Assembly (NCBI GenBank): GCA_030601705.1
Contig: JAUWBM010000013.1
Coordinates: forward strand, 1 to 40,052
Direction of reading: 5' to 3'
From: Thermoplasmatota archaeon
GTDB taxonomy: Archaea; Thermoplasmatota; E2; DHVEG-1
Length of the DNA stretch: 40,052 bases
Shown: piece after piece, positions 1-40,052 of the stretch
How the letters are laid out: each line of letters opens with the position of its first letter
Position numbering within the stretch: the stretch's first letter is position 1
Made by a program: the position numbers and the translations under genes
Notes under the pieces: model-generated
The model's input: only the letters and a program-made list of their open reading frames with translations
Databases searched by the model: none
What the model was told of the DNA's origin: nothing

Positions 1-1
1 T

Positions 2-2518
2 AATGATCAGTTTTATCATGAAACCGTTTGGATAAACGAGTCAGTTTACGGTTTCACAGATACTGTGCAGATTAGATTCATGTGTGATGCATCTGATAAC
101 GGTGATGGGGTTCATATTGATCAGATATGGGTCAACGCTACAACAACCCTAGGAAATCATACTAAATGGGCAGTTTGGAATGATGCTAGCAATCCAGATG
201 AAAATTATCCTTGGAGCTGGGATTTCAACTTCACTGATGTCAATGGCATAGGTTATTATGAGTTCTACAGCATAGGTAAAAAGAGCGGCTTTTCCGATGA
301 GACTCCACCAGCTAGTGCTGATGCAATATGCTATTACAACCCGAATCCTCCACCGAGCATAGAGGTTATCAGCCCAGCCGATGGGGGCACCGGTATAATC
401 CTACAGCCAACCTGTCAAATACGGGCAAATGACTTCGAAGGAGAGGCACTCAATGTTTATTGGTATGAAAACACAACTGAGTCTTGGATACTACGGCAGA
501 CTAACAATAGCATTGAGGCAAACACTACCGTTAACTGGACGTTTACCCAGGCAAGCGCATACGGTACCACTTATTGGTGGAAGGTTGCAGTTAACGACAG
601 CGTTAATAACGTCTCTGGTGTGTATCATTTTACTACTGAGTCTATCAACACATCAGTCGACACAATTAGTCCTTATATCCAAATATTATCGCCGTTAGAT
701 ATTACTGCTACTGGTCAGTCTGATTTAGATAATGTTACGTTGTATTATCGTTATAGTACTGATAATTCTTCTTGGGTAGGTAGAGGTAATATTTCCATTA
801 TAGGAAATGAAAGTAATCAGGCTACAGATGCCACGTCACTTACTATTAATAAGCCTGCTGGTTTGCAGGATGGGGATGTGCTTTTTGCGTTTATTGTTAA
901 GCGTGATAATGTTGTCTTCAGTGGTCCTGCTGGTTGGGTTGAGGATTCGCAGCATCTTACTGCTGCTGGGGACGATCTTTCTTCTGGTATTTATTACAAG
1001 ATTGTCACAGATGCCGCGGGTGAGCCTGCAAGTTATACTTGGACAGGTGATCAGGAGGAGTGGTCTGGTGGTATTATTATTCTACGGGGGGTGGATAATA
1101 ATAACCCGATTGATAAAACTACATCTCATGCTAATGGAACAAATGATGCTACTCCAACATGTCCCAGTATTACAACAAGCACAGATAGAGCTATGGTGTT
1201 TGCCTGCTGTGCAATGACCAGGGGTGATGTTTCATCCAGTATTGCACCTGCGGGTACGACGAAGCAATGGGATGAATACATAAATAATGCAAATGGATTT
1301 TGCGCTAACTTTACACAGACAACAGCAGGGGCAACAGGTGATAAGACATGGACTACTGATGGTGGTGATGACGATGAAGAGTGGCATACATATCAGGTTG
1401 CTTTCCGTGTTGCAAGTTGGATGCAATGGGCTGATGATAGTAATCCTGATAATGATTATGCGGATGGAGGATGGAATTGGACTTTTGACTTCCCTGATGG
1501 TTTCGGTTATTATGAGTTTTACAGTGTTGGTAATAAGTCTGGTTCACCTAATGAAACTGCTCCGGGTAGTGCTGATGCAATATGCTACTATATTCTTTTA
1601 CTCGCTCCAGTGATAAACAGTTACGATCTAAGGAATAAAACCGGTTCAAAATTAAACAATGCAACAGGATTGCTAGATGTAAATAATGAATATATATTCA
1701 CCATAAATATCACAGATATTAATGAATGGATAAACATAGAATACATCAACATCACGACCGGGTATGACAACGGCAGCGAAAGTACCACATACAATCAAAC
1801 ATTGGGGGGAAATCTGAATATGTACCTCCAATACGAGAACACCACTGGAACAGCAAACTACAACATGTTGTGGCCAGATGATGAAGCACAACTAATCCTT
1901 GGGAACTGCACAGAAATCATAATAAATAGTACAACCCGAATCATAAATATCAGTTTTATACCACGTAGTCAGGTGAGATGGGCAGCTGGTGATGGCAACT
2001 GGGATACAACACAAAACGCTACTAATGATCCTTACTCATGGAACTTCAATATAACAGTTACAGACATGGATGAATTAAAATCCTGGATAAACGATGAATA
2101 TGGAGTTTACAAGTATACTTCTATCTCACCCGACCAAAATTGGGTAGACGTCGCTGCAGCACCCGGATTCAATGATGCCTCTAGCGTTGTCACTATAACG
2201 TACTCATCAAACTACGACTTCAACATGACCATATATTTCGAAGAAAATCTTACTAATACAACATGGGGAGATACTATCCCTATTGCCAACAATGTAGATA
2301 TACTCGCAGATGCAGATCTTAATGACGATATAACTTCAGATATAACGTTTTTAGGTATCGATGAAGCAAATGCTATAGATATATTCAACAATTCAGGAAT
2401 CTTCCACAATAACAACATTAGTCAAACTGTAGATGTACAATTTGATGTTTACATACCCCTTGGCACACACGGAGGAAAATATACTGCACGTGTGGCTACC
2501 AAAATCATACAAGACTAA
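2..2518 (+). CDS. Large secreted/surface repeat protein (5'-truncated by window edge); called A0 here
   Basis: Frame is open to the window start (NDQFYHETVWINESVYGFTDTVQIRFM...), so the GTG at 65 is probably not the true start. Many NxT/S sequons, repeated Ig/FN3-like modules, and a C-terminal module shared with the ORFs at 2687 and 5315. Confidence 0.8.
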   Translation, partial: NDQFYHETVWINESVYGFTDTVQIRFMCDASDNGDGVHIDQIWVNATTTLGNHTKWAVWNDASNPDENYPWSWDFNFTDVNGIGYYEFYSIGKKSGFSDETPPASADAICYYNPNPPPSIEVISPADGGTGIILQPTCQIRANDFEGEALNVYWYENTTESWILRQTNNSIEANTTVNWTFTQASAYGTTYWWKVAVNDSVNNVSGVYHFTTESINTSVDTISPYIQILSPLDITATGQSDLDNVTLYYRYSTDNSSWVGRGNISIIGNESNQATDATSLTINKPAGLQDGDVLFAFIVKRDNVVFSGPAGWVEDSQHLTAAGDDLSSGIYYKIVTDAAGEPASYTWTGDQEEWSGGIIILRGVDNNNPIDKTTSHANGTNDATPTCPSITTSTDRAMVFACCAMTRGDVSSSIAPAGTTKQWDEYINNANGFCANFTQTTAGATGDKTWTTDGGDDDEEWHTYQVAFRVASWMQWADDSNPDNDYADGGWNWTFDFPDGFGYYEFYSVGNKSGSPNETAPGSADAICYYILLLAPVINSYDLRNKTGSKLNNATGLLDVNNEYIFTINITDINEWINIEYINITTGYDNGSESTTYNQTLGGNLNMYLQYENTTGTANYNMLWPDDEAQLILGNCTEIIINSTTRIINISFIPRSQVRWAAGDGNWDTTQNATNDPYSWNFNITVTDMDELKSWINDEYGVYKYTSISPDQNWVDVAAAPGFNDASSVVTITYSSNYDFNMTIYFEENLTNTTWGDTIPIANNVDILADADLNDDITSDITFLGIDEANAIDIFNNSGIFHNNNISQTVDVQFDVYIPLGTHGGKYTARVATKIIQD
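167..337 (+). repeat. Protein-level internal repeat, copy 1 (…SWDFNF..GIGYYEFYSIGKKSG..DETPPASADAICYY)
   Basis: Matches copy 2 at about 1418-1591 (…WNWTFDFPDGFGYYEFYSVGNKSG..NETAPGSADAICYY). Confidence 0.8.
1418..1591 (+). repeat. Protein-level internal repeat, copy 2
   Basis: See copy 1 at 167-337. Confidence 0.8.
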
Positions 2519-2686
2519 AAAACATAATATTTAGTGTATAATTTCTAAGGAGCAAATTTTTCAGATTTTAACAACATCACATAACATCGCAAGAAACAAA
2601 AACATAATAAGTAAGAAAATGCATTTTGGTTTTATAAAATTTGGATGCGCTCTCTAAAAATATAATTGCTAGGTGGGAAAATAATA

Positions 2687-3748
2687 ATGGGAAGCAGAAA
2701 AACTACAGCACTAGTAGTAATATTGCTCATTATTTCAATATTGACTAATGGATTTCTAATAAAAATCCCCTTAGTAATAATCGCAGACGCCATAGACGTC
2801 ACAACGTATTCGGATAGCAATACCACTATCAATATAACAGTTTTTAAAACTGAACCAATAATTAACTGGTATGACTTCCAAAACGTAACTGGTGTATCTA
2901 AGTTGAACACACGAATTGACGTAGATCAAGAATATAAATTCTGCATTAACATCACTAGTGATCAAGGATGGGCAGATATAGATTACATAAACATTACTGC
3001 TTGGTATGATAACGGCAGCGAAAGTACCACATACAATCAAACAGTGGGGGGAAATCTGAATATGTATCTCCAATACGAGAACACCACTGGAACAGCAAAC
3101 TACAACATGTTGTGGCCAGATGACGAAGCACAACTGATTCTCGGTAACTGCTCAGAAACTGTTATCGATGCAAACACACATAATTTAACGTTTTCATTCA
3201 AACCAGGATATCAGGTGAGATATGCTTTTGGTGATGGTGGTGGCTGGGACAATACTGCGGGTCATAATGACACACGTTCTTGGAACTTCAATATAACAGT
3301 TGAAGATTTGTCAAATTATAAGTCCTATGTTGAAAACGAATATGGGATATACATGTATTCTCAAATAACGCAATGTACGGAAAACCCCGCTGGATCGGGT
3401 AGCCCCGGCGATAACGATATTGCTTTATTGCCACATACCAATGTCACCACTAGATGTAATGCAAACTATTCTCTTTACACGAATCTTCCTAACCTAACAG
3501 ATGGACTAGGACACTGGTTGGATAATACATCCATATCTGCTCAGGGAGGAGACCTCGCAAGAACTAACTTTGATGGTATCAACTCGCTTTATCTTTATGG
3601 AGACACTATAACTTACAGGCAACACTTAGGTAATACTATGGAAGATACGGTGGAAGTACAATACTGGGCAAACATAAGCATGGGTACACTTTCAAGTAGC
3701 TATACTTCAACAGTGACATACACTATAAACGGCGAAGTTGATTCTTAA
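2687..3748 (+). CDS. Secreted surface protein, paralogue A1
   Basis: Hydrophobic signal sequence MGSRKTTALVVILLIISILTNGF; shares INWYDFQ…GGNLNMYLQYENTTGTANYNMLWPDDEA…SWNFNITV…NEYG.Y.Y with A0 and A2. ATG at 2687 preferred over the TTG at 2666; GGTGGG lies upstream. Confidence 0.8.
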   Translation: MGSRKTTALVVILLIISILTNGFLIKIPLVIIADAIDVTTYSDSNTTINITVFKTEPIINWYDFQNVTGVSKLNTRIDVDQEYKFCINITSDQGWADIDYINITAWYDNGSESTTYNQTVGGNLNMYLQYENTTGTANYNMLWPDDEAQLILGNCSETVIDANTHNLTFSFKPGYQVRYAFGDGGGWDNTAGHNDTRSWNFNITVEDLSNYKSYVENEYGIYMYSQITQCTENPAGSGSPGDNDIALLPHTNVTTRCNANYSLYTNLPNLTDGLGHWLDNTSISAQGGDLARTNFDGINSLYLYGDTITYRQHLGNTMEDTVEVQYWANISMGTLSSSYTSTVTYTINGEVDS

Positions 3749-3864
3749 TAAATAGTTAGTATAAACTTGTATATTTTGTTGAACGTCTTTTACAATTTTT
3801 GGTAATTCTAGGCAGTTGTGAATAGAAAAATAATTTTAATAAATCTTTTGTTACCTTATTTAAT

Positions 3865-5202
3865 ATGAGAGGGATACTTAACAAAAAACGTTGTTTAATC
3901 ATAATTGTTTTAGGACTGTTAACAATGAACCTTTGTTTACCACTAGGAAATAGCAGTGATGGTGCAGAAATCGTAGATTTATTTATACATACTCCAACTG
4001 GTGAATCAATCGTTAGATATGATAACCCTGTTTGGATTAGAGGAATATGGCATTATGCAAACATTACCCTAAATGTTGAAGCCAACAAGGTTTCAATTAT
4101 TTTTTATCATGGTGATACTCCTCTCCCAATTGGAGATAGAGATGAAACCAATTACTATAACTGGAAATACGATCACGGGAGTTGGTGGGATGTTCAACAT
4201 GATTCTAGATATATAGAAAATGATTACTGCGATCATGATATTGACTTTTATTCTTTTTACATCGGGATAGATCAATATGCCGAGTCGGGTAATTGGACTC
4301 TGGTAGTATTAATTGACGATGAGCAACTACTTTCCAAGCGTGTTATTGTTGACAAGGGGGTGAGTTCCCTTGTTTTAAGGTCAGTACCAGTTACTCTTAG
4401 AGTAGAACCTTTTACAGAGGATGATTTCATATCGGAAGAAAAGTTTATTGTTGAAAATAAAGGGAATGTACCATTAAGATTATCGATAAATTATGGCAGC
4501 TATAATAACATATTTTCTACGTTGGATTTTAATGAGATCCTTAAAGTCGATCAGATAAGAGGGTATAGTATATTGGTGCATTCTAAATCTAGCTGGAAAC
4601 CAGGAACAATTACAATTAAAAGTGGAGAGGTGAGTGTAACAGGCGAGATAGATTATGTGATACCTCCAAAAAATGATGTTAGTCTGATTCCATCAAATCT
4701 TTCTCTTGGGCTAGGTATAACTGTTTTTATTGGACATAGTGGTTACGAACTTGAACAACTAGCAAATGATATAGCTTTTCAGTACATGAAAAATCTAGAG
4801 ATCAAGCTAGGTGAAACCAAGGATGTTTTCGCTTATATTAGTGGAAAAGGAAATATAACTGTGGATATAACTAGTAAAAACCTTAAAATATTAAAGATAT
4901 TTGGCAAAGGTGTTGAAGTTAAAACTCCTTTTATCGTGAGATCTAATAATACTTCTGAGTACCCTATCACTATACAGGTCAGAGGTATTGTTGCAAATAC
5001 CACTGCTTTCCTTTATTATTATCTAGAAATAGGAGGAAAAACCCAGACTTATACCACTAAAATAAATGTTGGTCCCCCTTCATCACAAGTAGAGGACACA
5101 ACATCTATCATCATGTCTATTACAGCAATGATTGTGACAATATGTATCGTTCTTTCTATAGTACTTATCATACAAGTTCAGATAAAACATAGAAGAAAAT
5201 AA
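3865..5202 (+). CDS. Membrane-anchored extracellular protein, paralogue B1
   Basis: N-terminal signal (KKRCLIIIVLGLLTMNLCLPLG), C-terminal TM plus basic tail (…VGPPSSQVEDTTSIIMSITAMIVTICIVLSIVLIIQVQIKHRRK); homologous along its length to the ORF at 6785-8137. Confidence 0.85.
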   Translation: MRGILNKKRCLIIIVLGLLTMNLCLPLGNSSDGAEIVDLFIHTPTGESIVRYDNPVWIRGIWHYANITLNVEANKVSIIFYHGDTPLPIGDRDETNYYNWKYDHGSWWDVQHDSRYIENDYCDHDIDFYSFYIGIDQYAESGNWTLVVLIDDEQLLSKRVIVDKGVSSLVLRSVPVTLRVEPFTEDDFISEEKFIVENKGNVPLRLSINYGSYNNIFSTLDFNEILKVDQIRGYSILVHSKSSWKPGTITIKSGEVSVTGEIDYVIPPKNDVSLIPSNLSLGLGITVFIGHSGYELEQLANDIAFQYMKNLEIKLGETKDVFAYISGKGNITVDITSKNLKILKIFGKGVEVKTPFIVRSNNTSEYPITIQVRGIVANTTAFLYYYLEIGGKTQTYTTKINVGPPSSQVEDTTSIIMSITAMIVTICIVLSIVLIIQVQIKHRRK

Positions 5203-5314
5203 ATATCTCGTTAAATAGCAGAAAAACGTAAGGTATATAAGTAAGTGGTACATTTAATCTGGTAAGAAAGGAATTTGCACTTTAAATATTAATGGAAATA
5301 TTCGTTTGGATGGG

Positions 5315-6475
5315 ATGAGAAAAATGTTGAGAAAAAGAAGAATATTTTCGATACTGTTAGTTACTGCACTGATCATTTCTATGTTCATTAATTCTCTCAT
5401 GTTTGAACCCATAATCATAATCAGTAACGCTGACCCGGGCAACATAAGCGAAAGTTGGTATAATGAAACTACCTTAAACGTAACAGTATTGCAATTGGAA
5501 CCGAGGATCAACTGGTATGATTTCCAGTATAATCAATCAGGAACATGGGTATCTAGATTAAATGTTCAGATAGATGTAAATATGAGCGCAGAATACAGAT
5601 TTATCGTCAATATCAGTAGTGACCAAGGATGGGCTGATATAAACTACATAAACATTACATCCTGGTTTGACAGTGGTAATGATAGTTGGACATACAACAA
5701 TAGTGGGAATCTAGGTGGAAACTTAAACATGTTTTTGCAGTATGAGAATACCACGGGGACCGCTAACTACACCATGTTGTGGCCAGACGATGAAATAACC
5801 TTTAATTCAGGAGATTGCACAGAAGCAGTTGTAACGGATTCAAGTGGCAGTCCTCTATACACCGAGTGCCATAACCTAACGTTTCCTTTCATACCCGGAC
5901 ATCAAATCAGGTATGCTCCAGGTGATGGTGCCTGGGATACCAATGCTGGTCATAATGATACATGGTCTTGGAACTTCAATATAACATGTGATGATGCAGC
6001 AGGGTACCATTCTTATGATAATCCTATAGTTGGAGAGACAATAAACGAGTTTGGAGTGTACAGTTATACAGAGATAATATCCGCAGGATGGCCAGCGATA
6101 ATTGGCACCCCGGGTACCACTGCATCGGTTAATGATCCTGGTGGCAGTGGTAACATAACCATTGTTAGTAGATCAAATGGAAACTACTCCCTATCAGTTA
6201 ATGTAACAAACCTAACACACAAATCAAATCCGACTTACATTATGCAAAACACATCAATACAGACGCAAGGTGGAGATCTAAATTCACTTACTAATTTCCC
6301 GGGGAATGCAGTTTTATGGTACTATGGTGATGCTGTACCATCATACCATCTGGCAGAAAACAATGATACAAGCCTATCAACAAGTGATGTCGAATGGGCT
6401 GTTCAAATTGGAATCGGGCAACAACCAGGAGATTATAACGCGACGATATATTATCATCTAAGAACACAAGCATAA
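5315..6475 (+). CDS. Secreted surface protein, paralogue A2
   Basis: Signal sequence MRKMLRKRRIFSILLVTALIISMFINS; same core module as A0 and A1. ATG at 5315 preferred over the TTG at 5306. Confidence 0.8.
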   Translation: MRKMLRKRRIFSILLVTALIISMFINSLMFEPIIIISNADPGNISESWYNETTLNVTVLQLEPRINWYDFQYNQSGTWVSRLNVQIDVNMSAEYRFIVNISSDQGWADINYINITSWFDSGNDSWTYNNSGNLGGNLNMFLQYENTTGTANYTMLWPDDEITFNSGDCTEAVVTDSSGSPLYTECHNLTFPFIPGHQIRYAPGDGAWDTNAGHNDTWSWNFNITCDDAAGYHSYDNPIVGETINEFGVYSYTEIISAGWPAIIGTPGTTASVNDPGGSGNITIVSRSNGNYSLSVNVTNLTHKSNPTYIMQNTSIQTQGGDLNSLTNFPGNAVLWYYGDAVPSYHLAENNDTSLSTSDVEWAVQIGIGQQPGDYNATIYYHLRTQA

Positions 6476-6495
6476 ATAAAACAATAAAAAATTTC

Positions 6496-6516
6496 AGGGA
6501 TTAAACATCCTTTTTC
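6496..6516 (+). terminator. Short hairpin followed by a T-run after A2
   Basis: AGGGAT-TAAAC-ATCCTTTTT about 20 nt after the A2 stop codon. Confidence 0.4.
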
Positions 6517-6784
6517 TCTTTTTAATATAAATAAATATCCAAGGAGAGTATAATAAGGTATTATGCAAATTCATATTTTAGAAAAGCAACAATCTGCAGA
6601 TACTTTGTATGCCCCCTCTTTTTCAGTTCTAATGTAAAAGAGATGTCAAATTAACAGGGATGAGCTTCATCTCTTATAACTCAAATTTCTCAAGGTACTA
6701 TTTAAGAGAAAGACTTTAATAGACTGATAAGGATAAGAAATACAGTCGAAGATATTGTATAATTTAGTACGGCGAGGTGATGGG

Positions 6785-8137
6785 CTGAAGCACAAAGATT
6801 GTATGATTGTATTTATAGTATTTATAATAGGTTTATTACCACTTTTTTCACCTGTCTCAGCAGATAATGATTTAACTCTAAACATACATATAATTGGAGA
6901 AAAAACACAAACACGTTTTGGCGACCCAGTGATTGTTGCCGGTATTTGGCATCATATAAATGTAACAGTAGAAAACCAGGATTTCCAGAAATTAAGTCTT
7001 AAATTCTACAATGGCGAGTCTATACCTACTGAAGGAGAGAGGAACGCAACCAACTATTACGAGTGGAAGTATGACGAAAACAGTCAGATGCCATGGATAG
7101 ACGTGATAGAATACGATGGTCGTACATACATAAGCAATGCTAGCTGTCTGAAAAATAACAAACTCTACAGTTTTTGTATAGGAATAAGAGATACTTTGCC
7201 TGACACTGCATATTATCATGAAAACTGGACGTTAGAAGTGTACAAAGATGAAGATAAACTATATTCTGGAAATATAGTTGTTGAAAAACCAACGGTTGCC
7301 CTTGCGAAAAGCCATGCCGATTTAATTAAATTCAATGTAGAGCCTTTTACTAAGATGGATGCTTCTGGTGATGATTTTTTCATAGCTAAGAACACAGGCA
7401 ATATCCCTTTAGATATAAATATTGATTATGGGGCATATAATGATATTATTAAAGAAACTAGTTTTAACATGACATTTTCTCCAGATAGTACTAATGAGTA
7501 TAATATTACGGTACAATCGGAATCTTGGACGCCCGGAATTATAGAGATGTCAGGAACCATAAGTGGATCAGTTAATGGTTCTTATATTATAACTACTGCC
7601 GTTATTACCTTTGAAACATCCATTAAAATGAATGCACCCAACTTGAAAATATTTGTAGGTCATAACACCTATGAAATAACCGAAATCAAAGATACCAATA
7701 TCGTTTTCCAGCACGTAAAAAACATCGATATGAGTGAAGGTGAAGTGAAAGATATCAATGTCTATATTTCTGGAAATGGAACAATGACTTTAGATATCTG
7801 GAGTGATGAAAAAAACGTAACCATATTAAATATATTCAGTAAAAACCAGGAGATAGAAACACCCCTGACTATAAACTCTGTGGATACCTCAGAATATGCT
7901 GTAACTGTTAAAGTTGAAGCCATTAGAGAAAACAAAATTGGATTCCTTTATTATAATCTCAAAATGGATGGGGAAACACAGACTTTCGCCACTCAGATAA
8001 CTGTCGGTCCACCTTCATCACAAGCGGGGGGAACAATATCAATCAATATGTCCACTATGGCAATAATTGTAATAATATGTTTTATCCTTGTTGCAGGATA
8101 CATGATCTCCACTCACATAAAACATAAGCGGAGGTAA
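6785..8137 (+). CDS. Membrane-anchored extracellular protein, paralogue B2; apparent CTG start
   Basis: Homologous to B1 (DPVIVAGIWHHINVT…NYYEWKYD; …VGPPSSQAGG… TM + KHKRR). GAGGTGAT-GGG-CTG AAG CAC AAA GAT TGT ATG ATT gives a normal signal peptide (MKHKDCMIVFIVFIIGLLPLFSPVSA). The ORF-track start (TTG 6755) lies upstream of the Shine-Dalgarno sequence. Confidence 0.8.
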   Translation: MKHKDCMIVFIVFIIGLLPLFSPVSADNDLTLNIHIIGEKTQTRFGDPVIVAGIWHHINVTVENQDFQKLSLKFYNGESIPTEGERNATNYYEWKYDENSQMPWIDVIEYDGRTYISNASCLKNNKLYSFCIGIRDTLPDTAYYHENWTLEVYKDEDKLYSGNIVVEKPTVALAKSHADLIKFNVEPFTKMDASGDDFFIAKNTGNIPLDINIDYGAYNDIIKETSFNMTFSPDSTNEYNITVQSESWTPGIIEMSGTISGSVNGSYIITTAVITFETSIKMNAPNLKIFVGHNTYEITEIKDTNIVFQHVKNIDMSEGEVKDINVYISGNGTMTLDIWSDEKNVTILNIFSKNQEIETPLTINSVDTSEYAVTVKVEAIRENKIGFLYYNLKMDGETQTFATQITVGPPSSQAGGTISINMSTMAIIVIICFILVAGYMISTHIKHKRR

Positions 8138-8146
8138 AATAATTAC

Positions 8147-8836
8147 ATGAAGAAAGGAGGGGTACTGTTATCACTGGCGACTGTAACAATGATTTTGTTT
8201 ACTACCTTTCTTTTCATTGAAGCAAGTGCAGGTGAAGCAGGAGTAGGAGTGCTGAATGTTCCACCAAAATACAGCATGATACGCGTGGTACAACAGGACA
8301 AATTCATAAGAGTATATCTCACTATTTCTGATTACAACTCTTGGGATGACATATATACTGTTAATGTGACCTTAGAAGATTACGGTTTGGAAACAGCTGA
8401 ATTTCTTTTTAAACAATATGAAGATACAATTTCTTATGAGAAGATAAATGAATTTAGCGAGACATCAAAAGAAAACAATTTACTGGTAAAAGAAAAATGT
8501 TCCTACAATCACTCTGATGAAAAGGAGACAGTTGCAGATAAATGCAATCTTGAATTACTATTTGTTTTTCATAAAACCTGGTTTACACGTTTAAACATAA
8601 TCGTCGCTGACATAGAGGGATCAACAGCATCGACACATATAGATTACAATGCTGAGGAGACGATGAGAAGTGGCAACATTATTATGATTCCTTGGTTACA
8701 TGAACCAATACGTGTAGTAATACCGTCATACCTTTTGAATTTACTGGCAGTGATCGCTGGATTAATCGGCGTCATATTTTGTGTTAGAAAGATGGATAGA
8801 ATAAAAATAAAAAGAGTAGCTTATGAAAAAGGATAG
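8147..8836 (+). CDS. Bitopic membrane protein with signal sequence and C-terminal TM (C)
   Basis: Hydrophobic N-terminus LLSLATVTMILFTTFLFIEASA and C-terminal TM LLNLLAVIAGLIGVIFCVRKM; starts 10 bp after B2. Confidence 0.75.
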   Translation: MKKGGVLLSLATVTMILFTTFLFIEASAGEAGVGVLNVPPKYSMIRVVQQDKFIRVYLTISDYNSWDDIYTVNVTLEDYGLETAEFLFKQYEDTISYEKINEFSETSKENNLLVKEKCSYNHSDEKETVADKCNLELLFVFHKTWFTRLNIIVADIEGSTASTHIDYNAEETMRSGNIIMIPWLHEPIRVVIPSYLLNLLAVIAGLIGVIFCVRKMDRIKIKRVAYEKG

Positions 8837-10124
8837 ACGTATCCCCCCATGTTTTCCATGTTATTTCTTTATGTTTTTTACCATGTTCATCTCTGTTAAA
8901 TTTGTATTTATATTCTTTTTCAGAGCTGCCTATGAACCAAGTTTCATATTTGAATTAACACCTTTTTATATTTTATCAGGATTAAATAATTTGCAGTTGC
9001 TGGTTTTATCTTTTATTGTGATCGTTTTTGATACCTTTCTTCATGTGAAGATCACGAGAAGGAATCTCATGTACTCTTTCCTGCCGACAGCGGTAATGCT
9101 ATGTGGCTTAGGATTAGCAATTATTACGAGGGAAATGACCGTTTCAAATCTTTTTCATTACCTTATATTTGGTTGTTTATTAGTTGTTGTTCTTATAGAT
9201 CATAAGCACTTTTTGGAGTTTTCAGAGATGCTTGTTTCTACTGAAAAAGAATCGATTGAAACTGAAATTTTAAAAGAAAAACCTGTTATTGTAAAACCGC
9301 AACCTAAAGTCATGAAAGCTTCAACTGACCACAAACTCTCTCGTTCATCTTTTTCTTTTATAAATCATCTATTTTTATTAGCTGAAAAAGCTAAAAAAAC
9401 GACCGGCAAAATTACAAGAAAAGTTAAAATTAAATCTATTAAACAACCTAAAATAGCATCCATTAAAGTTGAAAATGCAGATAAAGACAATGATAAAAGT
9501 GTCGATGAAAAAGTGTTGATATTTAAGGAAAATTTTTCTAAACTTGAGGCTAAAACCAGAAATAGACTACAAAGAGCGCAAGATATTTTAAATGAATTTG
9601 AAAGAAGAACAAAAAAATTAAGACACTTAGAAGAGGAGATCGAAAAGAGAAGAAAGAACCTAGCAGAACAAGAGAGGATTTTCAAGGATCAATTAATTTC
9701 TTCTGTTGGTATAAAAAGTAGTTACAATTTATCTTCTATGTCGAAGGATAAAGTTGTTTCTGATGTTCATATGGATAAGGAAAGTAAAGAAGATCAGAAA
9801 GTTCTTGATGGAATAAATGATTGTGCTGCAATTATTCAAAGAGGCATCTTGAAACAAGTCAACAATTCTTTTGCAGAGTTGATCGGTTTTGATACTGAAA
9901 AGCTTAGGAATAAAAGTTTGTTTAATTTTATTGCACCTGAGGGACTTGTAGATCTTGAGAAATATTATCTAGGTAGATTAAAAGGAAGCGATAAATATAC
10001 CTACGAAACTGTTTTTTCAACTAAAGACAATAGCAAGATAATAGTAGAGGTAAGTATTAAACCAACTACTTATAATGGTAAGAAAGCTGAAATTGCAATT
10101 ATTAAAGAACTGAAAAATAAATAA
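8823..10124 (+). CDS. Multi-TM N-terminus + coiled coil + C-terminal PAS-like sensor protein (D)
   Basis: About 4 hydrophobic helices in the first 140 aa, heptad-rich KE segment, then a PAS-like segment (INDCAAIIQRGILKQVNNSFAELIGFDTEKLRNKSLFNFIAPEG…VSIKPTTYNGKKAEIAIIKEL). Overlaps the C gene end. Confidence 0.75.
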   Translation: MKKDRRIPPCFPCYFFMFFTMFISVKFVFIFFFRAAYEPSFIFELTPFYILSGLNNLQLLVLSFIVIVFDTFLHVKITRRNLMYSFLPTAVMLCGLGLAIITREMTVSNLFHYLIFGCLLVVVLIDHKHFLEFSEMLVSTEKESIETEILKEKPVIVKPQPKVMKASTDHKLSRSSFSFINHLFLLAEKAKKTTGKITRKVKIKSIKQPKIASIKVENADKDNDKSVDEKVLIFKENFSKLEAKTRNRLQRAQDILNEFERRTKKLRHLEEEIEKRRKNLAEQERIFKDQLISSVGIKSSYNLSSMSKDKVVSDVHMDKESKEDQKVLDGINDCAAIIQRGILKQVNNSFAELIGFDTEKLRNKSLFNFIAPEGLVDLEKYYLGRLKGSDKYTYETVFSTKDNSKIIVEVSIKPTTYNGKKAEIAIIKELKNK

Positions 10125-10153
10125 AAAAAGAAAAAGGGATTTTGCGGTATTTT

Positions 10154-11041
10154 TTACGATAGATTTACAATTCTTTTTGAGAACACTGCAGGTGCAGTTG
10201 TATCGTATTGGGCCATTATCCCTATTTCTGGTGTCAATGTACCTTCTACCGATTCTCTTGGTGGTAATCCACCCTGGCCAGTCATGATAGCACTAAGGTT
10301 TACAATAATGATTATTCGATCTCCGCTGTTCATACCATTTGTGTTAACGACCGACGAATCGGGATCATGAATTACGATGACACCAAATTTTATTGAGCTC
10401 GTGTTATCTAATATCGTGTAGCTTGATCCTGATGTTATCGGTGTCTCAAAGACACTTTTGTTGTCAGTATTTACATTTTGTACGAGAGATTCATTTAAGG
10501 TAAGAATCGTTAGATTGTCATATAGGACTGATAAAGTACATAAGCTTAGATCTATATCTTTTGAACCTGCTCGAGGCCGTACAGTGAGTGCGATATATTC
10601 AATTTTTGTTTTATTTACATTTGTGTATCCTGTTATTGATTCAATTGATACCCCTGCTGAAACTTCTCGAATGGTTGCTGTCCCCACGGTTCTCGCTCTT
10701 GACTGCAATGTTTCACTGGTAGTAATCAGTACACTCGCGGCAACTGCTGCGATTAAAACCATGGCGATGAAAACAATAAGAGTCCCAATACCAACCATTG
10801 CTTCTTCTTCAACTTTAATTTTTCTTTTTTCTATTCTTCTTTTATTTCCTGGTTTTATTGCAATGACAGTACTTATTCTAAGACATCCCAATCCTTGATT
10901 AGAATTAATTAAAATAAAACCATCTTTGTAGTCAACATCTTCAAGGATGCCGGTAACGACACTAGCTCTTTCTTCTCCGGGTTCTTTGGTGACGACTTTA
11001 CAGTATTTTCCAACCAGCCTTTCCAAATATTTCTTTTCCAT
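10154..11041 (-). CDS. Archaellin-family protein with ~80-aa N-terminal Sm/LSm-like extension
   Basis: AMVGIGTLIVFIAMVLIAAVAASVLI is the archaellin N-terminal helix; preceded by VGKYCKVVTKEPGEERASVVTGILEDVDYKDGFILINSNQGLGCLRISTVIAIKP, which resembles an Sm fold. ATG preceded by GGTGG. Confidence 0.85.
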   Translation of the reverse strand: MEKKYLERLVGKYCKVVTKEPGEERASVVTGILEDVDYKDGFILINSNQGLGCLRISTVIAIKPGNKRRIEKRKIKVEEEAMVGIGTLIVFIAMVLIAAVAASVLITTSETLQSRARTVGTATIREVSAGVSIESITGYTNVNKTKIEYIALTVRPRAGSKDIDLSLCTLSVLYDNLTILTLNESLVQNVNTDNKSVFETPITSGSSYTILDNTSSIKFGVIVIHDPDSSVVNTNGMNSGDRIIIIVNLSAIMTGQGGLPPRESVEGTLTPEIGIMAQYDTTAPAVFSKRIVNLS

Positions 11042-11375
11042 TTTTTACCACCTTCATTTCCTTCATTTCCATGCGATTTAACAGCATGGTAATAGTTTTC
11101 ATGTATATTGTTCTCAAGTAACACTATATAAAGCTTGTCCGGTAGAAAATCAGACTGTAAAAATTACAAAACGGCATTTTCCCGCCCAAAAAACAACATC
11201 ATATCTAAACACACTGAATTACAAAAAACAGACTGATATCGCTCAACTATGAAAATTTTGTATAAAAACGATGTTGATTTTCTCCTGATTTTTAAATATA
11301 TAATAGGTAACAATTGTATAATAAGATTTATATATTATTCTTAATGAAGTAAATATTGAAATTAATAGTGATAAA

Positions 11376-11999
11376 ATGAATAAAGAAGGAGCTACAGGAA
11401 TTGCAACTGCCATACTGCTAATTAGCTTTATCTTGATAGCTGCAACTGTTGCATCTGTTTTGACAGACAACTCAAGTGACATATCGGAACAGGATTTAGA
11501 AAAGATGGTGGATGATATTGTTGATGAGATCTCTACATACATACAAATAAAAGATGTAATGGGTAAATTTTATTCTATTGAAGGTGAATCACGAATTCAA
11601 AAAATTGCTGTATTGATAAAACCTCTTTTTTCTGTTGATATGGATGTATCAGAATTAATGATAAAACTATGTAACGGAGAACAAATAAAAATGCTATATT
11701 ATGGTGGACAAGCAGAATTTATCGGCACAAATTCATTATTCGAACATCCAATATGGAATAATATGGATTGTGATAGCTTTAGTTTTGTTGTAGTTCTTGA
11801 TAAAGATAAATCTTTAGTTGATTATAATACTATAGATGACAGTACCGATATGACATACATTATAATCAAGCTATCAGAAAATTTTGCTATGAAAAAAGGA
11901 AATACCATGACTATAACTTTTCTTCTAGGGAAAGGGACAACGAGAACAATAGAAGTGAAAGCTCCGTTACCTATGAAACAAATAGTTTCTCTTGAATAG
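11376..11999 (+). CDS. Divergent archaellin/type IV pilin-like protein
   Basis: Short leader MNKEGATGIATAILLISFILIAATVASVL; SD GTGAT-AAA-ATG; TATA-like TTTATATATT upstream. Confidence 0.7.
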   Translation: MNKEGATGIATAILLISFILIAATVASVLTDNSSDISEQDLEKMVDDIVDEISTYIQIKDVMGKFYSIEGESRIQKIAVLIKPLFSVDMDVSELMIKLCNGEQIKMLYYGGQAEFIGTNSLFEHPIWNNMDCDSFSFVVVLDKDKSLVDYNTIDDSTDMTYIIIKLSENFAMKKGNTMTITFLLGKGTTRTIEVKAPLPMKQIVSLE

Positions 12000-12005
12000 C
12001 ACTGC

Positions 12006-13253
12006 TCATTCCAATTCTTCTTTTAATTTTTTTGTTTTAAGGTCATTGTCTACTAGCTTTTTATCGATTTCATTATAAATTCTCAAATTATCCTTCCAAA
12101 GTATATTCTCTTCACCATCAGTTTCTTGTCCAAGTTCTGATTCCGCCTGATTTTTTTGTTCCAGCTGATATTGTAATTGCTCCAAGAGATTATCTTTATT
12201 GCAAAGTGTGCTAGTAATGGATTCTAGATTTTCACGATCCTGTTTTAACTCTTTTTGTAATTGTGATATGACGTTCGTCCTTTGAATTAGCTCTTGATTG
12301 TTTTGATCTAGCTGTTTTTTCATTTCTTCAGCAGTTTTTGTCTTTTCCATGCACATTGTCTGTTTTTCTGTTATCTGGCCGCTCATTTGAGCTATGATTG
12401 AATTTTTTGTGTCTAGGGCTTCATTCAATGTTTCTGTCTCTTGTTGCTCCGTTTCTAGTTCAAATTGACTTCGAATTAACTCCGTTTTCATCTGTTTGAT
12501 TTCAATGTTTCTACTTTCTAATCGGTTCTTTAGCATACTGAGCTCATTTTCTTTTAATCTCATCTCATCTCGTTTTGCTTCTAACTCAACGTTAAACCAA
12601 TTTAATGCAGAGTTACTTGCCTTTAGTTCTTTCTTCAATTCCTCGTGTTCTATTTCTTGTGATCCAATATCCGTGTTATTTATGTCGATATCTTCAAGTA
12701 TTTTTTTCAACTCAGATTGTAATTGAATTGTCTCATTTTGTATATCTCTAAATTGTTGTTTTATAAGATTTATTTCCTCATCCCTTCTTCCAAAATCTTT
12801 CTTACTTCTTTCTAGTTTAATTGGCAACTGAGATTTTTCAATTTCTTTATTTTCAAATTGTTGATTAATCGAGCTCAATTCTTTATGCTTGTTTTCTAAT
12901 TCTGATCTGGCTGATCGTAATTCTTCATTCTTTGCTTCCATCTCTTTTTGTTTTTGTTCTAGCTCTGTTTGTAGTCTCTCGACAGCTCCGGTTGTTTCTA
13001 CAAATACTGTCTGTCTTTCTGCTAGCTGTCCTTTAAGGTCTTCAATTATCCTGTTTCTTGTTTCTAAGTCTGTATTCAATGATTCTATTTCCTCCTGTTT
13101 ATTATTCAATTCTAAATGTATCTGACTAATCTCCTGTACTTTATTCCCCAACTCTGATTCTCTATTTTTTAGTTCAATTATTATTTTTTCAAGTTCATCA
13201 TTTTTAAATTCTTCCATTACACTACCATCCTTTGTGTAATTATTGTTCATCAT
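12006..13253 (-). CDS. Long coiled-coil protein
   Basis: Continuous heptad-like E/K/L/Q-rich sequence of ~400 aa, no TM segment. Start may be the internal ATG (MEEFKNDELEK). Confidence 0.7.
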   Translation of the reverse strand: MMNNNYTKDGSVMEEFKNDELEKIIIELKNRESELGNKVQEISQIHLELNNKQEEIESLNTDLETRNRIIEDLKGQLAERQTVFVETTGAVERLQTELEQKQKEMEAKNEELRSARSELENKHKELSSINQQFENKEIEKSQLPIKLERSKKDFGRRDEEINLIKQQFRDIQNETIQLQSELKKILEDIDINNTDIGSQEIEHEELKKELKASNSALNWFNVELEAKRDEMRLKENELSMLKNRLESRNIEIKQMKTELIRSQFELETEQQETETLNEALDTKNSIIAQMSGQITEKQTMCMEKTKTAEEMKKQLDQNNQELIQRTNVISQLQKELKQDRENLESITSTLCNKDNLLEQLQYQLEQKNQAESELGQETDGEENILWKDNLRIYNEIDKKLVDNDLKTKKLKEELE

Positions 13254-13785
13254 GTATTACCCCTCAACCTTGGTATACATGATAATGTTGGTATAGAAAT
13301 GCGTGATTATTATGCGGAAACATACTATTGGCCCTTTTTAATTTTTCGTCTATCCGACCATTCAGCAGCTATTACCCTCTAGATTTCCTAAACAATCACA
13401 AAAGATACATTAAAGAAAGATACATTTTGATGCACGTCGATTTTTTGATAAAAAATATCTTGTCGATAGATTATGGAATTGTGGAAGGAATAAAAAAACT
13501 CTCGGCATAGTCCTCAGTTGCCTATTAGAAGGATTTTATCCATTCCAGATGGGAATACTGTGTGGTCTGTAGCGTAGCGTAAAACCTGCAGAGGAAAAAG
13601 CCGTCTGTCTTTTTCTTAGTTCTTCATTTTTTCTAAAATACCGAAGATATTTTGTGCTATGCCCTGAAATACTTTTCATAACTATGGCTCTAGTTCTCAA
13701 AAATAGGGATAAAAAATGAATATTTTTCACTTCTCTTTCTCCATTCTGCTAGTTTCTTCCTCCGTTTTAGTGGAATCTTTCCTTA

Positions 13786-13926
13786 CTGTAATGTCAAGTA
13801 AGATTGGTAACATTTTCCTAAGGAGCAAAGGTATTACCTTACATTTTGAAAACAAAGTGATTCTCTACTGTTTTTAACAAATTAAGCCTTGACGTATGAT
13901 GTTACCAATCTTGGTTGACTTTACAG
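13786..13926. repeat. MITE-like element: ~29-bp imperfect terminal inverted repeats
   Basis: TGTAATGTCAAGTAAGATTGGTAACATT (13787-13814) versus the reverse complement of GATGTTACCAATCTTGGTTGACTTTACA (13898-13925): 24 of 28 match. Confidence 0.65.
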
Positions 13927-14017
13927 ATCTGAATAAATTTTAAACCCGAAATGTTGATCGAGATAGGCTTCATTTTTGAGCTTCTGTTTGCTTTAAAATA
14001 TTGTGCTAGTACTTGAA

Positions 14018-16930
14018 CTATTGCCTGCCTTCATTGATTGGTTCATATGGGTTGAATGCCGGGTCTGCAAATAATATGTATTCTTGATATGAAGTATATT
14101 TGTTCTTCATCATTGGCTCAGGTTGACTTCTTGCCGTACTCTGGAATGATTGGTGTATTTCATAATCTGCCGTAGGGTCTCCAGTACTAACTAAAGGTGG
14201 TGACCACCACACAAGCCAATCTTTTTCAGCGTGTAAATAACCATTTTTAGCATTTCTTAATGCAAGTCCAACGCTGCAATCTTTTTCTTTAAGATTTTCA
14301 CACACATCGTTATATATTTTATATCCAAAGTGAGGATCTGGATAAATTCCGTTTCTAGCATCTGATTTTGCCTTTATATAGGCCCTTAGAACTGAGAAAC
14401 CAGTATCATAAACTCCATTCTTGGGTTCAAGATATCCACCAGCAATATTTGATGTTGTAGATGCCGCAACAAGTGCTGCTACACCAGAGTGTAAAACTGC
14501 TTGTCCAACACTATTCTTTGGGTATAGACCATCTATTTTACCACAGATGCAACTCTCAATCCAATAAAACGATGGACCCATTTTCATATCCGCACATGAT
14601 CTAGTACTATAATCGCCAAGATCACTGAAACTTGATCCAGGACCTATGAAACCACCCATGAAAATTGGTAGGGTTTGTTCTAATAGTTTTCTTACTAATA
14701 TATTGCCAAAACCAGATGCAACCAATCTTGTAGCAGCCATTCCAAATAGATGCTGACTACCATGACCATTAGCCCATACGAAATTACTAGACTCCATGAG
14801 TTCTCCGCCTTTGGCAACATTTTCACCCACTAGGTCTCTAACTAGATGTTGACGGAAAAATATTTTATTTAGAAGTGTTAATTGTTTAATTTCATCTAGA
14901 GCTTGTTCAGAAAATCCCACTCTTTGAGCTTCTTCCTCCCAGGCTTCTTCTACTTCAAATCCGAGTGGTTTTGCAACTAGTTCTTTAGTTCGTTCACCCG
15001 CCATTTCAGAACAACCCGTAAAGTATTTAATTGGTTCTCCATGCCTAACAATTCCAAGAATTTCTCCAAATAATAAATATCTGAGTGGTGGTTTTCTAAA
15101 GTCACACCCGCCACCCATTGCTAATCCAAATGTATCTTTCCAATTACCTAATTCATTAATAATTTCATCGTAAAATACAGTTCGAGCAATTTGAGCACTT
15201 GCATCCTGTGAATCATAGCCAGTTATTCTACCAACGATATTTTCTTGGAATGGAAATTCAGAATAGACGTCATTTGCTTCATTTGACCAGTCACCGTCTA
15301 TTGGATCAATATTTCCATAAAGAACATCGCTTGGAGTTCCAGAACCATAGTAATACTGACCCTCCTCAACGTCAACTATCTGATTATAGTTGTCATAATA
15401 ATATTGGGGTATCATAACTGCACCACCAACAAGTGCAATGTTAATTGGATTATTTTTGTAATGCTCACGTAATTGTTTTATATCTCTCTCATCCTCAAGA
15501 TCAATCCTAGCAATTTTTGCAAGAAGATCATTCAAAGGATCATGGATTTCCTCAATTACATGTTCATTTGATTCTTTAATTAGACCAATATTTCTAAGAG
15601 CAGTATATGGACCAGGTAACGTTTCACCATTATCCGTTATTACATGATCATCAGCAGTAAAAGCAAATTCTGGTTTAGCAAAAATGATACCTTGTCGATA
15701 TGCAGTTAAATATGGAGCCATAGTGGAAAGCCCCTTCATCAATGCATAAGCCGGTTCCTCTAGCTTTTCAATAACAACATTAGCAGATGCTCTTCCTTCT
15801 TTTTTAGTAAGCCAAGTTCCAGATGCGTAAATAGAATATTCTGCGCCACCTCGATCATATAAAACATTTTCCGTGTAAACTATATCCCTTATAACTTTAC
15901 CGTTAGAATCTCTTATTGCTACGCCACCAGTTCTTGTTGAGCCTGTGTATATCTCATAATTTTGTCTACCAGGATGTTCATTTTCATCATCTATTCCAAT
16001 ATTAAAACTAACAGAATCCCCGAATTCATCAACATCTTCACAATCAAGATTTTCTCCTGTAAACTTCACGAGAGCATATTTATAATCATTTGGGATTTTA
16101 AAAGTGCCAACCAATGAAGAGCCTTTGACCATGGAAGGAACTGCAGTAGCTAGTTGAGTCATAGATCGTGTTGTCATTGTAACTGGGCCAAAATGTTTTT
16201 CTGTACGATCTAAAACTTTAGGTGGCCAGGCGTCTATTGGATTTGTTAAAGTGATGTAATCAATAGTGCCAAACTTTTCCATTAGAAGCTTGATGGTAGC
16301 ATTAACAATTTGTTTAACATTTTCAAATCTCAAAACACTTCCATAGCCATCGATATTTTGACCGCAAACCAACGTCTTTTTCACTCCAAGCTCATTAAGA
16401 ACTTCTCTTACGTTGGGATTTAATTCATCCGCGATTATTACAGGGATACTAAGATATGATGCTAATGGTGTAGCAACTACTCCTAGGTTATAACCAGACT
16501 CATTATTTTCAATAAGAAGGACGGCATCGCTTTCAATCCAGTATTTTTTTGCAATTTCTAAGGACCATTCTTCTGCAGAGTTAGTATCGTCAATGAATTC
16601 ATTTACTGTTATGCCAATTTGTTCTTCTGCCCGTTCAACTGATTCGGAAGGATTATCAAAATTTTTTATATATAAAGGTATAACTTCTTGTTCTCCAACA
16701 TCATTGTAATGAACCCCCAGCGGTGTAGCAATTAATGCATAAAACGGATCTGAATCGGATACAGCAATTGCATCCGGTATATCTGAAAAACTGCTAGAAA
16801 TGTAAAAAAACTCGTCTATCAAGGAAGCACTTGCCATTGTATCTGCAGGCTTCCAAGTATATATTCCAATCGATGCGACAACAAGTATCAAAACTCCAAT
16901 TATTACTATTAATTTATCATTCTTATTCAT
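14018..16930 (-). CDS. Membrane-anchored C25 (gingipain-like) cysteine peptidase with N-terminal cell-wall-binding-repeat-2-like region
   Basis: N-terminal TM; SDAVLLIENNESGYNLGVVATPLASYLSIPVIIADELNPNVREVLNELGVKKTLVCG resembles CW_binding_2; WANGHGSQH and WIESCICGKID match the C25 His (GHG) and Cys (CxxGx[FI]) motifs. Confidence 0.75.
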   Translation of the reverse strand: MNKNDKLIVIIGVLILVVASIGIYTWKPADTMASASLIDEFFYISSSFSDIPDAIAVSDSDPFYALIATPLGVHYNDVGEQEVIPLYIKNFDNPSESVERAEEQIGITVNEFIDDTNSAEEWSLEIAKKYWIESDAVLLIENNESGYNLGVVATPLASYLSIPVIIADELNPNVREVLNELGVKKTLVCGQNIDGYGSVLRFENVKQIVNATIKLLMEKFGTIDYITLTNPIDAWPPKVLDRTEKHFGPVTMTTRSMTQLATAVPSMVKGSSLVGTFKIPNDYKYALVKFTGENLDCEDVDEFGDSVSFNIGIDDENEHPGRQNYEIYTGSTRTGGVAIRDSNGKVIRDIVYTENVLYDRGGAEYSIYASGTWLTKKEGRASANVVIEKLEEPAYALMKGLSTMAPYLTAYRQGIIFAKPEFAFTADDHVITDNGETLPGPYTALRNIGLIKESNEHVIEEIHDPLNDLLAKIARIDLEDERDIKQLREHYKNNPINIALVGGAVMIPQYYYDNYNQIVDVEEGQYYYGSGTPSDVLYGNIDPIDGDWSNEANDVYSEFPFQENIVGRITGYDSQDASAQIARTVFYDEIINELGNWKDTFGLAMGGGCDFRKPPLRYLLFGEILGIVRHGEPIKYFTGCSEMAGERTKELVAKPLGFEVEEAWEEEAQRVGFSEQALDEIKQLTLLNKIFFRQHLVRDLVGENVAKGGELMESSNFVWANGHGSQHLFGMAATRLVASGFGNILVRKLLEQTLPIFMGGFIGPGSSFSDLGDYSTRSCADMKMGPSFYWIESCICGKIDGLYPKNSVGQAVLHSGVAALVAASTTSNIAGGYLEPKNGVYDTGFSVLRAYIKAKSDARNGIYPDPHFGYKIYNDVCENLKEKDCSVGLALRNAKNGYLHAEKDWLVWWSPPLVSTGDPTADYEIHQSFQSTARSQPEPMMKNKYTSYQEYILFADPAFNPYEPINEGRQ

Positions 16931-17167
16931 AATTTATCCCCAGATACGTGTAGTTACTTCTAATCTATTCTAGTATATTTGTATCTTTCTATATAATATT
17001 TTCTATTATATATTTTTCAGCGCAATTTCTATTATTTTCTTAGTTTCTATACAAAAGAAAAAATAAATATTATAAAATCAATGAAAACTTCCACAAAAAT
17101 TTGAAAAAGACTGGGAATACTTTTAAAAAGCAAGCCTTACATTACAACAAAAAAGGAGAAAACAAAT

Positions 17168-17533
17168 ATGGTTGGAGAAGAAATGTCCCCACAACTTCAG
17201 GATCAAATAAACAGATTCCAACAGTTAAAAGCACAAGTTCAAATGATTGTACAACAACGTCAACAAATTGAATTACAGTTAAGAGAAACCGAAGAAGCGT
17301 TGAAAGAATTAGAAAAAACTGCTGCAGGAACACCTATCTATAAAAGCATAGGTGCAATACTTATAAAAACAAAAGCAAAAAGCGATATTAAAAAAGAGTT
17401 GATGTCAAGCAAAGAATCTCTAGAATTAAGAAAGACTACATTAGAAAAACAAGAAGGTAGAAGTCAGGAAAAATTAAACGAATTACAAAGTAAGATTCAA
17501 AACGCTTTCAACCTTGTGGGCAAGGAAGCTTGA
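17168..17533 (+). CDS. pfdB: Prefoldin subunit beta
   Basis: LQDQINRFQQLKAQVQMIVQQRQQIELQLRETEEALKELEK…AGTPIYKSIGAILIK is characteristic; SD GGAG upstream. Confidence 0.93.
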   Translation: MVGEEMSPQLQDQINRFQQLKAQVQMIVQQRQQIELQLRETEEALKELEKTAAGTPIYKSIGAILIKTKAKSDIKKELMSSKESLELRKTTLEKQEGRSQEKLNELQSKIQNAFNLVGKEA

Positions 17534-17820
17534 TGTTAAAAAAGAGAAACATATCTGTATATTCTGATTTCAAAACTGGTTTTTTTTGTAAATTCTTTTT
17601 ACTTTTAGGCACAATCCTTCTAATCTTTTATATTATTCAATGGGCAATTCCTTTAACTATCATTAACGAAGATGTATCGGGAATTATTCTTGCTTTCTCA
17701 ATATTGCTTTTAGGGGCAGGAATCATTGCATATTTTTTCAATTACCAATTTGCAAAGTTAGCAGAAATTGCCGATGAAATTGAACGTGGAGATGAATCAG
17801 AAAATCTTGAAAAAAAGTGA
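17530..17820 (+). CDS. Small two-TM membrane protein
   Basis: Overlaps the prefoldin stop codon; two hydrophobic helices. Confidence 0.65.
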   Translation: MMLKKRNISVYSDFKTGFFCKFFLLLGTILLIFYIIQWAIPLTIINEDVSGIILAFSILLLGAGIIAYFFNYQFAKLAEIADEIERGDESENLEKK

Positions 17821-17842
17821 TAAGTAAAGTAAAATTGATATT

Positions 17843-18754
17843 TTATTTTCCAAATCTTCTTTTCCTATTCTGATACGTTTTTATTGCCTTAAGAAAATCT
17901 CTTTTTTGGAATGCTGGCCAGTAAACATCAGAGAAATAGAGTTCCGAGTATGCAAGTTGCCAGAGGAGAAAGTTAGATATTCGTTCTTCTCCAGAGGTCC
18001 TCAGTATGAGATCGGGATCTGGCATGCCATTTGTGTAAAGGTATGATGATACTGTTGATTGGGAGATATCTTTTACCTCTAGTTTGCCTTTTTTAACATC
18101 ATCAGCAATTTGTTGTATTGCCTCAACAATTTCTTCCCTCCCACCATATGCCAGTGCGATGTTAAAAAAATAGTTATCATATATTTTTGTCGAGTTAACG
18201 ATTTCATTTGCAGATTGTCTAATGTCTTCAGGCAGAGATTCAAGATCCCCTATTACTCGTACTCTCACCTTGTTTTTATGAATTCGCGAATTTTTTGCAG
18301 CCCTATCTAATTCTTGTTTACACAGATCCATCAATGTTGAAACTTCATCAGTGCTCCTATTAAAATTCTCTGTAGAAAATGCATAGACTGTTAGTATGTT
18401 GATTCCTAATTCAAAACACCAATCTAGAACATCTTCTATCCTATCTCTTCCAAAAAGATGACCTGCATTTGGAGATAGGCCAAGACTTTTTGCGAAACGA
18501 CGGTTTCCATCCATTATCACAGCAACATGCCCTGGGACAGGATACTGTTTTATTTCTTCGATAAGTTTGTAATCTCTAAACTCGCTAATATTTTTTGTAA
18601 AATATTTGTAAATGTTAGATTGATATATCGCCATCAATATTTTTTGTCCTATATTGCTCTTAATCGCATATCTTTCAATCTCATCAAATTTTTTTACTGC
18701 AATGGTTCTTAAGGATGGTTTTTTAGAACTTATTGTACTGCCCCATTTTGTCAA
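17843..18754 (-). CDS. uppS: Cis-prenyltransferase (undecaprenyl diphosphate synthase family)
   Basis: [17 protein letters not shown]…[59 protein letters not shown]. Exact start uncertain (TTG at 18754 or internal). Confidence 0.93.
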
Positions 18755-18765
18755 ATACTTTTTTA

Positions 18766-18776
18766 GGTATATATAG
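18766..18776. promoter_or_regulatory. TATA-box-like element in the uppS/eS17 divergent region
   Basis: GGTATATATAGG; a second candidate ATTTATATAG lies at about 18799-18808, better placed for the eS17 leader. Confidence 0.4.
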
Positions 18777-18849
18777 GTTAAGATTGGCCAAGAGTATACA
18801 TTTATATAGAAAAACCCTATTTCGACTTCCTACATTTGAAGGTGATTAT

Positions 18850-19071
18850 CTGGGAAACATTAAACAAACTCATATAAAAAACGCTGCGATATATCTAGTG
18901 AAAGAATATCCAGATCAGTTTAAATATGATGATTTTCAGCACAATAAAGAAAAAGTTGAGGAACTGATTGAAGTTAGCAGCAAATTAATGAGAAATAAAA
19001 TAGCTGGTTACATTACTAGATACTTAGCGTCTCGGAACAAAAGGCGAAACAATCAACCTATTTCTGAGTAA
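18850..19071 (+). CDS. rps17e: Ribosomal protein eS17 (S17e); apparent CTG start
   Basis: [L/M][61 protein letters not shown] is eS17. The position equivalent to the initiator Met of MGxI[KR]QT is CTG, preceded by AAGGTGAT-TAT. Confidence 0.9.
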
Positions 19072-19141
19072 TAACCCAAAATTTATTTTATGCAGGCAAA
19101 TCTTCGATTAGGGTGAGTTTATAGAAAAAATCAATAATGCC

Positions 19142-19806
19142 TTGACTGATCTACAACAAGGAAAGTTTGTTTTAGTGTATGATAGTGAGAGTAGAGAGGG
19201 TGAAACAGATTTTGTTATGGCTTCTCAATTTGTCACACCTGAATCAATAAAAAGAATGAGACAAGATGGCGGTGGACTCATATTTCTTATGACCTCAAAA
19301 GAAGTTGCAGATCAATTACAAATGCCATTTTTAACTAATTTATATTCCGATGTTAGTGATAACTACCCTGTTTTAAAAGAACTTGTCCCAAATGATATAC
19401 CCTATGATACAAAATCCTCGTTTTCCCTTTATATAAACCATAGAGAGACGTTTACTGGTATAACTGACAATGATAGAAGCCTTACCATGCGGAAATTTGC
19501 TGAATTAATTAAAAGAATCAATAATCTTGATAGTGACTTGTCAATTAAAGAATTTGGTAGGGAGTTCAGATCCCCTGGGCATGTCCCTATATGTGTAGCT
19601 TCTGAGACTCTTCTTAACGAACGAAAGGGCCATACTGAGTTTGTCATTGCGCTCATGCAAATGGCAGGTCTTGTTCCTGCTGGAAGCGGTTGTGAGATCA
19701 TGGGGAATAATGGCAAAGCTTTATCCAAGGAAGATACTATGAGATATGCTGAAAAAAACAATTTTGTCTTTTTAGAAGGAAGAGAAATTGTAAAGACGTG
19801 GAAACA

Positions 19807-19819
<13 letters not shown>
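19142..19819 (+). CDS. ribB: 3,4-dihydroxy-2-butanone-4-phosphate synthase (true start possibly upstream at ATA 19121)
   Basis: KFVLVYDSESREGETDFVMASQFVTPE, PNDIPYDTKSSFSLYINHRETFTGITDNDRSLT, EFRSPGHVP, NERKGHTE. See start-codon finding. Confidence 0.92.
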
Positions 19820-20726
<907 letters not shown>

Positions 20727-20732
20727 GGAGGC

Positions 20733-21161
20733 ATGATAAAAATGGTAAAAGAATCTATAAAAATTGGGGCTGTTGTTTCAGAGTTTAACTATGACATAAC
20801 AATGATGATGCTTGAGCGAGCAAAGGAACACGCACAGTTCCTAGGTGCTGAAATAAGTCAGGTTGTTAAAGTGCCTGGTGTTTTTGACATGGGTCTTGCG
20901 ATAAAGAAGCTGCTGGAACGAAAGGATATTGATGGTGTAGTAACGCTTGGAGCAGTTATCGAGGGAGAAACAGAGCATGATGATATTGTTATTCAGCATG
21001 CAACTCGAAAGATAGCTGACCTCGCACTAGAATATAATAAACCCGTGGGTCTTGGTATTTCTGGACCTGGCATGACAAGACTCCAGGCAGAAAAAAGAAT
21101 AGAACGGGCAAAAACTGCTGTTGAGGCGGTAGTAAAACTCTATAGAAGATTAAAATTATAG
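20733..21161 (+). CDS. ribH: 6,7-dimethyl-8-ribityllumazine synthase
   Basis: [20 protein letters not shown]…[15 protein letters not shown]…[14 protein letters not shown]…[13 protein letters not shown]. Start may be 20742. Confidence 0.92.
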
Positions 21162-21231
21162 GGGACAATCCAGACACTCAAATTAAAAGACTGTTTCTGT
21201 CTATCCACTAAAAGTTGTACAAAATATCTCT

Positions 21232-21771
21232 TTATTTCTTTTTATCAATCATTTTAAAAACAGAAGGTAAATGGATGGTATATGAACCATCTTTTTGTAT
21301 AATAATGGGTTCTTCCTCTAAAAGACCCTTTAAATCTATACTATATTTACCAGGTTTTTCAATATCTATTGTTTCTGGAGAATCAATTCTATCTACATCG
21401 GATTTGATTTTTTCAATAATTGCCCTGCGTCTTTCATCATCTATTGGTTCTATAGTTTCTTGTTTCTCTGTTTTTAATTCATCTCCATTTTCGATTATTC
21501 TCTCTTTAATTATCTTTCGGATTTCCTTTGGTTTTATCGTAACCCATTTTCCTGATTTGTCAAAATCATCTTTATTTTTCTCTATTAATGTCTCCATGAT
21601 TTTGGAGGTTATATCTTTACTTACTTCGTTGCTAATTGTATCTCTCTCGTTTTCGTCTAACGGCTGTTTTGTAAAGAAAAATCGATTTCCACCGCAATCT
21701 GGGCATCCTTTTAACAACTGAGATGATCCTTCTTCGAATACACGTCCACATTTAAGGCACTGGTGAGGCAT
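21232..21771 (-). CDS. Zn-ribbon protein, OapC-like
   Basis: MPHQCLKCGRVFEEGSSQLLKGCPDCGGNRFFF two-CxxC ribbon; third gene of the OapA-DUF2073-Zn-ribbon operon. Confidence 0.75.
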   Translation of the reverse strand: MPHQCLKCGRVFEEGSSQLLKGCPDCGGNRFFFTKQPLDENERDTISNEVSKDITSKIMETLIEKNKDDFDKSGKWVTIKPKEIRKIIKERIIENGDELKTEKQETIEPIDDERRRAIIEKIKSDVDRIDSPETIDIEKPGKYSIDLKGLLEEEPIIIQKDGSYTIHLPSVFKMIDKKK

Positions 21772-22157
21772 TAGTTTACTCCTCTACCAGGTATTATCGT
21801 GGTTTCTATTTTATCATTATCTTTATGGATCATTTTTAGAAGATGCGCCGGTCCTATTACAGTCATACGTGGTTTCTTTATTACGCCAAAAACCCTTTGG
21901 AAGAAACCAGCCTTCTCTTCTCCATATCCCCCCATTTCGATACCAATAAATGTGTCATGGTCTATTTCTTTCATAGTATTCTCTATAAGAGCTGTTTGTT
22001 CTGTCGGCGTAAGACCATGTTCAAGCACCAAGATCCTTCCTTGTCTGACTTCTTTCAGTATATACTTAAGTTTTTCTGAGGATGAAAGATCATTTAACTT
22101 CTGGCGTGAGATAAGATTGAATGAAATTCCCTTTTCTTTTTTTGCCATTTCTTTCAT
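21771..22157 (-). CDS. DUF2073 (OapB-like) protein
   Basis: RQGRILVLEHGLTPTEQTALIENTMKEIDHDTFIGIEMGGYG; overlaps the neighbouring genes. Confidence 0.8.
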   Translation of the reverse strand: MKEMAKKEKGISFNLISRQKLNDLSSSEKLKYILKEVRQGRILVLEHGLTPTEQTALIENTMKEIDHDTFIGIEMGGYGEEKAGFFQRVFGVIKKPRMTVIGPAHLLKMIHKDNDKIETTIIPGRGVN

Positions 22158-22819
22158 CTCCTCTTTTTATTTCTTTTTTTGCCAAAATGTTTTACCATAG
22201 TATTATACAAGTCTTCAGTATTATAGCCAGTTAATGCACTAATAGGGACAACAGGATGCTGAGGAAATGCAGATTTTAACGTGGCGGGACTTGCTTCATC
22301 TGCATCTATTTTATTTGCTGCTATAAGAATAGGCAGATTTCTTGCCTCTAAGTTTCCTATGATGGTAACATTAACTTGGGTGAAAGGATCTTTAGTAGCA
22401 TCCATAACTAAAACTACGCCATCGATGTCCTCTAGCCATCTTATTGACTCTATAACCCCTTCGGTCGCTTCTTTTGCCCGCATTCTTGATTCTTCTTTGT
22501 TTAGTCCATATGTGTTCATAAACTCCTTAAAATCTATTTTAGTCGCTATTCCAGGAGTATCTACCAAATCCATAACAAGGGATGAACCGCCATTGTCTAT
22601 CTTTATATTGGTTTTCCATTTCGCTCTTCTTGTTTCATGGGGAATATCTGATACACTTCCCATAATATCCCCAGTCCATTCCCTAAGAATCCGGTTTGCT
22701 AACGTGGTTTTTCCGACGTTTGGTGGGCCGTAGATGCCAATTTTAGCATGCTTTTTACCAAAAACTTTTTGAATTATACTTGAAAATTTCCCTCTCTTAA
22801 ATATACTGAATATTCCCAT
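22154..22819 (-). CDS. Era/Obg-like GTPase, OapA family
   Basis: GPPNVGKTTLANRI (G1), DTPG (G3), NKID (G4), SAL (G5); SD AGGAGG upstream. Confidence 0.87.
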   Translation of the reverse strand: MGIFSIFKRGKFSSIIQKVFGKKHAKIGIYGPPNVGKTTLANRILREWTGDIMGSVSDIPHETRRAKWKTNIKIDNGGSSLVMDLVDTPGIATKIDFKEFMNTYGLNKEESRMRAKEATEGVIESIRWLEDIDGVVLVMDATKDPFTQVNVTIIGNLEARNLPILIAANKIDADEASPATLKSAFPQHPVVPISALTGYNTEDLYNTMVKHFGKKRNKKRR

Positions 22820-23052
22820 CCCTTTGTTCCTCCTAGCAACTAGGTCGAATCTAAAAAATAGTATATTAATTATAGTTTATTAGTTTAGTGGTTCTCGTTT
22901 AAATGACATTAAAAATATGGGAATAATCATTCCGATAATATACATAGTTACATTATAGTATGGTAGGCTGTTGGCATTTTTAGATAAATAATAACTCTTA
23001 AATATACACAAGCTTATTCTCTCCACATTAAATTTTGCGAGGAGGCATGATT

Positions 23053-24006
23053 ATGGCTGAGGAAAATAATAAAGAACCAGAAGTAGAGGAACATGCAGGC
23101 ACTTTTATGGAAAGATTACAACAAGCTTCAAATGAAATCGATTCCATTAAAAGTTCTTTTTCTAAAAGTATGGAAGATTTAGCTAAAGTCCAAAATGTTT
23201 TGAGCTTGGACGGCGTGAACAAAGTTAATAGTATGATTCAAAATTTTGAAGATCGTCTTTCTGATGCAGAACGTCTAAGGGAAGAAGCAACAGAAGGGGC
23301 CAGAAAGTACAGTGAAGAATTAGAAAAAGAAAAGGAGAGACTCGTCAAACTTTGGGATGCATACAAAAATCAGGAAGAAGAGATGTCTGTACAGGAGAAA
23401 AGAGTGTTAGAACTGGAAGAAAAAATGAGAGAAACCGAGCAATCTAAAAGACAGTTTGAAGAAGATTCCATAGCTAGAATTAATACACTAACTCATAAAT
23501 TAGAAGAGAAAGAACAGGAATCTCAACAATTAGAAGAAACCAAGCAACGAATCGGGGAATTTGATGGTATACGAAATCGATTAGAAGAATCAATACATGG
23601 TTTGAAAAACGAAATAAATGCGAAGGATGTAACAATAAACTCACTCGAAGCTCAAGTTGAAGAATTAAAACCGTTTGAAAAATTTGCAGAGTTTAAAACG
23701 AAATTTGAGGAAATCTCAGAAGAACATGAAAAAGAGAAGGACAGACTAACAAAGTTATTTAGACTATATGAAGAAACAGAGAGCGAGAATAAAAGACTAA
23801 AAGAAGAAGTAAACGGGTGGCAGAACTGGTTTGATTCCAACGAAGAGCTCTTTACAAAATTATTCAGTTCCGCAGATCATTTCCGTAAAACAAAGACAAG
23901 ACCAACGCCTGAAAGTAAACCTGTAGAATCGATAGAACCTCCAAAAAAGTCAGAACAAAAGGAGATAAAAAAGAAACCTAGGAGAAAATTACGGTTTAAA
24001 AAATAA
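23053..24006 (+). CDS. Coiled-coil protein with basic C-terminus
   Basis: GGAGG-N7-ATG at 23053 (ORF track used TTG 23035). Long E/K-rich heptads, C-terminal KKKPRRKLRFKK. Confidence 0.7.
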   Translation: MAEENNKEPEVEEHAGTFMERLQQASNEIDSIKSSFSKSMEDLAKVQNVLSLDGVNKVNSMIQNFEDRLSDAERLREEATEGARKYSEELEKEKERLVKLWDAYKNQEEEMSVQEKRVLELEEKMRETEQSKRQFEEDSIARINTLTHKLEEKEQESQQLEETKQRIGEFDGIRNRLEESIHGLKNEINAKDVTINSLEAQVEELKPFEKFAEFKTKFEEISEEHEKEKDRLTKLFRLYEETESENKRLKEEVNGWQNWFDSNEELFTKLFSSADHFRKTKTRPTPESKPVESIEPPKKSEQKEIKKKPRRKLRFKK

Positions 24007-24017
24007 ACCGCCTCTTC

Positions 24018-26123
24018 TCATTCTATTTTTATTTTGCTTTCTCCATTTTCTTCTTCTAAGACAGTAATTGCATTTTCCATGAAGTTTTTAATTTCTTCTA
24101 TGTGGGTTATAAGAAATATCTGTCTGAATTTTGAAGAAAAACTGCTTAATGCTTTTATGATGTTTTGTTTTCTTATGTTATCTTGAGATCCAAAGATTTC
24201 ATCAAGGATTATAAAATTAAATACACTACCCGCCTTTTCCGTAATAACTTCAGATATTGCAAGCCGTATACACAGATTTGCAAGATCTTCTTCCCCTCCT
24301 GAAAAACGTTCAATGTTATACGGCACTCCGTTATCGTATACAATAAGATTGTAGTTTTCATCTAGTTCTATTTCAGAGTATTTCCCATCAGTAAGTTGAT
24401 CAAATAGTTCTGATGCATATAATGATAATGTTGGTCTTATCTGAGAAATTAGATATGTTCTAAAGGAGGACATAATCTCATTAAGCATACTAAGATGTTG
24501 CACGTTCTTCTTTTCTTCTTTGATACGTTTTTTAAACTCCTCAAGCTCCTTTATCTTCTGCTGTAGATTTTTTATCTCTTGAAGAACAGACTTTTTGTCG
24601 CTTTCTTTTTTCACCAGATCTATCTTTGCTTCGTTCAAACGGTCTTTTTTTTCTTGAAATGTTTTCAAAGAAGAACCCAATTCGTTGCGGAGGGTTTCAA
24701 CCCGTCTTTTGACACTTTCATATTCATTTAGATTAAATTCTACTTTTCCGATCTTCATTAGTTGTTTTTCTTTATCTTCTATCTCTTTTTCCTCTCTGTT
24801 TATTTCCGTTAAAACGTTCTTAATGGTCGTATCAATTCGTTCCTTTTCCCTCAATTGAGTTTGTAAATAATTCCTCTTCTTCTGCAAAGCCCGTTGCTCA
24901 CGTGACAGTCGTTCGTATTCATTCTGCTCTGTCTTCAAGGTTTTTAAAAACGATTCTTTCTCTTTGTCTTTTTTCTGTTTCTCTTCATCGAATTTCTGTA
25001 TCAGAGCAGTATATTGATCTCCCAACACTCTTTCACAAGTAGGACACTTTGCATCGGAGCCTATTTTTTCTATCTTTTTTCTCTTGGAATCTATATCGGT
25101 AACAGCCTCTTCGATGCTTTTTATAAGTGTCTTTTTTTGCTCAATCTTTTTAATGATTGTCTCTGTGGCATCTTCTGTTTTGCTGAGATTACTTTCGGTC
25201 GTTTTTATTTCCACTTCCAGGTTTTTAAAAGCTTCATTCTTCTTCTGTTGTTTTTCTATTGATTGCTGTCTATCTTTTATCTTTGATTGTAGTTGTTTTA
25301 TTTCCTCTCGTAGTTTTTCCTTGTTTTCAAAAAGCGTTTTTTTCTCAGCGAGTTTCTCCTTATTTTTTTGGATTTTTTCACATTCTTTTTTTGCATTAGC
25401 ATATCTTTTTTCCAATGCTCCTACTTCTTTTTTGGCGATAGTAATATTTTCTGTAGATTTTTTTAGTAGCAGATCCAAATCATCTTTTTTCTGTTCAAGG
25501 TTTTTTATTTCATTTTGATAAACATCAGTTTTGTTTCTTCCATTTTTATCAACAAGGTCTTGACCGAGTCTACCTATTACTGCATCCTTGTTTCTCTTGT
25601 CAAATTTTATTTCTTTGATAATATCATCCAAAGCATCTATTCCTAGCATTCTCAGAATAAGCGGTCGACGCTCACTGGCATTCATAGAAGATAAAGCATT
25701 CAACTCTTTTTGTTTGGCAAATATTGAGGTGTAAAACGATTTAAAATCCATGCCCAGCTTTTTTTGAATGAACTTACTTACTATTTCAGCTCCATTTGCC
25801 ACTAGTTTTCCATTAATTGTTGCAGATGCAGATGTTGCCAAACTTTTTCCAGACATCTCTCGTACTACTCTGTATTTATCATCTCCAAAAATAAACCCAA
25901 GTTCAACTCTACATGGATCAGAATGTTCTGCATTTTCACGTTTTATCTGATCTGCCGATGTCCTTGCAGCAACAGGACCGTATAACACCCAAGCTATGGC
26001 CTCAAAAATAGTTGATTTTCCCGCTCCATTGAGCCCAACTACACCAGTTACTCCATCAGGAAATTCAATTAGCGAATCTTTGAATTTTCTAAAATTTTTC
26101 AACCTAAGGGATTTCAGTATCAT
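24018..26123 (-). CDS. rad50: DNA double-strand break repair ATPase Rad50
   Basis: GLNGAGKST (Walker A), CPTC zinc hook, FSGGEEDLANLCIRLAIS signature, FNFIILDEIFGSQD (Walker B). Confidence 0.93.
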   Translation of the reverse strand: MILKSLRLKNFRKFKDSLIEFPDGVTGVVGLNGAGKSTIFEAIAWVLYGPVAARTSADQIKRENAEHSDPCRVELGFIFGDDKYRVVREMSGKSLATSASATINGKLVANGAEIVSKFIQKKLGMDFKSFYTSIFAKQKELNALSSMNASERRPLILRMLGIDALDDIIKEIKFDKRNKDAVIGRLGQDLVDKNGRNKTDVYQNEIKNLEQKKDDLDLLLKKSTENITIAKKEVGALEKRYANAKKECEKIQKNKEKLAEKKTLFENKEKLREEIKQLQSKIKDRQQSIEKQQKKNEAFKNLEVEIKTTESNLSKTEDATETIIKKIEQKKTLIKSIEEAVTDIDSKRKKIEKIGSDAKCPTCERVLGDQYTALIQKFDEEKQKKDKEKESFLKTLKTEQNEYERLSREQRALQKKRNYLQTQLREKERIDTTIKNVLTEINREEKEIEDKEKQLMKIGKVEFNLNEYESVKRRVETLRNELGSSLKTFQEKKDRLNEAKIDLVKKESDKKSVLQEIKNLQQKIKELEEFKKRIKEEKKNVQHLSMLNEIMSSFRTYLISQIRPTLSLYASELFDQLTDGKYSEIELDENYNLIVYDNGVPYNIERFSGGEEDLANLCIRLAISEVITEKAGSVFNFIILDEIFGSQDNIRKQNIIKALSSFSSKFRQIFLITHIEEIKNFMENAITVLEEENGESKIKIE

Positions 26124-27256
26124 TTACCTTCATCTTTTGATTCTACTCTTTGAATATAATCTAAACCAAGTTTTAATAAAACCTCTTTATCTGGAATTTT
26201 CTGCTTTTTTAGATATTTTTCAAATTCACTTGCTATGGATTCTATTTTATAATTCTCACTCATTCGCAGTTCACCTTCTTTTATCACATCTGATTTTATC
26301 TCAAAATGAACTGCACCTTTGCTAAGCTCTCTTATTTGATTAAAATCAATTCCTCGATAGATGTGAGATGGAATGTTTTCTAATCTTATGCGAAATATTT
26401 TGTCCTTCGGCTCTATTTTTCTGATGGTTTCCTTTATATTTCTCACTATTTCTTCAATAGTTAAATTTGGACAATCAATAGGAGAAGCATCTATCATGGG
26501 ACGTGTGCTTATTTCAATAAAATCATGCTTAATTTTTTTATCTAGTTCTAATTCAATAAATCCTTTTTTATCTCCTGCATCTGAAAAGGTTAAACTTTCA
26601 GCAGATCCAGAATAAAAAGCGTTTTCTTGTAATTTGGTATATTTATGGTAATGGCCTAGAGCAACATAGTCAAAATCATTACTTAGAGCGTTTGTAGGAA
26701 TAAATAGTTCGTTAAACTCGTTCATTTTAAATTCTTTTATTCCAGTTACCGCTCCATGTACCATAAAAATGTTAAAATCTGAAGAACTGTCTATTTTTAC
26801 CTTTTCCAAATTATCATTAAAATCCTTTTTTGTTTGACACTGCGGTATTGCATGAATCGTTATTTTTTTGTTATCTATTTCAAAAGGAATTGTTTCGTAA
26901 CAATTATTGTATATTGGATACACATGATCCAAGTGTTCGAATATATTAAAGATGTTGCCGGTTTCTTTGAGCTTTGGAGTTTCATGGTTTCCAGATATAA
27001 CTACAAAAGGTATCTTTTCTTTCGAAAGCCTTAGAATCTGCTGAATAGCAACCGTGATAGCTCTGTTAGTAGGTCGTACTGAATCGAATAAATCACCGGC
27101 GTGAAGCATGAGGTCTGGTTTTGATTTCACAGCATAGTCAACGCATTGTTTGAATGCATCATACACATCGATTTCCCGTTGATTCATTCCGTCTTCGGTT
27201 AATTTTCTATAGGCAGAAAAGCCAAGGTGTGTATCAGCAACATGTAAAATCTTCAT
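26120..27256 (-). CDS. mre11: DNA double-strand break repair nuclease Mre11
   Basis: MKILHVADTHLG, HAGDLFDSVRP, SGNHETP, ALGHYHKY phosphoesterase motifs; start 27256 rather than 27277; stop overlaps the rad50 start. Confidence 0.92.
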   Translation of the reverse strand: MKILHVADTHLGFSAYRKLTEDGMNQREIDVYDAFKQCVDYAVKSKPDLMLHAGDLFDSVRPTNRAITVAIQQILRLSKEKIPFVVISGNHETPKLKETGNIFNIFEHLDHVYPIYNNCYETIPFEIDNKKITIHAIPQCQTKKDFNDNLEKVKIDSSSDFNIFMVHGAVTGIKEFKMNEFNELFIPTNALSNDFDYVALGHYHKYTKLQENAFYSGSAESLTFSDAGDKKGFIELELDKKIKHDFIEISTRPMIDASPIDCPNLTIEEIVRNIKETIRKIEPKDKIFRIRLENIPSHIYRGIDFNQIRELSKGAVHFEIKSDVIKEGELRMSENYKIESIASEFEKYLKKQKIPDKEVLLKLGLDYIQRVESKDEGK

Positions 27257-27257
27257 A

Positions 27258-28643
27258 TTATCTTCTTTTTCTTGCAAGTTTTAGAGAAGCAACATCACAT
27301 ACAAGAGTCAAGGCATCTAGAGTTGGTGCAATGGGAGGTGCATATGCTGTTTCCAATTTTTTAAAATCTTCGACATCTGCTTTATTAAGAATGGCACAGG
27401 CAAAGGTGTTAATCCTTTGTGCTACATTAATTCCGACTGCCTGAGCAGATACTATTCTATCTGTTCCTTCATGAACACCTACTTTCATTAATATGGGTTT
27501 TCCACCCGGAAAATAATCTGGGAGTGAAGAACCTTTGAACTTGCCGTATAAAACCGGGATATTTTGACAAGCATTTTTTACTGGACCAACCGCCGCTATC
27601 TCTATTCCAAAAAACTCTGATGTACGTGTCAGCAAAACTCCTTTGGGGAGATTGTATTTGCCACCTGCTGCGTTTATGCCAGCTGCAATTGCTTGTCTTA
27701 CCGCGATGCTTCCAAGACCGATACAGACAGATTCTTTTGTGATAAAATCTTTGTATTCTGTGCAATCACCGACAGCATAAACGTTTTTTACAGATGATTC
27801 AGCTTTTTCATTGATAATTATTCCACCAGTTTTTCCGATTTTACACCCTATGCTTTTCGCTAGTGAAACATCTGGCTTTGCTCCTGTAGCAATCACGAGA
27901 ATATCGGTCTCTACTTTTTTTTCCTCATTGGTCTTGTTATCTTTAATAAAAACACGATCTATTGTCCCATCTTTTTCTTCTAATTTTGTTGCAGTATGAT
28001 TTGTACATAGTTTGGTTTTCTCATGTAATTCCTTAAGAACTGGTTCACACATATCATTATCTATGGTATTTTCCAATATGTTTGGGAGAGCCTCTACTAT
28101 TGTAACATCCATTCCTTTTTTATAGAAAGAATTTGCCATCTCGAGGCCAATTAATCCTGCTCCAACTATCGTTGCTTTTTTCCCCTTTTTTATACTTGAA
28201 GAAATTCGCTTTCCATCATCAATTGTTCGTAGAACATGAACCCCATTTAATAACGCATTCTCCTTCTGAATATTTTGTATTGGGGGGATAAATGGTTTTG
28301 CACCTGTCGCAAGTATCAAACTATCAAATTCTTTTTTGATTTGCTCATTTCCTTTTTTGGCAAAGATAATCTGATTTTTTATATCAATTTCATCAACCGT
28401 CGTCTCTAAAAAAAGGTCTATATGTTCTTTTTTAAACCAGTCTTCTGAAAATTCAATTAAATCTTTAAATTCTGAGATTTCACCAGATATTGCATAAGGT
28501 AGTCCACATTTAGAATAGTGCGGATATTTGCCATGTTCAAATATAGTTATTGTAGCTTTTCTATCTATCTTTCTTGCAAATTGTGCAGCAGTCCCACCAC
28601 CAGCACCACATCCTATGATAACGATTTTCTTATCACCGGTCAC
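27258..28643 (-). CDS. FAD-dependent pyridine nucleotide-disulfide oxidoreductase (CoA-disulfide reductase/NADH oxidase type)
   Basis: IIGCGAGGGTAAQFARK, YSKCGLPYAISGEI (single redox Cys), IVGAGLIGLEMANSFYKKG, NVYAVGDCTEYKD; GTG start. Confidence 0.88.
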   Translation of the reverse strand: MTGDKKIVIIGCGAGGGTAAQFARKIDRKATITIFEHGKYPHYSKCGLPYAISGEISEFKDLIEFSEDWFKKEHIDLFLETTVDEIDIKNQIIFAKKGNEQIKKEFDSLILATGAKPFIPPIQNIQKENALLNGVHVLRTIDDGKRISSSIKKGKKATIVGAGLIGLEMANSFYKKGMDVTIVEALPNILENTIDNDMCEPVLKELHEKTKLCTNHTATKLEEKDGTIDRVFIKDNKTNEEKKVETDILVIATGAKPDVSLAKSIGCKIGKTGGIIINEKAESSVKNVYAVGDCTEYKDFITKESVCIGLGSIAVRQAIAAGINAAGGKYNLPKGVLLTRTSEFFGIEIAAVGPVKNACQNIPVLYGKFKGSSLPDYFPGGKPILMKVGVHEGTDRIVSAQAVGINVAQRINTFACAILNKADVEDFKKLETAYAPPIAPTLDALTLVCDVASLKLARKRR

Positions 28644-28702
28644 TGAAAACCCCTATCTGACTAATGGCGAAGTTTTTTTAATGTTTTTGATAAAGAAAAT
28701 TC

Positions 28703-30598
28703 TTATCTTTTCTTCTTTATATAAACAATAAAAACAATTGCCGCTATAAACACAACTATAATAAAACCTATCCCTGAAGGAATTTCATTTCCTTCATTTT
28801 CTTCTTGAAATGTATTTTCTGAGAACAATTTCCCTTTCAACAGCATATCGCTAGCACGAAATGCGTTTTTGATTAGCTGAAAACCTGAACTATAGTCACC
28901 TTGTTCAATCAGTTTCTTGCCATTTTTGTATTCTTCATATGATGTTGATATGTTTTTTCCAATGGCTTGTGCTGCGTTAAGCCTCGATTCACAAACATTG
29001 AGTGCAATATCTGTAATTTTGCTGATAGTTCTTAATTCTGATATATTTCTGAGAGAGTCAATTGCACTGGTCATCAAATCCAATGAAACAGAATAATTTT
29101 CTCTCCAGATTCTGCCTATTATTTCAATAATTTCTTGATTATTATTGGAACTTTTACCCACTTCCAACCATATTTGCTCAGTTAGCCATGCCTGCTCCTG
29201 TATACTAGTATCTACAATTGTTAAAAATTCAGATATATCTGAGTTATTTTCTATCAACTTATTTGCCATCTCTTCATGCCCTTCAGTTTCGCTTAAAAAG
29301 ACGTCTTCTACTCTACTAAAGATGGGAGTTAACGTACCATGTCCATAAAGATCTAATAACTCAAGCGATACTTCTGCTGCTTGTCCTGTTTTATAAGGTT
29401 CATAAAAATCATTATTAGATATGTGAATTGGAACGTAAATTGAAGAACATGCATGGTTTGCAGAAAACCATCCACTACTTAATAGGCCGTAATTTTCTTC
29501 AGGAATTTTGTAAATCATTACTGATTCATAAGGAAAAAAATCTTGGCACATCGGCCGTAAACCTTCAAGATCTTCACCATGAAGACGGGACCAGTTTATC
29601 ATATCCTTTAAAGTTATACATCCATATTTAGACTCAATGTATTGTAACATTTTGTCTTCCCATGCTTTAAAAACATAGCTTACCGAAACCTTTGCCTTTT
29701 TACCGTCGATATCTATCAATCTTACGCTATAATCTCCAACAGTTTCCCTTTCTCCAAGTTTTATTTCGACTCTAGTTCCCATTATTCTAATCATTTTATT
29801 ATATATTTTAACAAATGGAACCTGCCGGGCGACTATCCAATCTTCGCCGATACCAACAATTTTCACGCCATATAATGAATTTAATCGCACCGTTCTCCCT
29901 CTTCTCACATAGCCCTCTTTTTCTATATCAAACGATGATGCAATTGGAAGTTTTTTATGACGTTGAGTTCTCCACAGTTCTTTTGGATAATTACTCATTA
30001 CTACAATGTCGTTTATTTCTTTAACATTGTAATGAAATGCATCTGCCTCTATCACAAATGCTTTTTTTGGACCTACAACAAAAAGATTCTCAGATACTCC
30101 CGATGCATGCAGTTGGTCTACACAATCTTCAGTCATTAAATTAACAGCTTGATTTTCATCATCTGCTTTTTCACAAGCATATCGTATCCAGTCAAAGTCA
30201 TCCCAAGCATTTCTTGTCGGATTCTTCCAATTCGAATCTGTATCAGCATCGCCAAACGCGATACCAGAATCAGTTAGAGTCGTTCCTGCTTTTACAATAT
30301 TTGGGATGGTATCTCCTTTTGTAGCGACACCTATGAATTTATGCTTTGTTTTAAACTCCATAGGTTTTCCAGTCCATGGATGATTGTATGTGTATTCATA
30401 TCCCTCAGGAACTATACAGAGAACTTGCGGCCCTGGTCTGCTTGGATCTCTTACCTTTAACAACAGATTGTAATTTCCATCTGTTGCATCGCCAACTGCT
30501 ACTATATCCTTACAACCTTTTATGTTTAGAGATACAATGACATTTGATAAAAGAAATATAATGAAAATAACATAGAATATCTTATTATGTCTTGTCAT
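28703..30598 (-). CDS. Exported, C-terminally membrane-anchored Ntn-hydrolase-like protein (C69/C45-type)
   Basis: N-terminal hydrophobic segment followed by GCKDIVAVGDATDGNYNLLLKVRDPSRPGPQVL (Ntn Cys context), later DCVDQLHASG, NHACSSIYVPIHI; C-terminal TM + KKKR. Confidence 0.6.
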   Translation of the reverse strand: MTRHNKIFYVIFIIFLLSNVIVSLNIKGCKDIVAVGDATDGNYNLLLKVRDPSRPGPQVLCIVPEGYEYTYNHPWTGKPMEFKTKHKFIGVATKGDTIPNIVKAGTTLTDSGIAFGDADTDSNWKNPTRNAWDDFDWIRYACEKADDENQAVNLMTEDCVDQLHASGVSENLFVVGPKKAFVIEADAFHYNVKEINDIVVMSNYPKELWRTQRHKKLPIASSFDIEKEGYVRRGRTVRLNSLYGVKIVGIGEDWIVARQVPFVKIYNKMIRIMGTRVEIKLGERETVGDYSVRLIDIDGKKAKVSVSYVFKAWEDKMLQYIESKYGCITLKDMINWSRLHGEDLEGLRPMCQDFFPYESVMIYKIPEENYGLLSSGWFSANHACSSIYVPIHISNNDFYEPYKTGQAAEVSLELLDLYGHGTLTPIFSRVEDVFLSETEGHEEMANKLIENNSDISEFLTIVDTSIQEQAWLTEQIWLEVGKSSNNNQEIIEIIGRIWRENYSVSLDLMTSAIDSLRNISELRTISKITDIALNVCESRLNAAQAIGKNISTSYEEYKNGKKLIEQGDYSSGFQLIKNAFRASDMLLKGKLFSENTFQEENEGNEIPSGIGFIIVVFIAAIVFIVYIKKKR

Positions 30599-30670
30599 GC
30601 AATAGCATATAATATATTTAAAAATATATAAATATGTTTTGCACTGATAAAAAATTATTTGTCAAAAAGG

Positions 30671-31579
30671 CTACTTTGATTCTTTTTTCTGTTTTTTCGA
30701 ATTGGTTTTTTTCTTTTTTTCTTTTGCAGGTTTTGATTCTTTTTTAGACTTATCTTCTTTCTTTTTGGCAGGCTTTTTTGCGATTTTCTTTTCTTTTACT
30801 TCAGGTTCCTTTTTGGGTTTATCTTTCTTCTTTGTTGCTGGTTTTTCAGTTTTCTTTTCTTCCTTTACTTCAGGTTCTTTTTTAGGTTTTTCTTCTTTTG
30901 TTTCTTCCTTCTTCACTTCTTTTTTCTCAGCTTCTTTAGGTTCTTCAGTTTCCTTTGCAGGTTTTCTCTCTTCAATTTCGATTGTTGGTAATCTTTTTAA
31001 TTCCGTCTTATATATTTCAACTCTTTTTACTGGATAGAATTTTTTACAGTTTTTGTATATCGCGCTGCCTGTTTTTCCTTCTAAGGTATCTCTGAGGAAC
31101 TCGTTGAGCGTTTTTGTTTTTCCTTCTTTCGTAATAGTTTCTTTCATGACGTTTCGGATTAGCTTTTTTTGAGAATTCTGTATACGTTTCTCGGTGATGG
31201 CAAACGGTTTAACCCTAAGATATGCGCCATCTCTTGTTTCAATATCATATACGCCATCAACACGTGATTTTCTTCTTCGTATCATTCTCCTCAAATAATC
31301 AGACGTAAGAGTGTGTCCATTAAACTGTGTGTGGGCATTTCCATCTTGAATCTTATCAATTTTAAAGAATAATTTAATATGGGCTTTTCTAAAATCGTTT
31401 GTTATATCTTGGAGAGATACTTCGGTTATTCTGCCAATCAAATTATTTGGTTTATCCGATAAAGTTTCAGATACCGGAGCACTGTCAAATAAAGTCGGTG
31501 CTAGTATTTGATACCAATTTTTTGCTCGCCATTTATCTTTGACTTTTCTCGATGTAGACCTTGCTCGTGCTTTTGCCAT
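30671..31579 (-). CDS. rps3ae: Ribosomal protein eS1 (S3Ae) with long Lys/Glu-rich C-terminal tail
   Basis: WYQILAPTLFDSAPVSET…IGRITEVSLQDITNDF…KLFFKI…GHTLTSDYLRRMIRRRKSRVDGVYDIETRDGAYLRVKPFAIT; GTGAT-N4-ATG at 31579. Confidence 0.9.
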   Translation of the reverse strand: MAKARARSTSRKVKDKWRAKNWYQILAPTLFDSAPVSETLSDKPNNLIGRITEVSLQDITNDFRKAHIKLFFKIDKIQDGNAHTQFNGHTLTSDYLRRMIRRRKSRVDGVYDIETRDGAYLRVKPFAITEKRIQNSQKKLIRNVMKETITKEGKTKTLNEFLRDTLEGKTGSAIYKNCKKFYPVKRVEIYKTELKRLPTIEIEERKPAKETEEPKEAEKKEVKKEETKEEKPKKEPEVKEEKKTEKPATKKKDKPKKEPEVKEKKIAKKPAKKKEDKSKKESKPAKEKKKKTNSKKQKKESK

Positions 31580-31701
31580 ACGTATCACTTAAATTTTTAA
31601 TTCGTTTTATTAATAGATTTTTCTGAGTAATGGAGTTCTTATACTTAAAATATACTGGCGATACAGTAGTTTTGAAAGTGTATACAAAAATCAACAATAT
31701 T

Positions 31702-32499
31702 TTAAAAAGCATCAACAATTTTTACATTTCTTTCTTTAGCTTTCTTAAAAATTTCTTTTCTTAACGCATTGTAATGCGCCTTGTTTTCAAATACATTTTT
31801 TGAAAAAGCTTTATACATTTCCTGGTCTTGAAAAATGCTTTTTTTGATATTATCCCAAATACCCGGTTTTAGATTCAAAGAATCAATCCATATCTTTGAA
31901 GCGCCATACGTGATAAAGGTATCAATCATTTCAGGAATATCACTCTTTAAAATTGAGGGATAGATTGGACCAAAGAAAATGCTAGTTTGTACTCCTACAT
32001 CAGCATATTTTCTTAAAACATCCAGCCTTTTTTCAACAGGTGATGAATATGGCTCGAGTAGTTTCCGTTCATTATCATCAAGCGTTGTAATACTCATTAT
32101 CACTTCAGCATCAGAAAATTTTGATACCATATTGATATCTCTTACTACTAGGGAAGATTTAGTCTGAATACTAATTGGAAAATCATATTTCAGAAGTTGC
32201 TCCAAACAATATCGCGTAAGTTTATACTTCTTCTCAATGGGTTGATATGGGTCTGTGACAGTAGAGATTCCAACAACACCACGCTTCTTGTTTTTAATCT
32301 CTTTTGAAAGAACCAACGGAATATTTGCTTTCACATCGATAAAATTCCCCCAATTTTCTCTTTTTATTTTCAAAACATTTGGTGCATAACAATAGGCACA
32401 ATTATGCTCGCAACCTCTATAGGGATTCAAAGAATAATCTAATCCAGGTAATGTAGAAAGAGATAAAGCTGTTTTACAATTAATCTGTCTGATTTTCAT
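31702..32499 (-). CDS. Radical SAM protein (SPL/Rv2578c-like)
   Basis: LDYSLNPYRGCEHNCAYCYAPN (CxxxCxxC variant), GISTVTDPYQPIEKKYKLTRYCLEQLL; start MKIRQINCK at 32499 with GTGAT-TAT-ATG. Confidence 0.88.
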   Translation of the reverse strand: MKIRQINCKTALSLSTLPGLDYSLNPYRGCEHNCAYCYAPNVLKIKRENWGNFIDVKANIPLVLSKEIKNKKRGVVGISTVTDPYQPIEKKYKLTRYCLEQLLKYDFPISIQTKSSLVVRDINMVSKFSDAEVIMSITTLDDNERKLLEPYSSPVEKRLDVLRKYADVGVQTSIFFGPIYPSILKSDIPEMIDTFITYGASKIWIDSLNLKPGIWDNIKKSIFQDQEMYKAFSKNVFENKAHYNALRKEIFKKAKERNVKIVDAF

Positions 32500-32503
32500 A
32501 TAA

Positions 32504-33769
32504 TCACAAATAATCTTCAAGTCTTTTCTGGTACAGTTGATTTTTGAGAACAGCACTATTCCTCATCCATCTTTGAAGAGGGATATCCATGATTTCTGAA
32601 ACATGCAACAAAGCTTCATTTAATGTGTCAAATTTCCTATATTCTTGTCTTAAAGCACTTCTTACACTTTCTCTCACATTCCATACTCCTATTGGCATGA
32701 TATAGCCAGGATGGGCTTCTCTCATAATCACTGCTCCAGCCTGACGACTCTCTTTATTAAGCAATTCATTTACTGCGAGTCGGGCCGCATAGTAGCAACC
32801 CCCAATCTCAGCATAGGTTGTTCTCCCGTCATAAAACTCGTAGCTATTAAAGATCGAAATAGTTTTACCATAAGGGTTCCAGGTGGTATTTGGATACCAC
32901 GCCTCAATAAGTTCATACTGCCATTCAGTCGGTGTCATTAGTATTATCCAGCGATTATCAAACTGGTTGAGATAGTACATTCTAAATTCGTTGATGTATG
33001 GATATGTCTTTGTTTTGTTCATTAATTCCTTACCGATGAGTGAGTCAACTGCGGTAATGCTCCATCGTGTTGGGACAAACTTTCTATACTTATTAACACC
33101 AAAAGCTCCAACGCTAAACGCACGCTGGATCTTAGAAACCTTCACACCACTTTTGTAAACATCTAAAATTGCATCTTTTGATTTGAGGTCTGTATCATAA
33201 AACGCTTTCTCAATATGCTGGTCATATTTTGGATTTGTAATATCAAGTTTTTTTAACGGTGCTGAGGGACCGTGAGGTTGTATTTCATCATAAAATGCAA
33301 TTCTGCCATATGGTTTTTTTTCAAATAATGCTTCAGCAAAAACAGAATTTTTCGAGAGTGCAAGTTCTCTTGTATATTCAACAACTTCGTGAGGATTTTC
33401 AACATCAGAAACATCTACCGTAAATTTCCCTCGCACAAGCTGTGAGCGAAAATCAACGATGTCATCAATGCTTTTATCTAACCACAGTTCTGGTGTGTCA
33501 ATTATGGAAGTATCTCCCATAACTGGAGGTATCATGGGACCGACCGATACCTTAGGATAGCCTATTCTTCCTACAAAAACACTTGGGGGTGATGCACCTC
33601 CAAGTCTCAATGTACTGATCAACGGTTTTGTCTTTATTTTTGAATGGTACCGTATAATAACTGGGCATCTTGATTTACCACATAAAAACTTAGTGCCTCT
33701 GCACAATGCACACATGCTAGTTGAGTTTTTTCTCTCAACAGGTAAGAGTTTTTTTTGAATATCTTGCAC
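32504..33769 (-). CDS. nreA: DNA repair protein NreA family
   Basis: CALCRGTKFLCGKSRCP, GASPPSVFVGRIGYPKVSVGPMIPP, QPHGPSAPL, WEIL-type C-half (YFDGRTTYAEIGGCYYAARL); C-terminal QKRLEDYL is PIP-box-like; GTG start with SD GGGGGA. Confidence 0.9.
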   Translation of the reverse strand: MQDIQKKLLPVERKNSTSMCALCRGTKFLCGKSRCPVIIRYHSKIKTKPLISTLRLGGASPPSVFVGRIGYPKVSVGPMIPPVMGDTSIIDTPELWLDKSIDDIVDFRSQLVRGKFTVDVSDVENPHEVVEYTRELALSKNSVFAEALFEKKPYGRIAFYDEIQPHGPSAPLKKLDITNPKYDQHIEKAFYDTDLKSKDAILDVYKSGVKVSKIQRAFSVGAFGVNKYRKFVPTRWSITAVDSLIGKELMNKTKTYPYINEFRMYYLNQFDNRWIILMTPTEWQYELIEAWYPNTTWNPYGKTISIFNSYEFYDGRTTYAEIGGCYYAARLAVNELLNKESRQAGAVIMREAHPGYIMPIGVWNVRESVRSALRQEYRKFDTLNEALLHVSEIMDIPLQRWMRNSAVLKNQLYQKRLEDYL

Positions 33770-33835
33770 CGTTCCCCCATCTTAATCTTTGTTTTTTATA
33801 TTTTATGTAAGAGGATTGAAAGTATACCTTTTAAT

Positions 33836-34222
33836 CTACTCGGCTTTCTTTTTTAACGTATTGATCCATGCCGGTAATCCTTCAATCGTACGGATCGTAG
33901 ACCTTTTTGCAAATATCTCTCTGTACTTTGTATTACACATTACTCGGCTTTCTAGATTTTTCTTTATCATGGCGCACAGGTATCCGCCCGTCCTATCCCA
34001 ATCTGTAAGTAGTATGATGCTTTTGTATTTCCGAGCCATCATATCACAAAAATTGGAAATTGACATCCCAACATTGAAACGGATTATTTCTCCCGTTACA
34101 TCTAATTTTCGCAATGCATCCCTGTCTTTTTCTCCCTCTACAATTATTGGTACAGTTTTGTTGTCTTCCCTCAGTTCTTGGAGAGCCTTTTCTAACTCTT
34201 CCAGGGATTTTTCATAATCCAC
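33836..34222 (-). CDS. Small Toprim-domain protein
   Basis: VPIIVEGEKDRDALRKL…IILLTDWDRTGGYLCAMI (E…DxD Toprim motifs). Confidence 0.83.
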   Translation of the reverse strand: MDYEKSLEELEKALQELREDNKTVPIIVEGEKDRDALRKLDVTGEIIRFNVGMSISNFCDMMARKYKSIILLTDWDRTGGYLCAMIKKNLESRVMCNTKYREIFAKRSTIRTIEGLPAWINTLKKKAE

Positions 34223-34535
34223 GTAATGACCCCTTTATTTTCTTACATATGTCTTCTATTTGTACATTTTTAATTGCAACTGTCTTTTCCCTGCTTTTTT
34301 GTCCATGTATAATACATATATCTTTTGGTGAAATATTGAAATATATTGCAATTTGATCTATCACTTCGCTATTTGCTTTATTTTCTTTTGCTTCAGCTTT
34401 TACTTTTATTTCAATAGAGTTGCGCCATATACTATAGCCAGCTGGAAAAACAGGTTGAGAAGAACCTGGTATCACATGTAATTGTAATCGTACTTCATTG
34501 TTTGACAGATTCAATGCATTTTTCCAATCTCTCAT
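34212..34535 (-). CDS. DUF167 (YggU-type) family protein
   Basis: LQLHVIPGSSQPVFPAG…IEIKVKAEAKENKANSEVIDQIAIYFNISPKDICIIHGQKSREKTVAI. Confidence 0.83.
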   Translation of the reverse strand: MRDWKNALNLSNNEVRLQLHVIPGSSQPVFPAGYSIWRNSIEIKVKAEAKENKANSEVIDQIAIYFNISPKDICIIHGQKSREKTVAIKNVQIEDICKKIKGSLRGL

Positions 34536-34554
34536 AGTATCTCTAAAAAAGAAG

Positions 34555-34905
34555 TTAGGACTCGCTGAGTTTTAGTATCGCCTCGGCGATATCGCCGTTT
34601 GCCTCTTCAAGGGCTTTTCGCGCTTCTTTCTCTGATTTCCCTGTTTGATCTACCACTAGTTTAATGTCATCCTTTAGAGTATCTTCGGCTCTATCCCTGA
34701 TTACAGGTTCTCCTGAAATTTGAAAGGTTTTTTGCCCTTGTGCATCCATAATTGTTACTTCAGCATCGTCAAAAACGTATTCTTTTGAATCGGTTTGAAT
34801 GATTACTTTTTCAACATTATCAATATTTTTTATGTTGATCCCGAGTCTACGCATCATTTGATTCATTTGCCGTTGATTCATTCTCCCAGGCATTCCAGGT
34901 ATCAT
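34555..34905 (-). CDS. nac: Nascent polypeptide-associated complex protein (archaeal NAC)
   Basis: MNQRQMNQMMRRLGI…VIIQTDSKEYVFDDAEVTIMDAQGQKTFQISG plus C-terminal UBA (SEKEARKALEEANGDIAEAILKLSES). Confidence 0.93.
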   Translation of the reverse strand: MIPGMPGRMNQRQMNQMMRRLGINIKNIDNVEKVIIQTDSKEYVFDDAEVTIMDAQGQKTFQISGEPVIRDRAEDTLKDDIKLVVDQTGKSEKEARKALEEANGDIAEAILKLSES

Positions 34906-35087
34906 ATATATCTACCTTCTACAATTCCGAAGCATATACAGATCATTCCTTTAACTTACGAGGAATATTTTTTAATTATTGAACGGCTAATCGCTATATA
35001 TGCTCCTTTCATGAGGGATATACACTTTTTGTTATATCTAATTTATCAAAGTAGATGTTAAGAATTTATTCACTTTTTAAACAGCTT

Positions 35088-35113
35088 ATTATATTGAGTC
35101 AAACTAATATAAT
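35088..35113. repeat. Perfect 8-bp inverted repeat ATTATATT-N10-AATATAAT
   Basis: Read directly; intergenic, between the NAC and Lrp genes. Confidence 0.7.
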
Positions 35114-35367
35114 GTATCTCTTTAAGATGTTGCTGAAGTGACTTTGGCTGTCGAATATTCATACATATGGTGGAAGACGAGGATTAAAACTCCTGAAAAA
35201 CTTGAGTTAACGGATGTTCATGGCGGTTCTCTGTGAATGAATAATAAATTACCAGGATTAACACAACCTCACTGCTAACATGTATAATATAGCATTTAGA
35301 AATTAATAAATATCTATTGATAGTTTGGATGGCTATTATGAAACTGTAGTTTGGAGGAGACATATTT

Positions 35368-35892
35368 ATGCCTAAAAGCAGTAGAAAACAAATTGATGAA
35401 GATGAAAAAAAGATTATTAAAGAAATGCAGAAAAATGCGAAAGAAGGTATCGACAAAATCGCGAAACGATGTGGTTTTTCCAGACAGAAGATATGGAGAA
35501 TCATAAAAAGACTTGAAAAAAACAAAACTATCTGGGGATACAATGCAGTAGTCGATGACGACAAACTAGGTTTGAAACGATACATAATGCTTATCAAAAA
35601 ATCTCCTCAACCATTGGGTGATACAGTCAATAAGATAATTGACCTTACCATGCATAAAAAAGGGAAAGAAATTGGAGTAGATATTATATGTAGCACCTAT
35701 CTTCATGGAAAGTATGATTGGATGTTCATTTTCTCAGCTAAGGATATTAAAAGTGTAAAAAAATTTAATGAAATCCTAATTAGAGAATACGAAAATGTGA
35801 TAAGTGAAGTTGATATCATGGAATACATCTTCTCAATAAAAAAATGTGGAATAACGAACCCTGAAGTTAAAAAATTAAAGGAGTATTTCTAA
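35368..35892 (+). CDS. Lrp/AsnC-family transcriptional regulator
   Basis: N-terminal HTH (EKKIIKEMQKNAKEGIDKIAKRCGFSRQKIWRIIKRLEKNKTIWGYNAVVD) and RAM-like C-terminal domain; SD GGAGGAG. Confidence 0.87.
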   Translation: MPKSSRKQIDEDEKKIIKEMQKNAKEGIDKIAKRCGFSRQKIWRIIKRLEKNKTIWGYNAVVDDDKLGLKRYIMLIKKSPQPLGDTVNKIIDLTMHKKGKEIGVDIICSTYLHGKYDWMFIFSAKDIKSVKKFNEILIREYENVISEVDIMEYIFSIKKCGITNPEVKKLKEYF

Positions 35893-36012
35893 CATTGTGA
35901 TGTAGTTAGGAAGAGGCAAAGGCTGATTCACATTAGATGTAAAAATTGTGGTTGGCGTTTACCTTTTTCTAGTAAAAATGGATAGCATAAACAAACTACC
36001 GAATAACTGAGA

Positions 36013-36219
36013 TTATAAAGTAGACATGTCTTTCTCCATCATCTTCTCTAATTCTTTATCTACACCTTGTTCCTTTGCAATTTTTTGAATTTCAGAGATA
36101 ATGCTTTCCCATAAAACTTGTTGCGATAATGCATAATCCCACATATCAAGACGTTCTGTACCATCGGCTTTTTTGAATTCTTCAATAAGTTCCTTTTTAT
36201 CTTTCTCATTCATGGTCAA
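36013..36219 (-). CDS. Small acidic protein, unknown function
   Basis: 68 aa, codon usage plausible, SD-like AGAGGT upstream. Confidence 0.6.
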   Translation of the reverse strand: MTMNEKDKKELIEEFKKADGTERLDMWDYALSQQVLWESIISEIQKIAKEQGVDKELEKMMEKDMSTL

Positions 36220-36501
36220 ACCTCTTGTTATTTCATAGTTAGTAAGACATCCGATAAAACGAATAAAACGAAAGTTTTAATCTTTTCGTTGAAAGTTTTG
36301 AAAAGATGAGAAACTATGGGAGGGATTGAAAGAAGAGAGGCTAGGTAGATTCCCTCACATCTTGAAGATATATTGTCTTTTTTGTTTATATAGTTGAGAA
36401 GGGGGGGATGGAAGTATTGATTCCCTTAAACATAAACCAGTAGTTTTTGCTTTATGGGAAAATTTTGATAAGGAACAAAGGTTTACCTCCTCCGATTTGT
36501 A

Positions 36502-37167
36502 ATGAACGGTCGGAAAACCTACTACTCATTCCATGACATTCCCTTTGGGGGCACAGGAACTTATAATAGTTTAGAGCCTGGAATGAGATTTAGTCAGGGG
36601 GAAATAGTTCAGATTCTCATTGCTATGGTCGTGCTTACAATATCCTTTTCTTTTGCGTTTGCACCACACCCTCCGTTGTCTAATCTCAGTGCCGTCGTTG
36701 GGAATTTACCTCTTTCTTTTCTTGCTATAGCAACCGCCTTTGTTTGTCATGAAATTGCCCATAAGTACATGGGACAAAAGTATGGGTATTGGTCAGAATT
36801 TAGAATGTATCCGCAAGGTCTTTTATTTGCATTGTTTCTTGGTGTTACTGTTGGAATCGTGTTTGCTGCTCCAGGGGCTGTGCAAATATTCGGCAATCCA
36901 AGTAGAGAGAAAATGGGGAGGATAGCTGCTGCTGGCCCATCTACGAATCTTATGATTTCAGTTATATTTTTCCTGCTATGGCTTTTCTCTGATGGTTACT
37001 TAGGATATGTTGCTTTTTTTATTGCCTATATTAACGCATTTCTGGCTTTTTTTAATCTACTTCCTTTTGGTCCTTTGGATGGAATGAAAATATTCAGATG
37101 GAAAAAAGAAGTATGGGGTATGCTAATCGTCATAAGTCTCGGTATTTTTATTGCTCTGATGGTATAA
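36502..37167 (+). CDS. M50 (site-2-protease family) membrane metallopeptidase
   Basis: VCHEIAHKYMGQKYGYWSEFRMYPQG (HExxH) and NLLPFGPLDGMKIF (NxxPxxxLDG); multiple TM segments. Confidence 0.88.
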   Translation: MNGRKTYYSFHDIPFGGTGTYNSLEPGMRFSQGEIVQILIAMVVLTISFSFAFAPHPPLSNLSAVVGNLPLSFLAIATAFVCHEIAHKYMGQKYGYWSEFRMYPQGLLFALFLGVTVGIVFAAPGAVQIFGNPSREKMGRIAAAGPSTNLMISVIFFLLWLFSDGYLGYVAFFIAYINAFLAFFNLLPFGPLDGMKIFRWKKEVWGMLIVISLGIFIALMV

Positions 37168-37314
37168 CAGTCGAAGATGCATCGAACAATATCTTTGGTA
37201 TTCTTCTGTTGATAATCTGTATTTTAAATATTCCTCGATGGCTCATGGAATATCAAAAATATTCTTCGATAAACCTCAAAATATATAGATTATTACTTGT
37301 TTAACATTTTTGGT

Positions 37315-38772
37315 ATGATTTCAGGAAACGAAATAAAAGTAGCTGATAAAAATTCTGAGTACTTTGGTGTACCGCCTTCTCAGCTTATGGAAAATGCAGG
37401 GAAGGGAGTTGCGGAATTTGTTATCAATAATTTGAAACCTACAAATATACTACTTTTTTGTGGTACGGGCAATAATGGCGGAGATGGGTTTGTAGCGGCG
37501 CGATATCTCGCTAAAAAATGTAAGGTAGCCGTGTTTTTGACTGGAAAAGAAAATGAGATAAAAACCAAAATTGCAAAAGATAATTTTAACAAATTAAAGA
37601 ACATAGATGTAAAAATATATACTCATGACCATCTCAATAAAATCGATGATCTACTCGGAGAAAGTGACGTAATTATTGATTCTATGCTAGGAATAGGTTT
37701 GACCGGTGGTCTGAGAGAACCATTTTATACAATTGCAAATAAGATTAATTCTCAAAAAAATAAAAAAGTTATCTCTGTTGATACTCCAACAGGTCTAGAG
37801 ACAACTCTTGCCGTCCAACCTGATTATACCCTTACCTTTCATGATGTAAAAGAAGGGATGAATAAAAATAACAGTGGCGATATCCACATAGTTGACATTA
37901 ATATTCCTATAGACGCAGTGGATTATGTCGGTCCAGGAGAATTATCTGTTTACTATCCCAGACCTAAGAAAGAGTCACACAAGGGCGATAATGGTTCTGT
38001 ATTGATTATTGGTGGGGGACCCTATGTGGGAGCTCCTGCGCTTTCTGGTATGGCTGCACTGAGAACTGGGGCAGATCTTGCATTTATTGCAACACCCAAA
38101 CGTTGTTGGCAGTCTGTTGCTTCGTTTTCCCCTAATTTAATTGTAACTAGTTTAGAGTCTGATTTTTTGACTTCTGCAGATATTCCAATAATTGAAGAGG
38201 TTCTCGATAGATGCGATGTAGCAGTAATTGGCCCTGGTTTAGGCGTTTCAAAAGAAACAAAAGAGGCTATAGTAAAGATTGTAGAACTTGTTATTGACCA
38301 AAAGAAACCACTAATTATAGACGCGGATGCTATAAATCCAGTTGGCGAACAATTAGGTATTATAGAAAATTCTACAACGATAGTTACGCCACATACAGGA
38401 GAATTTAAAAAATTAACCGGGATTGATTTATCCCAAGATGTTGATGATAGGATCAGAATCGTTAAAGAGTGGGCTGGAGAACTTGGAGTGACAATTTTTC
38501 TGAAAGGCCATGTTGATATTCTCAGTGATGGAAAGGAGGTAAAGCTCAATAAAATTCATAATGAATCAATGACTGTCGGTGGTACAGGTGACGTGCTCGC
38601 TGGCATTATAGGAGCGCTGTTATCTAAAGGGGTAGAGCCATTTAATGCGATAAGAATAGCAGCTTTTCTTAATGGTGAAGCGGGCAATGAAGCATTTAAT
38701 AAAAAATCATATGGTTTGCTTGCCACTGATATTATTGAAGAAATTCCTGGTGTTTTGAAAAGGTACATATAA
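37315..38772 (+). CDS. nnr: Bifunctional NAD(P)H-hydrate epimerase / ADP-dependent dehydratase
   Basis: QLMENAGKGVAEFV, CGTGNNGGDGFVAARYL, VISVDTPTGL, and C-terminal kinase-like GPGLG, TPHTGEFKKLTG, GGTGDVLAGIIGALL. Confidence 0.93.
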   Translation: MISGNEIKVADKNSEYFGVPPSQLMENAGKGVAEFVINNLKPTNILLFCGTGNNGGDGFVAARYLAKKCKVAVFLTGKENEIKTKIAKDNFNKLKNIDVKIYTHDHLNKIDDLLGESDVIIDSMLGIGLTGGLREPFYTIANKINSQKNKKVISVDTPTGLETTLAVQPDYTLTFHDVKEGMNKNNSGDIHIVDINIPIDAVDYVGPGELSVYYPRPKKESHKGDNGSVLIIGGGPYVGAPALSGMAALRTGADLAFIATPKRCWQSVASFSPNLIVTSLESDFLTSADIPIIEEVLDRCDVAVIGPGLGVSKETKEAIVKIVELVIDQKKPLIIDADAINPVGEQLGIIENSTTIVTPHTGEFKKLTGIDLSQDVDDRIRIVKEWAGELGVTIFLKGHVDILSDGKEVKLNKIHNESMTVGGTGDVLAGIIGALLSKGVEPFNAIRIAAFLNGEAGNEAFNKKSYGLLATDIIEEIPGVLKRYI

Positions 38773-38803
38773 TCAATCTTACAAATATTATATGTCGAGA
38801 GCG

Positions 38804-38865
38804 GAGGAACTATTATCTAGCTATTTAAATCTAGATAAACTCATCCTGATGGATGTACGTTCCTC
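38804..38865 (+). ncRNA. Candidate structured RNA: nested three-way junction
   Basis: GAGGAAC (38804-38810) pairs with GTTCCTC (38859-38865), enclosing TATCTAG-N10-CTAGATA (38814-38837) and CATCC-TGAT-GGATG (38842-38855), all perfect complements. Confidence 0.4.
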
Positions 38866-39104
38866 AAAACCTTCATCCCACGAGAGCAGAGCAACTATTT
38901 CTTTAAAAACAAAACCTTAAGAACCTATTCTTCCGATATGGTTTTATATAAAAGATATGATTCTATTATTTGGATAACTAGGTTGGATGGGATAAATGGA
39001 TGTCAACAGCTTTCTAGTTTGTTGTAGCCTAAAAACTTGTTGTATTTCAAGACAAAAACATATAGAGCAGACTCTGGAAAAAGTTGTTTTATGGGATGGT
39101 TCTT

Positions 39105-39263
39105 ATGAGCGATGAACCTGATATTGTCAAAATATTGAAAGAGGAGGAAAAACATGGAAAACTAAGTTTTTACTCATCTATTACTAAACAGGAATTAGAG
39201 ATACGCGAGCCAGTAGAGGAAAATATTCAAACTGAATCTTCTTTTAATACTAAAAATGAATGA
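39105..39263 (+). CDS. Possible 52-aa micro-ORF
   Basis: MSDEPDIVKILKEEEKHGKLSFYSSITKQELEIREPVEENIQTESSFNTKNE; overlaps by ATGA a 5-codon ORF (MGWFL*) starting at 39091. Below the ORF-track cutoff. Confidence 0.4.
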   Translation: MSDEPDIVKILKEEEKHGKLSFYSSITKQELEIREPVEENIQTESSFNTKNE

Positions 39264-39478
39264 AGCTTATTTTTGCTGTTTTTTTACTTCCATTATGTGC
39301 TGAGTGAAGGCCGCAAGTCTTACTCCAATATTTGTTGCAAAACCTCGTTCTGAGACGAGTCCAAAAAAAAATATTGTTTTTGATGGTGCAAAAAGATAAG
39401 GGGGGGGGGGAAGAAAAATCTTCCCTTTTATGATCTATTAATTAGGATCCGTTGGGCATTATCATAAAATAAAGCTCC

Positions 39479-40038
39479 CGCGCAGCAAGCTGCGGGGTAT
39501 CCGAACAGTTTAAAAGTCCAATAGTTTCATTTGTTTGTAACCCTCTTTTTCCTCTGGCGTTCCATGTTTCTCAATATAGGCACGTATAATATCTCCAGTT
39601 ACCCCTTCACCAACAGTCCCAATATACCCTCCATCACTCCAAAATTCACCACCCCATAGTATCTCCTTAACCTCGGGGTATTTCTCAAACAAGTCCCGTG
39701 CAGTTATGCTTTTAATTATCTGCATAATCCTTGAAGGTGCGTATTTCGGAGCAGCACCTACAAATATATGTACATGATCGCCATCTGTCCCAATTGTTTC
39801 AAATTCAAAACAATATCTCTCTTTGATTTCAAGCAGAATGTTCTTAAGAAATTGAATTCTATCTTTAGGGTACATTAACTTCTTACGATATTTTAAACAC
39901 ATCACCATATGATATCTAATCTTATACACACAATGACTTGCACGTTGTAATTCTATCATCAACTTAGTCTAATACAAAAGAGATTTTAACGTCTTTCTGC
40001 AGTTGTTCCATCCCAACCGCAGCAAGCTGCGGGGTATT
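39479..40038 (-). mobile_element. IS200-type (IS200/IS605 family) insertion sequence
   Basis: TnpA CDS flanked by two copies of CGCAGCAAGCTGCGGGGTAT (39481-39500 and 40018-40037), each a subterminal hairpin GCAGC-AA-GCTGC. Confidence 0.85.
39510..39962 (-). CDS. tnpA: IS200/IS605 Y1 HUH transposase TnpA
   Basis: CVYKIRYHMVMCLKYRKKL…ETIGTDGDHVHIFVGAAPKYAPSRIMQIIKSITARDLFEKYPEVKE…GGEFWSDGGYIGTVG; HVH motif and downstream Tyr. Confidence 0.95.
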   Translation of the reverse strand: MMIELQRASHCVYKIRYHMVMCLKYRKKLMYPKDRIQFLKNILLEIKERYCFEFETIGTDGDHVHIFVGAAPKYAPSRIMQIIKSITARDLFEKYPEVKEILWGGEFWSDGGYIGTVGEGVTGDIIRAYIEKHGTPEEKEGYKQMKLLDF

Positions 40039-40052
40039 CAAATAAAATAAAA

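Follow-up and report, generated by a model that had tools for sequence, protein, structure and literature searches.

Little is known about how large proteins are arranged on the surface of archaea that lack a classical S-layer, or about how these archaea sense contact. The locus described here comes from an uncultured member of the Thermoplasmatota and, by sequence comparison, matches no known family. It lies at the beginning of a 40,052-nt stretch of genomic DNA (the window), the first base of which is also the contig start (G000:C82:1). A preliminary description read four of its genes as a tandemly duplicated cassette, A-B-A-B, in which a secreted protein (A) and a membrane-anchored protein (B) function as partners. 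This reading raises the questions of whether A and B are partners and what kind of surface structure they would belong to.

Gene content of the locus

Genes A1, B1, A2, and B2 are confirmed as four plus-strand genes at the positions first reported. The A-B-A-B arrangement is thus present, but it forms only the middle of a larger locus with the order G-A(n)-B-C-D (Table 1). Absent from the earlier description were a third A domain, encoded in the upstream giant gene G, and the downstream genes C and D. The G gene runs off the contig end.

Table 1 Features of the locus in the window and of related giant and PAS proteins in other loci
Feature	Position	Strand	Basis or remark
G, giant secreted or membrane protein, 3' part (838 codons)	2..2518	+	5' end open at contig start
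A domain of G (third in the window)	1586-2515	+	A-model match 56-368/370, E=2e-103
A1, stand-alone secreted A protein	2687..3748	+	signal peptide, 17 sequons
B1, signal peptide and C-terminal TM	3865..5202	+	homology, paralogue tree
A2, stand-alone secreted A protein	5315..6475	+	AF2 model, 21 sequons
T-rich stretch, probable transcript end, behind A2	6511..6523	+	recurs in most relatives
BRE/TATA-like promoter before B2 (GAAAGACTTTAATA)	6708..6721	+	motif scan of upstream regions
B2, three beta-sandwich domains, TM helix, and basic tail	6785..8137	+	AF2; start uncertain
C, signal peptide, ectodomain, C-terminal TM	8147..8836	+	9 nt behind B2
D, four N-terminal TM helices and cytoplasmic PAS	8823..10124	+	14-nt overlap with C
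Giants with YPRS(K/R)L motif	L092:415-6816, L095:2689-7278, L097:417-7142, L098:1557-7187, L065:13472-19288
PAS protein upstream of giant	L063:3082-4659, L065:11499-13271, L070:11559-13094, L072:6697-8169

The A domain

The two stand-alone A proteins are approximately 48% identical to each other (E=2e-85) and unrelated to B (hhalign probability 3%). As originally described, they are predicted to be secreted, with a signal peptide and no transmembrane (TM) segment at the C terminus, and they are rich in sequons: the counts for A1 and A2 (Table 1) compare with 6.9 and 7.3 in shuffled sequences, respectively (p<=0.0005), or 2.5 to 3 times the shuffled frequency. The AF2 model of mature A2, based on 30 sequences, consists of two beta-sandwich subdomains (mean pLDDT 73.5, pTM 0.56), and the same two subdomains are assigned to A1 by homology. 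Across the A alignments, the final strand of the domain mostly has Y-x-L at its end.

In every carrier, the A domain occupies the C terminus, whether it stands alone or follows a giant, FG-GAP, or propeller-like ectodomain. The remaining parts of the long carriers are LamG_3, DUF2341, FG-GAP, or carbohydrate-binding-like, and proteins of ~730 aa in other families have a repeat region that is unrecognised and probably propeller-like. There are several A domains per genome, ending several unrelated large ectodomains. A resemblance of A1 to CPR_Pam_pilin_C (E=0.0013, 18.8 bits versus a cut-off of 55) was not accepted as an identification, being shared by just 2 of 25 rows. A viral origin of A was likewise rejected, since no A relative was found in viral contigs.

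The N-terminal strand of mature A (A-N/D-PGDI...TTLNVTVL) is conserved among stand-alone A proteins in families f1 and f2; one A subfamily has a variable Pro-rich linker between this strand and the domain. The segment is absent from the A domain of G, and in the AF2 monomer of A2 the first 20 residues are unfolded (pLDDT 42-43). These features are consistent with a strand-exchange fibre, in which the N-terminal strand of one A protein would insert into the next A domain, with G as the cap and C as the membrane-anchored base. In donor-strand fibres, which also include the chaperone-usher type, the fold of each subunit is completed by the N-terminal strand of its neighbour. Assembly of this kind is documented for archaeal threads and TasA (PMC9715654, PMC9674648). 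We rate a fibre as a less likely rival of the display platform proposed below. Packing of the strand in cis would be equally possible, the opposite end of G is itself anchored in the membrane, and the best 50 fold matches of the A2 model include no thread or TasA subunit. Foldseek places the N2-N3 regions of the MSCRAMM adhesins SdrD and SdrG first (E ~1e-4, probability up to 0.89). Like the A2 model, they comprise two tandem Ig-like domains; the TM-score for the full chain is just ~0.2 and the identity ~10%, a resemblance at the fold level only.

The membrane proteins B, C, and D and the giant protein G

B1 and B2 are approximately 40% identical (B2 against B1, E=5e-89). The signal peptide, C-terminal TM segment, and basic tail ascribed to B were recovered by topology prediction, and the AF2 model of B2 (pLDDT 80.7, pTM 0.58) has the TM helix at residues 398-423 of the mature protein. 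Behind its signal peptide, B1 has an N-terminal domain in common with G, followed by two Ig-like domains and a C-terminal TM segment. The motif VGPPSSQ, previously taken as the end of B, is located just before the TM helix, and family-wide only I/V-G-P-P is typical. A tighter B alignment was used for the pattern scan, the broad one being too divergent. The Foldseek matches of B2 are generic Ig/ASH repeats and little informative, and sequon enrichment of B over shuffles is weak. Matches of B to adenovirus GP19K, RIFIN, and similar proteins were discarded, being below the cut-off and on or near the TM end. The start of B2 is uncertain: the CTG at 6785 aligns with an ATG or TTG in relatives, and there is an in-frame TTG at 6755. 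The same GAGGTGA-type leader is found ahead of this CTG and of the ATG and TTG starts of the relatives.

Two further proteins are encoded directly behind the last B. By profile comparison, the C ectodomain and the first A subdomain are related (hhalign probability 95%, E=4e-8; 91% with the subdomain alone). D has four constant TM helices and a variable soluble part, which is a PAS domain in the window and DUF4332 in L085; in other families it is a Mg-chelatase/MoxR-type AAA+ domain, in some cases together with zinc ribbons. A distant B-C-D locus is present in L102 (L102:6138-15053) and L144 (L144:5117-14032), with a D protein that carries zinc ribbons and a MoxR-type AAA+ domain; in both, it is adjoined by a gene for a VWA and Mg-chelatase protein.

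The G fragment in the window consists of Ig-like repeats and the C-terminal A domain, and complete relatives are found in L092, L095, and L097-L099. Complete copies are 1,500-2,600 aa long, of which the last ~300 residues (~310 in the window) are the A domain. From the N terminus, they contain a signal peptide, the B N-terminal domain, a TM segment, a loop of ~110 residues, a second TM segment, and a long ectodomain, such that G is a fusion of a B-type N-terminal domain with an A-type C-terminal domain. The giants of the window's family include DUF2341, LamG_3, and Ig-like parts. A YPRS(K/R)L motif at approximately residue 255, in the loop between both TM segments, is conserved across genera (Table 1). 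Several genomes have, immediately before the giant gene, a gene for a PAS protein that shares the PAS region of D.

Distribution, paralogy, and transcription

A-B pairs were looked for in other Thermoplasmatota. Of the 80 class genomes searched, 22 contain A, and the same 22, without exception, contain full-length B; in one further genome, only the B N-terminal domain occurs, within giant proteins. Among 390 genomes of the phylum, five more (G321, G323, G356, G362, and G366), from four other families, contain both A and B, generally next to each other and with C and D behind them; in G356 the A clusters and B-C-D are on different contigs. Matches of the A model in two other genomes of the phylum (E ~1e-4 to 1e-3, 45 residues) were taken as chance. 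Fisher tests of co-occurrence gave 4e-20 and 3e-38, p-values that are overstated by linkage and shared ancestry; gene linkage and co-occurrence are not independent evidence. The records of the named relatives are MAGs labelled Candidatus Thermoplasmatota, Thermoplasmata, or Euryarchaeota. In the window's family, f1, 26 of 45 genomes are without A and full-length B, including some that are 91-97% complete, which indicates that the system is accessory.

The loci of the relatives have one arrangement, G, one or two A genes, B, C, and D. Among 30 non-redundant loci, B is immediately preceded by a gene with an A domain in 29 (25 A-B, and 4 with a gene for a long A-domain protein); C comes next after B in 26, and D after C in 24. 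A and B are thus not mostly unlinked, though extra A genes with no B nearby exist (L062, L069, L080, L084, and L087), which means that A must have a role elsewhere as well, or act via a distant B. Most loci are A-A-B with a single B, and the A-B-A-B variant is present in the window, L061/L094, and L076, and in modified form in L136.

The proposed duplication was only partly upheld. A1 and A2, and B1 and B2, are homologous and form matched paralogues, but a recent tandem duplication is rejected by phylogenetic trees of A (56 sequences) and B (25 sequences). The A tree places A1 with copies from G001 and G003, apart from the A2-type clade (100/99). The B tree places B1 with copies from these two genomes, apart from the B2-type clade (100/98). 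By these phylogenies, both A-B pairs of the window are old paralogues that were inherited pairwise, and the partnership is therefore better supported than it would be by a fresh tandem copy.

The spacing of the genes points to two transcription units. C typically begins 9-10 nt behind B and mostly overlaps D; the median distance from A to B is roughly 160 nt. The A-B gap usually contains T-rich runs behind A and a BRE/TATA-like element (e.g. AAACTTTAATA) before B. This motif precedes B in 19 of 24 cases, compared to 2.3 expected from shuffles, C in 0 of 21, and D in 1 of 24. From the gene spacing, the T-rich runs, and the B-C-D promoter, we infer that B-C-D most likely forms a single operon and that A is transcribed separately. 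The notion of a self-contained two-gene cassette is not supported, in view of the coupling of B to C and D under their own promoter, the predominance of A-A-B loci, and the use of A as a C-terminal module of larger proteins. The partnership of A and B is supported by their occurrence in the same genomes, their adjacency, the matched paralogy, and the fusion of both domain types in G.

It could be argued that A, G, and B-C-D are just neighbouring surface genes with common Ig-type folds and unlinked functions, given that Ig-like folds are generic, that A and B are not homologous and seemingly belong to separate transcripts, and that orphan A genes occur. We regard this as very unlikely in light of the exact co-occurrence, the gene order conserved across six families, the paralogues that match in both genes, and the sharing of specific domains, namely the B N-terminal domain in G and the first A subdomain in C.

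Comparison with known surface systems and a proposed complex

The A and B profiles have no Pfam or NCBIfam family above cut-off and no useful match among PDB sequences. The closest parallel in architecture is with the WxL clusters of Gram-positive bacteria, which encode small WxL proteins that consist of the docking domain only, large proteins with a C-terminal WxL domain that follows adhesive domains, and the Ig-like TM protein WxLIP, usually with two docking-domain genes per anchor (PMC10599100). Similarly, the A domain is C-terminal, alone or at the end of large ectodomain proteins, and B resembles WxLIP in its tandem Ig-like ectodomains, signal peptide, C-terminal TM segment, and position beside docking-domain-like A genes. 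The differences are that B has three ectodomains rather than the two of WxLIP (DUF916-DUF3324-TM), that the locus has C and D as additional membrane partners, with a sensor or ATPase on the cytoplasmic side, and that A and B have no detectable sequence relationship to WxL or WxLIP. The WxL domain profile (PF13731) found nothing at E<=1 in the genome of the window, with Lactococcus lactis as a positive control. Searches against Pfam yielded no WxL match for 25 A-domain rows and no DUF916/DUF3324 match for 18 B rows at E<=0.1, and the A alignments contain no conserved pair of W-x-L motifs. These archaea are not known to have peptidoglycan, in contrast to the Gram-positive hosts of WxL.

Because the architecture parallels that of WxL/WxLIP and the sequence tests fail, we propose a platform that would work like WxL/WxLIP but is not a detectable member of that system. 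The locus would thereby encode an accessory complex for surface display and sensing, a reading to which we assign a probability of about one half. The A domain would serve as the docking and assembly module, alone in A or at the end of large ectodomain proteins, and a B-C-D platform would hold the large proteins and small A proteins at the membrane. In this platform, B would be the Ig-like anchor, C would add a relative of the first A subdomain that is anchored in the membrane, and D would be a four-TM transducer that signals through its cytoplasmic PAS or AAA+ end. A would dock on B and/or C, and G may function as an adhesin. Counting against the docking model, G has its own two TM segments and no obvious need of B for anchoring, some A genes are orphans with no B, C, or D in the vicinity, and the A clusters of G356 are on other contigs than B-C-D.

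Such a locus would represent convergence with the Gram-positive WxL platform. It provides a recurrent parts list, consisting of a docking module, an Ig anchor, a membrane-anchored relative of the module, and a four-TM sensor or ATPase, which would help to annotate many giant surface proteins that are currently nameless. More tentatively, A may be a new archaeal C-terminal surface-docking module, with B-C-D coupling docking or contact by giant ectodomains to a PAS or MoxR-type AAA+ effector in the cytoplasm, in a transmembrane adhesion-sensing system without known homologues.

The pairing of A and B also recalls the SlaA/SlaB S-layer, in which a secreted glycosylated subunit occurs next to a beta-sandwich protein with a C-terminal TM segment. 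In a two-component S-layer or glycoprotein coat, A would be the lattice or coat subunit and B a SlaB-like membrane anchor. The strong sequon enrichment of a secreted A without a TM segment, adjacent to an Ig-like TM anchor, is consistent with such a coat, and the probable separate transcription of A and B-C-D would permit an excess of A. However, a coat subunit should be near-universal, and the patchy distribution of A-B, which extends to near-complete f1 genomes, speaks against an S-layer. Unlike in SlaA/SlaB, the A domain is fused to many other ectodomains and B is coupled to C and D; further, A has no sequence match to any solved structure. An S-layer thus appears unlikely relative to the WxL/WxLIP-like platform.

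Genes adjoining the locus

The minus strand of the window encodes a 970-aa Peptidase_C25 (gingipain-type) protein (14018-16930), and a different C25 protein is encoded behind the locus in L097-L099 and L074. A C25 peptidase was considered as a fixed member of the locus and placed outside the core, since it is beside the locus in only one group of relatives. A small pilin/archaellin-like protein is encoded at 11376-11999 (plus strand) and adjoins the locus in L063 and L064 as well. It is the second of its kind in the window; the other is an archaellin-like protein at 10154-11041 (minus strand; PF01917, E=3e-30), which has an N-terminal extension of ~78 residues resembling RimP-C/SH3 before the pilin-type hydrophobic segment. 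This extension, odd for a class III signal peptide, is retained in L063, L064, L083, and L070.

Follow-up and report, generated by a model that had tools for sequence, protein, structure and literature searches.

The surface protein gene B2 very probably starts, judging from its sequence context and its orthologues, at the CTG codon at position 6785. It appears to be one of a few genes in this archaeal family at which near-cognate start codons anchored by a Shine-Dalgarno (SD) sequence are tolerated, and an initiator tRNA carrying C33 is a plausible enabler of such starts. We give this reading a probability of about 0.85. The window, a stretch of 40,052 nt, is contig C82 of an archaeal MAG of 2.84 Mb in 194 contigs, and three of its genes have a start codon one base off AUG, namely CTG in B2 and eS17 and ATA in ribB. 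In all three an SD, either GAGGTGAT or GGTGA(N), lies at a functional distance, 3 nt before the codon, and the comparisons made for each gene place the start of the orthologues at the same codon. The features are listed in Table 1.

Table 1. Features of the B2, eS17 and ribB loci and of the initiator tRNA, with the start codons of B2 orthologues and of eS17 in other families.
Feature	Location	Strand	Comment
TATA-box-like stretch AAAGACTTTAATAGACT	6709..6725	+	Upstream of B2; putative promoter element
Shine-Dalgarno GAGGTGAT of B2	6774..6781	+	GAGGTGAY or variant, same place in orthologues
CTG start codon of B2	6785..6787	+	Aligned codon in 18 family genomes
B2 surface protein, 450 aa	6785..8137	+	Orthologues at 36-66% identity
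Internal ATG of B2	6803..6805	+	Rejected as start
B2 paralogue, ATG start	3865..5202	+	40% identity
Shine-Dalgarno AAGGTGAT of eS17	18839..18846	+	
eS17 ribosomal protein, CTG start 18850-18852	18850..19071	+	PF00833
ribB (DHBP synthase), ATA start 19121-19123	19121..19819	+	PF00926, 1.5e-53
Initiator tRNA-Met (own genome, G000; L010)	C86:6908-6983		Loop CCCATAA
B2 aligned codon ATG			G002, G004, G007, G010, G017, G021, G043, G058
B2 aligned codon GTG			G055, G056, G059, G060
B2 aligned codon TTG			G023, G053
B2 aligned codon CTG			Own genome, one assembly
B2 aligned codon ATA			G001, single-contig genome, same genus
B2 aligned codon ATT			G022
B2 aligned codon ACG			G020
eS17 start TTG, other families of class			f2, f3, f5, f7, f10
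eS17 start GTG, other families			One f2 genome, one f10 genome
eS17 start ATG, other families			f4, f6, f8

The arrangement described in the original prediction can be read directly at B2, where the SD is followed by the spacer GGG (6782-6784) and the CTG, and the gap has the same 3 nt as in eS17, whose leader is AAGGTGAT-TAT-CTG. The codons that come after the B2 CTG are AAG CAC AAA GAT TGT and the ATG at 6803. The B2 protein reads as a short, charged N-terminus, a hydrophobic stretch to PVSA in the manner of a signal peptide, a body rich in Asn-X-Ser/Thr sites and a C-terminal membrane anchor (IIVIICFILVAGYMI...) that ends in KHKRR. A search against Pfam gave no family above the cutoff for B2, and Adeno_GP19K, a weak match below the cutoff, was rejected; the named relatives come from uncultured Thermoplasmatota (e.g. 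CP070724.1 and CP070798.1). Many orthologues carry a AAACTTTAATAGAC-like stretch at a distance comparable to that of the TATA-box-like stretch of B2. The paralogue of B2 has no recognisable SD at its start region, and this ATG-started gene fits with the SD being required for weak codons. Shortly downstream of both surface-protein genes, the window encodes a protein with a C-terminal PAS domain (8823-10124).

The decisive evidence for a start at 6785 is the comparison of orthologues, the GGTGATN3CTG motif alone being weak. Homologues of B2 came from the 46 genomes of this family and from elsewhere in the order; those orthologues whose 5′ end could be read were compared, and 18 family genomes were tabulated. 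An SD-like stretch precedes the aligned codon at the same place, and the start column on which the CTG falls contains ATG (8), GTG (4), TTG (2), CTG (1), ATA (1), ATT (1) and ACG (1). The four non-canonical codons are all one-base neighbours of ATG, an outcome with a chance of about 5e-4 at the given base composition by our own estimate, made without a tool. Also, upstream starts are excluded in five relatives by in-frame stops near the SD: G002, G004 and G020 have a TGA that overlaps the SD or directly adjoins it, a TAA stands just ahead of it in G043, and another TAA lies six codons ahead of the start in G022. Two of these genomes, G020 with ACG and G022 with ATT, are devoid of any canonical start codon in the interval between stop and start. 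Because of the upstream stops in relatives, the TTG at 6755 is not the ancestral start.

Could B2 instead begin at the internal ATG, with the CTG being incidental and the SD badly placed? ATG is the commonest start codon and a protein begun at 6803 would retain the hydrophobic signal sequence, but we consider this improbable, since 21 nt separate the SD from this ATG and the codon aligned to it in other orthologues is TTG, GTG, ATT, TTA or ATC, whereas the codon at SD+3 is ATG, GTG or TTG in 14 of the 18 orthologues. Moreover, the codons between the CTG and the internal ATG show synonymous changes (CAC/CAT, TGT/TGC), and orthologues mostly preserve the K and C of KxC; both speak against a start at 6803. 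Even less probable is that the CTG, at least that of B2, is an ATG misread in sequencing or assembly. It is true that the CTG is a single base in one MAG and that three congeners have ATG or ATA at this start; however, ATA, ATT, ACG and TTG arise independently at the same codon in relatives and the eS17 CTG is present in 45 separate assemblies. Taken together, the orthologue column and the stops near the SD make an error and both alternative starts unlikely, and the original prediction was right in ranking TTG 6755 and ATG 6803 behind the CTG. The B2 start codon seems to wander between ATG and codons one base away from it, its fast turnover suggesting weak constraint.

The CTG start of eS17 is real and family-wide. 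In each of the 45 family genomes having the gene, at least one copy begins with CTG preceded by GGTGAT or something very close to it, and the C of this CTG appears to be under selection because the neighbouring synonymous positions vary freely. In the phylum beyond the class, the model match of eS17 begins at position 1 among the matches listed, and the five matches inspected start with ATG. Several family members harbour two or three eS17 genes per genome, at least one with CTG and the others with ATG or TTG (loci L066, L273 and L274 in G005; L058, L286 and L287 in G044; L074, L280 and L288 in G050); across the family, ATG or TTG is the usual start of additional copies. Just 5′ of the eS17 SD (window 18810-18840; also L056-L085) there is conserved sequence similar to TTCCRGCYCCYTACA, which may be a transcription start region.

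Why has eS17 retained a CUG? The lack of any change in this codon suggests selection for a start that is weak or regulated, and the codon might be retained because it keeps expression low or under control. The more general idea that weak starts are selected, with near-cognate codons throttling or regulating genes as AUU does in bacterial infC, is in our view tentative and clearly short of an even chance. The eS17 CTG is invariant in 45 genomes though the TTG of other families is just one transition away, as such selection would predict; yet the B2 codon is unconserved (8/18 ATG) and behaves there as if drifting, and neither a regulator nor a regulatory structure came to light.

In the case of ribB, the leader reads TAG-GGT-GAG-TTT-ATA, with GGTGA at 19112-19116 and an in-frame TAG (19109-19111) immediately 5′ of the SD. 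In most of 26 family genomes ribB starts with ATA or ATT, and one has ATC; 14 of the 26 lack any ATG, GTG or TTG in the stretch from the in-frame stop upstream to codon 6. The exceptions within the family have an ATG at +1 or +2 (G016, G022, G056 and G060) or just 5′ of the SD (G017 and G019). Outside the order ribB starts with ATG: in family f7, 13 of 13 genomes have one no more than a codon away from the aligned position. Together with a cytidylyltransferase-like gene and lumazine synthase (ribH), ribB makes up a small riboflavin cluster downstream of eS17 (window 19121-20726).

Is CUG then a regular start codon in this lineage? The original prediction had suggested so, and a genome-wide scan for the shared motif did not bear this out: GGTGATN3CTG has 11 matches in the 2.84-Mb assembly vs 4 for the reversed pattern, and context suggests a gene start only for B2 and eS17, the remaining nine lying inside longer frames or heading short ones that do not exceed 43 aa. 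A survey covering 693 kb from the own genome and 400 kb from each of two congeners, plus pattern searches, likewise gave no excess of CTG at the SD spacing close to where alignments begin (3 seen vs 2.7 expected among 636 supported frames in the three congeneric genomes). By both counts, regular use of CUG as a start across the genome is not supported. SD-only statistics were too noisy and the search for genes without a canonical start returned many shadow frames and 5′-UTR alignments; the survey retained only candidates with an orthologue start. Unavoidable near-cognate starts were found in 3 of 190 sampled genes in the family vs none of 101 in f7, which served as control; the difference is not significant, the samples being too small to prove one. 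Scattered cases are a G001 gene with ATA whose G002 orthologue has ATG (the protein continues KTIYFITGN), a further G001 gene with ATA and one G002 gene with ATT. What stands of lineage-level CUG use is that near-cognate starts exist and that the eS17 CTG is fixed. What marks the lineage is that a few genes use near-cognate codons of several kinds (CTG, ATA, ATT, ATC and ACG), and CTG is fixed only in eS17.

Inspection of the initiator tRNA and of aIF1, which the original prediction had pointed to, revealed a difference in the former only. The initiator tRNA has the archaeal A1-U72 end and a GGG/CCC anticodon stem, with C33 replacing the near-universal U33. By a 13-base motif, on which the comparison rests in most genomes, C33 occurs in 40 of the 46 family genomes, that is, in 40/40 of those where the initiator tRNA was found, and elsewhere in the order in two f2 genomes and one f3 genome. 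The U33 motif is found in 13 genomes that belong to the class but not to the order (f4, f6, f7, f8 and f9), and in none of the order. C33 is not confined to the order, because G080 (f11) also has the motif. In three genomes (the own one, G001 and, as U33 control, G074), ARAGORN calls a tRNA-Met where the motif lies. The aIF1 gene has the usual length and the CxxC/CxC motifs and nothing unusual by inspection, and it was set aside as a possible cause of relaxed starts. The 16S 3′ end was not found in the own assembly, in which two GGATCACCTCC matches gave no Rfam rRNA match.

A mechanism can be proposed in which the strong SD and the 3-nt spacer would position the 30S P site on the B2 CTG, and initiator Met-tRNA would begin there with two of the three codon bases paired, the B2 protein thus probably beginning with Met. 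Most likely, positioning by the SD is precise enough for Met-tRNAi to start despite one mismatch, as suggested by the conserved anatomy. C33 in the initiator tRNA would perhaps loosen start-codon discrimination; the start positions, their conservation and the tRNA change are observed, and the link between C33 and near-cognate starts is a correlation. On a larger scale, the whole order may have relaxed its start rule via the U33-to-C33 change, with CUG, AUA, AUU, AUC and ACG as standing starts of SD-anchored genes and CUG fixed in eS17, a possibility that we place slightly below even odds.

The process described here is of a known kind; what is new is the family-wide conservation, the use of AUA and AUU and the change in the initiator tRNA. 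Common gene finders accept ATG, GTG and TTG only, and genes with near-cognate starts may be missed or mis-started by them in this lineage. Reconstructions of start switches depend on annotations that seldom allow other codons. The start codons of archaea are AUG, GUG and UUG according to a review (PMC7531240). As in archaeal GUG and UUG starts, initiation here would be guided by the SD and carried out by Met-tRNAi on a codon that differs from AUG in a single base, but the codons are CUG, AUA, AUU, AUC and ACG and their positions are conserved between species. Belinky et al. (2017) counted 2 AUG-to-CUG and 1 AUG-to-AUU switches per 61,358 ancestral AUG starts in prokaryotes (PMC5622118). Unlike those rare starts, CUG is fixed here at one gene over a family of 45 genomes, and AUA and AUU prevail at ribB. 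Bacterial infC, which starts with AUU, is similar in that a translation gene is kept on a near-cognate start, but here the gene is eS17 and the machinery archaeal; infC is a parallel with no relationship implied. Animals also use CUG as an alternative start. The animal initiator tRNA has C33 in place of U33 (PMC9023262), just as in this archaeal family, where the C33 sits in a tRNA with the archaeal A1-U72 end and GGG/CCC stem. Sulfolobales tRNA-Cys with C33 is on record (PMC7668247), and no earlier case of C33 in an archaeal initiator tRNA was found in the open-licence papers searched. A natural archaeal case with a matching tRNA change would make the control of start stringency by the anticodon loop testable, and it would bear on why C33-bearing animals use CUG starts.
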